From positions 1-45,297 of IMG/VR virus record IMGVR_UViG_3300035211_000019: a stretch of 45,297 nucleotides of DNA. One strand, written 5' to 3'. A program made the position numbers and the translations under genes. The notes beneath the pieces are model-generated. The model did no database searches. It was not told where the DNA came from and saw nothing but the letters and a program-made list of their open reading frames with translations. How positions within the stretch are numbered: position 1 is the first letter of the stretch; each line of letters starts with the position of its first letter. The stretch is from a virus. Below, one piece after another: positions 1 through 45,297 of this stretch.

Positions 1-417
1 AGAATCCGGAACTGTGATAGTAGTTTCTGTAGCATAGAATTCCTCAGCAATCTCTGGGAGCTTGTTTATGTATTGTCGTTCAACACTAAATCCTACTCCA
101 GTACCACACATAAGGATATATAAGATTTCGTCAAAAATCCTAGGGTGATCTACAGCAGCATAAGAGCAGTTGTAACCAGCTACTTGATCCCTATCTAGAG
201 CAGGCCCAGCCACCATCAAAGCACGCATAGATGGCATAACATCTAAGTTTAGAATAGCTTCACGTAAAGCATTTTCTGTCTCTAGACCTGAAAAGAAATA
301 GTTTATGTATCGATCTACTGTTTCTTCCCAGGATTCCCTACGGTTCTCAGATTCCAACCATCTAGCATAACGAGATTTGAATATGAACTTCTGATAATCG
401 GTCATGTTATTGGTCAT
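1..417 (-). CDS. nrdJ: class II (B12-dependent) ribonucleotide reductase, N-terminal part
   Basis: Only the first 139 codons are in the window; the gene runs off the left edge. The visible part carries MPSMRALMVAGPAL, then GYNCSYAAVD, whose Cys sits where the first conserved redox cysteine is expected, then LMCGTGVGFSVERQY. This is the pattern of phage adenosylcobalamin-dependent ribonucleotide reductases. These enzymes make deoxyribonucleotides with or without oxygen, here presumably for phage DNA synthesis. ATG at 417 is preferred because GGATAAG lies 7 nt upstream; the in-frame ATG at 405 is the alternative. It overlaps the preceding gene by 11 nt and is the most distal gene of the leftward replication operon seen here. 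Confidence 0.88.
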   Translation of the reverse strand, partial: MTNNMTDYQKFIFKSRYARWLESENRRESWEETVDRYINYFFSGLETENALREAILNLDVMPSMRALMVAGPALDRDQVAGYNCSYAAVDHPRIFDEILYILMCGTGVGFSVERQYINKLPEIAEEFYATETTITVPDS

Positions 418-598
418 TATTACACTTATCCTTATACAATAAAAATACTTGTGGCCTCAATTGTTTAGGGGCTTCGCTCTTTATGTAATTAACTCCTGCA
501 TCATATCCATGTGCTTGTTTTATATTTAACGCTACATTGACGTGCTTTAGTATTCTACCAGAATTCTCTTCTGGGAACTTATATATCTTAGCTGTCAT
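407..598 (-). CDS. hypothetical small protein, 63 aa
   Basis: The 63-aa product is basic and mixed in character, with no recognisable domain, signal peptide or membrane segment. The start codon abuts the stop of the exonuclease gene and the stop overlaps the start of the reductase gene. This translational coupling, inside an operon of DNA-metabolism genes, is the main evidence that it is real. Function unknown. Confidence 0.6.
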   Translation of the reverse strand: MTAKIYKFPEENSGRILKHVNVALNIKQAHGYDAGVNYIKSEAPKQLRPQVFLLYKDKCNNDQ

Positions 599-1374
599 TA
601 GCGCGTCTCAATCCTATTACCATCAACATCTTTTGCTCGCACAGCAGGACCTGATGGATAAGTTCCACAAGCTTTACAACGATATTCTTGAGCTACAGAT
701 ACTCTTCCACGAGGACGAGTTCCATTCTTTACTAAAGAACCTTTAGTGCCACAGTTAGGGCACGTATCAATCTGTCCCATAATAACACCAAGATTAGGAT
801 GATTAGTCATGAATGGGCGCAAGGCAAGATATACTTCCTCAAGCAAACATACATCGTCGATGTTATACTCTAACATCTTTTGAATAATATTCTTATCTTG
901 GCGAAGTACTGCTAACCACCATTCATACTCAGTCTTCATCTTTCCTTCAAAACCCAACAGCTTTGCTAGATAATCCAGCTTAGTTGAGTTTAAGTTGAAT
1001 TTTCTACGTGCTATTTTCCAGGTGTCTACTATAGGTATATTAGGTAACGGACCAAAGCCATGAACTAGTGATCTACCTACAATCCACGGCAAATCAAACT
1101 TGTCTCCATTATGAGCCACAAGAATGTCTGCATCCTCTAATCCTTCACGAATAGAGAGAATTACTTCTGTATCATCAGGAACACCGTTTTTATCAAACTT
1201 AAGTACAGGAGTGTGATATACGTAGTTTTCTCCTACATCCTTCCAAGCTGCACAAATAACCACGCGCTCTTGAATTATGCTATCTACACTTACGTACTGT
1301 AACCCAGGTCTCCAACAAGCATGAATGTTAGGAGTCGTCTCGATATCAAAGATTCTAATTTTAGGCGTTGTCAT
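598..1374 (-). CDS. DnaQ/PolB-like 3'-5' exonuclease with C-terminal zinc ribbon
   Basis: This 258-aa protein has the motifs of an RNase H-fold 3'-5' exonuclease: FDIET at residues 9-13 (metal-binding Asp and Glu), AHNGDKFD near 87-94, and YNIDDV near 170 with the third motif Asp. A C-terminal zinc ribbon follows, with Cys pairs CPNC near 206 and CKAC near 233. The exonuclease part resembles stand-alone predicted exonucleases related to the PolB proofreading domain, so a role in DNA degradation, repair or recombination is likely; the ribbon probably binds nucleic acid. The DNA polymerase in this window has its own exonuclease domain, so this is a second one. It overlaps the next upstream gene by 14 nt. 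Confidence 0.8.
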   Translation of the reverse strand: MTTPKIRIFDIETTPNIHACWRPGLQYVSVDSIIQERVVICAAWKDVGENYVYHTPVLKFDKNGVPDDTEVILSIREGLEDADILVAHNGDKFDLPWIVGRSLVHGFGPLPNIPIVDTWKIARRKFNLNSTKLDYLAKLLGFEGKMKTEYEWWLAVLRQDKNIIQKMLEYNIDDVCLLEEVYLALRPFMTNHPNLGVIMGQIDTCPNCGTKGSLVKNGTRPRGRVSVAQEYRCKACGTYPSGPAVRAKDVDGNRIETR

Positions 1375-1612
1375 TTTGTTGTTCTTCTTGTTGTATGATT
1401 TCTAAGGCTTCCTCAAGGTACTCATCATCCTGCACTGTACCGTGATAAAAGAACTCATTGGCTATATCTATTAAAGCTTCAATAGTAAGTATTCCTCCCT
1501 CTCGGCCACATTCCAAACACACTCCCACACTATCGAAGTTCTCAGACATGATAAATTTTGGTTTGTGAGTTCCACACTTATAACAAACCCAGTACTTTGA
1601 CTTAAACCGCAT
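1361..1612 (-). CDS. small zinc-ribbon protein
   Basis: The 83-aa protein has two Cys pairs, CYKC at about residues 10-13 and CLEC at about 32-35, which together look like one four-Cys zinc site. The C-terminal half is acidic and Gln/Glu-rich. No enzymatic motif is visible. It overlaps genes on both sides (endonuclease I upstream, exonuclease downstream), so it is probably translationally coupled. Binding of zinc is inferred from the Cys spacing only. Confidence 0.65.
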   Translation of the reverse strand: MRFKSKYWVCYKCGTHKPKFIMSENFDSVGVCLECGREGGILTIEALIDIANEFFYHGTVQDDEYLEEALEIIQQEEQQNDNA

Positions 1613-2036
1613 GTTTTAAATCCTCTAACCATTGCTTAGGGATTTCTCCTATTGCAAATGTTATTTTATGTTGTTTGCACCAATCACTATATTTTGTTTT
1701 GTGTCGTCTAGTTAGCCAGTTATCTTTAGCAAAGAACATACGTACATCTATCTGTGGATTTGCTTGGACAACAGCTAACATCTTAGTCCTGTCCGAAGAT
1801 GTAAATCTTCCTTTAGTTTCTATTACTAGTAGTCCATTGTTAGACACAAAATCAGGTAAATAGTTCCTTTCAATCCATATTTTATTGTGCCCACATTTTT
1901 GACATCTGGCTCGTGGAGCATCTATATAGTATTTTAATTTGAAAGGCTCGTATCTAAACTTAATCTTCTTTGAAGTTAGAAACTTAGCAAAATCAGCCTC
2001 TAGTCGTGACTTATAGTTATTTTTGGAGGTTCCCAT
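1602..2036 (-). CDS. T7-type endonuclease I (Holliday-junction resolvase)
   Basis: The length of 144 aa and the order of motifs match T7 gp3. SRLEADF carries the predicted catalytic Glu13, YLPDF carries Asp62, and VIETKG carries Glu73 and Lys75, the E-D-E-K set of this PD-(D/E)xK nuclease. The C-terminal stretch (SDWCKQHKITFAIGEIP) also follows the T7 protein. The enzyme cleaves branched DNA, resolving recombination and packaging intermediates and degrading host DNA. Unlike T7, the segment before the Asp motif carries a Cys pair (CQKC, 45-48). It overlaps the 5'-3' exonuclease gene upstream and the zinc-ribbon gene downstream. Confidence 0.85.
   Translation of the reverse strand: MGTSKNNYKSRLEADFAKFLTSKKIKFRYEPFKLKYYIDAPRARCQKCGHNKIWIERNYLPDFVSNNGLLVIETKGRFTSSDRTKMLAVVQANPQIDVRMFFAKDNWLTRRHKTKYSDWCKQHKITFAIGEIPKQWLEDLKHAV
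1840..1867 (-). promoter_or_regulatory. possible internal sigmaE-like promoter (weak copy)
   Basis: On the minus strand GGAACTA, 15 nt, then GTCTAA. This fits the bipartite element found upstream of the lysis genes and the late operon, with one mismatch in the -35 box. It lies inside the endonuclease I gene and would drive the zinc-ribbon, exonuclease and reductase genes. The spacing is exact, but one such match inside coding sequence could be chance. Confidence 0.3.
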
Positions 2037-2950
2037 ACATCATCCTCAGTTCTACACATCCATAACAATCTTCCTGTCTCTAATAGTCGCATGTCTGCAT
2101 CTTGTTCAACATTGGATTTATCCTCGCCTTCTGGCCACGTCTTATCGACGTATTTTATATACTCATTCCTAACGGCTTGATATAAATCCCATTCTGTGGT
2201 TTTGTCATTCAATAGTTTAAAAGTTGCAGCAGGGCCTTTCCCTGGAATACCTTCAATATTATCAATAGCATCGCCCATAACTAGTTGGGCATAAAACCAC
2301 TTTAATCCTTGTCCTACAAGCTTATTCTTTTTCTTGTTGTAACTTAGATCGCCAAATGAATCGCAAACATAAAATTCTCTGTCTACAAAGTTATAATGAA
2401 GTCCAGGAACCATGTCCAAATCTTTATCGTTTGTGCAAATAACAGTCAACCAACCACAACCCATTGTTGTAGTTGTGTAGTTTGCAGTGTGCTGAGCTAT
2501 AGACATAGCATCATCTGCTTCAATTACATCTACAACTTTAGCATCCCATCTATTGATAAGATAATCCTTAATTTCTTGGTAATATACAGGTTTGTGATCT
2601 GGATCACGATTACCCTTGTAAGGCTTAATCGTAGCTATTTGCTCGCGGTATTGATTACCGCCAGTTAGATAAATTTGATACTCATCAGCGTTAGTGTCAT
2701 TAAGGATCTGTTCTATTTGTAATTTTACTGAATGCAAGCAATTCTGTATAGGTTCTGCTTCAACAAGCGTTACTATGTTTATATCTTCATCTTTAAGTTC
2801 GTTTCTAATAAACATATTAAGATCAGCTTTGTTGTCAAAGCTTCCTAGATAATCTTCGTGATTACCTTTGGAATAAACATAGTGTTTGTTGTGTTGTGAT
2901 GAAAACCCACATCTGTAGGTTATAACATCGCCATCGATCAAAGCTTTCAT
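2000..2950 (-). CDS. 5'-3' exonuclease / flap endonuclease (PIN-like, H3TH)
   Basis: This 316-aa protein opens with MKALIDGDVITYR, the first acidic motif of the FEN/T5-exonuclease family. EADDAMSIAQ and CTNDKDLDMVPG supply further metal-binding acids. MGDAIDNIEGIPGKGPAATFKLL-type sequence near residues 225-248 is the helix-three-turn-helix that grips the DNA backbone. The enzyme would remove primers and flaps or degrade DNA 5' to 3'. It overlaps the endonuclease I gene by 37 nt and abuts a small membrane-protein gene upstream, inside the replication operon. Confidence 0.88.
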   Translation of the reverse strand: MKALIDGDVITYRCGFSSQHNKHYVYSKGNHEDYLGSFDNKADLNMFIRNELKDEDINIVTLVEAEPIQNCLHSVKLQIEQILNDTNADEYQIYLTGGNQYREQIATIKPYKGNRDPDHKPVYYQEIKDYLINRWDAKVVDVIEADDAMSIAQHTANYTTTTMGCGWLTVICTNDKDLDMVPGLHYNFVDREFYVCDSFGDLSYNKKKNKLVGQGLKWFYAQLVMGDAIDNIEGIPGKGPAATFKLLNDKTTEWDLYQAVRNEYIKYVDKTWPEGEDKSNVEQDADMRLLETGRLLWMCRTEDDVWEPPKITISHD

Positions 2951-3204
2951 TCTTTATACCTAAATAGTAAATATACGTAAAAACAATTAGCTAGCACTAT
3001 AAACAATCCGCCTAAGAAACTAAATACTTGCCCTAGGTGGGGATAATAGAATAAGTTCCAGAATCCCCATGACGTGAAAAATACAATAGAAGCTATACTA
3101 ACTCCCTTTACTTGTTTGTGCTTTAATAACACTCGACAATGATTTAGTACAAATAGTCCAGCTAGGGACTCATACAACCCATTAATAAAATCAGGCCACA
3201 TCAT
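2947..3204 (-). CDS. small multi-pass membrane protein
   Basis: From ATG 3204 the product is about 85 aa. Three hydrophobic stretches are visible (around NGLYESLAGLFVLNH, SIASIVFFTSWGFWNLF and VFSFLGGLFIVLANCFYVYLLF). The WGFWNLFYYPHLGQ signature is familiar from small conserved phage membrane proteins of unknown function. Upstream in-frame TTG 3216 is an alternative start. It overlaps the HD-hydrolase gene upstream and the exonuclease gene downstream. Its role is unknown. Confidence 0.65.
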   Translation of the reverse strand: MMWPDFINGLYESLAGLFVLNHCRVLLKHKQVKGVSIASIVFFTSWGFWNLFYYPHLGQVFSFLGGLFIVLANCFYVYLLFRYKE

Positions 3205-3772
3205 CGAATCTTTCAAGTAATAATTCCTTAAGTCTTACTATAAATTTATTATAAGCTGTCTTAGGTTTCCATACATTATGATGCAGTTTAGTCAGCGTTC
3301 CATAAATAGGAACTTTGAAGTCAATCTCTGGCCTGTCTTGAACCCACTCAGGGACTGTAGGAAATAACCATTTAGCTTCTGTTGTACATATTCTGTGATC
3401 TATATAATGAACTTCCACAGGCCACGGGTACACTAAACCATACTTATTAGCTATAACCCATTCAATCTTTTCTACGACAGACCGATAACTTTCTCCTAAA
3501 TCTCTCTTTAAGGGTGTATTAATATCATTGGTATAAGCCTCAGCTGCGTCATGAAGCAACCCTTCTAATGCATATTCTTCTGGAACAAAATGAGACACTA
3601 ATACACTGTGTTGAGCGACAGTGTACAGCTTATCAATTTGTCCAGTGAATCTACACAACTTAGAAAGACTTGTAGCTATATCAAATATATTAATATCCTC
3701 TGGTTTAGGATCATTAAAATATAATCGATTTCCTGAATTTGTAGCCATCCAGTTTCCAGTTCTTTCAACCAT
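3191..3772 (-). CDS. HD-domain phosphohydrolase (YfbR/DatZ-like)
   Basis: This 193-aa protein has the HD-domain metal ligands: His55 in TVAQHSVLVSH, the His74-Asp75 pair in GLLHDAAEAY, and a later Asp in the NDINTPLK segment. It is typical of phage HD proteins related to the 5'-deoxynucleotidase YfbR, a group that also includes the dATP triphosphohydrolase DatZ of 2-aminoadenine phages. A role in trimming the nucleotide pool is likely; which nucleotide it acts on cannot be read from the sequence. It lies two genes from a MazZ-like pyrophosphohydrolase and the polymerase, which makes the DatZ alternative worth testing. Confidence 0.8.
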   Translation of the reverse strand: MVERTGNWMATNSGNRLYFNDPKPEDINIFDIATSLSKLCRFTGQIDKLYTVAQHSVLVSHFVPEEYALEGLLHDAAEAYTNDINTPLKRDLGESYRSVVEKIEWVIANKYGLVYPWPVEVHYIDHRICTTEAKWLFPTVPEWVQDRPEIDFKVPIYGTLTKLHHNVWKPKTAYNKFIVRLKELLLERFDDVA

Positions 3773-4037
3773 TATCTTTTCCTACAAGTTCTATGTCTGT
3801 TATCCATCCAGCTTCTATCGCTCTGTTATAGAGAATTCCATAAGCTCTAATGAATGCTATCCAGCCTTGATCCTCCTCATCGAGCTTCCCTGCTCGATTA
3901 TGGAGGGAATCAGTCGCGAGTTTGTTTTTTATTAGTCGAGCGTTTTCTTTACAGACTTTATCTATCTGCTTAAGAAACTCTTGTTCCTCGCGACTGAACG
4001 GAGCTATTACATTAGTTAATTGTTTTGGACGGTCCAT
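3765..4037 (-). CDS. hypothetical protein, 90 aa
   Basis: From ATG 4037 the product is 90 aa, mostly helical and charged, with no known motif. Two upstream in-frame TTG codons (4040, 4043) are weaker alternatives. It overlaps the gene before it by 26 nt and the HD-hydrolase gene after it by 8 nt, as expected inside a tight operon. Function not recognised. Confidence 0.6.
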   Translation of the reverse strand: MDRPKQLTNVIAPFSREEQEFLKQIDKVCKENARLIKNKLATDSLHNRAGKLDEEDQGWIAFIRAYGILYNRAIEAGWITDIELVGKDNG

Positions 4038-4299
4038 CAACAATCTCTATAATGTCGTCACCATCACCGTCTTCAATACGAGCTAACACAGCATCAAGAT
4101 GTCCTTGCATTTCTTGAATAACTAACAACGCACTTGCTAAGTACTGTGCTTCGTGCTCTACCAAATTAGTCAACTTATTCTTAATTTGGTACAATTGAAT
4201 ATTATCAGCTTCGTCTGATAACAACGACTTTTCAATGGTACATACAAAGTCTTTAGTCTCTGCGATTTTACCTTCTTTAAAAACTTCTATTTTACTCAC
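4012..4299 (-). CDS. hypothetical helical protein, 95 aa
   Basis: The 95-aa product is predicted helical in its middle (around QLYQIKNKLTNLVEHEAQYL) and has an acidic tail region (EDGDGDDIIEIVDG). No family is recognised. It overlaps its neighbours on both sides and belongs to the replication operon between the SSB-like and HD-hydrolase genes. Confidence 0.6.
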   Translation of the reverse strand: MSKIEVFKEGKIAETKDFVCTIEKSLLSDEADNIQLYQIKNKLTNLVEHEAQYLASALLVIQEMQGHLDAVLARIEDGDGDDIIEIVDGPSKTIN

Positions 4300-4933
4300 T
4301 CAAAAACTCCTCTTCATTTTCTTTGTCTACAACAACTACATCATCATCGACTACTTCAATGAAGTCTACAGGATTATCTTTAACGTGCTGATAACGAGTA
4401 AACAATGTACTTGCCAGTTTATCAACTTCACCTAAAAAGGCTACATACGCAGTATCCCCTTTAGCTGTTTTAGGTAATGATTTAATGCCTAATTCAATAG
4501 CTTTAGACACAGCAGCTAGAGCTGAGTTATATGCTCCATTATAAGAAATAGAGATATCCTTTTTACGAAAGTATTCATCTTTTTCAACATCCCTATCTTC
4601 TTTGTTTTTCCAGTATTGATCCTTAGTAAGATATGTAGGCGTATCGTTATACTCTTTATGTAAGGCTTTCTTGAGTTTCTCAGGTAACGGCGCGGCGTCT
4701 TGAGGAGGAGTATCTACTTCCGTAAGAACAACCGAATTACCATCAACCGTCAAAAATCCTCGGTCGTTGACTGTATAATCAAAAGTAATCATCAAGCCAA
4801 CTCGAATACCTAAAGGGTCTCGACCAAGATTGTAATACTTCTTAGTCTCTCCCTCTAAAGCAAAACTATAGAGCTTAATATTTTTATAGGGTTTTTCACC
4901 AACCCACGAAATAATACCACTGTGATTAGCCAT
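4292..4933 (-). CDS. putative single-stranded DNA-binding protein
   Basis: The ATG at 4933 is preferred to the one at 4948, because GGAGA sits 8 nt upstream of it; the product is then 213 aa. The N-terminal 70 residues look like a small beta-barrel. The middle is helical. The C-terminus is very acidic and ends EEEFLSE after a run of Asp/Val residues. An OB-like body with an acidic tail, placed between polymerase and exonuclease genes, fits a phage SSB. No diagnostic motif was seen, so the call rests on architecture and context. Confidence 0.45.
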   Translation of the reverse strand: MANHSGIISWVGEKPYKNIKLYSFALEGETKKYYNLGRDPLGIRVGLMITFDYTVNDRGFLTVDGNSVVLTEVDTPPQDAAPLPEKLKKALHKEYNDTPTYLTKDQYWKNKEDRDVEKDEYFRKKDISISYNGAYNSALAAVSKAIELGIKSLPKTAKGDTAYVAFLGEVDKLASTLFTRYQHVKDNPVDFIEVVDDDVVVVDKENEEEFLSE

Positions 4934-4953
4934 TATTATATTCTCCATATTTC

Positions 4954-5286
4954 TTAAACAGATCGATCATCTTTCCCAATACCTCTTTGTTCATAAGTTA
5001 TTAAAAACGCCAAACAACACTGCGCGTGCCATAAATGGCTTTTTCCTGTTTCTTCGTCTGTGTTTTCTCCGTTCCACCATTTCCAAAGGTGACGTTGTAA
5101 TGCTCCATATACTCGACCCCAATCCATACCTAATTCCCAGTTGCGGCTGTCATACTTGGCTGCGCCGAAACTAAGAATCTCTCCTAAAGCAAATATAACT
5201 TCTGGCGGAATAAGATCTAGACGGTTCTTTCCTACATCATACTTAACCCCTTCTGTTTTTAGTTTTTCTTCATTTGAGATATTCAT
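4954..5286 (-). CDS. dATP/dGTP diphosphohydrolase-like protein (MazG/MazZ type)
   Basis: From ATG 5286 (GAGAAG upstream) the product is 110 aa. GVKYDVGKNRLDLIPPE, then FGAAKYDSRNWELGMDWGR, then GALQRHLWKWWNGE and SHLWHAQCCLAFL follow the small phage family known as the dATP/dGTP diphosphohydrolase N-terminal domain, related to MazG/MazZ. The conserved E, K, H and W residues are present. The family hydrolyses (d)NTPs to monophosphates; MazZ does this in the 2-aminoadenine genome pathway. The start overlaps the 3' end of the polymerase gene by 17 nt. The in-frame start at 5322 lies further inside the polymerase gene and is less likely. Confidence 0.75.
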   Translation of the reverse strand: MNISNEEKLKTEGVKYDVGKNRLDLIPPEVIFALGEILSFGAAKYDSRNWELGMDWGRVYGALQRHLWKWWNGENTDEETGKSHLWHAQCCLAFLITYEQRGIGKDDRSV

Positions 5287-7171
5287 TTTCCCACTTCTCG
5301 TTAGTTGCCCAATGAGTTCCAATTTTAACCTCTGCTTCTAACGGACAATTGAACTCAAGATCATAAACTTCCTTTAAATACCACACTACAACATCTGTAT
5401 AGGCTTGGACACCAATTTCTTCAAAAAGTTCCCGTTCGGGCGGATATATTTCACTTATAGAAGAATCATGAATGGTGTTGATTATGTAACTTTCCATTCC
5501 AGCAGCTTTCATAAGATGCCATTGATACGTCACTGCAATAGGCACTATATCAGCTGTAGCAAACGACTGTACTGGATAATTACAGATACTTGTACTGTTG
5601 GTAACGTAGCCGGACTTGGTCATTTTAGTGTCCGGCCAATAAAAAATTAATCCATTACAAATGCGTAGTTTCTTTGTTGTCAGAACTTCATTTATCCACT
5701 CCTCTTGCGTTCTAGTTATGTCAGGATACATTTCCTTAAAGGCTTGGTAATAAGCCTGTTCAGCAGGAGTTCCACTACTCCCATAGTACAAAGGCTTGAA
5801 AGTATGAGGCTTAGCATCCTGTCTATTAGTAGCTTGCCCTGCTTTTGTTAATGTCTCAGATGTAAATGAATGCACATCGAAATGGTCTTTAATCTTTTCT
5901 ATAGCTACCGAATCTTGTGCTTGAAAAGCAGCAGATCTGAACTCTAGTTGAGCTGCGTCTATTTCCCCTATAAGCCAACCGTCTTCACGAGCTTTAAATA
6001 TAGGCTTAAAGTCTCTTGGAAAGTTTTGAAACTGTGCCTTATAATGTCTTCCGGTTGAGGATAGCCTATGGGTCTGTGTTATTGTTTGATTCAAATAAGC
6101 AAACAATAGATTATCGTCAGTCTCAGCCACACAATTATAAAACTTCTCCAGGGTCTTTGAGAAAGAGTCCCTGAGTTTACTTACTTGGATCTTTAGATCC
6201 TTGAATAGTTTTTGCTGTTTATTCTTTGGCTTTAAAGCTCTAATAGCAGCTACATTCGTAGCATAGTAGTCTTGTTCGTTAAACTCAACTCCAGATCTAC
6301 GAAGAGACTCGCCTTTAGGAGTCAATAAAGTCTGCTTTCTATAATCCCTTGGTGGTAAGAAATTAAGCTTATTGTATATCACATCCCTCATCTGAACTGT
6401 AGATTTAGGATTAGCCCCGCCAGTGATCTCCGCCAACTCGTACTCTAAAAGATTAAGTTTGTTCTGTAACTTCTTGTAAACTTTAATAACTCTGTTTGCA
6501 TCAAGACACATACCTCGCGCCTCGATGTCAATTAGTGCTGGAGTGAATATATTCCTAGTAAAAAATGCATTAAGAAGCTCGTCGGAATCCAGTCGTGCAC
6601 GCTGTAACAAAAACAAAGATTCTAGTAATCTAACATCTTGAGCGCCATAACTTATCAAATCTTTAAGAACAATCTCAGACGGACAAACTCCGCTCTTTAT
6701 CAGCTTAGAGACATAGCTTTCTTTGGAACCAAGACCATACCGCTTAGCTGATTCATCCAAAGACAATCCAAACTTTCTATTGCCGGCAATAACATATTCG
6801 CCAAGCATAGTACAATAAGGAAGAACCTGCTCTATGTTTAGTCCACACCGAACTAACCATGCTATATCAAACTTGGCGTTATGTGCTACAATGAATTCTG
6901 CTTTTTCACAAAGTTCAATTGTTGTTTGTTGGTGGTATTCATTACCTACAACTACGCGTACGCGATCGTCTTCATAATCAGGATGCTCAGGTCCTAGTTT
7001 ATATTGTACTGTTATTATTCTGTTGTCTTTGTTGTACGGACTACCATTCTCAATGTTGGTAGTCTCAATATCAACAAGTATGTAGTTATTGTTTAGGTAG
7101 ATCCTCGGGTCCGGACTGCTCAGGAAGTTAGGCAGTTTCTTCATCAACTTCTGTGTTGTTGTCATTTTCAT
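5270..7171 (-). CDS. family A DNA polymerase with 3'-5' exonuclease domain
   Basis: This 633-aa polymerase has a DnaQ-like proofreading domain with VDIETTN near residue 33, AHNAKFDIAW near 99 and YGAQDVRLLE near 175. The palm and fingers follow: motif A IGEIDAAQLEFR near 403, motif B KPHTFKPLYYGSSGT near 455 with the O-helix Lys, and motif C NTIHDSS near 566, with Ser where PolI has Glu. This layout is common in phages and is shared with DpoZ polymerases of 2-aminoadenine phages, but the motifs alone do not distinguish them. The ATG at 7171 overlaps the preceding gene by 44 nt; ATG 7144 (MKKLPNFL) is a plausible alternative start. Confidence 0.92.
   Translation of the reverse strand: MKMTTTQKLMKKLPNFLSSPDPRIYLNNNYILVDIETTNIENGSPYNKDNRIITVQYKLGPEHPDYEDDRVRVVVGNEYHQQTTIELCEKAEFIVAHNAKFDIAWLVRCGLNIEQVLPYCTMLGEYVIAGNRKFGLSLDESAKRYGLGSKESYVSKLIKSGVCPSEIVLKDLISYGAQDVRLLESLFLLQRARLDSDELLNAFFTRNIFTPALIDIEARGMCLDANRVIKVYKKLQNKLNLLEYELAEITGGANPKSTVQMRDVIYNKLNFLPPRDYRKQTLLTPKGESLRRSGVEFNEQDYYATNVAAIRALKPKNKQQKLFKDLKIQVSKLRDSFSKTLEKFYNCVAETDDNLLFAYLNQTITQTHRLSSTGRHYKAQFQNFPRDFKPIFKAREDGWLIGEIDAAQLEFRSAAFQAQDSVAIEKIKDHFDVHSFTSETLTKAGQATNRQDAKPHTFKPLYYGSSGTPAEQAYYQAFKEMYPDITRTQEEWINEVLTTKKLRICNGLIFYWPDTKMTKSGYVTNSTSICNYPVQSFATADIVPIAVTYQWHLMKAAGMESYIINTIHDSSISEIYPPERELFEEIGVQAYTDVVVWYLKEVYDLEFNCPLEAEVKIGTHWATNEKWENEYLK
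5405..5432 (-). promoter_or_regulatory. possible internal sigmaE-like promoter (weak copy)
   Basis: On the minus strand GGAACTT, 15 nt, then GTCCAA, one mismatch from the element seen upstream of the late and lysis genes. It also shares the following TTTT run with the copy at 13502-13529. It lies near the 3' end of the polymerase gene and would serve the pyrophosphohydrolase-to-reductase genes. It is inside coding sequence, so chance is not excluded. Confidence 0.35.
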
Positions 7172-7331
7172 TATTATTGTTCTTTAGTTGTTCTAATCGA
7201 ATAGTTACCAAATACATTTCATTATTATAGACCAGACGATCACACTTATTGATTACTGCTTCCCGCCCTGCCGAAGATAATGACTCATCGTCCCCAACAT
7301 AATACACCAGCCTATTAACTTGAACATCCAT
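7128..7331 (-). CDS. hypothetical small protein, 67 aa
   Basis: ATG 7331 is chosen because GAGGAAG lies about 5 nt upstream; the longer frame to 7373 would overlap the preceding gene. The product begins MDVQVNRLVYYVGDD and ends in an Asn/Glu/Asp-rich tail (NNNNENDNNTEVDEE). No domain is recognised. It sits between a small basic protein and the polymerase. Confidence 0.55.
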   Translation of the reverse strand: MDVQVNRLVYYVGDDESLSSAGREAVINKCDRLVYNNEMYLVTIRLEQLKNNNNENDNNTEVDEETA

Positions 7332-7333
7332 CT

Positions 7334-7531
7334 TTACTTCCTCTTTAGTTTTTTGTAAGCAGCTCTTCCACAATGAGGAGATAACTTCAATATGACTCTG
7401 CTAAAACTTATTCCGTGCTTAAACACAACTACTTGATGTTGCTCATATACACATTCCCTAATGTCTATTCCAAGTAACTTACAAATGTGCCTACGAGCTT
7501 TATGTCTGTTGCTATGCGATTTTCTCCTCAC
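7334..7531 (-). CDS. small basic hypothetical protein, 65 aa
   Basis: The product is very rich in Lys, Arg and His (MRRKSHSNRHKARRH at the start, AAYKKLKRK at the end), which suggests nucleic-acid binding but proves nothing. It fits exactly between the helicase and polymerase operon genes with 1-2 nt spacing. Family not recognised. Confidence 0.55.
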   Translation of the reverse strand: MRRKSHSNRHKARRHICKLLGIDIRECVYEQHQVVVFKHGISFSRVILKLSPHCGRAAYKKLKRK

Positions 7532-7532
7532 A

Positions 7533-8708
7533 CTACACCACCCTCATCAAATTAAAATCAAATACACAAGGAATAGGAGTTTTATTGCCATTCACCTTAT
7601 TTTTAGGGAATGATAGTAGTCGTCTTCCCTGCGCTTCCATTTCCTCAGTCGCACCTATACCAATCATCAAATCAATCTGGCCCGGTATACCGACATTACT
7701 AAAGTCAACATCCCCTCGTCCAAGAATAGTCTTACCCTCTGCACTACCACCAGCCTGAGTTAGGCTAATAGGAATTTTATTGTACCTCTTACCTAGTGTC
7801 CTCATCATAGTAGCAGCCTTCTCCATCTGCAAAACCTTATTAGAATCTCCCATATCCAGATTTCGAATCTGGTCAACAATGAATACATCAGGATCAAAGT
7901 GCTTTAGCAAAGACTCTATCTCAGCCGGAGTGCCGGGAGACACTTCCTTAAGATTGAAGTTCTTACCATTCTTAGCCTTAATTATACTCTTAGCCTTTAT
8001 AGGATCTTCTCTAATTTCTTTTTGCGTCATTCCAGTAAGACGCACATAAAACTTTTTCATCAAATCTATTCCAGGATCTTCATTCTGCAAATACAAAACT
8101 TTCAATCCTTGCATAATAAATCCATACGATAGATTCAATGCAAACATGGTCTTACCAATATCTGTGTTCGCAAACACCAAGATGTGATGCTGCCTCAAAA
8201 CACCACCATCTAATTGCTGAGTCAGCGATTGAGGTAATAGTTTGATTCTGTGTTTATCGTCAGTTTGTTCTAGGACTGATTCAAATGTTTCCTCGGCATT
8301 AAATAATGTGTCGTCTTCATCTTCATCAACTTGATTAACTGTAGTTATTTGTTGCAAAAGATCTATTAGTAATGAGTCGTCTTGCCTATTTATAGCAAGT
8401 AGAATGTCTGCTTTTATCTTTTCTTTCCTAGAGATAGAAGCTTCTTCTAACAAGTTAGGCAATGATATATTTTCTTTTACTAATACATGTTTGAATATAT
8501 CAAAGTGTTTAGGATACTTTCGTTTTAGTATATTTATTAAGATATCCAGATCAACTTCTAAAGCCTCAGGATCTTTCGAGTAAAACTCCGAGATTTCATC
8601 AAACAGAACTTGACCTTGATCAGATAACGAATCTCGTATTTTTAATTTTACTAGCCTTTCCCATGCAACCCTAGAAGATAGACTGGCAGAAATTAACTTC
8701 TGCTCCAT
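7533..8708 (-). CDS. DnaB-like replicative helicase (RecA fold)
   Basis: This 391-aa protein has a helical N-terminal part and a RecA-type ATPase core. The P-loop is ANTDIGKT at residues 180-187, with Ala in place of the usual first Gly. The Walker B strand is DVFIVDQIRNL near 270, and PISLTQAGG near 315 corresponds to the sensor motif. It would unwind DNA at the phage replication fork together with the separate primase at 11.2-12.0 kb. It lies between the holin-like gene and the small genes before the polymerase. A recombinase-type RecA protein is the alternative, less likely given the domain order. Confidence 0.82.
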   Translation of the reverse strand: MEQKLISASLSSRVAWERLVKLKIRDSLSDQGQVLFDEISEFYSKDPEALEVDLDILINILKRKYPKHFDIFKHVLVKENISLPNLLEEASISRKEKIKADILLAINRQDDSLLIDLLQQITTVNQVDEDEDDTLFNAEETFESVLEQTDDKHRIKLLPQSLTQQLDGGVLRQHHILVFANTDIGKTMFALNLSYGFIMQGLKVLYLQNEDPGIDLMKKFYVRLTGMTQKEIREDPIKAKSIIKAKNGKNFNLKEVSPGTPAEIESLLKHFDPDVFIVDQIRNLDMGDSNKVLQMEKAATMMRTLGKRYNKIPISLTQAGGSAEGKTILGRGDVDFSNVGIPGQIDLMIGIGATEEMEAQGRRLLSFPKNKVNGNKTPIPCVFDFNLMRVV

Positions 8709-8720
8709 CTACTCTCCTGT

Positions 8721-9488
8721 TTATTTATGTTTGTGAAACCAGCCTTTTATGTTTCCAGTTATATCCATTCCTTGTGATAATGCTTTTGTAACAAGAGACA
8801 CAGGACTATTAGCTGCTGCTCCATTATCACTAGGCTCACGAGCTTTACCTATTTCTCTCAAGCCCATATAACCAAGTATAATAGACACTACCCAAGGAAC
8901 TGAACTGGTGTATAGCTCCCCAGCAAACGTAGTTGATCCGCCATTACTAAACAGCGTTGCTATCTTTTGAATAACATCCACACTAGCATTATCTGGAATC
9001 TGCATAGCACCAAACACATGCTCAAATGAGTTGTACGGATCTATACCAAATTTAGTATGCAGAAACGGAAGCCAAGTAACCACTACATTCTGTATAAGAT
9101 CCACTCCTACAAGATAGAACGGGAATAATATATAATGCACCATCCAGCGAACAGCCCAAGGGCGTGTAGTCATGCGCAAATATGCAATTTCTCCAGCAGC
9201 CTCTGGAGTCAGCTTACTAGTTATATTTTGATCTATTAAGCCTATCTCTACAGCCAAACGTTCGTTTTGCTTAGCATACAATTCAACTTTACTTGTCATT
9301 ATTTCTGCCCAGCGATTCTGCTGGTCCGGAGTTAAATTAGAAACTTCCGCTTGAAGTTCTTCCGGAGTTGATGCCTGAGATACACTTCCTGTAATTTTTT
9401 GTACTGTATTCTTCCCTGTTTCAAATAGTTGTGTAACTTTTCCAATAGCTGAAAAGATTGTAGGAAGCGCTGCGAGTAAAGGTAACAT
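8721..9488 (-). CDS. putative holin (3-TM, GTA-holin-like)
   Basis: In this 255-aa protein the segment TTRPWAVRWMVHYILFPFYLVG, with further hydrophobic stretches around VDLIQNVVVTWLPFL and WVVSIILGYMGL, matches the pattern of the three-TM holin family first described in gene-transfer agents. It follows the M15 endolysin gene by 2 nt, the usual lysis-pair arrangement. Holins make membrane lesions that release the endolysin. The protein is longer than many holins, and the N-terminal 100 residues look soluble and helical. Confidence 0.7.
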   Translation of the reverse strand: MLPLLAALPTIFSAIGKVTQLFETGKNTVQKITGSVSQASTPEELQAEVSNLTPDQQNRWAEIMTSKVELYAKQNERLAVEIGLIDQNITSKLTPEAAGEIAYLRMTTRPWAVRWMVHYILFPFYLVGVDLIQNVVVTWLPFLHTKFGIDPYNSFEHVFGAMQIPDNASVDVIQKIATLFSNGGSTTFAGELYTSSVPWVVSIILGYMGLREIGKAREPSDNGAAANSPVSLVTKALSQGMDITGNIKGWFHKHK

Positions 9489-9490
9489 AA

Positions 9491-10018
9491 TTATCCCCGA
9501 TATAGTATTTTATTTACTTCTTGTGGTTTTAATAACTTAAGTGGATTTCCGCCACTTCTTAATTGCGCATGAGGGTATTCACGAAAGTTCGCCCAATATC
9601 CGGCCCAATAAAGACCAGCTTGCTTAACTGCTTCGCCATACGCGTCCCAATAAGGCTTAGCTTTTAAATAGTTCCATGCTAATTTACCGTTAAGCACAGG
9701 GCAAGCATCAAAAGCCTCTCCGTAATTGTGCCAAGATTCCCCTGGAGCAGCATTAGTAACGTGATCGCCATATTGAGGACCTACTTCTTCAAGTATGCCC
9801 GCTAAAAATGTAAATCCTAGATTAGCCAATGAATCTTGTTTTTGGTTGATTTCTTGACGGGACCTGGACTGTCTCCATAATCTAGCCTGTTCTTCCAGAG
9901 ACCTAAAGGTACAATAAATCAACAAATCAAAATTAGCCGCTTCTTTACAAGCTTGCTGGATTATAGCAGCTTTTTCCCTTAATTCTGGGACTAAATCCTC
10001 TAGTTTTCGTGATGCCAT
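9491..10018 (-). CDS. endolysin, M15-family L,D-endopeptidase
   Basis: In this 175-aa protein SWHNYGEAFDA (residues 95-105) is the SxHxxGxAxD zinc motif of peptidase M15, with His97 and Asp104 as ligands. YPHAQLR (His150) supplies the third ligand. FRSLEEQARLW is the usual upstream motif. These enzymes cut the peptide cross-bridges of peptidoglycan. No signal peptide is seen, so it should depend on the following holin-like gene. A sigmaE-like promoter at 10037-10064 lies 19 nt upstream of the ATG, giving the lysis pair its own control within the replication operon. Confidence 0.88.
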   Translation of the reverse strand: MASRKLEDLVPELREKAAIIQQACKEAANFDLLIYCTFRSLEEQARLWRQSRSRQEINQKQDSLANLGFTFLAGILEEVGPQYGDHVTNAAPGESWHNYGEAFDACPVLNGKLAWNYLKAKPYWDAYGEAVKQAGLYWAGYWANFREYPHAQLRSGGNPLKLLKPQEVNKILYRG

Positions 10019-10036
10019 TATTTCCTCTTGCCCTAC

Positions 10037-10064
10037 TTAGACAACTAATTATGAATAAAATTCC
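10037..10064 (-). promoter_or_regulatory. predicted sigmaE/ECF-like promoter of endolysin-holin pair
   Basis: On the minus strand GGAATTT, 15 nt, then GTCTAA, followed by an AGAGGAAA ribosome site and the endolysin ATG at 10018. The flanks (AGTAGGG before and TTGTCTAA at the -10) match the copy at 13502-13529. Transcription would start near 10030, leaving a leader of about 12 nt. Confidence 0.65.
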
Positions 10065-10072
10065 CTACTAAT

Positions 10073-10438
10073 CTATTTATTGCACTCATCGCACAAACAA
10101 CGTAACCAGCTCTTGCCTACAACACGTCCTGGATTTCCGCACCGCTCGCAGATCTTAATAGATTCTTCCTCGGCTCTATCTATACGATCAAATATCTCAT
10201 CTGATCCCTCTCCGATGTAAAACCTAAGCCCACCAAACTTTTCTTTAACTTGAACTATTCGCCTATCCCATCCAAGCTTAATAAGATCTTGTATTAACTC
10301 TTTCTCCAGAGCATACCATCCTGGTCCGTGTTCAAAATACCTAGGATCTACTATTTTTCCTTCATCTAATCCTATATCAAGACCACCAATAGAACTTAAG
10401 AATTGAGACATTTCTCGTAAAGATAATTTCTTGCTCAT
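10073..10438 (-). CDS. conserved phage protein with C-terminal zinc site
   Basis: This 121-aa protein contains VQVKEKFGGLRFYIGEG in the middle and a four-Cys C-terminus (CERC near 96, then CLCDEC near 113). The KFGGLRFY signature followed by a Cys cluster is common in phage proteins of unknown function. The gene overlaps the preceding small gene by an ATGA junction. Its stop lies 4 nt before the lysis promoter element. Confidence 0.65.
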   Translation of the reverse strand: MSKKLSLREMSQFLSSIGGLDIGLDEGKIVDPRYFEHGPGWYALEKELIQDLIKLGWDRRIVQVKEKFGGLRFYIGEGSDEIFDRIDRAEEESIKICERCGNPGRVVGKSWLRCLCDECNK

Positions 10439-10602
10439 TTAATTAACTCCAATACCAGTTGCTTGTGTGGAGATTTTATACATTTCACTAAAGCCTCAAG
10501 GGAGGCATCATCAAGTCTACGCAACATATTTTTATATTCAAGAAAGATATGCTCCTCTTTGCAAGATTCAATAGCTTGTTTAAGTTCTTCGTCTTGGGTC
10601 AT
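10435..10602 (-). CDS. small helical protein, 55 aa
   Basis: The frame begins MTQDEELKQAIESC and ends KQLVLELIK. It is highly charged and looks entirely helical. It is joined by ATGA overlaps to genes on both sides (start at the stop of the 68-aa gene, stop at the start of the 121-aa gene), which is strong evidence that it is translated. No family is recognised. Confidence 0.65.
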   Translation of the reverse strand: MTQDEELKQAIESCKEEHIFLEYKNMLRRLDDASLEALVKCIKSPHKQLVLELIK

Positions 10603-10805
10603 TTGCTATCCCTCTCATTCATTGCGTCGCAGCAATCATCACAAATATATCCGTATTGATCTCTAATGCAGTCATCGTCTACTGGTGCATCACAAAATCG
10701 ACAAACTGGCTGACATGCTCCGCAAAATAATCCATTTTCTCCACATCTAGTTGATTTTGGATGATTGCATAAATATTTTCCGCATCCGATATTTTCTGTC
10801 ATCAT
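10599..10805 (-). CDS. Cys-rich zinc-binding small protein, 68 aa
   Basis: The product has about ten cysteines, including CGAC, CRFC and CDDCC, enough for two zinc sites of ribbon or RING-like type. No catalytic domain is apparent. Either of the first two Met codons could start translation. It is coupled by an ATGA overlap to the 55-aa gene downstream and directly follows another zinc-site gene. Confidence 0.62.
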   Translation of the reverse strand: MMTENIGCGKYLCNHPKSTRCGENGLFCGACQPVCRFCDAPVDDDCIRDQYGYICDDCCDAMNERDSK

Positions 10806-11075
10806 TCACTCCTTATCCTCTTCTATTATAATAGGACCTAATGTAGCTCCGTCAGGACAATCTCCGTCTATATATTTCCTCATTTGTGAGTAATGTGCTC
10901 CACAAAGCGCGCACGATTCATATTGAGCAATATTAGCTTTTTGATAATACAGTTGTTGTTCAGCTTTTGGTAAAGCATCAAAATATGCATTAAAGTTTTT
11001 CACTGCCTTTTCGGCGTATTTGCGTGATACACCAATATGTACCCACCCGCAAACCAAGCACGTCAACTTAATCAT
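10806..11075 (-). CDS. zinc-finger hypothetical protein, 89 aa
   Basis: ATG 11075 is preferred to the GTG at 11084; GGAG lies 8 nt upstream. CLVC near residue 6 and CALC near 64 form a probable zinc site around a helical middle part. It overlaps the end of a tiny membrane-protein gene. Function unknown; the local cluster of small zinc proteins between primase and endolysin is notable. Confidence 0.6.
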   Translation of the reverse strand: MIKLTCLVCGWVHIGVSRKYAEKAVKNFNAYFDALPKAEQQLYYQKANIAQYESCALCGAHYSQMRKYIDGDCPDGATLGPIIIEEDKE

Positions 11076-11181
11076 CCTGATCACTCCAATATCTTTTACA
11101 AAGATACCACATTATGAATAGAAACCAAACTAGGAGTAATATTAAACCTAGTACATCACTAAAGGTTATTGACCTGCACAT
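11068..11181 (-). CDS. tiny single-pass membrane protein, 37 aa
   Basis: The frame starts MCRSITFSDVLGLILLLVW and continues through FLFIMWYLCKRYWSD, one clear membrane helix followed by a positive end (inside, if N-out). Its ATG overlaps the primase stop in a TAATG junction and its stop overlaps the start of the next gene. The overlaps and the helix support a real gene. Its role, perhaps in lysis control or membrane tethering, is not known. Confidence 0.6.
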   Translation of the reverse strand: MCRSITFSDVLGLILLLVWFLFIMWYLCKRYWSDQDD

Positions 11182-12011
11182 TAGTCCACCAGTCCAAATA
11201 CTTTAGCTAATTCGGAATACTTAGTATCCTTAGGATCTTTCTTTAGACTCACAATATGAACCTCATTAAACAACAATCCATACATTTGCTTCAACCTAAC
11301 TGCTTGCTCCTTAGCATCAGGATCTAGCACAATATACAAATACTCACCCAGATTCCTGAGCATAACAGCGTGCTTAGAGTTTAACCATGTGCCTAGTAAA
11401 GCAACTGATGGTAACAGCATGCTATCAAGTTTTATAGCAGATAACACATCCTCTACTATGTAGATCTCTTTTCGATCTCGTGATACTCCATTAGAGAATT
11501 GAGATATAGCTTTCCCACCAAACGGGAAATGTAGCCGATGTATCCCATCATCAAAATAATTAGATACTTTAGGACCGGACCACGGACTGTCTGGAACTTT
11601 CTTTGCTACCAATCCGTAATTATAACCAGTAACTGTATATACTGGTATTAGCAATCTACGTCGATCTGGATCAAAGCGCATATTGTGCGCCTCTTGATCA
11701 TTCTTGTGAATCTCATAAGAATTAAAGATCCAATCAGATATTGATTGTGGCAACGGCTCTGATCTTCCGAGATAAGGGCGTGCCTTATCTTCTCCGGGAA
11801 CTATAGTAGTCGTATAATTAGGAAGGCTTGGTATAAATCCCTTCTCGCCGCACGAAACTCTCCAGCACTTATAAAATACTCCAGTAGGAAATCTTACTAA
11901 GCTAAGAGACGTTTCGTGTTTAGCGTTACAGAACGGACAAACAATACGAGATTGCCCATTCACAAGAAGCTTTATGGCTTCCAGTCTGATTATCTTCTTT
12001 GCCTCATACAT
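11181..12011 (-). CDS. DNA primase (zinc finger plus TOPRIM)
   Basis: This 276-aa protein has an N-terminal zinc motif (CPFCNAKH near 25, then CWRVSCGEKG near 49) like the CHC2 finger of DnaG and T7 gp4. A TOPRIM core follows, with IVEDVLSAIK near 187 (catalytic Glu) and LDPDAKEQA near 229 (the DxD pair). It would lay down primers for lagging-strand synthesis. It lacks a helicase domain; the helicase is encoded separately at 7.5-8.7 kb. Confidence 0.85.
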   Translation of the reverse strand: MYEAKKIIRLEAIKLLVNGQSRIVCPFCNAKHETSLSLVRFPTGVFYKCWRVSCGEKGFIPSLPNYTTTIVPGEDKARPYLGRSEPLPQSISDWIFNSYEIHKNDQEAHNMRFDPDRRRLLIPVYTVTGYNYGLVAKKVPDSPWSGPKVSNYFDDGIHRLHFPFGGKAISQFSNGVSRDRKEIYIVEDVLSAIKLDSMLLPSVALLGTWLNSKHAVMLRNLGEYLYIVLDPDAKEQAVRLKQMYGLLFNEVHIVSLKKDPKDTKYSELAKVFGLVD

Positions 12012-12019
12012 TAGAGTTC

Positions 12020-12304
12020 CTATTCAGGAATTTTAGCTACAGCATTAATCACACTCATAAGCTTTTTATAATATTCATTAGACATAGCTACATCTGAACC
12101 CTCAAATAAAACAATCGTATTCTTCTTTAAAGCTTTAGCTAGTTGAATTGTATCAACTAGTATTTCAGTCTTTACTGCTTTTGGGACTGGCCTGTGGTAC
12201 TTATAAGAGCTCACACCCCCGGCATAGTCCTCAATACATACATTACCATTAGACGCAAAACCCACAAATTTTCCAGTGAATATAACAGAAAAATTCGCCC
12301 CCAA
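12020..12304 (-). CDS. C-terminal part of a frameshifted protein (-1 frame)
   Basis: This frame opens at a TTG (12304) inside the preceding gene and has no ribosome site of its own. Its text from GANFSVIFTGKFVGF through IVLFEGSDVAMSNEYY to the stop reads as normal protein. Joined to the frame at 12211-12465 by a -1 shift at the five-G run (12298-12302), it would complete a protein of about 148 aa. The function is not recognised. Independent translation from TTG is possible but less convincing. Confidence 0.5.
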   Translation of the reverse strand: MGANFSVIFTGKFVGFASNGNVCIEDYAGGVSSYKYHRPVPKAVKTEILVDTIQLAKALKKNTIVLFEGSDVAMSNEYYKKLMSVINAVAKIPE

Positions 12305-12465
12305 GATCCCTGGATAGTCTCTCCGGGCTCATAGGGCCCTAGCCTCTTTATAGCTTCCTGCACTGTATCATAATGAAAGGAGCATGACCGCCCTCCCTCT
12401 ACTGGTCTAACCACTAACAAAAAGTCATTCAAATCTAACAAACGATCTTTTAGTGATTTACTCAT
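12211..12465 (-). CDS. N-terminal part of a frameshifted protein
   Basis: This frame starts at ATG 12465 with an AGGAG-type site and gives a sensible 56-residue N-terminus ending IQGSWG. After the run of five G residues the same frame continues into an unlikely hydrophobic sequence and stops. The neighbouring frame carries the plausible continuation. Either ribosomes slip back one base at T-TGG-GGG, or one G is missing from the sequence (six G would restore one frame), or the gene is broken. Confidence 0.55.
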   Translation of the reverse strand: MSKSLKDRLLDLNDFLLVVRPVEGGRSCSFHYDTVQEAIKRLGPYEPGETIQGSWGRIFLLYSLENLWVLRLMVMYVLRTMPGV

Positions 12466-12477
12466 TACCTTCTCCTG

Positions 12478-13173
12478 TTAAATGTTGCGACTTGAAAAAC
12501 GTGATAGTAGCTCTTTCTCCTTATCCATCCTGTGGCTTACACGAAGCATGTACAACACAATTGGATGTCCGTGACCGCCGTTATATGCTGCTGCTAAGAT
12601 GGCAGGATCTTCTGTATCCATAGTATCCGCCAACCATCGTAAATGCATACCAGCATACTCGATATTCTGAACTGGATCATTAAGTTGAGCTATAATACTT
12701 TGATATGGTTTCGAGTCTCCAAACAAAGCAAACCACGTCTTAGGACCAACAATACCATCAACTTTCAGGTGTTGATTCTGTTGATATTGACGTACACCTT
12801 TATCAGTCTTTCTACCAAATATGCCATCAATAGGTCCGTCATACAACCCAAGATCGTACAATTGGATCTGAACATCTATTACTTTGTCTGACCTAGACCC
12901 AAAATACAACAGATCTTGCTTAATTGTACACTCAGGGCACGTCATTTTGGCTGTGCTGGGCTTTATCTGGCACACCCCTATCTCACCATGCCTTCCATGA
13001 ACGTTCTTCCAGTTGGATTCTACATAGCACACAGTCTCCAACAACCCTTGCGGTAAGCTATAGTGACTTTCTACAACACGGGCTACATCTACCAGCTCAT
13101 TGTGCTGAACTGGTGTAGCAAATGCCATATTCACAAGCAATACAGATACAATCCCAAATAACCATTTCTTCAT
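12478..13173 (-). CDS. secreted lytic transglycosylase with inserted peptidoglycan-binding domain
   Basis: From ATG 13173 the 231-aa product has a signal peptide (MKKWLFGIVSVLLVNMAFA, cleavage near 19). The first half of an SLT domain follows, with ETVCYVESNW (catalytic Glu near 52) and GEIGVCQIKPSTA. A peptidoglycan-binding type 1 repeat occupies about residues 96-152 (LGLYDGPIDGIFGRKT, VDGIVGPKTW). The second half of the SLT domain, with AILAAAYNGG near 192, completes the fold. The binding domain is thus nested inside the catalytic domain. The enzyme would cleave glycan strands in the periplasm. A sigmaE-like promoter lies 99 nt upstream inside the preceding gene. Confidence 0.85.
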   Translation of the reverse strand: MKKWLFGIVSVLLVNMAFATPVQHNELVDVARVVESHYSLPQGLLETVCYVESNWKNVHGRHGEIGVCQIKPSTAKMTCPECTIKQDLLYFGSRSDKVIDVQIQLYDLGLYDGPIDGIFGRKTDKGVRQYQQNQHLKVDGIVGPKTWFALFGDSKPYQSIIAQLNDPVQNIEYAGMHLRWLADTMDTEDPAILAAAYNGGHGHPIVLYMLRVSHRMDKEKELLSRFSSRNI

Positions 13174-13177
13174 CGTA

Positions 13178-13432
13178 TTAGACCTCTTCCTCATCAAGTA
13201 ACCAGTTATCTTCTAATAACTCTTTAGTGAACTCACTTAATTCCTCATACTCTTTATCATAGATATCCTCGTTAGACAATGGAGAGTCGTGAAAGTTCAA
13301 TGGCTCGAACTTATCAGGTGATACTATTTCACGACCACATTCACCATAACATTCGTGAACTGTTCCATCTTCGTTAATTGCAGCGCTGCATATTAAGCAG
13401 CGGTCTGGTTGTTCGTATTTATTATTACTCAT
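13178..13432 (-). CDS. hypothetical protein with Cys cluster and acidic tail
   Basis: This 84-aa protein has a zinc-type N-terminus (CLICSAAINEDG, then CYGECG) and a very acidic C-terminus (about ten Glu/Asp in the last 25 residues). No family is recognised. It is the first gene after the promoter and hairpin at 13459-13529 and is followed 4 nt later by the lytic transglycosylase gene, so the two form a small unit. Confidence 0.6.
   Translation of the reverse strand: MSNNKYEQPDRCLICSAAINEDGTVHECYGECGREIVSPDKFEPLNFHDSPLSNEDIYDKEYEELSEFTKELLEDNWLLDEEEV
13272..13299 (-). promoter_or_regulatory. predicted sigmaE/ECF-like promoter of lytic transglycosylase
   Basis: On the minus strand TGAACTT, 15 nt, then GTCTAA. 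The flanks (TTGAACTTT and ATTGTCTAA) equal those of the late-operon copy at 27789-27816. It lies inside the 84-aa gene, 99 nt before the transglycosylase ATG. Confidence 0.6.
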
Positions 13433-13458
13433 ATTTATATCCTATTATATTTCTATAT

Positions 13459-13495
13459 AATATTAAATTTTAAGTAGGGCTTAAAATTTAATATT
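13459..13495 (-). promoter_or_regulatory. perfect 16-bp AT-rich inverted repeat at predicted mRNA 5' end
   Basis: Two 16-nt arms (13459-13474 and 13480-13495) are exact reverse complements around the loop TAGGG. The promoter at 13502-13529 would start RNA near 13495, so the hairpin would form the very 5' end of the transcript, where it could stabilise the mRNA. It could also terminate RNA arriving from the gene at 13530-14822, although there is no clean U tract. Confidence 0.6.
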
Positions 13496-13501
13496 TAATT
13501 A

Positions 13502-13529
13502 TTAGACAACCAAAACTATAAAAAGTTCC
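13502..13529 (-). promoter_or_regulatory. predicted sigmaE/ECF-like promoter upstream of lytic gene unit
   Basis: On the minus strand GGAACTT, 15 nt, then GTCTAA: a full match to the sigmaE consensus. It starts right at the stop codon of the 430-aa gene and is followed by the hairpin at 13459-13495. Confidence 0.7.
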
Positions 13530-14822
13530 CTACTTGTTTCTTCTACCAGTCCAATCACCAGAAGGTATAAACATTTTTGGAAGTTGACTGTTATTAGCAA
13601 GATCCTTAACGTGTTTCTCGTTAAGTTTATAAGTAATACAACTTGTCATAAGCCACTGTGATGTTCTCGGGCTGCGAATATGGTAATCATTAACTCCTGA
13701 TAATGTAATTCGTACGTAGTAATCCGGATGCCCTTCAAGATGATCTAGATCATCAAAATTTGCTACAGCCCAGAACTCACCATATACAACACACTCTCTA
13801 TATCCTTCATAACTTGTAGATACTTGGCCTGGACCTCGCCCTGTAACTAGCGCAGGGTAAGAACTTGTTAGGTTGATTAGAAATGGAAAATTTCCGTACC
13901 TATTAATCCTGCCCTGTCCTAACAATGTACCACCACACCTAGTTATGACATGATTATTAACTTCGCCAGTCTTCAATGTTCCATACACGAACACAGGAAA
14001 CTTATTGTAAACTTGCAAAAAATGCTCATCTTGTAGCTCGTCTTGCAGGGCATGGATTATAGGAATAGCCAGTGCTCTGAATGTTACGGACTTTGAAAAC
14101 CAAATTTCAGTTCTTCTCAGTTGAGACTCATTTAAAACATCAAACAGATCACTTAAGAATCCGTGAATTCCGTAGTATCTTTGTTGTTCTGAAGTATTTA
14201 ATAACTTAATATAGTCTTTTGGCACAGAATCTGTATCCCTAAAAGTTTCAAGTAAATATTCAACTAATAGCTTGTTTCCGTACCTGCGAGATACAGCTGG
14301 ATTATGTGTTTCATAGACTTTTATATAATTTATAAAGCTTCTCCAGTCTTTAATGTTCTTATTATTATGAAAATTAGTAGTTAGAATCCCTCGAAGCAAT
14401 AGGGTATATAAGGATATTAGGACTCCATTTGTTACCCATTCACTAGATCCTTCTATAAGGTAGTATGATCTATTTCCCCATTCTGTTTTGTATTCAACAC
14501 GTTCTATTCGAGTAGGACTTTTAAACAAATACGTGTCTTCTAACTCGTTTAAATATCCAAGGAATCGTTCAACATTCTTCTCTTGAAGTCCGTTCTTAAG
14601 CGCCACAAGAGCAATTTTAGCAGGAGATATAGTCTTGCCGGCGCATTCTTGGTACTTGTCTCTACATGCACCCACTCCAAAAATGTTATGCAATACACCA
14701 TCGCCGGTTAATCTAAGCATATCAGAGCGTACATCCGACGCACCGTCTGGATAGTCTCCTCTGAAATAACTACTTAAATGCTCTTTTGTTTTCTTATAAT
14801 CAACCTTAGTATTCTCAAACAT
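13530..14822 (-). CDS. protein with C-terminal gamma-glutamylcyclotransferase (AIG2-like) domain
   Basis: Residues about 275-390 of this 430-aa protein form a GGCT-like domain. FVYGTLKTGEVNNHV is the substrate-loop motif, GNFPFLI and YPALV follow, and FDDLDHLEGHPDYYVR holds the expected catalytic Glu. These enzymes release gamma-glutamyl groups as 5-oxoproline. The first 270 residues match nothing known to me and look mainly helical. It is the last gene of a cassette with ATP-grasp, GATase and amidoligase genes, so it may trim or cyclise a gamma-linked product of those enzymes. Confidence 0.75.
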   Translation of the reverse strand: MFENTKVDYKKTKEHLSSYFRGDYPDGASDVRSDMLRLTGDGVLHNIFGVGACRDKYQECAGKTISPAKIALVALKNGLQEKNVERFLGYLNELEDTYLFKSPTRIERVEYKTEWGNRSYYLIEGSSEWVTNGVLISLYTLLLRGILTTNFHNNKNIKDWRSFINYIKVYETHNPAVSRRYGNKLLVEYLLETFRDTDSVPKDYIKLLNTSEQQRYYGIHGFLSDLFDVLNESQLRRTEIWFSKSVTFRALAIPIIHALQDELQDEHFLQVYNKFPVFVYGTLKTGEVNNHVITRCGGTLLGQGRINRYGNFPFLINLTSSYPALVTGRGPGQVSTSYEGYRECVVYGEFWAVANFDDLDHLEGHPDYYVRITLSGVNDYHIRSPRTSQWLMTSCITYKLNEKHVKDLANNSQLPKMFIPSGDWTGRRNK

Positions 14823-14840
14823 AGATATTACTCCTTGTGA

Positions 14841-15647
14841 TTAAACTTCAAAACTTTTAAAATAATCAACATAAGCTGATAATGTTCGTGGATCACTCAT
14901 GCCTGGGGCGGAGTTTACTTCACAAACAACAGCCCTGCGAAGCTGGCCGTGTTTTATAATAGCCATCACATCTACACCAGCAAAATCAAGATCTAAAGCC
15001 TCAGTAGCACTAATAGCTAAATCTTCCAATACATGAGTTCTTAGTATGTTGTTCTTGGAGAATGTCCACCCACGTCCCCTACTACGTATGTGGCGGTCTT
15101 CACGCTCCAATCCCCACTTCCGCAGTGATTCAGCACTACGCTTTTTCTTTTGACGATAGTCGATTATCTCGTGGTAAGCCACATGTATTCTGAACTCATG
15201 AGTTTTTGGAAAACGTTTGGTATACAAAGGTAATCCGTGAGGTACTTGATCCCCGGGATTGATTATGTGTATACCTTGACCTTTTTTACCAGTGGTAGTT
15301 TCACGAGCAAAAACAATGTGACCTTCTCGTAACCACTCCTCAGCAGAGCGATGATCAGTAGTAAACTCTAATGTATCAACACCGTTATCCGTGAGAATAC
15401 GTAACGTGTTAAGTTTGTTTACTGCATTTGCTACATAATTAGGATGATTAAGGAACGCAACTCTAGGCAATTCATCTTCTCTCCACCATACTGGAACTTG
15501 AGACCTACCATAATTAATAATAACAGATTGATCTTGTATAGCAGGTTTAGGACGATGATTGACTGTAACTTCTTGAGCATTGAGGGCTCGTGCTATCTTA
15601 CGACCTATGCCGGGTACACCTTTGCGCGCTCGTAATACATAATACAT
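14841..15647 (-). CDS. RimK-like ATP-grasp ligase
   Basis: This 268-aa protein has the ATP-grasp signature in order: a nucleotide-binding Gly/Lys loop (ETTTGKKGQGIHII near 125), YTKRFPKTHEFRIHV near 155, DLDFAGVDVMAII near 228 and CEVNSAPGM near 248, where Glu and Asn bind magnesium. The family joins a carboxylate to an amine through an acylphosphate and includes RimK, which adds glutamates to a protein. Position between GGCT and GATase genes in one leftward cassette suggests a step in building a peptide or amide-bearing product. Confidence 0.85.
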   Translation of the reverse strand: MYYVLRARKGVPGIGRKIARALNAQEVTVNHRPKPAIQDQSVIINYGRSQVPVWWREDELPRVAFLNHPNYVANAVNKLNTLRILTDNGVDTLEFTTDHRSAEEWLREGHIVFARETTTGKKGQGIHIINPGDQVPHGLPLYTKRFPKTHEFRIHVAYHEIIDYRQKKKRSAESLRKWGLEREDRHIRSRGRGWTFSKNNILRTHVLEDLAISATEALDLDFAGVDVMAIIKHGQLRRAVVCEVNSAPGMSDPRTLSAYVDYFKSFEV

Positions 15648-15659
15648 AATTTTATCCTT

Positions 15660-17087
15660 TTATGGACTTATTAATTGACTAAGACCTGTTTGAAGCATTT
15701 CTTGAACACATTTTCCACATAATAATTCGTCGTTCTCATTAGTCCATCTTGCGTCTCCATCTGGAAGTTTTAGTTGATAGCACGGTATGTCTTTTTGACA
15801 ATAACAACACTTTTCTCCTGCGTCTCTCCATAATTTTTTTGCTTGCTTTCCACTTAATACAACACCGCCCGGCCCTCGCCATCCTGTAGTTTTGGCTGGT
15901 GCTGGTAGTTTAATTACATTACTATTAATTCGTATTGAGTCTACTGACCGGACCTCAATTTCTATATCATATCCTGGAGTTAGACAAAGATGCGAATCAG
16001 TTACACGTCCTTGAAACCACTCATTCTCATTAGCCTTGTGAGACGGAATTCCAGTAGCAACTACTTTAGCTTTAGTATTTACTTTAGGGGAATTATATAC
16101 TCCTTCCAGTCTGACATATACACTAGGTCCGTATGAAGAAACCTTCTCCTTCTTGAACGTAACTAGATCGCCGTACACAAGATCATAGTTCTTTAGTTGG
16201 TTATTGACTCTAACAGGATTTGAATACGAATTATAACCAGTAGAATTATTGGGGCCTGTTAAAGCACTTGAATTATCGTACGTTTGATTTGGTCTGTAAG
16301 TGTGCGAATAGTTTCTATTGCTCGTGTAATTACTTTTGGGCTCCTTATACAGCTCATATTTTAAGCACTTACACCTAATAGCAGGCTTTTCATCATACAC
16401 TTTTATCAATTGACCGGGCCGAACTCGATACAAATCCGTGTCTAACTTCTCGTTTCTTAGCAATGTCAAGCCATTACGTTCAGCAAGTGCACGTATTAAC
16501 CAAGTTTCACTAGCAAATAGGATTGAGTCACCGCCGTGGGCGAATCCATAGAATAATGGACGATCCTCATTACGAGTTAGGTATAAGCACTTCTGAGAAA
16601 TATTATACCACACCAGTGCGTACGAACCTTGTACTGTAGATAAGTACTGCAACAACTCCTTTTCAGTGTTGTGGTGCTTGCTCATTTCATCGTACATGCC
16701 ATCACTATCGACTTCAAAATCATTTGATCGATATTTGTAGTTTAATGTTCCGTTGTGAACTCCTACTACTCTGCCGTGCTTGAATGGATGAGCATTCCTG
16801 TCACTTATGGAGTTGGCTATTGTGGCGTATCTGTTGTGACCAACAACACATTTCCAGTTCTCATTGTTATTTGACCACTTTTCCATTAACTTTAATTGTA
16901 CAAAATCTGGTGCAGCCATAGCTCTTTTGTACAAAAACAACCTATTCTTCTGGTCAATGGAAAATACACCAGTGCCATGTCCGCCGCGTAATGTATCGCA
17001 GAATAAAGCATCACCAAACCACTGTTTCAATTCTTTATTTTGAAGATAAACATTTGACGTGGTTTTGTATCCAACTATACCGCAAAT
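15660..17087 (-). CDS. class II glutamine amidotransferase, ATT start, C-terminal zinc site
   Basis: The N-terminal half is a GATase II (Ntn hydrolase) domain: GHGTGVFSID, VGHNRYAT, NAHPFKHG, GVHNGTLNY, DSDGMYDEM, GSYALVWYN and RNEDRPLFYG are all present. The nucleophilic Cys of this family must be residue 2. Upstream of the first TTG (17030) the frame is open and reads ICGIVGYKTT directly after ATT at 17085-17087, with AGGAGG 8 nt before it; no ATG, GTG or TTG is available there. With ATT as start the 475-aa protein begins Met-Cys-Gly-Ile-Val-Gly. The C-terminus has a four-Cys pattern (CCYCQ, CGKC). It would release ammonia from glutamine, presumably for the partner ligases. Confidence 0.85.
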   Translation of the reverse strand: MCGIVGYKTTSNVYLQNKELKQWFGDALFCDTLRGGHGTGVFSIDQKNRLFLYKRAMAAPDFVQLKLMEKWSNNNENWKCVVGHNRYATIANSISDRNAHPFKHGRVVGVHNGTLNYKYRSNDFEVDSDGMYDEMSKHHNTEKELLQYLSTVQGSYALVWYNISQKCLYLTRNEDRPLFYGFAHGGDSILFASETWLIRALAERNGLTLLRNEKLDTDLYRVRPGQLIKVYDEKPAIRCKCLKYELYKEPKSNYTSNRNYSHTYRPNQTYDNSSALTGPNNSTGYNSYSNPVRVNNQLKNYDLVYGDLVTFKKEKVSSYGPSVYVRLEGVYNSPKVNTKAKVVATGIPSHKANENEWFQGRVTDSHLCLTPGYDIEIEVRSVDSIRINSNVIKLPAPAKTTGWRGPGGVVLSGKQAKKLWRDAGEKCCYCQKDIPCYQLKLPDGDARWTNENDELLCGKCVQEMLQTGLSQLISP

Positions 17088-17095
17088 AGCTAAGT

Positions 17096-17101
17096 CCTCC
17101 T
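17096..17101 (-). promoter_or_regulatory. Shine-Dalgarno AGGAGG deciding the ATT start
   Basis: A full AGGAGG on the minus strand lies 8 nt before ATT 17087, the codon preceding the required nucleophile Cys. An in-frame TAG overlaps the same motif (17100-17102), so translation cannot begin further upstream. The motif position fixes the start at or very near ATT. Confidence 0.75.
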
Positions 17102-17120
17102 ATCAAAGATTAATAAAATG

Positions 17121-18641
17121 TTAATTAGTGCTGTCGTCTTCATCAGATGAAATATTACTTCGAGTAATACCATCATCAGTTGTAGTCCATATAGTGGGGC
17201 GCGGAATTTCAGTCGTCGAAGCCCTAATAAACATATCACCTTCCCTTGTTGGGGATTCATTAGTGATGGACTCTTCTGAATATATTCGGCCCGAGTGTGT
17301 GCCTTGGTGTATTCTATTAGAAGTAGTGCTTCTTGTCGTAGGACTTGGAGCTACTTGAGGTATTTCACCAACCCACCTATCGAACGAAACTTCGTTTATA
17401 ATATCTTCCGCAGTTCGTAATGTATTACCTTCGCTGTCTTGATATATAATCAAACCTTCTTCAATTTCGTGTATTAAACGGGCCTCTATGCGATTAAGTA
17501 AGTTATTCCTATCTTCTATAGACATAGATCGTAATACTTGCTCATGCATACTTAATAATCTACCTTGCTGGGCTCTGGTTAAAAATAGTGATTTCATTAC
17601 TCCTAGTGGAGTAGATAACAAAATACACTCATCCCTATTCAAAGCGCGCACTGCCTGTGGAGATTCTTGATTTGCTACTTTTTTTTTGCGTGAGTGTTTT
17701 TTGCTATACTTAGTAAGCAACGCTTCCTCATCGTTACTGGCGGTACACTTGTCTCTCAATAAATTATTAAAGATTTTATTAAATTCCTTTCCAAACACCA
17801 TATCCATAGCTAATTTTATACCGAGTCTTATTTCATGAAGGACTGACTGGGACGTAACTTCAAAGTACTTATAGTACTCTTGAAATACATCGGTAAGGAA
17901 TGCCCTAATGTTTGAATCATTGACATCAGGAATATTAAATTCTCTTGTACGAAGTACATAACGCTTTAAACAAAGAATTATATTAATCCATCGAAGTATG
18001 GATGCCGAATCCCACGCTCCTTGGTGCATACGAAACTCAATTGAGCCATATGAGAACACTGCTGCAAAATTAATACCAGCATACTTAACAGTATCCTCAT
18101 TTAGATTATATCGAGTAGTTGTCTTACGACCAACTAGAAAATCAGAATATAACGCACCTAGTTCTCGAATTAACCCATCTTTTTTGCGAATTGGTACGCA
18201 GAAATGGTTGTTTCTGCGGTGTTCAGCAACATAGTTATACAGTAATGGCTCTGTTATCAAACATAAGGATATTAGATTTCCTAGCTCTGTTGTTGTTAGA
18301 TCACGTATATCCAAATGAATGTGCAAACTTGTACGCTCTGACATGTGTGGATATTTTGATGTCTTTTTCTCGATAGCATTTGAAAAAATGTTAATTGCTT
18401 TTACTAAATCCTGTCCAAATAAGGGCCACTTTAAGTGCGCCTCGACAGAATTATCACCACGTAAGCTGTGATCCTGTACAAAGGTCCAGTACTCACTAAC
18501 TTCTTTAAGAATTCCTGTGTGATTATCCAGTTGTTCGAGTTCAATCTCAATGCCAACATTGCTGTGCAATACTAATTTATTCGACTCTTTGAAGACGCGC
18601 ACATCTTCGGGTAAACCTAAAAACTTAGCGCTCTTTGTCAT
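17121..18641 (-). CDS. amidoligase-family enzyme (glutamine synthetase-like fold)
   Basis: Several motifs in this 506-aa protein follow the putative amidoligase family: NVGIEIELEQ (residues 28-37), a segment with HSLRGDNSVEAHLKWPL, SLHIHLDIRDLT near 105, and GSIEFRMHQGAWD near 205. These supply the Glu and His metal and ATP ligands of the COOH-NH2 ligase fold. The last 80 residues are Ser/Thr-rich and probably disordered. The family forms amide bonds between a carboxyl group and an amine using ATP. The start abuts the stop of the 18.6-19.3 kb gene. Confidence 0.8.
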   Translation of the reverse strand: MTKSAKFLGLPEDVRVFKESNKLVLHSNVGIEIELEQLDNHTGILKEVSEYWTFVQDHSLRGDNSVEAHLKWPLFGQDLVKAINIFSNAIEKKTSKYPHMSERTSLHIHLDIRDLTTTELGNLISLCLITEPLLYNYVAEHRRNNHFCVPIRKKDGLIRELGALYSDFLVGRKTTTRYNLNEDTVKYAGINFAAVFSYGSIEFRMHQGAWDSASILRWINIILCLKRYVLRTREFNIPDVNDSNIRAFLTDVFQEYYKYFEVTSQSVLHEIRLGIKLAMDMVFGKEFNKIFNNLLRDKCTASNDEEALLTKYSKKHSRKKKVANQESPQAVRALNRDECILLSTPLGVMKSLFLTRAQQGRLLSMHEQVLRSMSIEDRNNLLNRIEARLIHEIEEGLIIYQDSEGNTLRTAEDIINEVSFDRWVGEIPQVAPSPTTRSTTSNRIHQGTHSGRIYSEESITNESPTREGDMFIRASTTEIPRPTIWTTTDDGITRSNISSDEDDSTN

Positions 18642-19303
18642 TACACGTACTCTATTTGTATATCAGTTGGAAGATATGGGTTTAAGTATTCAAGCGACGA
18701 CGGAAATGTTATTACGTGTTCAGTTCCTTTTTTGTGGAGATACCCAACCTCAAGTTCTTTATAATTTAAAATTGGATACTTGTAAAGAGGCGACAACCTA
18801 AAAGCAAACACATCAGAGAAAGCTACACCTTGTACTCTAAGAGAACTTATACTATTAGCTGCTTGTGCAGCTGTAGGATACTCCTTATTGAATAAGTTAA
18901 TGATAAGTTTAGGGCGTAAAGTTGAGCTTATATTTCCAAGATGGTAGTCAATCTCTCGGAACGAAAACGCTTTCTTTACTGTTCGCCGCGGATAAAAAGT
19001 TATATAGGAGCAGTTCCTACCGAGATTAACATAACCCCTATCCGGTAATGTAAAGTCATATAGTGCTTGATTGAACGGAATCCATTTCCTAATTGTATTC
19101 CCTCGATCGCTTATTGGAAAAGTAACCTTGGAGCATTTTACTGTTAAAACTTCGATACCTCTTTCAGAATCACTACTCCGAAAATCATAAAAATAGTAAA
19201 TATCTCCGGTCTTTTTATTACGAGCAAATGTTTCAGAATAAGCTTGTCGTATCTCTCTTAGTACGTTAATAGCGACAGGATTATGAGTTTGTTTAGCAGG
19301 CAT
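18641..19303 (-). CDS. unknown protein of the amidoligase cassette
   Basis: ATG 19303 (220 aa) is preferred because AGGA lies about 10 nt upstream and the overlap with the previous gene is short; the ATG at 19336 would add 11 residues. The protein is mixed alpha/beta and rich in aromatic and basic residues (YYFYDFRSSDSERG, YITFYPRRTVKK, LSPLYKYPILNYKELEVGY). No family is recognised. Because it lies between two amidoligases with overlapping ends, it probably works in the same pathway. Confidence 0.7.
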   Translation of the reverse strand: MPAKQTHNPVAINVLREIRQAYSETFARNKKTGDIYYFYDFRSSDSERGIEVLTVKCSKVTFPISDRGNTIRKWIPFNQALYDFTLPDRGYVNLGRNCSYITFYPRRTVKKAFSFREIDYHLGNISSTLRPKLIINLFNKEYPTAAQAANSISSLRVQGVAFSDVFAFRLSPLYKYPILNYKELEVGYLHKKGTEHVITFPSSLEYLNPYLPTDIQIEYV

Positions 19304-20138
19304 TGGGATATTGTCCTGATAAGAAAGCATCTTCAATATAGTTGGAGTACAGTTCTTTTATTCGTTTTTTGTTGTCCGAATCGATGCTGTTGATTACGGA
19401 AAAATATTGATCTGGCACTCTTGCATCTGGATCTTCCAGCATTTGATTAGTCTTAGCAAGAGCTTGATCGACGTGCCACAACAAGTCCGAAGTAAGATTA
19501 CGCTTGGAGTTTTTAGGCAACCAGAAATTACTTGGAGTTCTGTACTCAAGGCCGTAGCCTGTAAACCTAAATTTTGATGCTTGACCATACAGAGTTCTAC
19601 GAGAATTAGGCGGCTCTATGCTAGCAGAGTACAATCCTGCATACATATCCAAGAACCTAACAAAATAATATCGCCTATCGTGACCTATGTGATCACCAGT
19701 AGCTTGGCTGAGACCAAGATGTAAGTGACCACCGACAGTGCGTAATCCGCCAACAAGAGCTGGGTCTATGCGCTGACACGAGGAGAAAGTTAGAGCACTA
19801 AAATCCTCGCGACATGAAAACTCCATTGCTCCGGGCTTTTTCAGTTGAGTATCAGCGAACTCATGGTCAATCTTGTCTGATAATTTCAAACCAAATTCTT
19901 TTTGTATAAATCGCTCCAGTTCCTTTGTAGAGTTTTCAATTGTTGCTATAAAACCCGTTCGAGACACCTGTGGATTAATATTAAACTCGACAGCTACATT
20001 ATCCGCAAATATCTTACAAGTATTAAGTTCAATAGCTTTTTCTTTTGGTGGTACACCAACATCAAGAGCAGACACAATGCTTCCTTTATTATCTTCAAGG
20101 AAGAACTCTGGGTCTGCTCCATAACTTATTATCCGCAT
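19293..20138 (-). CDS. phiEco32-like COOH-NH2 ligase type 2
   Basis: This 281-aa protein matches the phage ligase family named after phiEco32. SYGADPEFFLED (residues 5-16) is the signature start, DNVAVEFNINPQ near 46 follows, GGHLHLGLSQ near 142 carries the catalytic His, and GLEYRTPSNFWLP near 204 the conserved Glu-Arg. The family belongs to the amidoligase superfamily and is predicted to join carboxylates and amines. It is the first gene of the cassette. A 22-bp palindrome (20153-20174) sits 14 nt before its ATG and is the likely control site. Confidence 0.88.
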   Translation of the reverse strand: MRIISYGADPEFFLEDNKGSIVSALDVGVPPKEKAIELNTCKIFADNVAVEFNINPQVSRTGFIATIENSTKELERFIQKEFGLKLSDKIDHEFADTQLKKPGAMEFSCREDFSALTFSSCQRIDPALVGGLRTVGGHLHLGLSQATGDHIGHDRRYYFVRFLDMYAGLYSASIEPPNSRRTLYGQASKFRFTGYGLEYRTPSNFWLPKNSKRNLTSDLLWHVDQALAKTNQMLEDPDARVPDQYFSVINSIDSDNKKRIKELYSNYIEDAFLSGQYPNAC

Positions 20139-20152
20139 ATATTTTATCCGTG

Positions 20153-20174
20153 TTCCGTACTATGTAGTATGCAA
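20153..20174. promoter_or_regulatory. 22-bp palindrome, copy 1 (imperfect)
   Basis: A copy of the repeated palindrome with core CCGTACTAYRTAGTACGG. This copy is degenerate in the right half (ends GTATGCAA). It lies between the stop of a small secreted-peptide gene and the start of the ligase gene, 14 nt from that ATG. Confidence 0.6.
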
Positions 20175-20291
20175 CTACTTGATTAAACTAGTAGCGTATT
20201 TCGCCGGCGTGATAGTAGCTACTTCTTCTGCGAGCACACTACCAACAATCAATGAAAGTAATACGCATGTAATACCAAACAGCCTCTTCAT
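20175..20291 (-). CDS. small secreted peptide, 38 aa
   Basis: The frame starts MKRLFGITCVLLSLIVGSVL and then AEE, a textbook signal peptide with a likely cleavage after VLA, leaving a mature peptide of about 17 residues (EEVATITPAKYATSLIK). AAAGGAG lies 5 nt before the ATG. It is directly upstream of the amidoligase cassette. It might be a substrate, a periplasmic effector or a lysis accessory. No family is recognised. Confidence 0.6.
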   Translation of the reverse strand: MKRLFGITCVLLSLIVGSVLAEEVATITPAKYATSLIK

Positions 20292-20324
20292 GTCACACTC
20301 CTTTAGATGATAAACAAAGTTAGA

Positions 20325-20567
20325 TTAACAACCGTTCAAGTTTTCAACATCCTGTATAGTTATTTCCTCCTTAATTATATTTGATGGGTGAACCCATCTT
20401 TCGCACGATACACCAGTATCGTCCATTTCAATTTCCCACAACTCCAGATTTTTTCTCGGTCGTACCTCTCCGTGGTACTCCGCTTCTTTCACCAAGATCC
20501 CAGTTCCTTCATAGGTATTAGGATTAAATGGATCAGTCATAACTACTACAGAATCTCCGGATTTCAT
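20325..20567 (-). CDS. hypothetical beta-rich small protein, 80 aa
   Basis: The product begins MKSGDSVVVMTDPFNPNTYEG and looks like a small beta-barrel of KOW or SH3 type (GTGILVKEAEYHGE, WEIEMDDTG, ERWVHPSNII). This is a guess from the pattern of strands. It overlaps the end of the 102-aa gene by 4 nt (ATGA-type coupling). Confidence 0.55.
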   Translation of the reverse strand: MKSGDSVVVMTDPFNPNTYEGTGILVKEAEYHGEVRPRKNLELWEIEMDDTGVSCERWVHPSNIIKEEITIQDVENLNGC

Positions 20568-20872
20568 GCTACGTGCCCTCGCATAAATTTAACTAAATTC
20601 ATTCGATGCTTCATGTCCCCAACAAGTTTGTAGATGTGTATGTGAGTGTCGTTGCTGAGTAGCTTAACTCCTTTCTTGTCCGTTGATAGATGTTTGTTTA
20701 TAACATTCCTTATTGTGGGAATTCGCGGAGATAATTCAAGTGTTTTTCCAAACGACCTGACTTCATAGATAGGCAGGTTGCGTTCCCTTGCAACGCGTAT
20801 ATCATTGATGTCAAGAGTGCGGTTATAAACAACTCCGCACATTTCGTATGTTATATCTTTACCACGTTTCAT
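20564..20872 (-). CDS. hypothetical protein, 102 aa
   Basis: A mixed, basic 102-aa protein (VARERNLPIYEVRSFGKTLEL, then NKHLSTDKKGVKLLSN). No motif is recognised. The start lies inside the end of the 49-aa membrane-protein gene and the stop overlaps the next gene, so it is part of the same transcript. Confidence 0.55.
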   Translation of the reverse strand: MKRGKDITYEMCGVVYNRTLDINDIRVARERNLPIYEVRSFGKTLELSPRIPTIRNVINKHLSTDKKGVKLLSNDTHIHIYKLVGDMKHRMNLVKFMRGHVA

Positions 20873-21008
20873 AAATAACTCCTAATTGTTCTAATTCACT
20901 AGCCGAAGCTTTTGGTGGGAATAGGCTGCTGATAACTATAAGAATAAATATCAATGCTATTCCCCACGGAACAGATTTTTCCAGTATATCACGAGTCTTC
21001 TGTTTCAT
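20859..21008 (-). CDS. small membrane protein, 49 aa
   Basis: The frame begins MKQKTRDILEKSVPWG, then one hydrophobic helix (IALIFILIVISSLF) and a short polar tail (PPKASASELEQLG). It could be a single-pass inner-membrane peptide, or a signal peptide cut after ASA. It overlaps the start of the 102-aa gene. Function unknown. Confidence 0.55.
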   Translation of the reverse strand: MKQKTRDILEKSVPWGIALIFILIVISSLFPPKASASELEQLGVIYETW

Positions 21009-21010
21009 AG

Positions 21011-21196
21011 TTATGCATTATCCCTAAAATTGTAACCGAGAAAATCCGTAACAGTCCGCGTTCTATAGAATGGAAGTTCTCCATTCTTCTCCAAAAAACT
21101 ACGCTGTTTTGTCTTTGCCTCTGGCACATTACGACAGTGATCAGCTATGGCGTTCATAGTCATTTGATAAGTTATGTAGTCAGTTTCTGTTATCAC
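21011..21196 (-). CDS. hypothetical small protein, 61 aa
   Basis: A helical, charged 61-aa product (ITYQMTMNAIADHCRNVPEA). GGAGG lies upstream of the ATG. No family is recognised. It sits 2 nt before the 49-aa membrane-protein gene and 12 nt after the 226-aa gene. Confidence 0.55.
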   Translation of the reverse strand: MITETDYITYQMTMNAIADHCRNVPEAKTKQRSFLEKNGELPFYRTRTVTDFLGYNFRDNA

Positions 21197-21208
21197 GATT
21201 ATTTCCTC

Positions 21209-21889
21209 CTAAATAAACCCTTTGTTTCGAGCTTCTTTATTAACTAAGTAAGTCATATATCGATGATATTTTTTATGCACCGTATTTCTTTCGCAATTTT
21301 GCATGGTGCTACTTAGTACAAGTAAAAGATAAGTCCAATAATTCTTAGCAGCAGAAGAAGACATTGAATGTTTGTTTATAGCACGATATGTAGCTTCTAG
21401 GAACTGAAATTTGTTCCATTTTTCATTGCAGCCGTCGTCGGCCATTTCATAATTAATGCGTTTTCTATATAACCAATCATTGGTTATTGCATAATACTTA
21501 GGATTACTGGTTTTTAAGTAGTTTACCACATAAGGTGGCGGTTCCAATAAAGCACAAACATCAAGAGCAGCTTTAAAGGCAACTCGTTTCAGCATATCCC
21601 CGACATCTAAAGTCCATAAATATTCACGTTTTCTGGCTACTGCTTTTGCAAAAAGCCCAGTTCTTTTACTTATATCCCCACTTAATTTAACCCTGTATAG
21701 ATACGTACTATTAGCATACGGCAAAACCTCTAATATACGACTACACGCATGCAGTCCCGCACGGCATAATATAGGTTTATGTAGATGACCACACGGAAAC
21801 TTAACTTCATGAGTTGTTCCTACTTCGATCTTACGACCGTCTCCGTGACCGAGTGTTCTTGTTTCGTTACTGAAATACCACGCTAACAT
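21209..21889 (-). CDS. conserved phage protein with LHAC-type N-terminal motif
   Basis: The N-terminus of this 226-aa protein carries CRAGLHACSRILEVLPYA and LYRVKLSGDISKRTG. This arrangement of a GLHA motif followed by a VxLxG strand is seen in a widespread family of phage proteins of unknown function. The second half is helical and rich in aromatic residues. No catalytic residues can be assigned. It lies among small unknown genes. Confidence 0.6.
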   Translation of the reverse strand: MLAWYFSNETRTLGHGDGRKIEVGTTHEVKFPCGHLHKPILCRAGLHACSRILEVLPYANSTYLYRVKLSGDISKRTGLFAKAVARKREYLWTLDVGDMLKRVAFKAALDVCALLEPPPYVVNYLKTSNPKYYAITNDWLYRKRINYEMADDGCNEKWNKFQFLEATYRAINKHSMSSSAAKNYWTYLLLVLSSTMQNCERNTVHKKYHRYMTYLVNKEARNKGFI

Positions 21890-21898
21890 GATGTTTCC

Positions 21899-22099
21899 TC
21901 ATTTAAGAATAATAGTCTTGCCTTCTTTACCAGTTATCCTGTAACGATTACGTTTGCCGTTACAGGCAGAGTGTGGAAATACAGGATTCTTATCCGTTGT
22001 ATTTTGCCACGCCACACGAGCAGCACGATTATTAAATCGATTCTGATGGACACCACTTTGGTGTTCTCTTCGCGTCTTACCAAGTCTTATCTTAGGCAT
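21899..22099 (-). CDS. small basic hypothetical protein, 66 aa
   Basis: ATG 22099 (MPKIRLGKTRREHQSG) is chosen because the longer frame to 22144 would lie inside the upstream gene. The product is strongly basic with Asn/Arg-rich text (NRFNNRAARVAW), suggesting nucleic-acid binding. It overlaps the upstream gene by 8 nt. Family not recognised. Confidence 0.5.
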   Translation of the reverse strand: MPKIRLGKTRREHQSGVHQNRFNNRAARVAWQNTTDKNPVFPHSACNGKRNRYRITGKEGKTIILK

Positions 22100-22346
22100 T
22101 GTAGAGTTTCTCTTTTTCAGGTATTGCTTTAAAATATTTAGCACCTACTCCACATATTCTAGGATGGAGCTGGCTTCTATCGCTAACTGGAGAATCAAAA
22201 AACGACCGTTCGCGCATATATTTACACTCTAAAGGTTTCCCGCTAACAATGTGTCGACTATTCTGGTGTGTGCACACGGCTTCGTCTCGACCCGACCTTT
22301 TATCATAAAAATAACAATCTGCACACACTTTAAGTAGTTCACTCAT
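22092..22346 (-). CDS. four-Cys hypothetical protein, paralog A
   Basis: In this 84-aa protein, LKVCADCYFYD, CTHQNS, SGKPLECKYMR and CGVGAKYF form an ordered Cys/His pattern. The same pattern occurs in the protein at 22481-22699, so the two are paralogs. A zinc site is likely. Function unknown. The gene starts after a good GGAGAAG site. Confidence 0.6.
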   Translation of the reverse strand: MSELLKVCADCYFYDKRSGRDEAVCTHQNSRHIVSGKPLECKYMRERSFFDSPVSDRSQLHPRICGVGAKYFKAIPEKEKLYNA

Positions 22347-22355
22347 TTGCTTCTC

Positions 22356-22481
22356 CTAAGAGTTTAGTAAATCATTCAAAGCACAAATTTCCACGTATGT
22401 CTTGTTATCTATACGCCATACGTGACCGGTATAATCTGTATACCACTTATAGCCTGCAAGATATGCATCTTTGATCGTCAT
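22356..22481 (-). CDS. tiny hypothetical protein, 41 aa
   Basis: The frame starts MTIKDAYLAGYKWYTDYTGH and ends ALNDLLNS. The ATG overlaps the stop of the preceding gene in a TAATG junction. A small beta-strand-rich peptide of this kind (WYTDYTGHVWRIDNK) is often the whole product in phage early regions. Function unknown. Confidence 0.55.
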   Translation of the reverse strand: MTIKDAYLAGYKWYTDYTGHVWRIDNKTYVEICALNDLLNS

Positions 22482-22699
22482 TAAGTCCGCTCTTCGTAAT
22501 ACTTCCCGGTAGGGCCGCAGCTATCGTGAAATTTTAATGGAGCTGGCCCACTTCTTACAACTCGACAACTAAGTTGTTTACCAAATATAACATCTTTTGA
22601 AGTTGGATGAGAACAAAGCAAATCATCAAACTCGTTATCTAAAATTGCTTCAACAGCCTCAGCGTATTCACAATTTTTACATATTTTAAGCGGTGTCAT
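22481..22699 (-). CDS. four-Cys hypothetical protein, paralog B
   Basis: In this 72-aa protein, LKICKNCEYAE, CSHPTS, FGKQLSCRVVR and CGPTGKYY align one-to-one with the motifs of the 84-aa protein at 22092-22346. Tandem duplication with divergence is the simplest reading. Likely zinc-binding. Coupled by ATGA and TAATG junctions to its neighbours. Confidence 0.6.
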   Translation of the reverse strand: MTPLKICKNCEYAEAVEAILDNEFDDLLCSHPTSKDVIFGKQLSCRVVRSGPAPLKFHDSCGPTGKYYEERT

Positions 22700-22812
22700 T
22701 TGTGTATCGCCTCTTTAAGTTTGGAAAAGAATAACTTAGATATCTTCCGTTTATGCTTACGCTTAGGAATAGCGTACGCTAACGCGTAGCACTGTTTGAA
22801 TTTGTTATTCAT
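22696..22812 (-). CDS. tiny basic hypothetical protein, 38 aa
   Basis: The frame reads MNNKFKQCYALAYAIPKRKH and continues with a Lys/Arg-rich helix. ATGA overlaps join it to both neighbours. The net charge is highly positive, so it may bind nucleic acid or act at the membrane. No homology is recognised. Confidence 0.5.
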   Translation of the reverse strand: MNNKFKQCYALAYAIPKRKHKRKISKLFFSKLKEAIHK

Positions 22813-23285
22813 CGTAGCATATTACAATATAATTTACCATAAAATCGGCCATAAAGTCTTGTAGGAATTGGAGTTCCGTCACCGTGCACTAAATAAACAA
22901 CAGCAATAAATGTTTTGCTTTTAAATTCAGATTCAGCAAACCTTCGTATTTTTAGCCATGCTTGCACATAAGTTTTAAACTTTAAGGATTTTATTTTCTG
23001 TTTCTGTATTATTATTTCAGAGGGCCAGTAGTTGATAGCCGTTGCTTTCTTGATAATTGTATAAAATTTATTTTCTGTAGGAGCGTCCCAGAGAGTATAA
23101 ATATCAAATGTTATATAACTAGAATTGCTTTGTTCCGTACTATGTGGTACGGAATCAGATTCAAAATTCATTTCCCCCCTTAAAATTCTATTTCTCAGTA
23201 CCCCATAATCTGCTGATTGCGCGTAATATGCTTGCATAAAGGCAAATATCTTATTTCTAGATAGCGGGAAATCTTTTGTGTACAT
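22809..23285 (-). CDS. hypothetical protein, 158 aa
   Basis: ATG 23285 is preferred because it forms a TAATG junction with the preceding gene; the frame can be extended to 23321. The protein is aromatic-rich and mixed alpha/beta. The C-terminal VVYLVHGDGTPIPTRLYGRF resembles the N-terminus of the protein at 26898-27170 (RVHLLCADGTPVP, then LLHGRF). A copy of the 22-bp palindrome lies inside the gene at 23133-23154. Function unknown. Confidence 0.55.
   Translation of the reverse strand: MYTKDFPLSRNKIFAFMQAYYAQSADYGVLRNRILRGEMNFESDSVPHSTEQSNSSYITFDIYTLWDAPTENKFYTIIKKATAINYWPSEIIIQKQKIKSLKFKTYVQAWLKIRRFAESEFKSKTFIAVVYLVHGDGTPIPTRLYGRFYGKLYCNMLR
23133..23154. promoter_or_regulatory. 22-bp palindrome, copy 2 (inside a gene)
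   Basis: Nearly perfect copy of the palindrome (core CCGTACTATGTGGTACGG, flanked by TT and AA). It is the only copy fully inside coding sequence. Confidence 0.6.
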
Positions 23286-23521
23286 TATTGCATCGTCCCG
23301 TGTTCCAACAAGAGTTGACACCTATTATATTTTGCTAACAAGAAATAGGATTTCCTGAATTCGATAAAATCAAGTATCAACTTCTTCCTTTCTTCTAAAA
23401 GTTCCGAAGTAATCGCGGGAGGAAACTCTACTGTACGTAGAGTAACTTTAGTAAAATAAACAGCCTGTAAGGCTGCCTTAAGTACTTTTCGGTATGTTTT
23501 CCTATCTAAAGATGCTGTCAT
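23285..23521 (-). CDS. hypothetical helical protein, 78 aa
   Basis: The product is largely helical and basic (LDRKTYRKVLKAALQAVYF, LEERKKLILDFIEFRKSYFL). The start overlaps the stop of the 72-aa gene by an ATGA junction. No family is recognised. Confidence 0.55.
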   Translation of the reverse strand: MTASLDRKTYRKVLKAALQAVYFTKVTLRTVEFPPAITSELLEERKKLILDFIEFRKSYFLLAKYNRCQLLLEHGTMQ

Positions 23522-23736
23522 GACTTACTCCTTTTATTAGCATGTTCTTTACAAAAGGCTTTATCAACCCCAAATCCACTAGGCTTTGAGCACTGGTGCT
23601 TAAAATTACCGGAAGTAACTTCCTCAGCACAACAATTAGGATCAGCTTTGAAGCCTCTAAAATAGTTAAAAGCCCCATAGAATAGTTTGTGCGAGAAAGT
23701 TAACGATTGCTTTGCGCTTTTTGTATTTGTTGCCAT
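23518..23736 (-). CDS. hypothetical Cys-containing protein, 72 aa
   Basis: The product has Cys and His residues spaced as a possible zinc site (DPNCCAEE, KHQCSK, KAFCKEHANK). An AAGGAAT ribosome site and a 22-bp palindrome (23752-23773) lie directly upstream, so this looks like the first gene of a transcription unit. Function unknown. Confidence 0.55.
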   Translation of the reverse strand: MATNTKSAKQSLTFSHKLFYGAFNYFRGFKADPNCCAEEVTSGNFKHQCSKPSGFGVDKAFCKEHANKRSKS

Positions 23737-23751
23737 ACATAATTCCTTAAA

Positions 23752-23773
23752 TTGCGTACTATATAGTACGAAG
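23752..23773. promoter_or_regulatory. 22-bp palindrome, copy 3
   Basis: The inner 16 bp CGTACTATATAGTACG are a perfect palindrome; the outer bases diverge. It lies 15 nt from the ATG of the 72-aa gene, the same distance class as copy 1. Confidence 0.6.
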
Positions 23774-23834
23774 TTACTTAACTTTTAAGACCAAACAATA
23801 CAAGTAAATATAATTAATGCTGGGTCATTCATTA

Positions 23835-24320
23835 TCAATACCACCATTCTGGTTTTGGTCTATTAGTCCACTTCGCCAGATGGCGCTTGTGGGTCCGATA
23901 ATATTTACGATATGCTTCTAAAGCATTAGATTGCCTACAATCCTCTGGCATAGCCTGAGCAAATGGCGAAAGAGTATTGTTACGTTCAATTCTGTGTGGC
24001 CTAGTGCCTAATACACGACTAAATTTATAAAACGAATCGTGTATTCTATTGAATCTGTAAGTGTATTCCCGTGCAACAGCACAAAATAAGCGCCATAAGT
24101 AGTAATAATTACTTGATCGTTTCCTAACCCACAATGCACACGGATGATTCATATTTACTGGAGCATATAATTCTGCTTCATATTGTGTTCCGGGCTTATC
24201 CAAGCACCGGTGAGCAGTACACAATAATTGAGCATATTCAAGTACCATTTTGACAACGTGCTTATCGTTGTGATACGCAGCACATTTGTAAGGATTATGA
24301 TCCAGTATGAATATATTCAC
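23835..24320 (-). CDS. conserved phage/bacterial protein of unknown function (DKHVVKM family)
   Basis: GTG 24320 gives a 161-aa protein starting MNIFILDHNPYKCAAYHNDK, which agrees with the usual start of this family. VVKMVLEYAQLLCTAHR, NHPCALWVRKRSSNYYYLW, LSPFAQAMPEDCR and AYRKYYRTHKRHLAKW are its other conserved blocks. The invariant His and Asp residues (YHNDKHVVKM) suggest an enzyme, but no function is established to my knowledge. The frame can be read back to 24347, overlapping the preceding gene more. Confidence 0.7.
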   Translation of the reverse strand: MNIFILDHNPYKCAAYHNDKHVVKMVLEYAQLLCTAHRCLDKPGTQYEAELYAPVNMNHPCALWVRKRSSNYYYLWRLFCAVAREYTYRFNRIHDSFYKFSRVLGTRPHRIERNNTLSPFAQAMPEDCRQSNALEAYRKYYRTHKRHLAKWTNRPKPEWWY

Positions 24321-24588
24321 GCAAAAGATCCCGTTCTTTTTTAACATCTACGTATTCATCATACAAAGCCTTATAGTCCTCAAACAGCACGTACTTTCCT
24401 TCGTTATCCTCTTCCATACAATCAACTAAAGTACTTGCTACACAAGTATATCGAACTACGTCTGATTCACCCACGTTGGTATCCTTCATGCCATAACCAG
24501 AAAATATACAGAAACCCATAAAAATATACAACACAACCAACCATCCTACGCACACGAGCAAATAAACAAAGTCACGAAGATTAAGCAC
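24295..24588 (-). CDS. single-pass membrane protein with coiled-coil tail, 97 aa
   Basis: A GTG start at 24588. One strong N-terminal helix (FVYLLVCVGWLVVLYIFMGF) is followed by a polar region with three Cys and a charged helical tail (DEYVDVKKERDLLREY). An inner-membrane anchor with a helical outer part is the shape of a Rz-like i-spanin, but it is not next to the lysis genes, so this is only a suggestion. Confidence 0.55.
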   Translation of the reverse strand: MLNLRDFVYLLVCVGWLVVLYIFMGFCIFSGYGMKDTNVGESDVVRYTCVASTLVDCMEEDNEGKYVLFEDYKALYDEYVDVKKERDLLREYIHTGS

Positions 24589-24599
24589 AAGAGGCAGCC

Positions 24600-24749
24600 T
24601 TATTCAATAACCGGCCACAAGTGTTTCCACATAAAGCCGACAAAGAAGCAAATAAAACTTATAAATGGAGAGTGGCAATTTCTTAAAATAAGAAAAACCA
24701 CGAAACATACGGATATTAAACACACAAGACTTAAATAGTTTATAATCAT
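24600..24749 (-). CDS. small membrane protein, 49 aa
   Basis: The frame starts MIINYLSLVCLISVCFVVFL and has a second hydrophobic stretch (FISFICFFVGFMWKHLW), so it probably spans the membrane twice. AGGAG lies 6 nt before the ATG. A longer frame over this stretch in another phase runs through the tRNA-like element and is rejected. Function unknown. Confidence 0.6.
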   Translation of the reverse strand: MIINYLSLVCLISVCFVVFLILRNCHSPFISFICFFVGFMWKHLWPVIE

Positions 24750-24775
24750 TATAGACTCCTGTTAAATTATTAACG

Positions 24776-24876
24776 TTGGCGGTATGTGTGACAAAAGTCG
24801 TAACGATATGTGTCTTAAAGGCACCGACAGGGTAGCCCAATCGGATTATATAGGGTCCGCGAGCACATACCGCCAA
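24776..24876 (-). ncRNA. candidate structured RNA closed by a 13-bp stem
   Basis: A perfect 13-bp inverted repeat (24776-24788 with 24864-24876, minus-strand arm TTGGCGGTATGTG) encloses 75 nt that can form further hairpins, one with stem CCGA/TCGG over GGG-CTA-CCC. There is no coding frame of quality. It follows the tRNA-like element by 3 nt on the same strand. Attempts to fold it as a normal tRNA fail at the T arm. Strand is assumed from its neighbour. Confidence 0.4.
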
Positions 24877-24879
24877 ACT

Positions 24880-24946
24880 TGGTGGCTGGAGCAGGTATAT
24901 AACCTGCAAAGGCTGTGGTTTTATAGACCACTTTCGCCATCCAGCC
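24880..24946 (-). ncRNA. tRNA-like element lacking a D arm, with encoded CCA
   Basis: The minus strand folds into a 7-bp acceptor stem (GGCTGGA with TCCAGCC) ending in encoded ACCA. The anticodon arm is GTGGT-CTATAAA-ACCAC (anticodon position ATA), and the T arm is GCAGG-TTATATA-CCTGC. Only 8 nt (TGGCGAAA) separate acceptor and anticodon stems, so there is no D arm. The T loop lacks the C56 that normally pairs with the D loop. Standard tRNA search models would probably miss it. It may be a minimal tRNA, a decoy or a decayed tRNA gene. Confidence 0.5.
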
Positions 24947-24948
24947 AT

Positions 24949-24975
24949 AAGGCCGATCCTTTAAGGCGATCCTTT
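24949..24975 (-). repeat. tandem 13-14 bp repeat next to the tRNA-like element
   Basis: AAGGCCGATCCTTT and AAGGCGATCCTTT follow each other directly (plus-strand reading), differing by one C. They lie 2 nt upstream of the predicted 5' end of the tRNA-like RNA and could be part of a precursor leader. Confidence 0.5.
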
Positions 24976-24979
24976 CCTT

Positions 24980-25192
24980 TCACGGTGTGCCCCTAACGTT
25001 ATTAGAGATTAATTTCTGGCATAGTATTACATGCGCTTCCCATCCTGCACGCATAGCACTCAAATCATACTTAGCCCAGTAGTTATCCGGTATCTGCCTA
25101 ACAACTTCGTCAAAGATGCTGTTTTTTTCAAATAAAAATTTATTATTAGTTATGTGGTCTGCTGTTTGTTTGATAGCTTCCGAGCGTTTCAT
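24980..25192 (-). CDS. hypothetical small protein, 70 aa
   Basis: A 70-aa product starting MKRSEAIKQTADHITNNKF, helical and charged, with a GAGG site 8 nt before the ATG. No family is recognised. It is the last gene before the structured non-coding stretch at 24750-24979. Confidence 0.55.
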   Translation of the reverse strand: MKRSEAIKQTADHITNNKFLFEKNSIFDEVVRQIPDNYWAKYDLSAMRAGWEAHVILCQKLISNNVRGTP

Positions 25193-25214
25193 TAAGGTAG
25201 CCTCATCTAAAATA

Positions 25215-25433
25215 CTATTTGGGTTTTACTGCACCCTCGGTGCAATCATAAATATTTGGGGCTATTTCAACACACGACTCACCCATGTGCGGTATATCGC
25301 AGTTAATATAACCACTATCCGGGTCCATAGAGCATCCGGCTGGGATGCTGGCACAACCTTGGCAACAAAACATAATCAAACAACACAAAGCTGTTAATAT
25401 AAGAGCATATAAAGCATCGCGATATGTAATCAT
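25215..25433 (-). CDS. Cys-rich putative lipoprotein, 72 aa
   Basis: The N-terminus (ALILTALCCLIMFCCQGCAS) is a signal-type helix ending in Cys, with an imperfect lipobox (CQGC). The rest carries four more Cys residues in a short polar domain (GCSMDPDSGYINC, ESCVEIAPNIYDC). A small outer-membrane lipoprotein is possible, for instance an o-spanin or superinfection-exclusion protein, but neither is shown. GAGG lies 9 nt before the ATG. It is the first gene after the sigma70 promoter at 25698-25726. Confidence 0.6.
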   Translation of the reverse strand: MITYRDALYALILTALCCLIMFCCQGCASIPAGCSMDPDSGYINCDIPHMGESCVEIAPNIYDCTEGAVKPK

Positions 25434-25453
25434 AATTGTTTACCTCGTACAAG

Positions 25454-25525
25454 TTAAATTCGGTAAGTGCCATCCTGTACGGCGGCATTAGTGCCGTCCT
25501 TATCGGAGGCGTAAACGCCGTCCTT
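25454..25525 (-). repeat. three imperfect 24-bp tandem repeats
   Basis: Units at 25502-25525, 25478-25501 and 25454-25477 each begin (minus strand) with AAGGACGGC or CAGGATGGC. The first two agree at about two thirds of positions. Small hairpins such as GGCGT-AA-ACGCC form inside the units. Confidence 0.6.
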
Positions 25526-25576
25526 GGCAACTAGTCCCCTTTTCTGTATCCGCTTCACGGCCCTCTCTGGCTCCAC
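25454..25576 (-). CDS. possible tiny ORF with 8-residue repeats, 40 aa
   Basis: A GTG-started frame that ends with three 8-residue units (KDGVYASD, KDGTNAAV, QDGTYRI and stop). The repeat length of 24 bp equals eight codons, and the DGT/DGV repeats look protein-like. There is no good ribosome site, so this may be a remnant or the repeats may act as RNA or DNA. It lies in the leader between the sigma70 promoter and the 72-aa gene. Confidence 0.25.
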   Translation of the reverse strand: MEPERAVKRIQKRGLVAKDGVYASDKDGTNAAVQDGTYRI

Positions 25577-25598
25577 GGCGGTAACTTAGAATGAGGTA

Positions 25599-25620
25599 CT
25601 CCGTACTACGTAGTACGGAA
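25599..25620. promoter_or_regulatory. 22-bp palindrome, copy 4
   Basis: The inner 20 bp are a perfect palindrome (core CCGTACTACGTAGTACGG). CTTAG and CTAAG extend the dyad outside. It lies about 75 nt downstream of the predicted start of the promoter at 25698-25726 and 165 nt before the 72-aa gene. Confidence 0.65.
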
Positions 25621-25697
25621 CTAAGTTCCATGTACAGCGTCCTTCTCTCATAATTCAATACACGAAAAGAATCTACACTTCTCCAATCATCCATGCT

Positions 25698-25726
25698 AGT
25701 ATAACATAGCTAATACTAAATAGCAA
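25698..25726 (-). promoter_or_regulatory. predicted sigma70 promoter, leftward
   Basis: On the minus strand TTGCTA, 17 nt, then TATACT. Transcription would start near 25691 and read into the leader with copy 4 of the palindrome and the 24-bp repeats, then the 72-aa gene. It is a likely source of early transcription for the genes to the left. Confidence 0.6.
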
Positions 25727-25751
25727 GCATTTGGATACTGAACAAAGGCAT

Positions 25752-25777
25752 AAAAAAAGGGAGCCGAAAGGCTCCCT
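25752..25777 (-). terminator. intrinsic terminator of the 294-aa gene
   Basis: On the minus strand an 8-bp GC-rich stem (AGGGAGCC with GGCTCCCT) with a four-base loop is followed by TTTTTTT. It lies 13 nt after the stop of the gene at 25791-26675 and isolates it from the promoter at 25698-25726. This is the clearest intrinsic terminator in the window. Confidence 0.88.
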
Positions 25778-25790
25778 AAAGGGGGTTATA

Positions 25791-26675
25791 CTAGTTGCAA
25801 TATTCTTTCAGCAGATCATCCAGCGCCGCCATCATATCCAACTGCTTTTCCGTGTCCGCTTTTTCGTACGTTTTCGAGTACTTCGCAACCGCCGTAACCA
25901 GATCATCATGCACATACATAGATTTAGTATGCGGGTTATCACTCGAATTGCGATTTGCTTCTGCCTGCTTTTCTTGCGTGGCTTCTGACTGCTTTGACAG
26001 GTCAATCGCTTTCTTGGTCCAGTTGACCGCTTCCTTCACTTGATTGAAGGTATTCAGCGGCGATTCAGTGTGATCGATCACTTTGGCCTTTGGATCACTC
26101 GGCTTGCACGGTACGCGCTTTTTAACAAACGGTACAATGTTATTTTCAAGCGCTTGTTTGCAGATCGACTTTGCGTTCTTGTAGGTCTGCGGTAACGGCC
26201 TGTATTGCGCTGCTACGCTTTTCAGCGTGCCAGCCGGTACGCGCCCCCACTTCGCTTGTTCTTCGATCTGGGAGCAAACTGCTCCGAATGAACCTACAGT
26301 CGGGAACTGTTTCGCCAGTGACATAACCATGGCGGAGATTTCCCGAACCTCATTGTTGACTCGATTGATATCCTTTTCGATACCGACCGCATTCTTTATG
26401 AGGTCTGTAACTCCGTAGTCGCGGTGTTCCCACACGGGCGCTGTATCCTTGTCCGTGCTGTCCGATACGTCCACGTCGAATACAAGCCGTATCTTGTTCA
26501 GATTGACGGGGTTGAATACTTCCGGTTCCTTACCGTCAACAGGTACGGGGGCGGGCTCAGCGGGTTGAGGGTTATCGGCCATTAATTCGCCAATTTCCTT
26601 TACCGTGGGATCATCCGCTATCGCGGCTGAATCGTGCGCTTGTGCCTTACGTTGTGTGTTTTTACGTGTTGCCAT
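25791..26675 (-). CDS. unknown abundant-type early protein, 294 aa
   Basis: The protein starts MATRKNTQRKAQAHDSAAIA, has a Pro-rich acidic linker (PQPAEPAPVPVDGKEPE), then helical segments (DLIKNAVGIEKDINRVNNEV, NQVKEAVNWTKKAIDLSKQ). No known domain is seen. It has its own sigma70 promoter (26802-26830) and intrinsic terminator, so it is a single-gene unit, probably strongly expressed early. The gene looks more GC-rich than most minus-strand neighbours, which suggests separate origin. Confidence 0.65.
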   Translation of the reverse strand: MATRKNTQRKAQAHDSAAIADDPTVKEIGELMADNPQPAEPAPVPVDGKEPEVFNPVNLNKIRLVFDVDVSDSTDKDTAPVWEHRDYGVTDLIKNAVGIEKDINRVNNEVREISAMVMSLAKQFPTVGSFGAVCSQIEEQAKWGRVPAGTLKSVAAQYRPLPQTYKNAKSICKQALENNIVPFVKKRVPCKPSDPKAKVIDHTESPLNTFNQVKEAVNWTKKAIDLSKQSEATQEKQAEANRNSSDNPHTKSMYVHDDLVTAVAKYSKTYEKADTEKQLDMMAALDDLLKEYCN

Positions 26676-26719
26676 ATCTATATCCTCATTGTGGTGAGTA
26701 GAATAAACACACGTTACCG

Positions 26720-26741
26720 TTCCGTACTATATAGTACTGAA
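26720..26741. promoter_or_regulatory. 22-bp palindrome, copy 5
   Basis: Core CCGTACTATATAGTACTG flanked by TT and AA; one base breaks the symmetry. It lies in the leader between the sigma70 promoter at 26802-26830 and the ATG at 26675. Confidence 0.65.
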
Positions 26742-26801
26742 CGACCACGTGCTTAGTTGTTAAAGATCGAGGCGCGGGCGTGAATCCCGGCCATGTAAGC
26801 G

Positions 26802-26830
26802 ACTATACGCTTGTCAGTATCCACAGTCAA
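26802..26830 (-). promoter_or_regulatory. strong sigma70 promoter, leftward
   Basis: On the minus strand TTGACT, 17 nt, then TATAGT, close to the consensus and with ideal spacing. RNA would start near 26795, giving a leader of about 120 nt that contains palindrome copy 5. Confidence 0.75.
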
Positions 26831-26868
26831 TGAAATGGATACTGAGTAACGTACAATTAGTGAGGATC

Positions 26869-26890
26869 GCCGCCAGCCGGAGCCGGCGGC
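26869..26890 (-). terminator. GC-rich hairpin after the 90-aa gene
   Basis: GCCGCC pairs with GGCGGC around a 10-nt loop, 7 nt beyond the stop of the gene at 26898-27170. No U tract follows on the minus strand, so it is at best a weak terminator or an mRNA 3'-end protector. Confidence 0.45.
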
Positions 26891-26897
26891 TATAGGA

Positions 26898-27170
26898 CTA
26901 ACGCTTTTCGGGATGGTGTACCACTACTGTATACAAGCACGTAACGCTTGCGAATGCTTCACAGTGTTGCCGTACTTCGATAATTGCCACCTTATCGGCT
27001 GTAGGACCGGAATAGTTACCCAGCTTGATCTGAGTAGCAATGTGCTCCGCTTGCTTCACGGCATGCGTGAACCGTCCGTGTAGCAGGTATTCTTCCGCTT
27101 TCGGTGACGTGTGATTCAGTGGTACTGGTGTACCATCCGCACACAATAGATGTACTCTGTAAAAGTCCAT
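26898..27170 (-). CDS. hypothetical early protein, 90 aa
   Basis: The first gene of the leftward block. MDFYRVHLLCADGTPVPLN opens the protein, then LLHGRFTHAVKQAEHIATQI and a beta-rich end. No family is recognised. GAGGATA precedes the ATG, as for the 294-aa gene. Composition is richer in GC than the genes further left. Palindrome copy 6 lies 51 nt upstream. Confidence 0.6.
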   Translation of the reverse strand: MDFYRVHLLCADGTPVPLNHTSPKAEEYLLHGRFTHAVKQAEHIATQIKLGNYSGPTADKVAIIEVRQHCEAFASVTCLYTVVVHHPEKR

Positions 27171-27221
27171 AGATTTATCCTCACTAGTTTTTAAAGATTA
27201 AATGGGCATTTATCCCATTTA

Positions 27222-27243
27222 TTCCGTACTACATAGTACGGAA
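27222..27243. promoter_or_regulatory. 22-bp palindrome, copy 6
   Basis: A near-perfect copy (core CCGTACTACATAGTACGG, flanked by TT and AA). A second small inverted repeat, AATGGG with CCCATT (27201-27219), lies next to it on the gene side. Confidence 0.65.
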
Positions 27244-27320
27244 TGCCTATTAATAATGCAATATGTATGCCATTATTTAATCCTTTTATAATCAAGTACT
27301 TAGCATATTAGTACAATCTA

Positions 27321-27380
27321 ATGTGTTGATATATCGTCAATTATGTGTCGATATTTCGTCGATGTGTTGATTATTTGACA
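27321..27380. repeat. three iteron-like direct repeats (19-22 bp)
   Basis: ATGTGTTGATATATCGTC, ATGTGTCGATATTTCGTC and ATGTGTTGATTATTTGAC begin at 27321, 27343 and 27362. They share ATGTGTYGATWTWTCGTC-like text with spacings of 22 and 19 bp. They lie between the leftward and rightward gene blocks, where an origin or a regulator binding site is expected. Confidence 0.55.
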
Positions 27381-27660
27381 CCTGTAAATCGCGTTGAGGG
27401 TATGGCTGAACTGCGGTTAGATGGGCCCCGCGGCTCTACTTCACTCCCCGCCCTAAACAAGTACGAGAACTCTCGTAGTAAGAATTCTTTTATTCGTAGA
27501 AACCCCTACCCGGCATCCCAAAACCCACCCCCGGGAAAAAAGAGCTGGGGGGACCCTATGGTTAAGCCTGTAACGTGTTTCGGGAACTTTCTACATAAGT
27601 ATAACTACCTACATACTCCGTAAATACATAATGGGTATGGATGTACGCTACCCACCCCAA

Positions 27661-27706
27661 CATTCAGCCGATACAAACGCTTTGTGGCGATTAAGGAGGC
27701 TGAATG
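27661..27706. promoter_or_regulatory. 9-bp inverted repeat with inner hairpin
   Basis: CATTCAGCC (27661-27669) and GGCTGAATG (27698-27706) are exact reverse complements. Inside, ACAAA-CGC-TTTGT makes a second stem. The stretch from 27171 to 27964 has no credible gene; this is one of several structured elements in it. Confidence 0.5.
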
Positions 27707-27755
27707 ACCCTCCCTATCGCACTTTTGCGCGATTTAGAGCAAATATCGTACTTTT

Positions 27756-27781
27756 TTCAAATTTTTTGCAAAAAGTTTGAA
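27756..27781. promoter_or_regulatory. 26-bp AT-rich near-perfect palindrome
   Basis: TTCAAATTTTTT, GC, then AAAAAGTTTGAA: one mismatch in 13 bp per arm. It lies 8 nt upstream of the predicted late promoter. It may be a regulator site or an easily melted segment. Confidence 0.5.
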
Positions 27782-27788
27782 AATAAAT

Positions 27789-27816
27789 TGAACTTTTTCG
27801 AAAAAAAATTGTCTAA
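27789..27816 (+). promoter_or_regulatory. predicted sigmaE/ECF-like late promoter
   Basis: TGAACTT, 15 nt, then GTCTAA on the plus strand. It is the only copy of the element on this strand and lies before the whole packaging and structural operon. The start would be near 27823, giving a leader of about 140 nt before the small terminase. Confidence 0.68.
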
Positions 27817-27881
27817 GGAACTATAGTTATTTCTTGTAGTTAAATCAATCGTAGCGCGTCTTAAAGCGCGCGAAGATGAGT

Positions 27882-27911
27882 AGATGGAACATCTCAGCCC
27901 TCACAGGCTGA
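27882..27911 (+). promoter_or_regulatory. two adjacent hairpins in the late leader
   Basis: AGATG-GAA-CATCT (27882-27894) is followed directly by TCAGCC-CTCACA-GGCTGA-like pairing (27894-27911) and then a U-rich stretch ending 27946. The second hairpin plus U-rich run could act as a leaky terminator or attenuator before the terminase gene. Confidence 0.4.
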
Positions 27912-27964
27912 TCTGTATCTTTATTTTTTGTGGAACTCTGTTTTTTAATTCACTCGCGTAGCTC

Positions 27965-28561
27965 ATGAATCAAAATACCATAGAACAACAGATAGTCGCG
28001 TTAGATTCTCCTGAATCTAACGAAGATAATGAGTTTTCATTAGAAAACCTGAATGATGCTCGCAGCCCTTATACGCCTCTTCAGAAGCTGGCTGCGGTTA
28101 TGGCTTATGTAGTTCACGGGAACTCACAAGCTGCTTCGCGCTATTGTGAGGTTCCGGATTTCACTATACGTAGATGGAAAGCTAAAGCGGCTTGGTGGCC
28201 AGACACTCTGGCTTATTGCCGCAAACAGAAGCAAGATGAACTTGATTCTATATGGACCCGTGTAATTCATGGGGCTAATATTCAGCTAGAGGAACGAATT
28301 ACTAATGGGGATCTGGTCATAGACCCCAAAACTGGTAAATCTTACCGAAAACCTGTATCAGCACGAGATTTAGCTACAATAGCCGCGATAGCGTCTGATA
28401 AACGAGAAATCATACGAGGAGGGTACGTACTTAAATCGAATGATCAATCATCTCAAGAAATCATAAAATCAATGGTAAAGGAGTTTGTGGCTCTGTCGAA
28501 ACAACTCCGACAAACTAAGGAATTGAAGGTAGTCAATGAAATCGTCCAGCACGAAGAATAG
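27965..28561 (+). CDS. terS: terminase small subunit
   Basis: This 198-aa protein has a helix-turn-helix segment (TPLQKLAAVMAYVVHGNSQ, then YCEVPDFTIRRWKAKAAWW) near residues 37-78. A helical oligomerisation part and a charged C-terminus follow. Position directly before HNH and large terminase genes supports the call. The subunit binds the packaging site and activates the motor. No strong ribosome site precedes the ATG. It is the first gene of the rightward late operon. Confidence 0.75.
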   Translation: MNQNTIEQQIVALDSPESNEDNEFSLENLNDARSPYTPLQKLAAVMAYVVHGNSQAASRYCEVPDFTIRRWKAKAAWWPDTLAYCRKQKQDELDSIWTRVIHGANIQLEERITNGDLVIDPKTGKSYRKPVSARDLATIAAIASDKREIIRGGYVLKSNDQSSQEIIKSMVKEFVALSKQLRQTKELKVVNEIVQHEE

Positions 28562-28670
28562 TAAAATCTACAAACGAGCAGATATGAATTTTAAGGCATT
28601 TAATCCCGGTAAGAAGAGTAAACGCGAAACCGCCAAGATTAAGCACGACTGCACCAAGAGGAAGTATTAA
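28536..28670 (+). CDS. tiny basic protein, 44 aa
   Basis: The frame starts MKSSSTKNSKIYKRADMNFK, with AAGG 6 nt before its ATG, and is about one third Lys/Arg. It overlaps the end of the small terminase gene and ends in a TAATG junction with the next small gene. Family not recognised; similar tiny basic genes often precede terminase genes in phages. Confidence 0.5.
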   Translation: MKSSSTKNSKIYKRADMNFKAFNPGKKSKRETAKIKHDCTKRKY

Positions 28671-28834
28671 TGGGTACTTTAGGTACAGGATTCCTAGAAA
28701 ATGCCAGAAAAGCCCTTAGCGGGCGTACTAGGAAGATAAATAAGGCTCTAGATGCCACAACTAAGCCTCACTCTCCGCAAAAAGACAAAAAATCCAAAAA
28801 CAAGAAAAACTCGACCTACTACTCAGATGGCTAG
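28670..28834 (+). CDS. tiny basic protein, 54 aa
   Basis: The frame starts MGTLGTGFLENARKALSGRT and has a Lys-rich C-terminal half. The start overlaps the preceding stop (TAATG) and the stop overlaps the start of the HNH gene (ATGGCTAG). The junctions support translation. Function unknown. Confidence 0.5.
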   Translation: MGTLGTGFLENARKALSGRTRKINKALDATTKPHSPQKDKKSKNKKNSTYYSDG

Positions 28835-29081
28835 AAATTACAAGAAAGAATACGAGAATTATCAAGGGAAACCTGAGCAAATAAAGCGTAGGTCATCCAG
28901 AAATAAGGCTCGTAGGTTGCTGCAAAAGGAAGGCAAAGTCCATAAAGGCGACGGAAAAGACGTGGATCACAAGTCTGGAAACCCGAAAAACAACAAAAGA
29001 TCCAATCTTCAAGTCAAATCAAAGACCTCAAATAGATCGTATCCAAGGAACAAAAATGCAGGGAAAAAACGAGGTTCCTAA
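28827..29081 (+). CDS. HNH-type endonuclease-like protein
   Basis: From ATG 28827 the 84-aa product begins MARNYKKEYENYQGKPEQIK and has KDVDHKSGNPKNNKRSNLQV near residue 48, the DH...N...N core of a small HNH nuclease. The same short protein next to terminase genes is common and can nick at packaging sites. A longer frame from 28752 exists, with a better ribosome site, but would overlap the preceding gene fully. The second His of a classical HNH motif is not obvious, so activity is not assured. Confidence 0.7.
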   Translation: MARNYKKEYENYQGKPEQIKRRSSRNKARRLLQKEGKVHKGDGKDVDHKSGNPKNNKRSNLQVKSKTSNRSYPRNKNAGKKRGS

Positions 29082-29340
29082 ATCTCCGTTATTAGAGAGA
29101 CTACAAACACAATTAATGGCTAAAGGACATCCACGAGAATTTGCTTTACAAATGGCTCGCGATATCCTCATCAAACGAGGACATCTAACCAAAGACGGTC
29201 TAGAGACCGAGGAAGGCAAAAAACGCTCTAGCTTAACACCAGAGCAACGGGCCATAGATCGAGCTATAAAGCGATCTGGAGGCTCTAAAGAGGATTATGA
29301 GTACGATCCATTAACAAATAGAACTCGAAAGTATAGGTAA
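29056..29340 (+). CDS. small conserved packaging-region protein, 94 aa
   Basis: The protein is helical and charged (LERLQTQLMAKGHPREFALQ, then MARDILIKRGHLT) with a C-terminal basic tail. LTPEQRAIDRAIKRSGG is a pattern I associate with small proteins upstream of phage large terminase genes. Function unknown. It overlaps the HNH gene and ends 1 nt before the large terminase ATG. Confidence 0.6.
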   Translation: MQGKNEVPKSPLLERLQTQLMAKGHPREFALQMARDILIKRGHLTKDGLETEEGKKRSSLTPEQRAIDRAIKRSGGSKEDYEYDPLTNRTRKYR

Positions 29341-29341
29341 T

Positions 29342-30859
29342 ATGCAACTAAATGCAGATATTTTGTACGGTTTTACCAATTACATGTTGCTATCACGGTT
29401 TGATAACCCCAAACCTAGTCCGCAATGTCACTATGAGTGGTGGGATCTAGTAACTAGTCCTAACCCGTATGTAGCCATAGGGGCTCCTAGAGGGCACGCA
29501 AAATCTACTGCAATAACTCATGCATATGTACTAGCTTCAGTAGCTTTTAGAGTTAAAAAGTTTGTTCTAATCGTATCAGATACCGAAAAACAAGCAGTAA
29601 TGTTTCTGGCTAACATCAAGAAGGAGCTTGAAGAAAACACAAAACTAACTCAAGGATTTGGGATTAAGGGTATAGATAGCAATAAGAATACCGAAACCGA
29701 CATCATTGTGAATTTCCTAGATGGTAAACAGTTTCGTATCATATGTCGAGGATCAGAACAACGAGTACGAGGATTCCTGTGGAATGGGATGCGACCGGAC
29801 TTAGTGGTTGGAGACGATCTGGAAAACGACGAAATAGTAATGAACGAAGAACGTCGAGCTAAGTTTAGCCGATGGTTCAACGACGCCCTTCTTCCTTGTG
29901 GTTCAGATACGTGCCACTACCGAATAGTAGGAACAATTCTTCATCTGGACTCAGCTCTTGAGAATCTTATGCCATCATTTACAGATCCGAATGTTGAATA
30001 CGACGGTCTGAAGTGGTGGAAACCTCAAGATAAATATGAACCAGGAGATTGGGTATCGTACAGATACCAAGCTCACAATAAGGATTTTTCTAAAATTCTG
30101 TGGCCAGAGAAGTTTAGCGAGGAACGCCTTAAGGCCATACGTCAACGCTATATAAATCAAGGCCATCCTGAAGGATACTCACAAGAGTACCTGAATTATC
30201 CCATCGATGAATCTACAGCATATTTTCGAAAAGCAGACCTACTTCCTATAGACGAAGAAACTTTAGGTGAGTACGGAGAACATTATGCTGCGGCGGATTT
30301 GGCTATATCCCAAAAGGACCACAGAGCCTACTCAGTAATTATTACAGGTAAGCTACTAAATTCAGGCGTTCTACAGATTGTCGATGTATTACGATTTCGT
30401 GGAGATTCTCTGGATATTATTAATAATATCTTCGCTACTCAAGGTAGATACGATATTGAATTATTCGGGATTGAGCAAGAAAACATCGCTAAAGCCATAG
30501 GACCTATTCTGTACAAGGAAATGGGTATAGATGGTAATCCATACGTTTCTATTGAAAAACTACCTCCAATTCACGATAAGGAAGTCCGAGCTAGACCGAT
30601 CCAAAAATTGATTAGGGCCGGCAAAGTTCAATTTGATCAAGACGCAGAATGGTGGCCTGAGTTACAGCAAGAGTTAATACATTTTCCTCGTGGTAAATAC
30701 AACGACCAAGTAGATGCTCTAGCTTGGTTAGGTTTCATGATTGATAAAATGGCTTATGTTCCAACTAAAAAAGAAATCGAAGAAGAACTCTACGAAGAAG
30801 AAAAAGAGGAACTTCAAGATCCTATCGAAATCGGAATGAATTGGATAACACATTACTAA
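29342..30859 (+). CDS. terL: terminase large subunit
   Basis: This 505-aa protein carries the packaging ATPase P-loop GAPRGHAKST (residues 47-56) and Walker B acids in DLVVGDDLENDE near 157. The C-terminal nuclease has acids in YAAADLAISQKDH near 312, ELFGIEQEN near 378 and YNDQVDALAWLG near 460. It translocates DNA into the procapsid and cuts the concatemer. Length and motif order are normal. It is followed by the portal gene after one nucleotide. Confidence 0.93.
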   Translation: MQLNADILYGFTNYMLLSRFDNPKPSPQCHYEWWDLVTSPNPYVAIGAPRGHAKSTAITHAYVLASVAFRVKKFVLIVSDTEKQAVMFLANIKKELEENTKLTQGFGIKGIDSNKNTETDIIVNFLDGKQFRIICRGSEQRVRGFLWNGMRPDLVVGDDLENDEIVMNEERRAKFSRWFNDALLPCGSDTCHYRIVGTILHLDSALENLMPSFTDPNVEYDGLKWWKPQDKYEPGDWVSYRYQAHNKDFSKILWPEKFSEERLKAIRQRYINQGHPEGYSQEYLNYPIDESTAYFRKADLLPIDEETLGEYGEHYAAADLAISQKDHRAYSVIITGKLLNSGVLQIVDVLRFRGDSLDIINNIFATQGRYDIELFGIEQENIAKAIGPILYKEMGIDGNPYVSIEKLPPIHDKEVRARPIQKLIRAGKVQFDQDAEWWPELQQELIHFPRGKYNDQVDALAWLGFMIDKMAYVPTKKEIEEELYEEEKEELQDPIEIGMNWITHY

Positions 30860-30860
30860 T

Positions 30861-32858
30861 ATGGCAGACAAAGAACCTTACGATATTGCTACTGCTCATC
30901 AAGAGTTAAATTTAACTAAATACATTGATGAAGATAAGCTAAAAGAAATAGGTAATGAACTTGTTAGTTTAATCGACGAAGATCTTGACTCAAGAAAAGA
31001 TTGGGAAGAAAAGAACGATCGTTGGTTAACTTTAGCTACTCAAGTTATTTCGCCTAAAAGTACTCCGTGGCCAAATGCCTCAAATATAAAATTTCCTGTA
31101 TTGAATACTGCTGCTGTGCAGTTTCATTCACGCGCCTACGCGTCCCTACTTAATAACAAGGATCTTGTTAAACCTAAGATTATAGGTAAGGATAAAGACG
31201 GATCTAAGACGCAAGTAGGTAATCGTATAGCAAGCTACATGTCTATTCAAATTAATGACCTTATGCCAGATTGGCACGAGGAAATGGATAGACTTTTATT
31301 TCTTTTACCTGTAATAGGACTAGTCTACAAGAAGACTTACTTTGATCCTATCGACGCTAAGAAATATTCTATAATGATTCATCCTCGTGATGTTATCATT
31401 AATTATGCAGCACGAGACTACAAATCGGCTCGAATGACTCACAGGTACAGCTTACCTGAAAATATCGTTATAGAGTATATTAATGCTGGTTTATTTGATG
31501 ATATAGAGCTTGATAAAGACTCTCCAGAAGAAATGAAACGGGAGGGTCCAGAAGACACAATTCAAGGCTTAACCCCACCAGCAAGTAACGGCAGTAAGGA
31601 ATATGGAAGTCACGATCATTTATTCTATGAAGTTCATACAGAGCTTGATTTGGATGAGGATGGCTATAAAGAACCGTATATTGTTTATATCAAGAAGTCT
31701 ACTCACGAAGTAGCTCGTATAGTAGCTAGGTGGGATAGACCAGAAGATATTAAACAAGACGAAGATGGGAATTTAATCAAAATAGTTCCTACCAACTACT
31801 TTACTGCATATCAATTTATGCCTGATCCAGAAAGCAAGGTTTATGCTATTGGGTTTGGTATTCTATTAGGTCCGTCTAACGAAGCAATCAATACAATTAT
31901 AAATCTTCTTGTAGATGCAGGCGTATTGTCTAATATTCAAGGCGGGTTTATAGGAAAAGGTGCGAGAACTCCAGGAGGAAGTTTTGGTTTTACTCCGGGT
32001 AAATGGACTATGCTTCCGATTCATGCAGAAGATTTGCGTAAAGTCATTTATCCATTACCAGTAAAAGAACCGTCCTCAACTCTTTTTCAATTACTCGGGT
32101 TGTTGATTCAAGGATCTAAAGATTTGGCATCCATTCAAGATGTAATGGTTGGTAAATCTCCAGGTCAGAATACTCCATTTTCTACTACTGAAGCAGTATT
32201 AGAACAAGGTATAAAAGTATTTAACGGTATCTATAAACGTGTTTATAGGTCGTTTACTGAAGAGCTTAAAAAGCTTTACAGATTAAATTCTTTGTATCCT
32301 GACGATGAGATGTATCAGACTATCCTTGACGAGCCTGTAAAGATGAGCGAGGATTTTAGTCTAGAGAATCTAGATGTAATTCCTTCAGCTGAGCCTGACA
32401 TGGTTCAAGAAGCTCAGAAGATTGTCAAGGCTAATGGATTACTTGTAAAACTACGAGAAGGGCTTCCGTTGAATCCGACTGTAGTTACTCGCATGATTCT
32501 TGAGGCGGAAAACCAAGAGAACATCAAGGAATTGATGACTGTTCAACCTCAGCCTGATCCTAAGATTGAACTAGAAAAACAGAAGTTGCAGATGGAGGCT
32601 CAAGATCGTATGATCGAGCGTCAGCTTGAGGCTACTAAGATTAGGGCTCAAGCTATTAGAGATAATGCCTCTGCTATTAGTACATTACGTCAACTTGATA
32701 TTAAACTTTCTGAACAACAGCAGAAGGAGGTTCAACAGCACCTTGATCAAATAAACAAAGAACGTGAATTAGCTCTAAAAGAGTTAGAGATAATTACCAA
32801 GGAGATGGAATCTAGGCGTAAAGCCAAACAGGAAACTAAAGAACCTAAGGAAACTTAA
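30861..32858 (+). CDS. portal protein
   Basis: This 665-aa protein begins with an acidic helix region, then STPWPNASNIKFPVLNTAAV and FHSRAYASLL, characteristic of large portals of short-tailed phages. The C-terminal 130 residues form a long Gln/Glu/Lys-rich coiled coil (KIELEKQKLQMEAQDRMIER), consistent with a barrel extension. The portal dodecamer sits at one capsid vertex, docks the terminase and passes DNA. Position directly after the large terminase gene supports the call. Confidence 0.88.
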   Translation: MADKEPYDIATAHQELNLTKYIDEDKLKEIGNELVSLIDEDLDSRKDWEEKNDRWLTLATQVISPKSTPWPNASNIKFPVLNTAAVQFHSRAYASLLNNKDLVKPKIIGKDKDGSKTQVGNRIASYMSIQINDLMPDWHEEMDRLLFLLPVIGLVYKKTYFDPIDAKKYSIMIHPRDVIINYAARDYKSARMTHRYSLPENIVIEYINAGLFDDIELDKDSPEEMKREGPEDTIQGLTPPASNGSKEYGSHDHLFYEVHTELDLDEDGYKEPYIVYIKKSTHEVARIVARWDRPEDIKQDEDGNLIKIVPTNYFTAYQFMPDPESKVYAIGFGILLGPSNEAINTIINLLVDAGVLSNIQGGFIGKGARTPGGSFGFTPGKWTMLPIHAEDLRKVIYPLPVKEPSSTLFQLLGLLIQGSKDLASIQDVMVGKSPGQNTPFSTTEAVLEQGIKVFNGIYKRVYRSFTEELKKLYRLNSLYPDDEMYQTILDEPVKMSEDFSLENLDVIPSAEPDMVQEAQKIVKANGLLVKLREGLPLNPTVVTRMILEAENQENIKELMTVQPQPDPKIELEKQKLQMEAQDRMIERQLEATKIRAQAIRDNASAISTLRQLDIKLSEQQQKEVQQHLDQINKERELALKELEIITKEMESRRKAKQETKEPKET

Positions 32859-32860
32859 TA

Positions 32861-33154
32861 GTGCTGAATCGATCCGAACAGTATCGAAAAGAAGCTAACG
32901 AACTCATTGCGACATGCAATAAAAGTGATTTACATCAATGGAAGATAAATCCATTTACCCGTGCTTTAATTTGTCACATTTCAGCAGAAGTATTGTGGCT
33001 ACAGGAAGCATGGAGTAATTCAGCTTTTGTGGATGAGGATAATGCAGATCGTAGCTCTCAAAAGAATTTGATTAATATTGGTCGCGCAGAAGCGCTACAA
33101 GATACATTACTTCAAATAGAGGATTTAAAAGTATTGGAAGAAGAGAATGATTAA
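32861..33154 (+). CDS. hypothetical head-region protein, 97 aa
   Basis: A GTG-started 97-aa helical protein (YRKEANELIATCNKSDLHQW, then LWLQEAWSNSAF). It sits between portal and co-chaperonin genes and overlaps the latter by 8 nt. No family is recognised. Confidence 0.6.
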   Translation: MLNRSEQYRKEANELIATCNKSDLHQWKINPFTRALICHISAEVLWLQEAWSNSAFVDEDNADRSSQKNLINIGRAEALQDTLLQIEDLKVLEEEND

Positions 33155-33506
33155 AACTAGTATAGAACCATTAGGATTTAGAGTATTAGTAAAATTAGAC
33201 GATATTGAACGTGTTACTCCAGGAGGGATCATACTCGCTCAAGACGAAAAATTAGTTCAGTGGGCGCAGCAGCGAGCGACAGTGGTTGCTATTGGGCCCA
33301 TAGCATGGCAAGCCTTTAGATATGTTGACGACAGCGGAATCGAGAAGAATGGAAGACCGTGGGTCAAAATTGGCGATAAAGTTTTAGTAAACAAATATGC
33401 TGGTCAGAAGGTAGTAGATACTGATTCAGGAGAAGAGTTTGCTTTATTTAATGATGAAGATATTATCTGTAAAGATAATTCTAAAAGAGATAACGAGGAA
33501 GATTAA
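33147..33506 (+). CDS. GroES-like co-chaperonin
   Basis: In this 119-aa protein IEPLGFRVLVKLDDIERVTP opens like Cpn10/GroES, followed by GGIILA, an inserted segment in place of the mobile loop, and IGDKVLVNKYAGQKV, which matches the conserved GDxVLxxKYxG strand. No GroEL is seen nearby, so it probably partners with host GroEL to fold capsid protein, as T4 gp31 does. Location between portal and scaffold genes fits this role. Confidence 0.82.
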   Translation: MIKTSIEPLGFRVLVKLDDIERVTPGGIILAQDEKLVQWAQQRATVVAIGPIAWQAFRYVDDSGIEKNGRPWVKIGDKVLVNKYAGQKVVDTDSGEEFALFNDEDIICKDNSKRDNEED

Positions 33507-33508
33507 TA

Positions 33509-34441
33509 ATGCCGGACGACAAAGACAAAAAAGATGATGTCAAGAAGAAAGTAGATATTTACGAAATTGGCACAGACCAAGAAGATGATACTACTTCTGA
33601 TGATCAACACGAAGATTATGATACTTTCCAAGAACAACGAGCCGCAGCTAATGGGCACGTTTCCAAGGAAGAGTGGATAGAACAAGGTAAAGATCCTAAC
33701 GAATGGTTAGATGCAAAAACATTTAATATTCGTGGAGAATTACTTGGTAAGATTATCCATCAAAATAAACAGCTATCTTCATACGATAAGAAGATTAAGG
33801 ATCTAACTAAAGCCCTAAAAACTCTTGGTGAACATAACAAGAAAATTCAAGAAATTGAATATAAAAAAGCTTTAGCAGAGCTTAAACGAAACAAAGTTGA
33901 TGCTCTTCAATCAGATGACCACGAAGCGATTGTGGAAATCGATGAGCAAATAAATGAATTGAAGCAAGCTAAGAAAGAGGTTGATGATTCTCCTGAGGAC
34001 ATCGTCGAAGATGATACTTCAGCAGACACATCACAAGAAGGTGGTATTCCTATCGAAATTATGGAATATCTTGATAACCCTGCAAATGCGTGGTATCACA
34101 CCAATGCTGCTATGCGTTATGCAGCAGACGGTCACGCAACAGTTTTACGTAAAGAGAACCCCAATTTGACTCCTGCTGAGCTTGTCAAGAAAGTTGATGA
34201 GTTTGTTAAGGAGCAATTTCCAGATAGGTTTGGTATCAAGAAAGCTGCTGTTAGTAAAGTAGGAGTTGGGAATCCGTCAACTACTAAAAACAGGGGTGCT
34301 AACTCTAAGTATACGATTAGAGATTTAGATGAAGATACACAACATATTGTTCGTACATTAGTACGATCTGGTACATTTGAATCAGAACAAGCATATGTTG
34401 ATCAACTGGAAAAGATTGGTTATTTCGCAGATAAAAGGTAA
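33509..34441 (+). CDS. putative scaffolding protein
   Basis: This 310-aa protein is very acidic at the N-terminus, has a coiled-coil centre (LSSYDKKIKDLTKALKTLGE, then KKIQEIEYKKALAELKRNK) and ends with a small basic helical region. Acidic, helical proteins just before decoration and capsid genes are typically internal scaffolds that guide procapsid assembly and leave. No sequence motif proves it. Confidence 0.65.
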   Translation: MPDDKDKKDDVKKKVDIYEIGTDQEDDTTSDDQHEDYDTFQEQRAAANGHVSKEEWIEQGKDPNEWLDAKTFNIRGELLGKIIHQNKQLSSYDKKIKDLTKALKTLGEHNKKIQEIEYKKALAELKRNKVDALQSDDHEAIVEIDEQINELKQAKKEVDDSPEDIVEDDTSADTSQEGGIPIEIMEYLDNPANAWYHTNAAMRYAADGHATVLRKENPNLTPAELVKKVDEFVKEQFPDRFGIKKAAVSKVGVGNPSTTKNRGANSKYTIRDLDEDTQHIVRTLVRSGTFESEQAYVDQLEKIGYFADKR

Positions 34442-34446
34442 TTACA

Positions 34447-34935
34447 ATGGAACAGACTAAGCGCCGTAGAGGCCGCCCCACAAAGATTGAAGTAGCTCAG
34501 AGAGAAGCTCAAGCTAATCGTCCAACACGCGAACGCCTAAGTGGCCCAAGAGATATCTTAACTGTTAGAGGTAAAGATCCTAAATTTTTTTATTATTGGG
34601 TTGAAGATGCATCTGAAGATGGTAACAACATTTTTAGGTTTCAGCGTGCTGGTTATCAATTGTGCTCAACCAATGAAAATTTGGATGTGAGCAAAAACCT
34701 TCACTTTAGTTCGCATAACGCTGGCTCTATTTATCGAATTCCTGCATCCAAGTTCGGTAATACGTATCTTTATTTGATGCGTAAACCGATGGAATGGTAT
34801 TTAGAGGATAAAAAGGCTGAGGAAGCCGAGATAGAGGCCGCAGAGAAAGACGCAACCCGCACAAAACGTGAAGAAGGAGAATATGGAGAAGTTACTACAC
34901 GTACTAAGTTTTACAATCCTGAAGATTTAGACTAA
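34447..34935 (+). CDS. head-region protein with AT-hook-like N-terminus
   Basis: In this 162-aa protein KRRRGRPTK (residues 4-12) is an AT-hook-type DNA-binding motif. The middle has a compact beta-rich domain (FFYYWVEDASEDGNNIFRF) and the C-terminus is charged and helical. Its position between scaffold and decoration protein genes suggests a virion or DNA-binding head component. Function not established. Confidence 0.55.
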   Translation: MEQTKRRRGRPTKIEVAQREAQANRPTRERLSGPRDILTVRGKDPKFFYYWVEDASEDGNNIFRFQRAGYQLCSTNENLDVSKNLHFSSHNAGSIYRIPASKFGNTYLYLMRKPMEWYLEDKKAEEAEIEAAEKDATRTKREEGEYGEVTTRTKFYNPEDLD

Positions 34936-34987
34936 GGTTAGTAGTTACATCTCCATGTGTTATTTTATTTTAATTTTGGAGTAAATT

Positions 34988-35569
34988 ATGGCAAATATTG
35001 ATCGTCCTAATGGATTTCATCCTGAAGGCACAGTCAGTGGTGCTTCGTGGACTGCTAAAGTCCGCAGATATGCTGTTGCTGCTCGGTCGGATGCGACCAA
35101 TAATCATGGAGATATTTATCTGGGAGATCCAGTTAATTTATCAACCTCTGGTGTTATTACAGTAGCTAATAGTGGTTCCGATGTATTAGGTGTAGTTGTA
35201 GGTGTTGGCGACGCGTCTAGTATCACTCATGGTGATAATGGTCCTTTCAATGCTAGCGATCTTACACAGCGATATATCGCACACGATGAAGCTGGTTATG
35301 TATGGGTTGTTGATGCTAAGGATACTATTTTCAGCATTCAAACCGATTCAGATCTTGATTTGAGTCCTGGTGAATTGGCTGATTTTAATGTCGTAGCAGC
35401 TACTGCGCACGGTAGCCGGACTACTGGTTTTTCAAGTGCTGAATTAACAACTGCATCTGATAATGATGTTATTGTTGTAGAAGACGACACAAGTCCGAAC
35501 AACGATACGACTTCCGCTAATGCGGTTCATTATGTGATGTTTATTAATCCAGTTAATGCTCAAAGCTAG
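34988..35569 (+). CDS. capsid decoration (cement) protein, putative
   Basis: This 193-aa protein begins MANIDRPNGFHPEGTVSGAS and is beta-rich, with GDPVNLSTSGVITVANSGSD and GVVVGVGDAS, the pattern of phage head-decoration proteins located directly before the capsid gene. Its ribosome site (TTTTGGAGTAAATT) is strong, as expected for an abundant virion protein. Exact capsid position unknown. Confidence 0.68.
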   Translation: MANIDRPNGFHPEGTVSGASWTAKVRRYAVAARSDATNNHGDIYLGDPVNLSTSGVITVANSGSDVLGVVVGVGDASSITHGDNGPFNASDLTQRYIAHDEAGYVWVVDAKDTIFSIQTDSDLDLSPGELADFNVVAATAHGSRTTGFSSAELTTASDNDVIVVEDDTSPNNDTTSANAVHYVMFINPVNAQS

Positions 35570-35578
35570 GAGATTATA

Positions 35579-36490
35579 ATGGGTGTTGTAACAAGTTCAA
35601 GTTTTGCAAAATCCTTGTATCCTGGTGTGAGTTCGTGGTTTGGTATGGAGTATAATGATTGGGAAGAATTATATCCTGATTTATTCGATACTTATACTTC
35701 ACGGCGAGCATATGAAGAAGATGTTGGTACTGTAGGACTGGGTCTCGCTCAGAAGAAATCCGAAGGTAAGAGTATTACATACGACGAAACATCACAAGGC
35801 TTCATTACTCGTTACTCACATACGGTATGGGGTAAGGGTATTATATTTACTCGTGAGTCGATTGAAGACGATTTGTATGATGTAGTTGGTCCAGCAAAAG
35901 CTAAAGGCTTAGCTCGCTCACTGCGTCAAACAAAGGAAATTAATGCTGCTAACGTATATAATCGTGCTTTCAGTAGTTCTTATTTAGGCGGCGATGGTGT
36001 AGAGTTATGTAGCTTGGTCCATCCAAATTTTTCTGGTGGTACATGGGCTAACGAATCCAGTACTTCTGCATCATTATCAGAAGCTGCGGTTGAACAAGCA
36101 TGTATTGATATCATGAAATGGACGGATGATCGCGGATTGAAAATTCGCGCCTTACCTGTAAGTCTGCATATCCCTGTAGATCTTATCTGGGAAGCTGAAC
36201 GTCTTTTTAAGACTCCGAATCGTGTAGGTACAGCAAATAACGATATTTCCGCACTATACTCTAAGGGAATCTTTAAGAGTGGTGTAAAAGACAATATCTA
36301 TTTTTCTAGTACTACCGCATGGTTTATTCGTACTAATGTACCTAATGGTATGAAGTATTGGTCCCGGCGTAAGATGGAGTTCGATATCGATAACGATTTC
36401 GCTACTGAAAATGCGCTGTATAAAGCAACCGAACGTTATAGTTTTGGTTGGACTGATCCTCGTGCTATTTATGGTTCTGCTGGAGCGTAA
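35579..36490 (+). CDS. major capsid protein
   Basis: This 303-aa protein has an E-loop-like N-terminal part (EEDVGTVGLGLAQKKSEGKS), the motif TRESIEDDLYDVV, and a conserved C-terminal end (RYSFGWTDPRAIYGSAG), matching the capsid family of Mu gpT-like/HK97-fold phages. GGAG is 8 nt before the ATG and a hairpin follows the gene, as for highly expressed capsid genes. It is at the expected point after portal, scaffold and decoration genes. Confidence 0.87.
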   Translation: MGVVTSSSFAKSLYPGVSSWFGMEYNDWEELYPDLFDTYTSRRAYEEDVGTVGLGLAQKKSEGKSITYDETSQGFITRYSHTVWGKGIIFTRESIEDDLYDVVGPAKAKGLARSLRQTKEINAANVYNRAFSSSYLGGDGVELCSLVHPNFSGGTWANESSTSASLSEAAVEQACIDIMKWTDDRGLKIRALPVSLHIPVDLIWEAERLFKTPNRVGTANNDISALYSKGIFKSGVKDNIYFSSTTAWFIRTNVPNGMKYWSRRKMEFDIDNDFATENALYKATERYSFGWTDPRAIYGSAGA

Positions 36491-36501
36491 TTTAATTGAC
36501 A

Positions 36502-36525
36502 GGAGGGAGCCTAAAAACTCCCTCC
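36502..36525 (+). terminator. hairpin after the capsid gene
   Basis: GGAGGGAG pairs perfectly with CTCCCTCC around an 8-nt loop. There is no U tract, so it is likely to attenuate or protect the capsid mRNA 3' end rather than fully stop transcription. Confidence 0.6.
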
Positions 36526-36543
36526 ATTACTTTGGAGTAAACT

Positions 36544-37152
36544 ATGACAAGTTTATTTAAATTACTAGGCTGGGAAGGCGGAACATTCGAAGTTACTGAA
36601 GATTCTAGCGGAAATGTTGATATTGCAGTTACTGGAGATTTGCGTGCTACATCTAATGTCGGTACAGCAGGAACTGGTGTTACGGCTGTAGAATATGGCG
36701 ATGGTCATAATCATACAACTGTATTGACTTTGAGTGGCGTAGCTGCGACTATCGGAGATAATGCTGCTTTAGCTGGCGGCGCGTTAATTTATACGCTTCC
36801 TGCTGGTCCAATCCTGGTTAATTCAGCTACTATGAATGTTGGACTAACTTTAACTACTGGTACTCCTACTACGGATACACCAGAACTCGGGTTGGGTACT
36901 ACGCAAGGCACTGGAGTTAATGCTACCTTAGGTGATGTTGATGCAGCTGCTGAGAATATTTTAGGCCCGGCTGTAGCCGATGATATTGCTGGTACAGCGG
37001 AACTATTAACTCAATCTTCTGCTCTTGCTATTGAAACAGCAGGTGATCACACTATCTATTTTAATTATGCAGACACATGGGCTAATGTAGATGATACAGA
37101 TGCTACCCTTGATGGAACTGTTGTAATTAACTGGACAAGTCTGTACGCATAA
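36544..37152 (+). CDS. putative virion structural protein, 202 aa
   Basis: A beta-rich protein with low charge and many Gly, Thr and Ala (VDIAVTGDLRATSNVGTAGT, then GALIYTLPAGPILVNSATM). The style is that of capsid-associated or fibre proteins in many environmental phages. It starts after the same TTTGGAGTAAACT ribosome site type as the decoration gene. Exact role unknown. Confidence 0.6.
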   Translation: MTSLFKLLGWEGGTFEVTEDSSGNVDIAVTGDLRATSNVGTAGTGVTAVEYGDGHNHTTVLTLSGVAATIGDNAALAGGALIYTLPAGPILVNSATMNVGLTLTTGTPTTDTPELGLGTTQGTGVNATLGDVDAAAENILGPAVADDIAGTAELLTQSSALAIETAGDHTIYFNYADTWANVDDTDATLDGTVVINWTSLYA

Positions 37153-37173
37153 TATAATTGTAGTTAGTTTGTG

Positions 37174-37213
37174 GTGCCGTCTATCAACTGGCGGCGCTAC
37201 ATTTTCTTATTTT
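37174..37213 (+). terminator. probable intrinsic terminator after the 202-aa gene
   Basis: GTGCCGTC pairs with GGCGGCGC (six Watson-Crick and two G-U pairs) around an 8-nt loop, followed by a U-rich run (TACATTTTCTTATTTT). It separates the head genes from the Kelch/fibre module. Confidence 0.6.
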
Positions 37214-37228
37214 ACAAAGAGTAAATAA

Positions 37229-38848
37229 ATGGCTTACGGTTGGGCTTCAAGCATTTCCGCTGGTAATTGGGGAACGGTTACTACTGATACGATTAACAAT
37301 GCACTTCCCGGTTATACAAAATCACCGGGCGATGAGAATATATGCTCCCCGTGGTCTGGTGGTGTTTTAGCGACTGATATATTTGCCTTGAAAGGTGGAG
37401 GACATACTGATGGTTGGGTCAACGGGTGGTATGCACTTGATTTGTCGTCTGATTCGCCGACGTGGAGTGCATTGGCTAACAGTCAGAGCAACTCGACCAA
37501 TACCGTGTACAACGACGGTAATGGAATTTGGGCTGACGACGCACCAAGCTCAAACCATACTTACGGTAACCTTGTCTACGATTCGGTCAATAATTGCTTG
37601 TTGCAGTTTGGATTGCCTGCAATTTGGTCAACGAATGCGGATAGTTTTCGTTATCTTATCGCGTACGATCTAGATACGTCAGCGTATTTGATTACGTCAG
37701 GTACATCGGATTTGACGAATATACCGACGATAAGTGGCAGCATTGAAGGCTGTACACTGCGACACCCGACTACAGGAATGATCGCGTACTTTGGTACAGC
37801 TGCTGACGGGATAATCATCTACAATCCATCAACCGATACTCATACCGAAAAAGTCGTCGATATCACATCAATGGAAGATCAGGTCTCCGTTGCATACGAT
37901 CCAGTTCGTGATCGTGCTGTATTCTGCGGTGACGGTAATTTATGGACAATCGAGGGTCTGTTCGAGCTTGATCTACCATGTACGCTTGTGAGCATCACTG
38001 ATTCTGGTGCCGCCGGCGGACAGGCGCTTATAAATGCATCTGCACCAGGATTTGTATATGTGCCCGAAATGGATCGTTACATAGGTTGGAATGGAGGCCA
38101 AGCATTATATGAACTACACCCGGAAACATGGATTTGGTCTGCTTTAAGCGTTGCTGGTTCAACACCAACCAGTGCACAAGCAAACGGTACTTTTGGCCGT
38201 TTCCAATACCACGCTGAAACAGGGTGCCTGATCGTTGTAAATGATATAGACGAATCTACATATGCTTTTAAGCTGGATACGTCTGGTTACGCCGCGAAGC
38301 AACATTCCACAACTGTTGGCTTTGGCTCACAAGCCGTATTCGCAAGCGGCGGCTGGACCAATGCGTCCAATTTGCTTGTTGATGATGGTAATTACGCAAC
38401 CCCGAGCGGAAGCGGTGCAAAACATCGACTTTATGCGCAAACAGCTTCACCGAGCATCCCATCAGATGCAACAAATATTGGCTGTCAGATTTATTACCGA
38501 AGCGTTTACGATACCTATCCTGATGGTGGCTGCACAACAGCCGCGCAGATATCGATAGACGGGACTACTGCTTCTGATCAGATACAGGGTCTTGCTACTC
38601 AGTACTCTGGCGTAGCAGAATCACATAGTTTTGGTGGATCTGCTGAAGATTGGGGTGTGACATTAACGTATACAGCTGCTAATGGAAGCACGTTTTCAGC
38701 TTTACCACAGCTTTATTCAGATGATGGATACCCGGAAGAAACAGCAGTTGAGTTTGTCGCAAGACGTTGGTATTGGGATTCGGCAGCAGAACCGCCAGCA
38801 TCTACTGTTCCACCACTGTATCACCATTATAGGATGATGAAACGATGA
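37229..38848 (+). CDS. Kelch-like beta-propeller structural protein
   Basis: This 539-aa protein contains repeated blade-like units: FALKGGGHTDGWVNGWYALD, then NLVYDSVNNCLLQFG, VAYDPVRDRAVFCGDG, FVYVPEMDRYIGWNGGQALY and FQYHAETGCLIVVND. Each has a hydrophobic strand, a Gly pair and a Trp or Tyr before the next blade, as in Kelch propellers (about residues 40-350). A beta-sandwich follows. Such proteins can bind carbohydrate and may decorate the head or tail. Its base composition differs from the flanking head and tail genes. Confidence 0.65.
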   Translation: MAYGWASSISAGNWGTVTTDTINNALPGYTKSPGDENICSPWSGGVLATDIFALKGGGHTDGWVNGWYALDLSSDSPTWSALANSQSNSTNTVYNDGNGIWADDAPSSNHTYGNLVYDSVNNCLLQFGLPAIWSTNADSFRYLIAYDLDTSAYLITSGTSDLTNIPTISGSIEGCTLRHPTTGMIAYFGTAADGIIIYNPSTDTHTEKVVDITSMEDQVSVAYDPVRDRAVFCGDGNLWTIEGLFELDLPCTLVSITDSGAAGGQALINASAPGFVYVPEMDRYIGWNGGQALYELHPETWIWSALSVAGSTPTSAQANGTFGRFQYHAETGCLIVVNDIDESTYAFKLDTSGYAAKQHSTTVGFGSQAVFASGGWTNASNLLVDDGNYATPSGSGAKHRLYAQTASPSIPSDATNIGCQIYYRSVYDTYPDGGCTTAAQISIDGTTASDQIQGLATQYSGVAESHSFGGSAEDWGVTLTYTAANGSTFSALPQLYSDDGYPEETAVEFVARRWYWDSAAEPPASTVPPLYHHYRMMKR

Positions 38849-40194
38849 TTTATTTACGTCAATCAACAGCATCGCAGTCCGTGCTAGTTGGGCCGTTTGT
38901 TGATTCAACAGATGGCGTGACAGCCGAAACTGGTTTGACGATTGCTAATACTGATATTCGCTTGTCTGCTAACGGCGGGAATATGGTAGCTAAGAACTCA
39001 GGCGGAGGTACACATGACGAGATTGGATATTACACGATCACATTAGATGCGACTGATACGGCTACGGTTGGGCGGTTGCAATTATGTATTAATGCTACTG
39101 GTGCGCTGCCTGTTTATCATGAATTTATCGTTTTGGAAGAGGCGGTATATGATAATTTATTCGCTGCGAGTGCTCCTGGTCCATTGGCTGCTAATAATAA
39201 CGGGTCTGGATTGACTGAAGCCGGCGGTGATGGTGACCATTTAACTGCAATTAATCTGCCTAACCAAACAATGGACATTACAGGAAACCTATCAGGCTCA
39301 GTAGGTAGTGTTACAGGTAATGTGGGAGGTATAGCTGGAACTATTACTACTTTAGACGCTTTGGATACTGCGCAAGACACACAACATGCGCAAACGCAGA
39401 GTGATATTGCCGGACTGAATGATATTGCCGCAACGGATATTGTATCAGGCGGGGCGATCACAACGTCAGGCGGTGTTGCCAACGCCAATATTGAACAGAT
39501 CAGTGGTTCTTCTGTAACCGAATCATCGTCCGGACGCATTGCCGGAAATTTCAATACGTTTTTTGATAATGCTGATTCGGCCAGCGCGCAAACACAAGAT
39601 GATGTCGGCGGCGGTTCAAGTCTAACCGTTGCAGATATTGCAGATGGTGTGTGGGACGAATTGCAATCAGGCCATGTTGGTGCTGGGACGTTTGGAGAAA
39701 TTGCCACCGAAATAGCTAGTATTTTGGTTGATACCAACGAACTGCAAACCGACGATATACCGGGTGCAATTGCTGCATTAAATGATCCAACGGTTGCTGA
39801 AATTAGATCCGAGATTGACAGTAACAGCACACAATTGGCAGCGATTATTTCTGCACAAACCACAGCTCAAAATGATCTGGATATTGTAACCGGCGTTGAC
39901 GGCGTGACGCTTGCTACATTGCAAGGTAATTACGCGCCTGCGAAGGCTGGTGATGAAATGGACTTTGTAGATGCTCCTAATTCTACGGCTGTTACTGCTA
40001 TTCAAGGCGATGGTTCAGCTTTTACTTCTATACCGTGGAATGCTGCTTGGGATGCTGAGGTTCAGAGCGAAGCGCAAGATGCGATAACAGCTTCTTTTAC
40101 ATTTAGTAATGGTAATGTTTCGGCTAATATAGAAGAGATTAATACCGTTACTATTACAGGTAATGGAAGTACTGGAACGGAGTTTAGCATATAA
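38845..40194 (+). CDS. fibre-like structural protein, 449 aa
   Basis: The N-terminal 95 residues look like a small beta domain for attachment (SVLVGPFVDSTDGVTAETGL, then GYYTITLDATDTATVG). The long remainder is low-complexity Gly/Ser/Asn/Thr text with repeats around NLSGSVGSVTGNVGGIAG and VADIADGVWDELQSGHVGAG. This style is typical of elongated virion appendages in environmental phages. The start overlaps the Kelch-like gene by 4 nt, so the two are coupled. Likely a receptor-facing or head fibre. Confidence 0.62.
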   Translation: MIYLRQSTASQSVLVGPFVDSTDGVTAETGLTIANTDIRLSANGGNMVAKNSGGGTHDEIGYYTITLDATDTATVGRLQLCINATGALPVYHEFIVLEEAVYDNLFAASAPGPLAANNNGSGLTEAGGDGDHLTAINLPNQTMDITGNLSGSVGSVTGNVGGIAGTITTLDALDTAQDTQHAQTQSDIAGLNDIAATDIVSGGAITTSGGVANANIEQISGSSVTESSSGRIAGNFNTFFDNADSASAQTQDDVGGGSSLTVADIADGVWDELQSGHVGAGTFGEIATEIASILVDTNELQTDDIPGAIAALNDPTVAEIRSEIDSNSTQLAAIISAQTTAQNDLDIVTGVDGVTLATLQGNYAPAKAGDEMDFVDAPNSTAVTAIQGDGSAFTSIPWNAAWDAEVQSEAQDAITASFTFSNGNVSANIEEINTVTITGNGSTGTEFSI

Positions 40195-40343
40195 TGGCCA
40201 TTGGAATAATATGGGCTGACATATGGGACGAGTCTATATGGGACCCTACTATATGGGCTCAAACCCTAACTATACGAACTTCTTCTATAGTAGAAGATAA
40301 GGAATCAGATCCTGTGGATGATATTGTGGAGAATAAAACTTAA
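40194..40343 (+). CDS. tiny protein with Ile-Trp repeats, 49 aa
   Basis: The frame starts MAIGIIWADIWDESIWDPTI and has IW every four to five residues over the first 21. TAATG junctions couple it to both neighbours. Short phage proteins with repeated Trp units occur in virion modules, but their role is unknown to me. Confidence 0.6.
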   Translation: MAIGIIWADIWDESIWDPTIWAQTLTIRTSSIVEDKESDPVDDIVENKT

Positions 40344-40657
40344 TGAAACCTATTACAGTGACTGTTACAAGTGCTGCATCTAAAATTATTGCAGTTGATC
40401 GTTTTGGTGGTGATGTGTCTGTGGCCGCTGATTATGAGGCTGGTACTTCTTATACAGTTCAATATACGCTGAAAAATATTCATGATCCTATTGTTTATGC
40501 AGCCTTGGTTGCAGATGATTGGCATGATGTAACAGACATGACAGCCGCAACTTCGAACACAGCTAAATCTATTAAAGCTCCAATATGCGGGTTAAAATTA
40601 ACTCATGCAGGAACAAATTCTACTGTATTTGATATTTTACAAGCTTCTGCTCCTTAA
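40343..40657 (+). CDS. hypothetical virion-region protein, 104 aa
   Basis: Beta-rich 104-aa protein (TVTVTSAASKIIAVDRFGGD, then LKLTHAGTNSTVFDILQAS). The pattern resembles a small Ig-like or jelly-roll structural domain. It is coupled to the preceding gene by a TAATG junction. Function unknown. Confidence 0.55.
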   Translation: MKPITVTVTSAASKIIAVDRFGGDVSVAADYEAGTSYTVQYTLKNIHDPIVYAALVADDWHDVTDMTAATSNTAKSIKAPICGLKLTHAGTNSTVFDILQASAP

Positions 40658-40666
40658 GGACTAGTC

Positions 40667-40969
40667 ATGTCGCACGGACTAAATCCTGGCTATAAATCTG
40701 GTGAACACTGGGTTGAGTGCGAACGGTGCGGTAAACATCGATACGCAAGTCAGATTGTAGTCGAACGAAGTAAGGGCGGACACAAAACGTTTAAGGTGTG
40801 TAAAGATGGATGTTTTGATCCTGTACATCCTCAAGAGTTTGTTAGAGCAGTGGACGATAAAGTAAAAGCAAACGAACCTGTAAGAACACCCTCCGAACCT
40901 GAATATACTGATGTTACGTTTCTTGATCCTACTAGCGCCGTTCCAGATGGAACTTTTACTGTAGATTAA
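40667..40969 (+). CDS. zinc-site virion-region protein, 100 aa
   Basis: VECERCGKHRYASQI and KVCKDGCFD supply four Cys residues for one zinc site in the N-terminal half. The C-terminal half is acidic and probably flexible. It is one nucleotide before the tail-adaptor gene. Similar short Cys proteins lie beside head-completion genes in several phages. Confidence 0.55.
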   Translation: MSHGLNPGYKSGEHWVECERCGKHRYASQIVVERSKGGHKTFKVCKDGCFDPVHPQEFVRAVDDKVKANEPVRTPSEPEYTDVTFLDPTSAVPDGTFTVD

Positions 40970-40970
40970 T

Positions 40971-41957
40971 ATGGCCAATTCTAATTATGTAGCAACCGTT
41001 GATTCTATAATCCAAGAAGCTTATGAACAGCTTCAGGTGCTAGAAGAAGGTGATACTTATAATACAGCTCAGTTTGATTCTGCACTTCCTACCCTAGCTA
41101 TGCTGGCGTATGAGTGGCAAAAATCAATCAATGTATTTGCTCTACAAGAAACTTTTCTCTTTCTTGTTAAGAATAAGTATCAATATGATACTAGTGTGTT
41201 CAGTCAAAGTGCTAGCACGTCTTATGTAAGTCCTGGCTTAACAGGGCTTGCTCCTTATGTGTATGATTACAACACTGTAGGATTGTCAGCAGCATCCTCG
41301 GGAGCTACGTCTATAACTACGGACGACGCGACTTCTATAGCCGCAGATTCAGTAGTAGGCATACCTCAAGCTGATGGAAGTGTGCACTGGACTACGGTTT
41401 CTTCTGGAGGTTCTACCTTTACAATTGCTGATGCCTTGACTGATGATGTTGATACGTCATTTGACATGGTGTATTCGAGTAGTATAATGACTCGTCCACT
41501 TAATATCATATCAGCAGCTTTACGTAATTTTCATACAAATATTGATTTAGGATTAGATATTATCAATTACTCGGATTATAATTATCTTCCTAATAAAACT
41601 ACAACAGGACAAGTCTCACAACTTATGTATAATCGTGAGGTTGTTACTGGAGATTTGCGGGTGTGGCAAGCTCCTAGTACTTGGGATCAATGTCTAGTGT
41701 TGTGGGTTCACTCCCCTACACAGTTGTTATCTTCTGCTACAGATTCTATAGCAGCTTCAGCTGGATCAATTGGATTTCCTCAAGAGTTCTTTTGGGCATT
41801 GTCGATTAACCTAGCCAACAGGCTTATTAATAAGGTTGGGTGTCCTCGTGATGTAGCGTCTCGTATTGAGCGACAAGCTGCCTTAGCCGAAATGGAAGCT
41901 TTCAACAGCGACACTATGATGGAATTGAGTTTATACCCAGATCTAGAGAAGTATTAG
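40971..41957 (+). CDS. head-tail adaptor, P22 gp4-like
   Basis: The N-terminal helix region of this 328-aa protein (SIIQEAYEQLQVLEEGDTYN, then FDSALPTLAMLAYEWQ) and the C-terminal helices (RLINKVGCPRDVASRIERQA) are characteristic of the gp4-like tail-accessory family. A beta insertion of about 60 residues (SAASSGATSITTDDATSIAA and following) lies in the middle. The adaptor ring joins the portal to the tail hub. The next gene is gp10-like, which confirms the P22-type short tail. Confidence 0.78.
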   Translation: MANSNYVATVDSIIQEAYEQLQVLEEGDTYNTAQFDSALPTLAMLAYEWQKSINVFALQETFLFLVKNKYQYDTSVFSQSASTSYVSPGLTGLAPYVYDYNTVGLSAASSGATSITTDDATSIAADSVVGIPQADGSVHWTTVSSGGSTFTIADALTDDVDTSFDMVYSSSIMTRPLNIISAALRNFHTNIDLGLDIINYSDYNYLPNKTTTGQVSQLMYNREVVTGDLRVWQAPSTWDQCLVLWVHSPTQLLSSATDSIAASAGSIGFPQEFFWALSINLANRLINKVGCPRDVASRIERQAALAEMEAFNSDTMMELSLYPDLEKY

Positions 41958-41958
41958 T

Positions 41959-43929
41959 ATGTATCGTGTACCTTTAGCTGTAGATTTAACTATTGAAAAT
42001 TTTAGTGGTAGTTCAATCACTAATTTTTCGTCGTTTATTAAAAATGGAATAGTTGAGATACAGAAAAGTGATCCTTATGATAAGGTGGTAGTTACTTGCC
42101 GTCCGAGCTTTGATGTATATGAGGAAAACGATACAGGTACTGAAAAAGGAAGAGGATATATTTATTGGGCCGATAATTCTGCTGGGTATTTTGTTAATGA
42201 TGATACCGTATACAAAAATAATTATGCTACTACTGTTGGTACCATATCGTCAGGATCAAGTAAAGTATATTTCTATCCTGTAGGAGCTGATCTAGTTCTA
42301 ATTGATCCTGAGAATGACGAAGGGTGGACTATCGATTCTGGAAATACACTAACACAAATAACTGATGCAGATTTTCCAAGTGATTTAGTGGATGGATTAG
42401 TCAATCTAAATGACTATGCTTATGTATTATCATCGGATGGTACTATAAGTAATTCAGCTAATGGCGACGCAACAACTTGGGGAGCTTTAGATTATATTAC
42501 AGCAGAGCGTGATAAAGATAGTGGAATATATTTAACTAAGCATCACGATAATATAGTCGCGCTAGGCTCAAAAACCTGCGAATTCTTTTATGACAACGCC
42601 AATGCAACAGGAAGTCCGTTAGCACGCCGACAAGATATTTTTCATAATGTAGGATGTGTTTCTGGGGCTGGTGTTTGGGAAACAGGCAATATTATTCTTT
42701 TTCCTGGAACAACTCCGGAGGGGGGAGTTGGTGTATACAAACTCGAAAATTTTGGGCTTACAAAAGTATCTCCTCCTGGTTTAGATGTATTTCTTACTAA
42801 TTATCTTACTCGCGAAGAGGGCTACTTAATTGGTAGTGGTATCCCCGGCCAAGCTAAGGCTTTATATTTCCTCACAGCTTATAAACTTGTTTCCGGAGTT
42901 ATAACTCCTAGTTATACTTTTATATTTGATACAACCACAGGATTTTGGTATTTAGCAGGAACCAATTTAGCAGAATTAGGAGATTCTGTTTCTATTCCAA
43001 TTATTTCCTGGTCATTTGCATTAGGAAGTGATGTTAGACTTGGCGAAGGAATATTAAGTAATGGAAACCTAATCACTGTTTATGACGACTTCTTACCTGT
43101 AGATAGACAGAGTGGTTCAATTTATGTTTTAGGTGGTTATGTGGATGCAGACTACGTCGAGCAAGCAGAAGAAATATCCGTTAATCAAACTCTTAAAATA
43201 CGTACTGGACACATGGATTTTGGAACTACCAAGTATAAGTATTGTAATAGACTTTCTATAGCTGGAGATTATATAGAAGAGACTGCTGGTTCTGCTCCAT
43301 CAGCAGATGCTAATCAGATGATAATTCGATGGTCGGATTCGTATTCAACTGATTCGTCATTTGACACCTATAGTCCTGAACTTATTCAGAACTCAGCAAG
43401 ATTATTTTCTGATTCTAATTTATGGTCATATACGACAGGAGACTGGATTTTTGCTGATAATACTGCAACGTGTGTTCCTTCTGGGAGTAATCTTATTTAT
43501 GGTGGATTTCCAGTAGGAGTAAGTTCGACAGGAACATTGCCTAATACTCCGTTTCATCTGTTTCAATCCGGACGAGATTATGTTATCACTTTTACATTAT
43601 CGAATGTAACAGCAGGTAATATAACTGCACGAATAGGGTCTTCGGATAGCGGGACCACTAGGTCTAGCAATGGAACTTATATAGAAACTGTAGCTTGTAC
43701 ATCAAGTACATCTACATTTACATTTGTTCCAGACTCAGATTTTGATGGATCGGTTTCAAATTTAACGATAAGAGAAACTCCTACTGGGAGAAGGATAAAT
43801 ACTTACAAGAAAAGTAAGTTGACTAGATGCGGCAGATTTAGTCGCAGGAGTTTTGAACTTGAATATACAACAGCTAAGCCTTATAGGCTAGAAGCTATTG
43901 AACTTGCATTATTGTCAGGTACCAAATAA
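41959..43929 (+). CDS. tail hub / DNA-stabilisation protein, P22 gp10-like
   Basis: This 656-aa protein follows the gp10 family: an N-terminal segment with KVVVTCRPSFDVYEE, then a beta-propeller body (DDTVYKNNYATTVGTIS, VALGSKTCEFFYDNANATG, VGVYKLENFGLTKVSPPG). A C-terminal galectin-like insert may be present before GRFSRRSFELEY. It closes the portal channel and holds the packaged DNA. It abuts the adaptor gene and the following small gene. Confidence 0.8.
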   Translation: MYRVPLAVDLTIENFSGSSITNFSSFIKNGIVEIQKSDPYDKVVVTCRPSFDVYEENDTGTEKGRGYIYWADNSAGYFVNDDTVYKNNYATTVGTISSGSSKVYFYPVGADLVLIDPENDEGWTIDSGNTLTQITDADFPSDLVDGLVNLNDYAYVLSSDGTISNSANGDATTWGALDYITAERDKDSGIYLTKHHDNIVALGSKTCEFFYDNANATGSPLARRQDIFHNVGCVSGAGVWETGNIILFPGTTPEGGVGVYKLENFGLTKVSPPGLDVFLTNYLTREEGYLIGSGIPGQAKALYFLTAYKLVSGVITPSYTFIFDTTTGFWYLAGTNLAELGDSVSIPIISWSFALGSDVRLGEGILSNGNLITVYDDFLPVDRQSGSIYVLGGYVDADYVEQAEEISVNQTLKIRTGHMDFGTTKYKYCNRLSIAGDYIEETAGSAPSADANQMIIRWSDSYSTDSSFDTYSPELIQNSARLFSDSNLWSYTTGDWIFADNTATCVPSGSNLIYGGFPVGVSSTGTLPNTPFHLFQSGRDYVITFTLSNVTAGNITARIGSSDSGTTRSSNGTYIETVACTSSTSTFTFVPDSDFDGSVSNLTIRETPTGRRINTYKKSKLTRCGRFSRRSFELEYTTAKPYRLEAIELALLSGTK

Positions 43930-44339
43930 TGGCTATCTTAGGGCTTGAGCCGCCACAACTTGAAGGAGAATCATCGAAGCTTATTTCGTGGGTGCACCGA
44001 TTATATGATTGGGTGGTTGGTACTAAGTGGTATACGCCAACTTTACTTAACTCGTGGGTTGATCTTGGTGGCGAATATCAGGGTGCAAGATACAGAAAAG
44101 TTGGTGGTATTGTTGAATTACAAGGCCTAATAAAAGACGGTACAACAACTAACGGCACTACATTATTTACATTACCTCAAGGCTATAGACCAACTAAGCG
44201 ATTAATTTTTATAAGTGTACAATACCAAGCAGATCCTTATGATGTATTAATATATCCTGATGGAAGTGTAATTATTAATTACGTTACTACTAGTGTTTGG
44301 TTATCGTTATCCGGAATATTTTTTAAGGCAGAACAATAA
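43929..44339 (+). CDS. tail/fibre-associated protein, 136 aa
   Basis: Residues about 50-136 have the pattern of a trimeric fibre tip or adhesin domain (GGEYQGARYRKVGGIVELQG, then TLFTLPQGYRPTKRLIF). The N-terminal part is helical with Trp pairs. The start overlaps the hub-gene stop and the stop overlaps the next start. Probably a virion component. Confidence 0.6.
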   Translation: MAILGLEPPQLEGESSKLISWVHRLYDWVVGTKWYTPTLLNSWVDLGGEYQGARYRKVGGIVELQGLIKDGTTTNGTTLFTLPQGYRPTKRLIFISVQYQADPYDVLIYPDGSVIINYVTTSVWLSLSGIFFKAEQ

Positions 44340-44929
44340 TGGTCACAATTGTAACAAGACTAGGTAAAGGCTCTGCCCTTACTTATCAAGAACTTGATGA
44401 TAACTTCACTAATATTAATACAGTACTTGTTACTGCGTCTGATTCAGCTGAGGGGTTTGTAGAACTAGCTACGAATGCCGAAGCAGCTACTGGTACAGCT
44501 ACAAATCGAGCTCTAACACCAGCTAATTTAACATACGTTTTAACTAACGGTCCTACTATAACGGGCGGAACTTCGTCTGCTCAAACAATATCGGATTATG
44601 GTTTAACCTATAATTCACATGGATCTACAGGTGCAACTGAGACAATAGATCTTGAGGATGGTAATGTACATGGAATTACTTTAGATTCTAATTGTACTTT
44701 AACCTTTTCTAATCCTCCGTCCTCAGGCACATATGGTCAATTTAGATTAATTGTTACTCAGGATGGTACTGGTTTCCGGACTATAACTTGGCCTGGATCA
44801 GTTATATGGAACGTAGGCGTAGAACCCACATTAAGTACAGCTGCTGGTTCTGTTGATGTGCTTGATTTCTATACTGTAAATGCAGGTACTTCTTGGGTTG
44901 GATCATTATCAATTTTGGATGCTTCATAA
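44339..44929 (+). CDS. tail fibre-like protein, 196 aa
   Basis: The N-terminus (TRLGKGSALTYQELDDNFTN) is a common attachment segment. FVELATNAEAATGTATNRAL with TPANL is the short repeat often found in phage tail fibres. The C-terminal half is a small beta domain (GITLDSNCTLTFSNPPSSGT). It is coupled to both neighbours by overlaps. Confidence 0.68.
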   Translation: MVTIVTRLGKGSALTYQELDDNFTNINTVLVTASDSAEGFVELATNAEAATGTATNRALTPANLTYVLTNGPTITGGTSSAQTISDYGLTYNSHGSTGATETIDLEDGNVHGITLDSNCTLTFSNPPSSGTYGQFRLIVTQDGTGFRTITWPGSVIWNVGVEPTLSTAAGSVDVLDFYTVNAGTSWVGSLSILDAS

Positions 44930-45297
44930 TGTTATTTAATGGTTCTGGTTTGAAGATAACTGAGTGGAAATCTCCAGGATTAGCTGATAATGTTGCTATC
45001 GGAGATAATCCGTGGAACAATCCATCTAATGTTTTAGCAGCTGATACTACTTATGCAACTTCTATTATAAGTACGGCCCTTGAAAACACACAACGCTTAA
45101 GGACACAAAATTATAATTTTTCTATTCCTGCATCTAGTATTATAAGCGCAGAAATAAAAGTAAAGGGATATAAAATAGCAGGTTCATCAAATGAGCTTCA
45201 GTTGTATTTATTAGATGAAACTGGTTCTCTTATTTTCGGAGAAAAACGACTTAATTTTACAGGAACAGATGCTACTTATACAGTTGGCGGTTTCGAT
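44929..45297 (+). CDS. tail or fibre protein, N-terminal part
   Basis: Starts at ATG in a TAATG junction with the preceding gene and runs off the right edge (123 codons visible). The text (TEWKSPGLADNVAIGDNPWN, then YNFSIPASSIISAEIKVKGY) resembles beta-sandwich structural proteins of tails. The complete gene is needed to say more. Confidence 0.65.
   Translation, partial: MLFNGSGLKITEWKSPGLADNVAIGDNPWNNPSNVLAADTTYATSIISTALENTQRLRTQNYNFSIPASSIISAEIKVKGYKIAGSSNELQLYLLDETGSLIFGEKRLNFTGTDATYTVGGFD

Follow-up and report, generated by a model that had tools for sequence, protein, structure and literature searches.

What would a phage gain from two amidoligases, an ATP-grasp ligase, a glutamine amidotransferase and a gamma-glutamyl-cleaving domain encoded side by side? 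This question is raised by positions 13530-20138 of the window, the 45,297-nucleotide stretch of viral DNA analyzed here. The usual label for the pathway is peptidoglycan modification, and the evidence behind it is thin. Our reading, which we hold at a probability of roughly 60% for the whole scheme, is that the six genes form a single operon that the phage expresses early and uses for ATP-dependent amide chemistry.

Gene layout and the amidotransferase start codon

The cassette, found in a virus of bacteria, consists of six tightly packed minus-strand ORFs, with intergenic gaps of at most 33 bases or short overlaps. Families were called from Pfam matches at curated cut-offs and from PHROG profile matches. 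The first-pass annotation had described six adjacent minus-strand genes, five of named families and one unknown. All six ORFs were recovered at their positions, and the five family members gave Pfam matches above cut-off.

19293-20138, minus strand: COOH-NH2 ligase, phiEco32-type (lig2), 281 aa; PF14395, 8.5e-08; PHROG 3815, 7.8e-43
18641-19336, minus strand: protein U, ~231 aa, sixth member; beside the amidoligase in 93/97 loci
17121-18641, minus strand: Amidoligase_2 (GS-like), 506 aa; PF12224, 2.9e-12
15660-17087, minus strand: class II glutamine amidotransferase (GATase), 475 aa, catalytic Cys2; PHROG 4736, 1.5e-57, residues 1-465
17085-17087, minus strand: putative GATase start codon ATT, preceding TGC (Cys2)
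17096-17101, minus strand: GATase Shine-Dalgarno AGGAGG, 8-base spacer to ATT
15708-15809, minus strand: GATase C-terminal C4 zinc-finger-like motif, CCYC...CGKC; CxxC..CxxC is common among cassette GATases
14841-15647, minus strand: RimK-like ATP-grasp ligase, 268 aa; PF08443, 3.5e-05; PHROG 2599, 8e-53
14013-14822, minus strand: N-terminal domain of the GGCT fusion protein, ~residues 1-270; no Pfam match
13548-13994, minus strand: GGCT/GGACT domain, residues 277-425; PF06094, 1.5e-10

The Pfam bit scores (cut-off in brackets) were 32.2 (25) for COOH-NH2_lig in lig2, 47.4 (22) for Amidoligase_2, 44 (27) for GATase_6, 23.9 (21) for RimK in the ATP-grasp protein and 42.1 (22.8) for GGACT. Genes for a DnaB-like helicase, a DNA polymerase and an exonuclease follow downstream on the same strand, and terminase and portal are encoded on the opposite one, so that, within this tailed phage genome, the cassette falls in the early/replication half.

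When opened from ATG, GTG or TTG, the GATase ORF begins at 17030 and has no N-terminal Cys; the usual TTG start removes the catalytic residue. Initiation at the ATT (17087-17085), 8 bases behind the Shine-Dalgarno AGGAGG (17101-17096), gives the N-terminus M-C-G-I-V-G. Judged from these signals, the true start is the ATT at 17087, and the protein carries the class II hallmarks: Cys directly after the initiator Met, GHNRYAT and HNG. The earlier statement that all key motifs are present holds with the ATT start and fails with the TTG start, where the Cys is lost. AUU start codons are rare and often missed by annotation programs. Among cassette GATases, AUU or AUC starts recur in unrelated phages (at least six changes on a tree), and because of these starts annotation can truncate the catalytic Cys. 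In the window phage, the IF3-sensitive AUU probably throttles GATase output. The CxxC..CxxC motif occurs in 67 of 83 cassette GATases.

A known cassette and its conservation

The system itself is not new. The literature already describes the set as a 'peptidoglycan modification cassette' of phages, carried by phiRIO-1/PSA-HP1, phiEco32, 7-11, LUZ24, PaP3, tf, PA11 and CW02 (PMC5498523, which cites Iyer 2009 and Hardies 2013). The window cassette is this known system in a fused variant. It shares the enzyme families and gene order of the published cassette (COOH-NH2 ligase, U, Amidoligase_2, GATase II, ATP-grasp, GGCT) and differs in the GGCT fusion and the ATT GATase start; no P-family or C26 gene was found in it. 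Kuravirus SU10 (gp078-gp090) has the same six genes in the same order, likewise with an ATT start for the GATase; unlike the window, it encodes GGCT as a protein of its own, has a pair of P-type genes upstream and two small genes separating GATase from ATP-grasp, and makes longer proteins (GATase 676 aa, ATP-grasp 400 aa). The closest isolated cassette phage by terminase (43% identity), Alcaligenes phage vB_Af_QDWS535, keeps the order lig2-U-ami-GATase-ATP-grasp, but its stand-alone GGCT lies elsewhere, an additional C26 gene is present and its GATase starts with ATG.

More than 300 phage records carry an amidoligase relative, including E. coli and Pseudomonas phages. An alignment-based scan of viral contigs yielded 80 loci, and single-protein scans of viral contigs returned one near-identical contig only. 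For co-occurrence, the 52 loci flanked by 6 kb or more on both sides were counted; since loci were gathered through the amidoligase, the counts are conditional on its presence (lig2 52, U 51, amidoligase 52, GATase 52, ATP-grasp 52). The conserved co-occurrence proposed earlier as a check by gene-neighbourhood search was thus found, with the core genes together in 51-52 of the 52 loci. Scattering of the genes in related phages was looked for and not seen: the order lig2-U-amidoligase is nearly invariant, the window conforms to it, and the same gene order occurs in the isolated phages SU10, APT65, LUZ24, UFV-P2 and others. Phage ct2os315 shares the backbone of the window phage (TerL 48%, capsid 48%) yet lacks every cassette gene, which indicates that the cassette is gained or lost as a block. 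Comparative genomics strongly supports the cassette as one functional unit, a single amide-bond pathway.

Catalytic integrity was scored over 114 columns, each at least 90% conserved in its family, and 107 were retained in the window proteins: 25/28 in lig2, 20/20 in the amidoligase, 27/28 in the GATase, 19/21 in the ATP-grasp protein and 16/17 in GGCT. No loss of catalytic residues was seen. Both GS-like ligases keep the conserved Glu/His/Arg set, the ATP-grasp protein its ATP/Mg residues, and the GGCT domain its YGxL and catalytic Glu, which is invariant across the family (51/51). The Cys-His-Glu of the C26 peptidases is likewise invariant (44/44).

Protein U had been called a new 220-aa member. 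It measures ~231 aa and occurs in nearly every such cassette, lying between lig2 and the amidoligase in 51 of 52 well-flanked loci and adjoining the amidoligase in 93 of 97; it is therefore a universal member, as universal as the cassette enzymes, and not peculiar to the window phage. Its AF2 model (pLDDT 88.8) has an alpha+beta fold with a weak resemblance to an SH3/KOW-like barrel and matches viral structures, including CW02 H9D1D2 (E 7.8e-10). No conserved catalytic set was seen in U, and no significant PDB sequence relatives of U or the amidoligase, which bears a long acidic C-terminal extension, were found. For an EF-P/KOW-like fold in U, the matches were weak: the best PDB fold matches were to EF-P (E 0.1, TM ~0.22), and three U members matched Pfam EFP_N at E 0.07 or worse.

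Gamma-glutamyl cleavers and the GGCT fusion

GGCT forms the C-terminal part of a 430-aa protein, in which it is fused to an unassigned N-terminal domain of ~270 residues. The suggestion that this fusion may mark a distinct version was upheld, as it is confined to the lineage of the window phage, a single lineage among 50 distinct GGCT proteins compared. By sequence comparison, what is new here is the joining of GGCT to the 270-residue domain, in this lineage only. The N-terminal domain has no Pfam match and no relative in phage records; a single near-identical contig carries one. By eye, its Cys, SP and Arg spacing resembles that of the P family, proteins of ~300 aa encoded upstream of lig2 in other cassettes. 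This assignment was discarded, having failed the profile tests (hhalign probability <2%, score inside the shuffled range; hmmsearch 0.4 bits, E 140). A fold search with the P family found no PDB relative, and neither a P-family gene nor a C26 peptidase was found in the window.

A gamma-glutamyl cleaver, either GGCT or a PuuD-like C26 peptidase, was present in 49 of the 52 well-flanked loci, so that the cassette almost always comes with a cleaver of one or the other of two unrelated folds. Their apparent mutual exclusion (Fisher p 0.0005, kinship ignored) was not significant on a tree, where independent pairs were too few, and was not retained. GGCT and C26 may complement, and not simply replace, each other.

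Proposed chemistry and its target

The individual reactions are read from protein families; no measured reaction was found in the literature for any cassette member. The class II GATase would release ammonia from glutamine. The two GS-like amidoligases and the RimK-like ATP-grasp ligase would use ATP to activate carboxylates and couple these with ammonia or amino-acid amines, probably using glutamate. The GGCT domain would then cut off a gamma-glutamyl protecting or handle group, a step that in many other phages would fall to a PuuD-like C26 peptidase, alone or additionally. U would, as a guess, be a non-enzymatic partner holding the ligases or the acceptor. In the butirosin (BtrG, GGCT fold) and putrescine (PuuA/PuuD) pathways, a gamma-glutamyl group is added with ATP and later removed by a GGCT or C26 enzyme; the cassette resembles them in this add-and-remove logic, though its substrates may differ. 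Proteomics of an SU10 lysate detected six early proteins, four of them from the cassette; one of these four, at 23.3 kDa, matches the mass of U (PMC4281155). We regard as improbable, though worth stating, a more specific scheme in which U serves as a dedicated carrier, or acceptor, on which the ligases on either side of it build the amide product, and the GATase is restrained by IF3-responsive AUU/AUC starts; if true, this would be a phage amide assembly line centred on an SH3/KOW-like U.

On the target of this amide chemistry, the likeliest acceptor class is, tentatively, a cell-envelope or peptidoglycan precursor, as the literature proposes. Altered muropeptide precursors could block superinfecting phages or shift lysis timing, and a seven-gene peptidoglycan modification cassette has been proposed for phiRIO-1-like phages, phiEco32, LUZ24 and others (PMC5498523; PMC11945000; PMC10580990). 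Lysin genes lie near the cassette in the window (SLT+PG_binding_1, 12478-13197; endolysin, 9494-10018), and an endolysin is encoded ~3 kb upstream of it in 7-11, Privateer and A24. However, lysin genes are common neighbours in phages, primase/helicase genes rather than lysis genes usually adjoin the cassette, and the cassette papers examined contained no muropeptide analysis. Less probable is protein modification, in which the RimK-like enzyme attaches an amino acid such as glutamate to proteins of the host or the phage and GGCT/C26 act as editing enzymes. The RimK-type match, the S6 glutaminyl transferase PHROG and the early detection in SU10, which fits host takeover, speak for it, but RimK requires neither a GATase nor two GS-like ligases, and the operon encodes no target protein. 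We give similarly limited credence to a small-metabolite or nitrogen-salvage pathway in which gamma-glutamyl compounds, or a diffusible inhibitor, are produced or recycled. By family, GGCT and PuuD-like C26 act on gamma-glutamyl amides, and Phage-ZRK32, which carries these genes, was reported to promote host nitrogen use (PMC10945688); this growth effect, however, was not tied to the cassette genes, and recycling would need neither three ligases nor a dedicated U. Chance neighbourhood or decay is contradicted by the near-universal co-occurrence and the retained catalytic residues, and we consider it negligible.

Modification of DNA bases conferring resistance to restriction appears unlikely, more so than the protein and metabolite readings. 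The Gordonclarkvirinae, to which the cassette carriers SU10 and Bas87 belong, withstand restriction-modification to a remarkable degree, and no DNA modification pathway is known in them (PMC11990801); the cassette also adjoins replication genes. Yet RsaI, HpaI, EcoRV, SmaI and HaeIII all cut the DNA of phage tf, and this DNA was sequenced directly (PMC3517423); tf is reported to have the pathway (PMC5498523). This result disfavours dense DNA modification as a general function, and the BASEL authors favour a dCTP deaminase and a nucleotidyltransferase instead. No restriction digest of kuravirus DNA was found in the literature. The restriction resistance of kuraviruses is puzzling, and the cassette's part in it is among the testable questions; the universality of U, the cleaver rule and the AUU/AUC starts open the way to precise and inexpensive tests with laboratory kuraviruses. 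In a single case that speaks for the DNA reading, the cassette-less ct2os315 instead encodes an ArdC antirestriction protein and a C5 cytosine methylase.

Composition and conservation of the cassette

Within the virus record of 45,297 bases, the cassette forms one packed operon of six ORFs, listed below in the order of transcription together with two lysin-type genes lying downstream on the same strand.

13530-20138, minus strand: phiEco32-type COOH-NH2 ligase (lig2), protein U, Amidoligase_2, class II GATase, RimK-like ATP-grasp ligase, and a 430-aa protein with a C-terminal GGCT domain
12478-13197, minus strand: lysin-type gene, SLT with PG_binding_1
9491-10018, minus strand: lysin-type gene, endolysin PHROG

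All five named domains passed the curated Pfam cut-offs and matched PHROGs phage families, and U matched two unknown PHROGs. Of 114 columns conserved to at least 90% in alignments of 50 to 96 relatives for each family, the window proteins keep 107, including the catalytic Cys of the GATase, the Glu/His/Arg set of the amidoligase and the Glu of the GGCT domain. The amide-bond pathway proposed in the first-pass annotation is therefore not refuted by loss of catalytic residues.

To analyze co-occurrence, all ORFs of 80 viral loci collected via an amidoligase profile and of 16 loci from phage records were searched with iterated profiles. The gene-neighbourhood search bore out the proposed grouping: lig2, the GATase and the ATP-grasp ligase were each present in all 52 loci flanked by 6 kb or more on both sides, and U in 51, these counts being conditional on the amidoligase used for selection. 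The same U family was reached from five different U seeds. A GGCT protein or a PuuD-like C26 peptidase was found in 49 of the 52 within the captured flanks, and copies further out are possible.

Because this co-occurring set is already described in the literature, as a seven-gene peptidoglycan modification cassette in phiRIO-1, phiEco32, 7-11, PA11, tf, MR299-2, LUZ24, PaP3 and CW02 (PMC5498523), the window cassette belongs to a known kind. The C26 family (Pfam Peptidase_C26, Cys-His-Glu invariant) was observed in 44 cassette loci (e.g., L004:3854-4477, L059:5797-6426), often directly after a gene of the P family. The latter proteins (~300 aa, upstream of lig2, e.g., L001:3574-4503, L003:5607-6575, L002:5670-6515) have an invariant Cys and Arg, occur in two copies in some loci, and gave no Pfam or PDB fold match. 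Six loci (L107-L112) carry the phage-type cassette, including U, on contigs binned into bacterial MAGs, which are probably phage contigs.

Protein U and the GGCT fusion

The AlphaFold2 model of U is a confident alpha+beta fold (pLDDT 88.8), and its structural matches are other phage proteins, including gp8 of CW02 (E 7.8e-10), which holds the equivalent position within the CW02 cassette. Against the PDB no match was significant, the best being SH3-barrel proteins such as EF-P (E 0.1). Conservation in U is strongest at Gly, Asn, Arg, Tyr and Ala residues, and none of these top positions is an acid, Cys or His of the kind expected in an active site; we infer a binding or scaffold role.

Among 50 distinct GGCT ORFs, the domain is fused behind 270 extra residues only in the window lineage, the remaining ORFs measuring 115 to 211 residues. 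The extra N-terminal domain matched no Pfam family, and the search for relatives found none in phage records and a single near-identical contig. Membership in the P family was considered, and no relation was detectable; neither a P gene nor a C26 gene was found in the window.

Start codon of the GATase

Read from the usual start codons, the window GATase begins at 17030 and lacks its catalytic Cys. In frame upstream lies ATT TGC GGT ATA GTT, separated by 8 bases from a preceding AGGAGG (17101-17096); initiation at ATT yields Met-Cys-Gly-Ile-Val, the class II signature. Among 83 cassette GATases whose N-terminal Cys is visible, the codon just before it is ATG in 61, ATC in 7, ATT in 5, TTG in 4, GTG in 3, CTG in 1 and another in 2, one of these last having ATG one codon earlier. 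Phages with ATT include SU10, Bas87 and O18-011, which infect E. coli, and ATC occurs in Ty and O4, which infect Pseudomonas; for O18-011, Ty and O4 the deposited annotation places the start downstream, so that the Cys is lost. AUU/AUC starts are spread across unrelated phage loci (L003, L004, L030, L041, L043, L059, L068, L071, L078, L080, L101, L103, L104).

On the GATase tree, a quick one like all trees used, the ATT/ATC state changed at least 6 to 8 times, and the Shine-Dalgarno match is longer with ATT/ATC than with ATG (p 0.008, relatedness not corrected for). IF3 discriminates against AUU and AUC, not against AUG, GUG or UUG (PMC4611024). These patterns suggest that weak or regulated GATase synthesis has been recurrently selected. 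In the SU10 proteomics table the GATase is 63.8 kDa, corresponding to a start at Met115; as deposited, with its ATT start, the protein has a mass of 76.2 kDa. At its C-terminus the window GATase has a C4 zinc-finger-like motif (15708-15809), common to 67 of the 83 proteins.

Expression, acceptor and genomic surroundings

Mass spectrometry of a lysate of the kuravirus SU10 detected six early proteins, including the ATP-grasp ligase, GATase and GGCT protein (PMC4281155). A fourth cassette candidate, CDS86 (23.3 kDa), was assigned to U by mass (U 23.3 kDa, amidoligase 42.2 kDa). Since the sample was PEG-concentrated without gradient purification, these data show expression and do not imply a virion location.

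The published idea of the acceptor, the envelope or peptidoglycan, is repeated in later papers (PMC10580990, PMC11945000), although we found no direct proof of such modification in the literature. DNA is an attractive alternative because Gordonclarkvirinae, which include SU10 and Bas87, are restriction-resistant although no modification pathway is known for them (PMC11990801). However, DNA of phage tf, which is reported to carry the cassette, is cut by RsaI, HpaI, EcoRV, SmaI and HaeIII (PMC3517423), which rules out dense modification in tf, though not in kuraviruses. A protein or a metabolite is a further candidate.

The phage ct2os315 (MW202796) is related to the window in its backbone (terminase 48%, capsid 48%, portal 36%) and lacks every gene of the cassette; genes for the antirestriction protein ArdC and for a C5 cytosine methylase lie in its early region. 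Elsewhere in the window, GC reaches 0.487 at 25501-27000, around a 294-aa ORF (25791-26675) with no Pfam match, as against ~0.38 in surrounding genes. The record probably ends inside a ribonucleotide reductase gene, since positions 1-456 hold a truncated gene with 66% identity to that of ct2os315.

Follow-up and report, generated by a model that had tools for sequence, protein, structure and literature searches.

An ATT start codon in a phage class II glutamine amidotransferase gene and its possible relation to HNH homing elements

AUU and AUC are textbook rarities among start codons, and infC is the classic case. A viral DNA of 45,297 nucleotides (IMG/VR record IMGVR_UViG_3300035211_000019, analysed over its whole length and hereafter called the window) carries on its minus strand a gene for a class II glutamine amidotransferase (GATase) whose reading frame appears to open with ATT. 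The question raised by this locus is whether ATT is the working start of the gene and, if so, how a phage gene came to use such a codon.

The start region and its surroundings

The features of the region, from upstream to downstream of the gene, are as follows.

19293..20138, minus strand: COOH-NH2 ligase of the same gene cluster (PF14395)
17121..18641, minus strand: upstream gene, Amidoligase_2 (PF12224)
17088..17120, minus strand: 33-nt leader from the amidoligase stop codon to ATT, with no HNH gene and no hairpin abutting the Shine-Dalgarno (SD) sequence
17100..17102, minus strand: in-frame TAG, overlapping AGGAGG and leaving no room for an N-terminal extension (read in the sequence)
17096..17101, minus strand: AGGAGG SD sequence, with an 8-nt spacer to ATT (read in the sequence)
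17085..17087, minus strand: ATT start codon (read in the sequence; same codon in a second contig, ATT/ATC in relatives)
17082..17084, minus strand: TGC, which encodes the nucleophilic Cys of the N-terminus (residue 2 while Met is still in place; C2 invariant in the alignment)
15660..17087, minus strand: class II GATase (Ntn-hydrolase) gene, 475 codons from ATT plus stop (GATase_6, PHROG 4736)
14841..15647, minus strand: downstream RimK-like ATP-grasp ligase (PF08443)
13530..14822, minus strand: protein with a C-terminal gamma-glutamyl cyclotransferase (GGCT; AIG2/GGACT) domain (PF06094)

The 475-aa product read from ATT matches Pfam GATase_6 (PF13522; 42.7 bits against a cut-off of 27) and PHROG 4736 (8.7e-56) and has the class II core motifs RG..TG, GH.R.AT, NAHPF, HNG and VDS in invariant columns, and phage homologues beginning with MCG align with it from residue 1. 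Its Cys stands at residue 2 directly after the start codon, as the sequence-only reading of this DNA had held for a class II enzyme, and this residue is invariant in the alignment. The gene is housed in a phage amidoligase cluster (COOH-NH2 ligase, Amidoligase_2, GATase, RimK-like ligase and GGCT-domain protein) with the same gene set as the clusters of the LUZ24/tf/phiEco32 type; unlike the window, LUZ24 and tf use ATG for the GATase.

On the minus strand, from 5' to 3', the frame reads TAG GAG GAC TTA GCT ATT TGC GGT ATA GTT GGA. On rereading, the earlier description proved accurate in that AGGAGG lies 8 nt before ATT and is overlapped by an in-frame stop, five codons upstream of ATT-TGC, and in that no ATG, GTG or TTG occurs between the stop and ATT; the same spacing of AGGAGG to the start is also found in O4, Klyazma and 275E43-1. 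The first canonical start downstream is the TTG at 17030-17028, 19 codons on, and we rejected it as the true start because Cys2 would be lost, again in agreement with that reading; an N-terminal propeptide was likewise rejected because the in-frame TAG forbids it.

As in genes of the infC type, ATT is thus the sole in-frame start behind an SD sequence. We accept it as the GATase start because Cys must be residue 2, the frame has no other start, a strong SD sequence lies at a suitable distance, and the base is shared by a second contig. This contig (IMGVR_UViG_3300042731_001654) is 100% identical to the window over 13,425 bp, ATT included, and may not be a fully independent sample. A sequencing or assembly error at base 17085, where a single plus-strand C would turn the start into ATG, has only the faintest probability, in view of the second contig and of similar starts in many unrelated phages, including cultured ones. 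The start site is therefore well supported; that the protein is actually translated from ATT we infer from the sequence, and a lowering of GATase expression by this codon, which had been suggested at the outset, is plausible.

Start codons of phage and cellular amidotransferases

Frequencies were taken only from start-blind samples, for which relatives were searched with an alignment lacking the N-terminus, the codon before TGY-GG was then read and near-duplicates were removed. The resulting 64 non-redundant phage relatives comprised 36 with ATG, 14 with ATT, 6 with ATC, 7 with TTG and 1 with GTG, and ATA was never found; the comparison of start codons across relatives, which had been proposed as a check of the window, thus gave ATT/ATC in 20 of the 64. 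In a partly biased collection of 163 non-redundant phage GATase loci, 42 have ATT/ATC directly before TGY-GG, and phages with such starts include cultured ones. A scan of viral contigs for the exact pattern of an SD sequence with ATH-TGY-GG, which demands GGAGG and ATH and is hence not used for frequencies, gave about 25 genuine GATase N-termini, in which the start was ATT or ATC and never ATA. A comparable pattern had 44 matches in about 85,000 bacterial and archaeal genomes, only two of which look like real GATase N-termini, most of the others lying inside longer frames or in very short ORFs. These two are an asnB-like gene in a Thermoanaerobaculales MAG with ATC behind GAGGAGG (L401) and a short glmS-like ORF in Glaciimonas starting with ATC (L386). 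The earlier claim that ATT starts are very rare consequently stands for cellular GATases and fails for the phage family, where ATT/ATC account for about 30%.

When 809 ORFs from the phage loci and the whole window were scanned for ATT, ATC or ATA starts with a strong SD sequence, 19 candidates were obtained. The convincing ones are GATases, namely nine identified by motif together with O4, K4, L192 and L198, for which ATT or ATC was picked one codon upstream; the other six are doubtful. Another type of class II GATase, a short protein of 212 aa, also has ATT starts, with GGAGGGTA, at L024, L039 and L044; upstream of the L039 gene lies one that resembles QueC in having an SGGMDST motif.

When start codons were mapped on a tree of 116 GATases, ATT/ATC had to change at least 20 times if only well-supported branches were counted and 30 times on the best tree, a number similar to that obtained with shuffled labels. 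Because of this scatter, a purely regulatory, conserved AUU is disfavoured.

Insertions and signals at the gene start

Close pairs of phages locate the change of codon precisely. In the Vibrio phage VpJYP1, whose GATase starts with ATG, ggtattaaattATG runs directly into TGTGGAAT, whereas in VPp1 ggtattaaattATG is followed by GTATAG, an HNH gene and finally aaccgttATT, after which TGTGGAAT resumes; the HNH gene has thus been inserted exactly between codon 1 and the Cys codon, and the GATase has lost its ATG and begins with ATT. In the same manner, PPAT has ggaggtttatttATG immediately before TGTGG, whereas its Paundecimvirus sisters O4, K4 and Ty have about 230 nt inserted at the very junction of ATG and TGTGG; in O4 the insert begins with CACAG after ggaggtttatttATG and ends with ATC. 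The old SD sequence and ATG stay upstream and the GATase restarts at ATC. This insert, whose limits are uniquely defined, encodes no recognisable HNH protein in O4 and lacks the end bases of group I or group II introns, and no Rfam group I/II intron matched the inserts tested, for two of them even at E up to 1.

An HNH gene lies between the start codon and the Cys codon at 15 loci, named phages included, where the GATases behind it start with ATT/ATC in 12 cases (Klyazma with ATC and 275E43-1 with ATT among those carrying the gene), with TTG in two (WD615 and T2S1) and with ATG in one, although the loci were chosen partly by HNH or by the ATH pattern and such raw counts are inflated. We place the main weight on the start-blind sample, on a start-blind HNH search and on the close pairs. 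In that search of viral contigs, each of the nine closest relatives of the HNH protein was immediately followed by a class II GATase, in every case one starting with ATT/ATC; in an earlier locus set, the HNH model had no match upstream of loci with other starts. Pfam HNH_3 reached or exceeded its cut-off in eight upstream ORFs, seven of which form one aligned family with conserved H/N/C positions. In phylogenetically independent pairs, the HNH gene goes with ATT/ATC in about 10:0 (p about 0.002). The gene is absent from 30 of the 42 ATT/ATC loci, the window included, and a search of all frames upstream of the remaining ATT/ATC loci found no remnant of it.

The sole case of an HNH gene directly upstream of a GATase that keeps ATG is UFV-P2 (L361, 2501-2918). 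At four loci (L285, L286, L287 and L289), a copy of the old GATase start, ATGTGTG, persists at the left end of the HNH-bearing insert, about 450-550 nt before the GATase gene begins. It can pair with a sequence of the CACACAT or CGCACAT kind on or close to the start codon of the HNH gene, possibly as a hairpin that represses the endonuclease.

The median predicted SD pairing is -8.35 kcal/mol at ATT/ATC loci versus -5.95 kcal/mol at ATG loci (p = 1.6e-4), which suggests compensation for the codon. A small stem with perfect pairing, placed against the SD sequence so that its 3' arm stops 11-17 nt short of the start, was found at 23 of the 42 ATT/ATC loci versus 3 of the 107 ATG loci, at 9 of the 12 ATT/ATC loci with HNH, at 5 of the 14 TTG/GTG loci and in about 7% of control windows; its position is fixed while its sequence differs from locus to locus. 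The association of this hairpin with ATT/ATC has p about 1e-12 overall and is about 12:0 in phylogenetically independent pairs (p about 0.001).

The window itself is an insert-free case. Its upstream neighbour is Amidoligase_2, no HNH match was found upstream of the GATase, the leader (33 nt, ordinary) is as short as that of the empty relatives, and no stem abuts the SD sequence, the only one in this leader being weak, AT-only and apart from it. The only HNH_3 match in the whole window (28950-29033) lies beside terminase, away from the GATase; it is a weak match in a 109-aa ORF (28752-29081, plus strand) directly ahead of the terminase large subunit gene, and this ORF is probably the common packaging-associated HNH and not the element found at GATase genes. 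L228 (ATT) and L207 (ATG) also align through the start without any insert, showing that a base change alone can give ATT. Of the close relatives L254 and L255, one uses ATT and the other ATG; their leaders diverge immediately ahead of the start codon, and about 226 nt of additional upstream sequence is present in L255.

Explanations of the ATT start and known systems

Taking these observations together, we consider it probable, though far from assured, that ATT functions as the start of this gene and that, in this family, an HNH homing element has displaced the start codon time and again. AUU would be decoded by the initiator fMet-tRNA with the help of the strong SD sequence, and fMet would then be removed to expose Cys2. 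Codon 1 of phage class II GATase genes would be hit repeatedly by insertions of a small HNH homing-endonuclease element; as seen in the close pairs, insertion leaves the old SD sequence and ATG upstream with the inserted ORF, and the GATase receives the 3' end of the element, usually a short hairpin, a strong SD sequence and ATT/ATC right before TGY-GG. The HNH protein may cleave ATGTGYGG, and ATTTGYGG and ATCTGYGG, which do not rebuild this target, may resist it, so that phages would escape or carry the endonuclease by altering the freest base, the third of the start codon; ATT/ATC would then probably be kept as a cleavage-resistant start. Because Cys has to remain at residue 2, no other position is available for the GATase start; the codons that follow are fixed by Cys2 and Gly3, which leaves a resistant allele little to alter except the start codon. 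The predominance of ATT/ATC over the better starts TTG and GTG may be explained by the third-position G that the latter keep, and the absence of ATA by the out-of-frame ATG that it would create (ATATGY). Any such resistance would not be absolute, since UFV-P2 has both the HNH gene and ATG. The stronger proposal, that an HNH lineage is specialised on the starts of phage amidotransferase genes and that AUU/AUC is a selected cleavage-resistant start in about one third of the family, the window included, we hold only tentatively, at slightly below an even chance.

Several observations speak against the homing element: the window has neither HNH gene nor hairpin, most ATT/ATC loci lack the gene, L228 and L207 differ without an insert, UFV-P2 keeps ATG, and the O4 insert encodes no HNH protein. 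Endonuclease-free ATT/ATC loci may have lost the element or been attacked by it, and we infer that they are relics or resistant alleles, which for the window is the weakest link; its ATT may be a relic, a resistant allele or of independent origin, by expression tuning or plain substitution.

Expression control, in which AUU/AUC is selected because IF3 represses it, as at infC and sigR, GATase output is thereby kept low or coupled to IF3, and the HNH gene merely exploits a spacious leader, fits the use of the same codons by infC (PMC5472188), the absence of the HNH gene from most ATT/ATC loci and the 20:8 ratio of ATT/ATC to TTG/GTG in the start-blind sample, even though the latter are better starts. 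It is nevertheless unlikely: the stronger SD sequence counteracts a low rate, the codon is distributed on the tree as a random label would be and not as expected of a conserved regulatory trait, in independent pairs the presence of HNH predicts ATT/ATC, and in close pairs the codon changes together with the insertion. Neutral drift, in which the start codon wanders because Cys2 fixes its position, SD changes compensate, and the links with hairpin and HNH are side effects of longer leaders, would account for L228 and the window; we regard it as quite improbable because cellular GATases share the Cys2 constraint and yet nearly lack ATT/ATC, other genes of the same phage loci do not use these codons, and the hairpin association holds in independent pairs. 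RNA-level repair, whereby the inserts would splice themselves out as introns or be bypassed, giving a mature message that opens with ATG-TGY, would suit their position exactly between ATG and TGT, but it is very improbable, given the absence of Rfam group I/II matches to the inserts tested, the end bases of the O4 insert, the strong SD sequence right before ATT/ATC that it leaves unexplained, and the lack of any insert in the window and L228.

Both ingredients of the homing-element explanation, IF3-sensitive non-canonical starts and intron-less homing endonucleases in phage genes, are known (PMC5472188; PMC2988022; PMC11855218). The infC start, in the gene for IF3, is ATT in E. coli and ATC in Streptomyces, and Streptomyces sigR uses GUC (PMC5472188). 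The phage GATase would resemble them in relying for its translation on a kind of start codon disfavoured by IF3; in contrast to these single conserved regulatory genes, its codon flips repeatedly between close relatives and accompanies a mobile element. Free-standing homing endonucleases of T-even phages occur in split genes, such as mobE in nrdA of Aeh1, mobA in gene 60 of T4 and seg43 of Aeromonas phage 25, where a gene of the HNH or GIY-YIG kind, not accompanied by a self-splicing intron, is likewise inserted in a conserved phage gene that stays functional, and seg43 has a hairpin immediately upstream of an RBS that is not sequestered (PMC2988022), comparable to the SD-abutting hairpin of ATT/ATC loci. 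There, however, the protein is split in two, whereas the GATase loses its start codon only, so that the downstream gene must use a new start; another difference is that the free-standing endonucleases of T4 usually cut far from the insertion site. The ShiLan element, an HNH gene in an actinophage DNA methylase, is similar in having no recognisable intron or intein (PMC11855218) and differs in being read through within the methylase frame, whereas the GATase restarts after the insert. Typical of homing elements, the related loci have an intact HNH nuclease gene (HNH_3) that is present or absent at one precise conserved site between close relatives (VPp1/VpJYP1). In the literature searched, in which subscription papers were thinly covered, we came across no account of phage amidotransferases starting with AUU/AUC, nor of a start codon as the insertion point of a homing element.

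Start-codon identity may thus be shaped by a selfish endonuclease instead of by expression needs. As AUU/AUC has arisen many times in this family, reaching about one third of its members, with a stronger SD sequence and a hairpin as apparent compensation, the family forms a natural set for studying non-canonical starts. In O4, K4, Ty, Klyazma, 275E43-1 and VPp1 (L008, L269, L271, L275, L280 and L362), the deposited GATase CDS begins 10-54 codons downstream of ATT/ATC and lacks the catalytic Cys, a systematic annotation error by which the nucleophile has been omitted.
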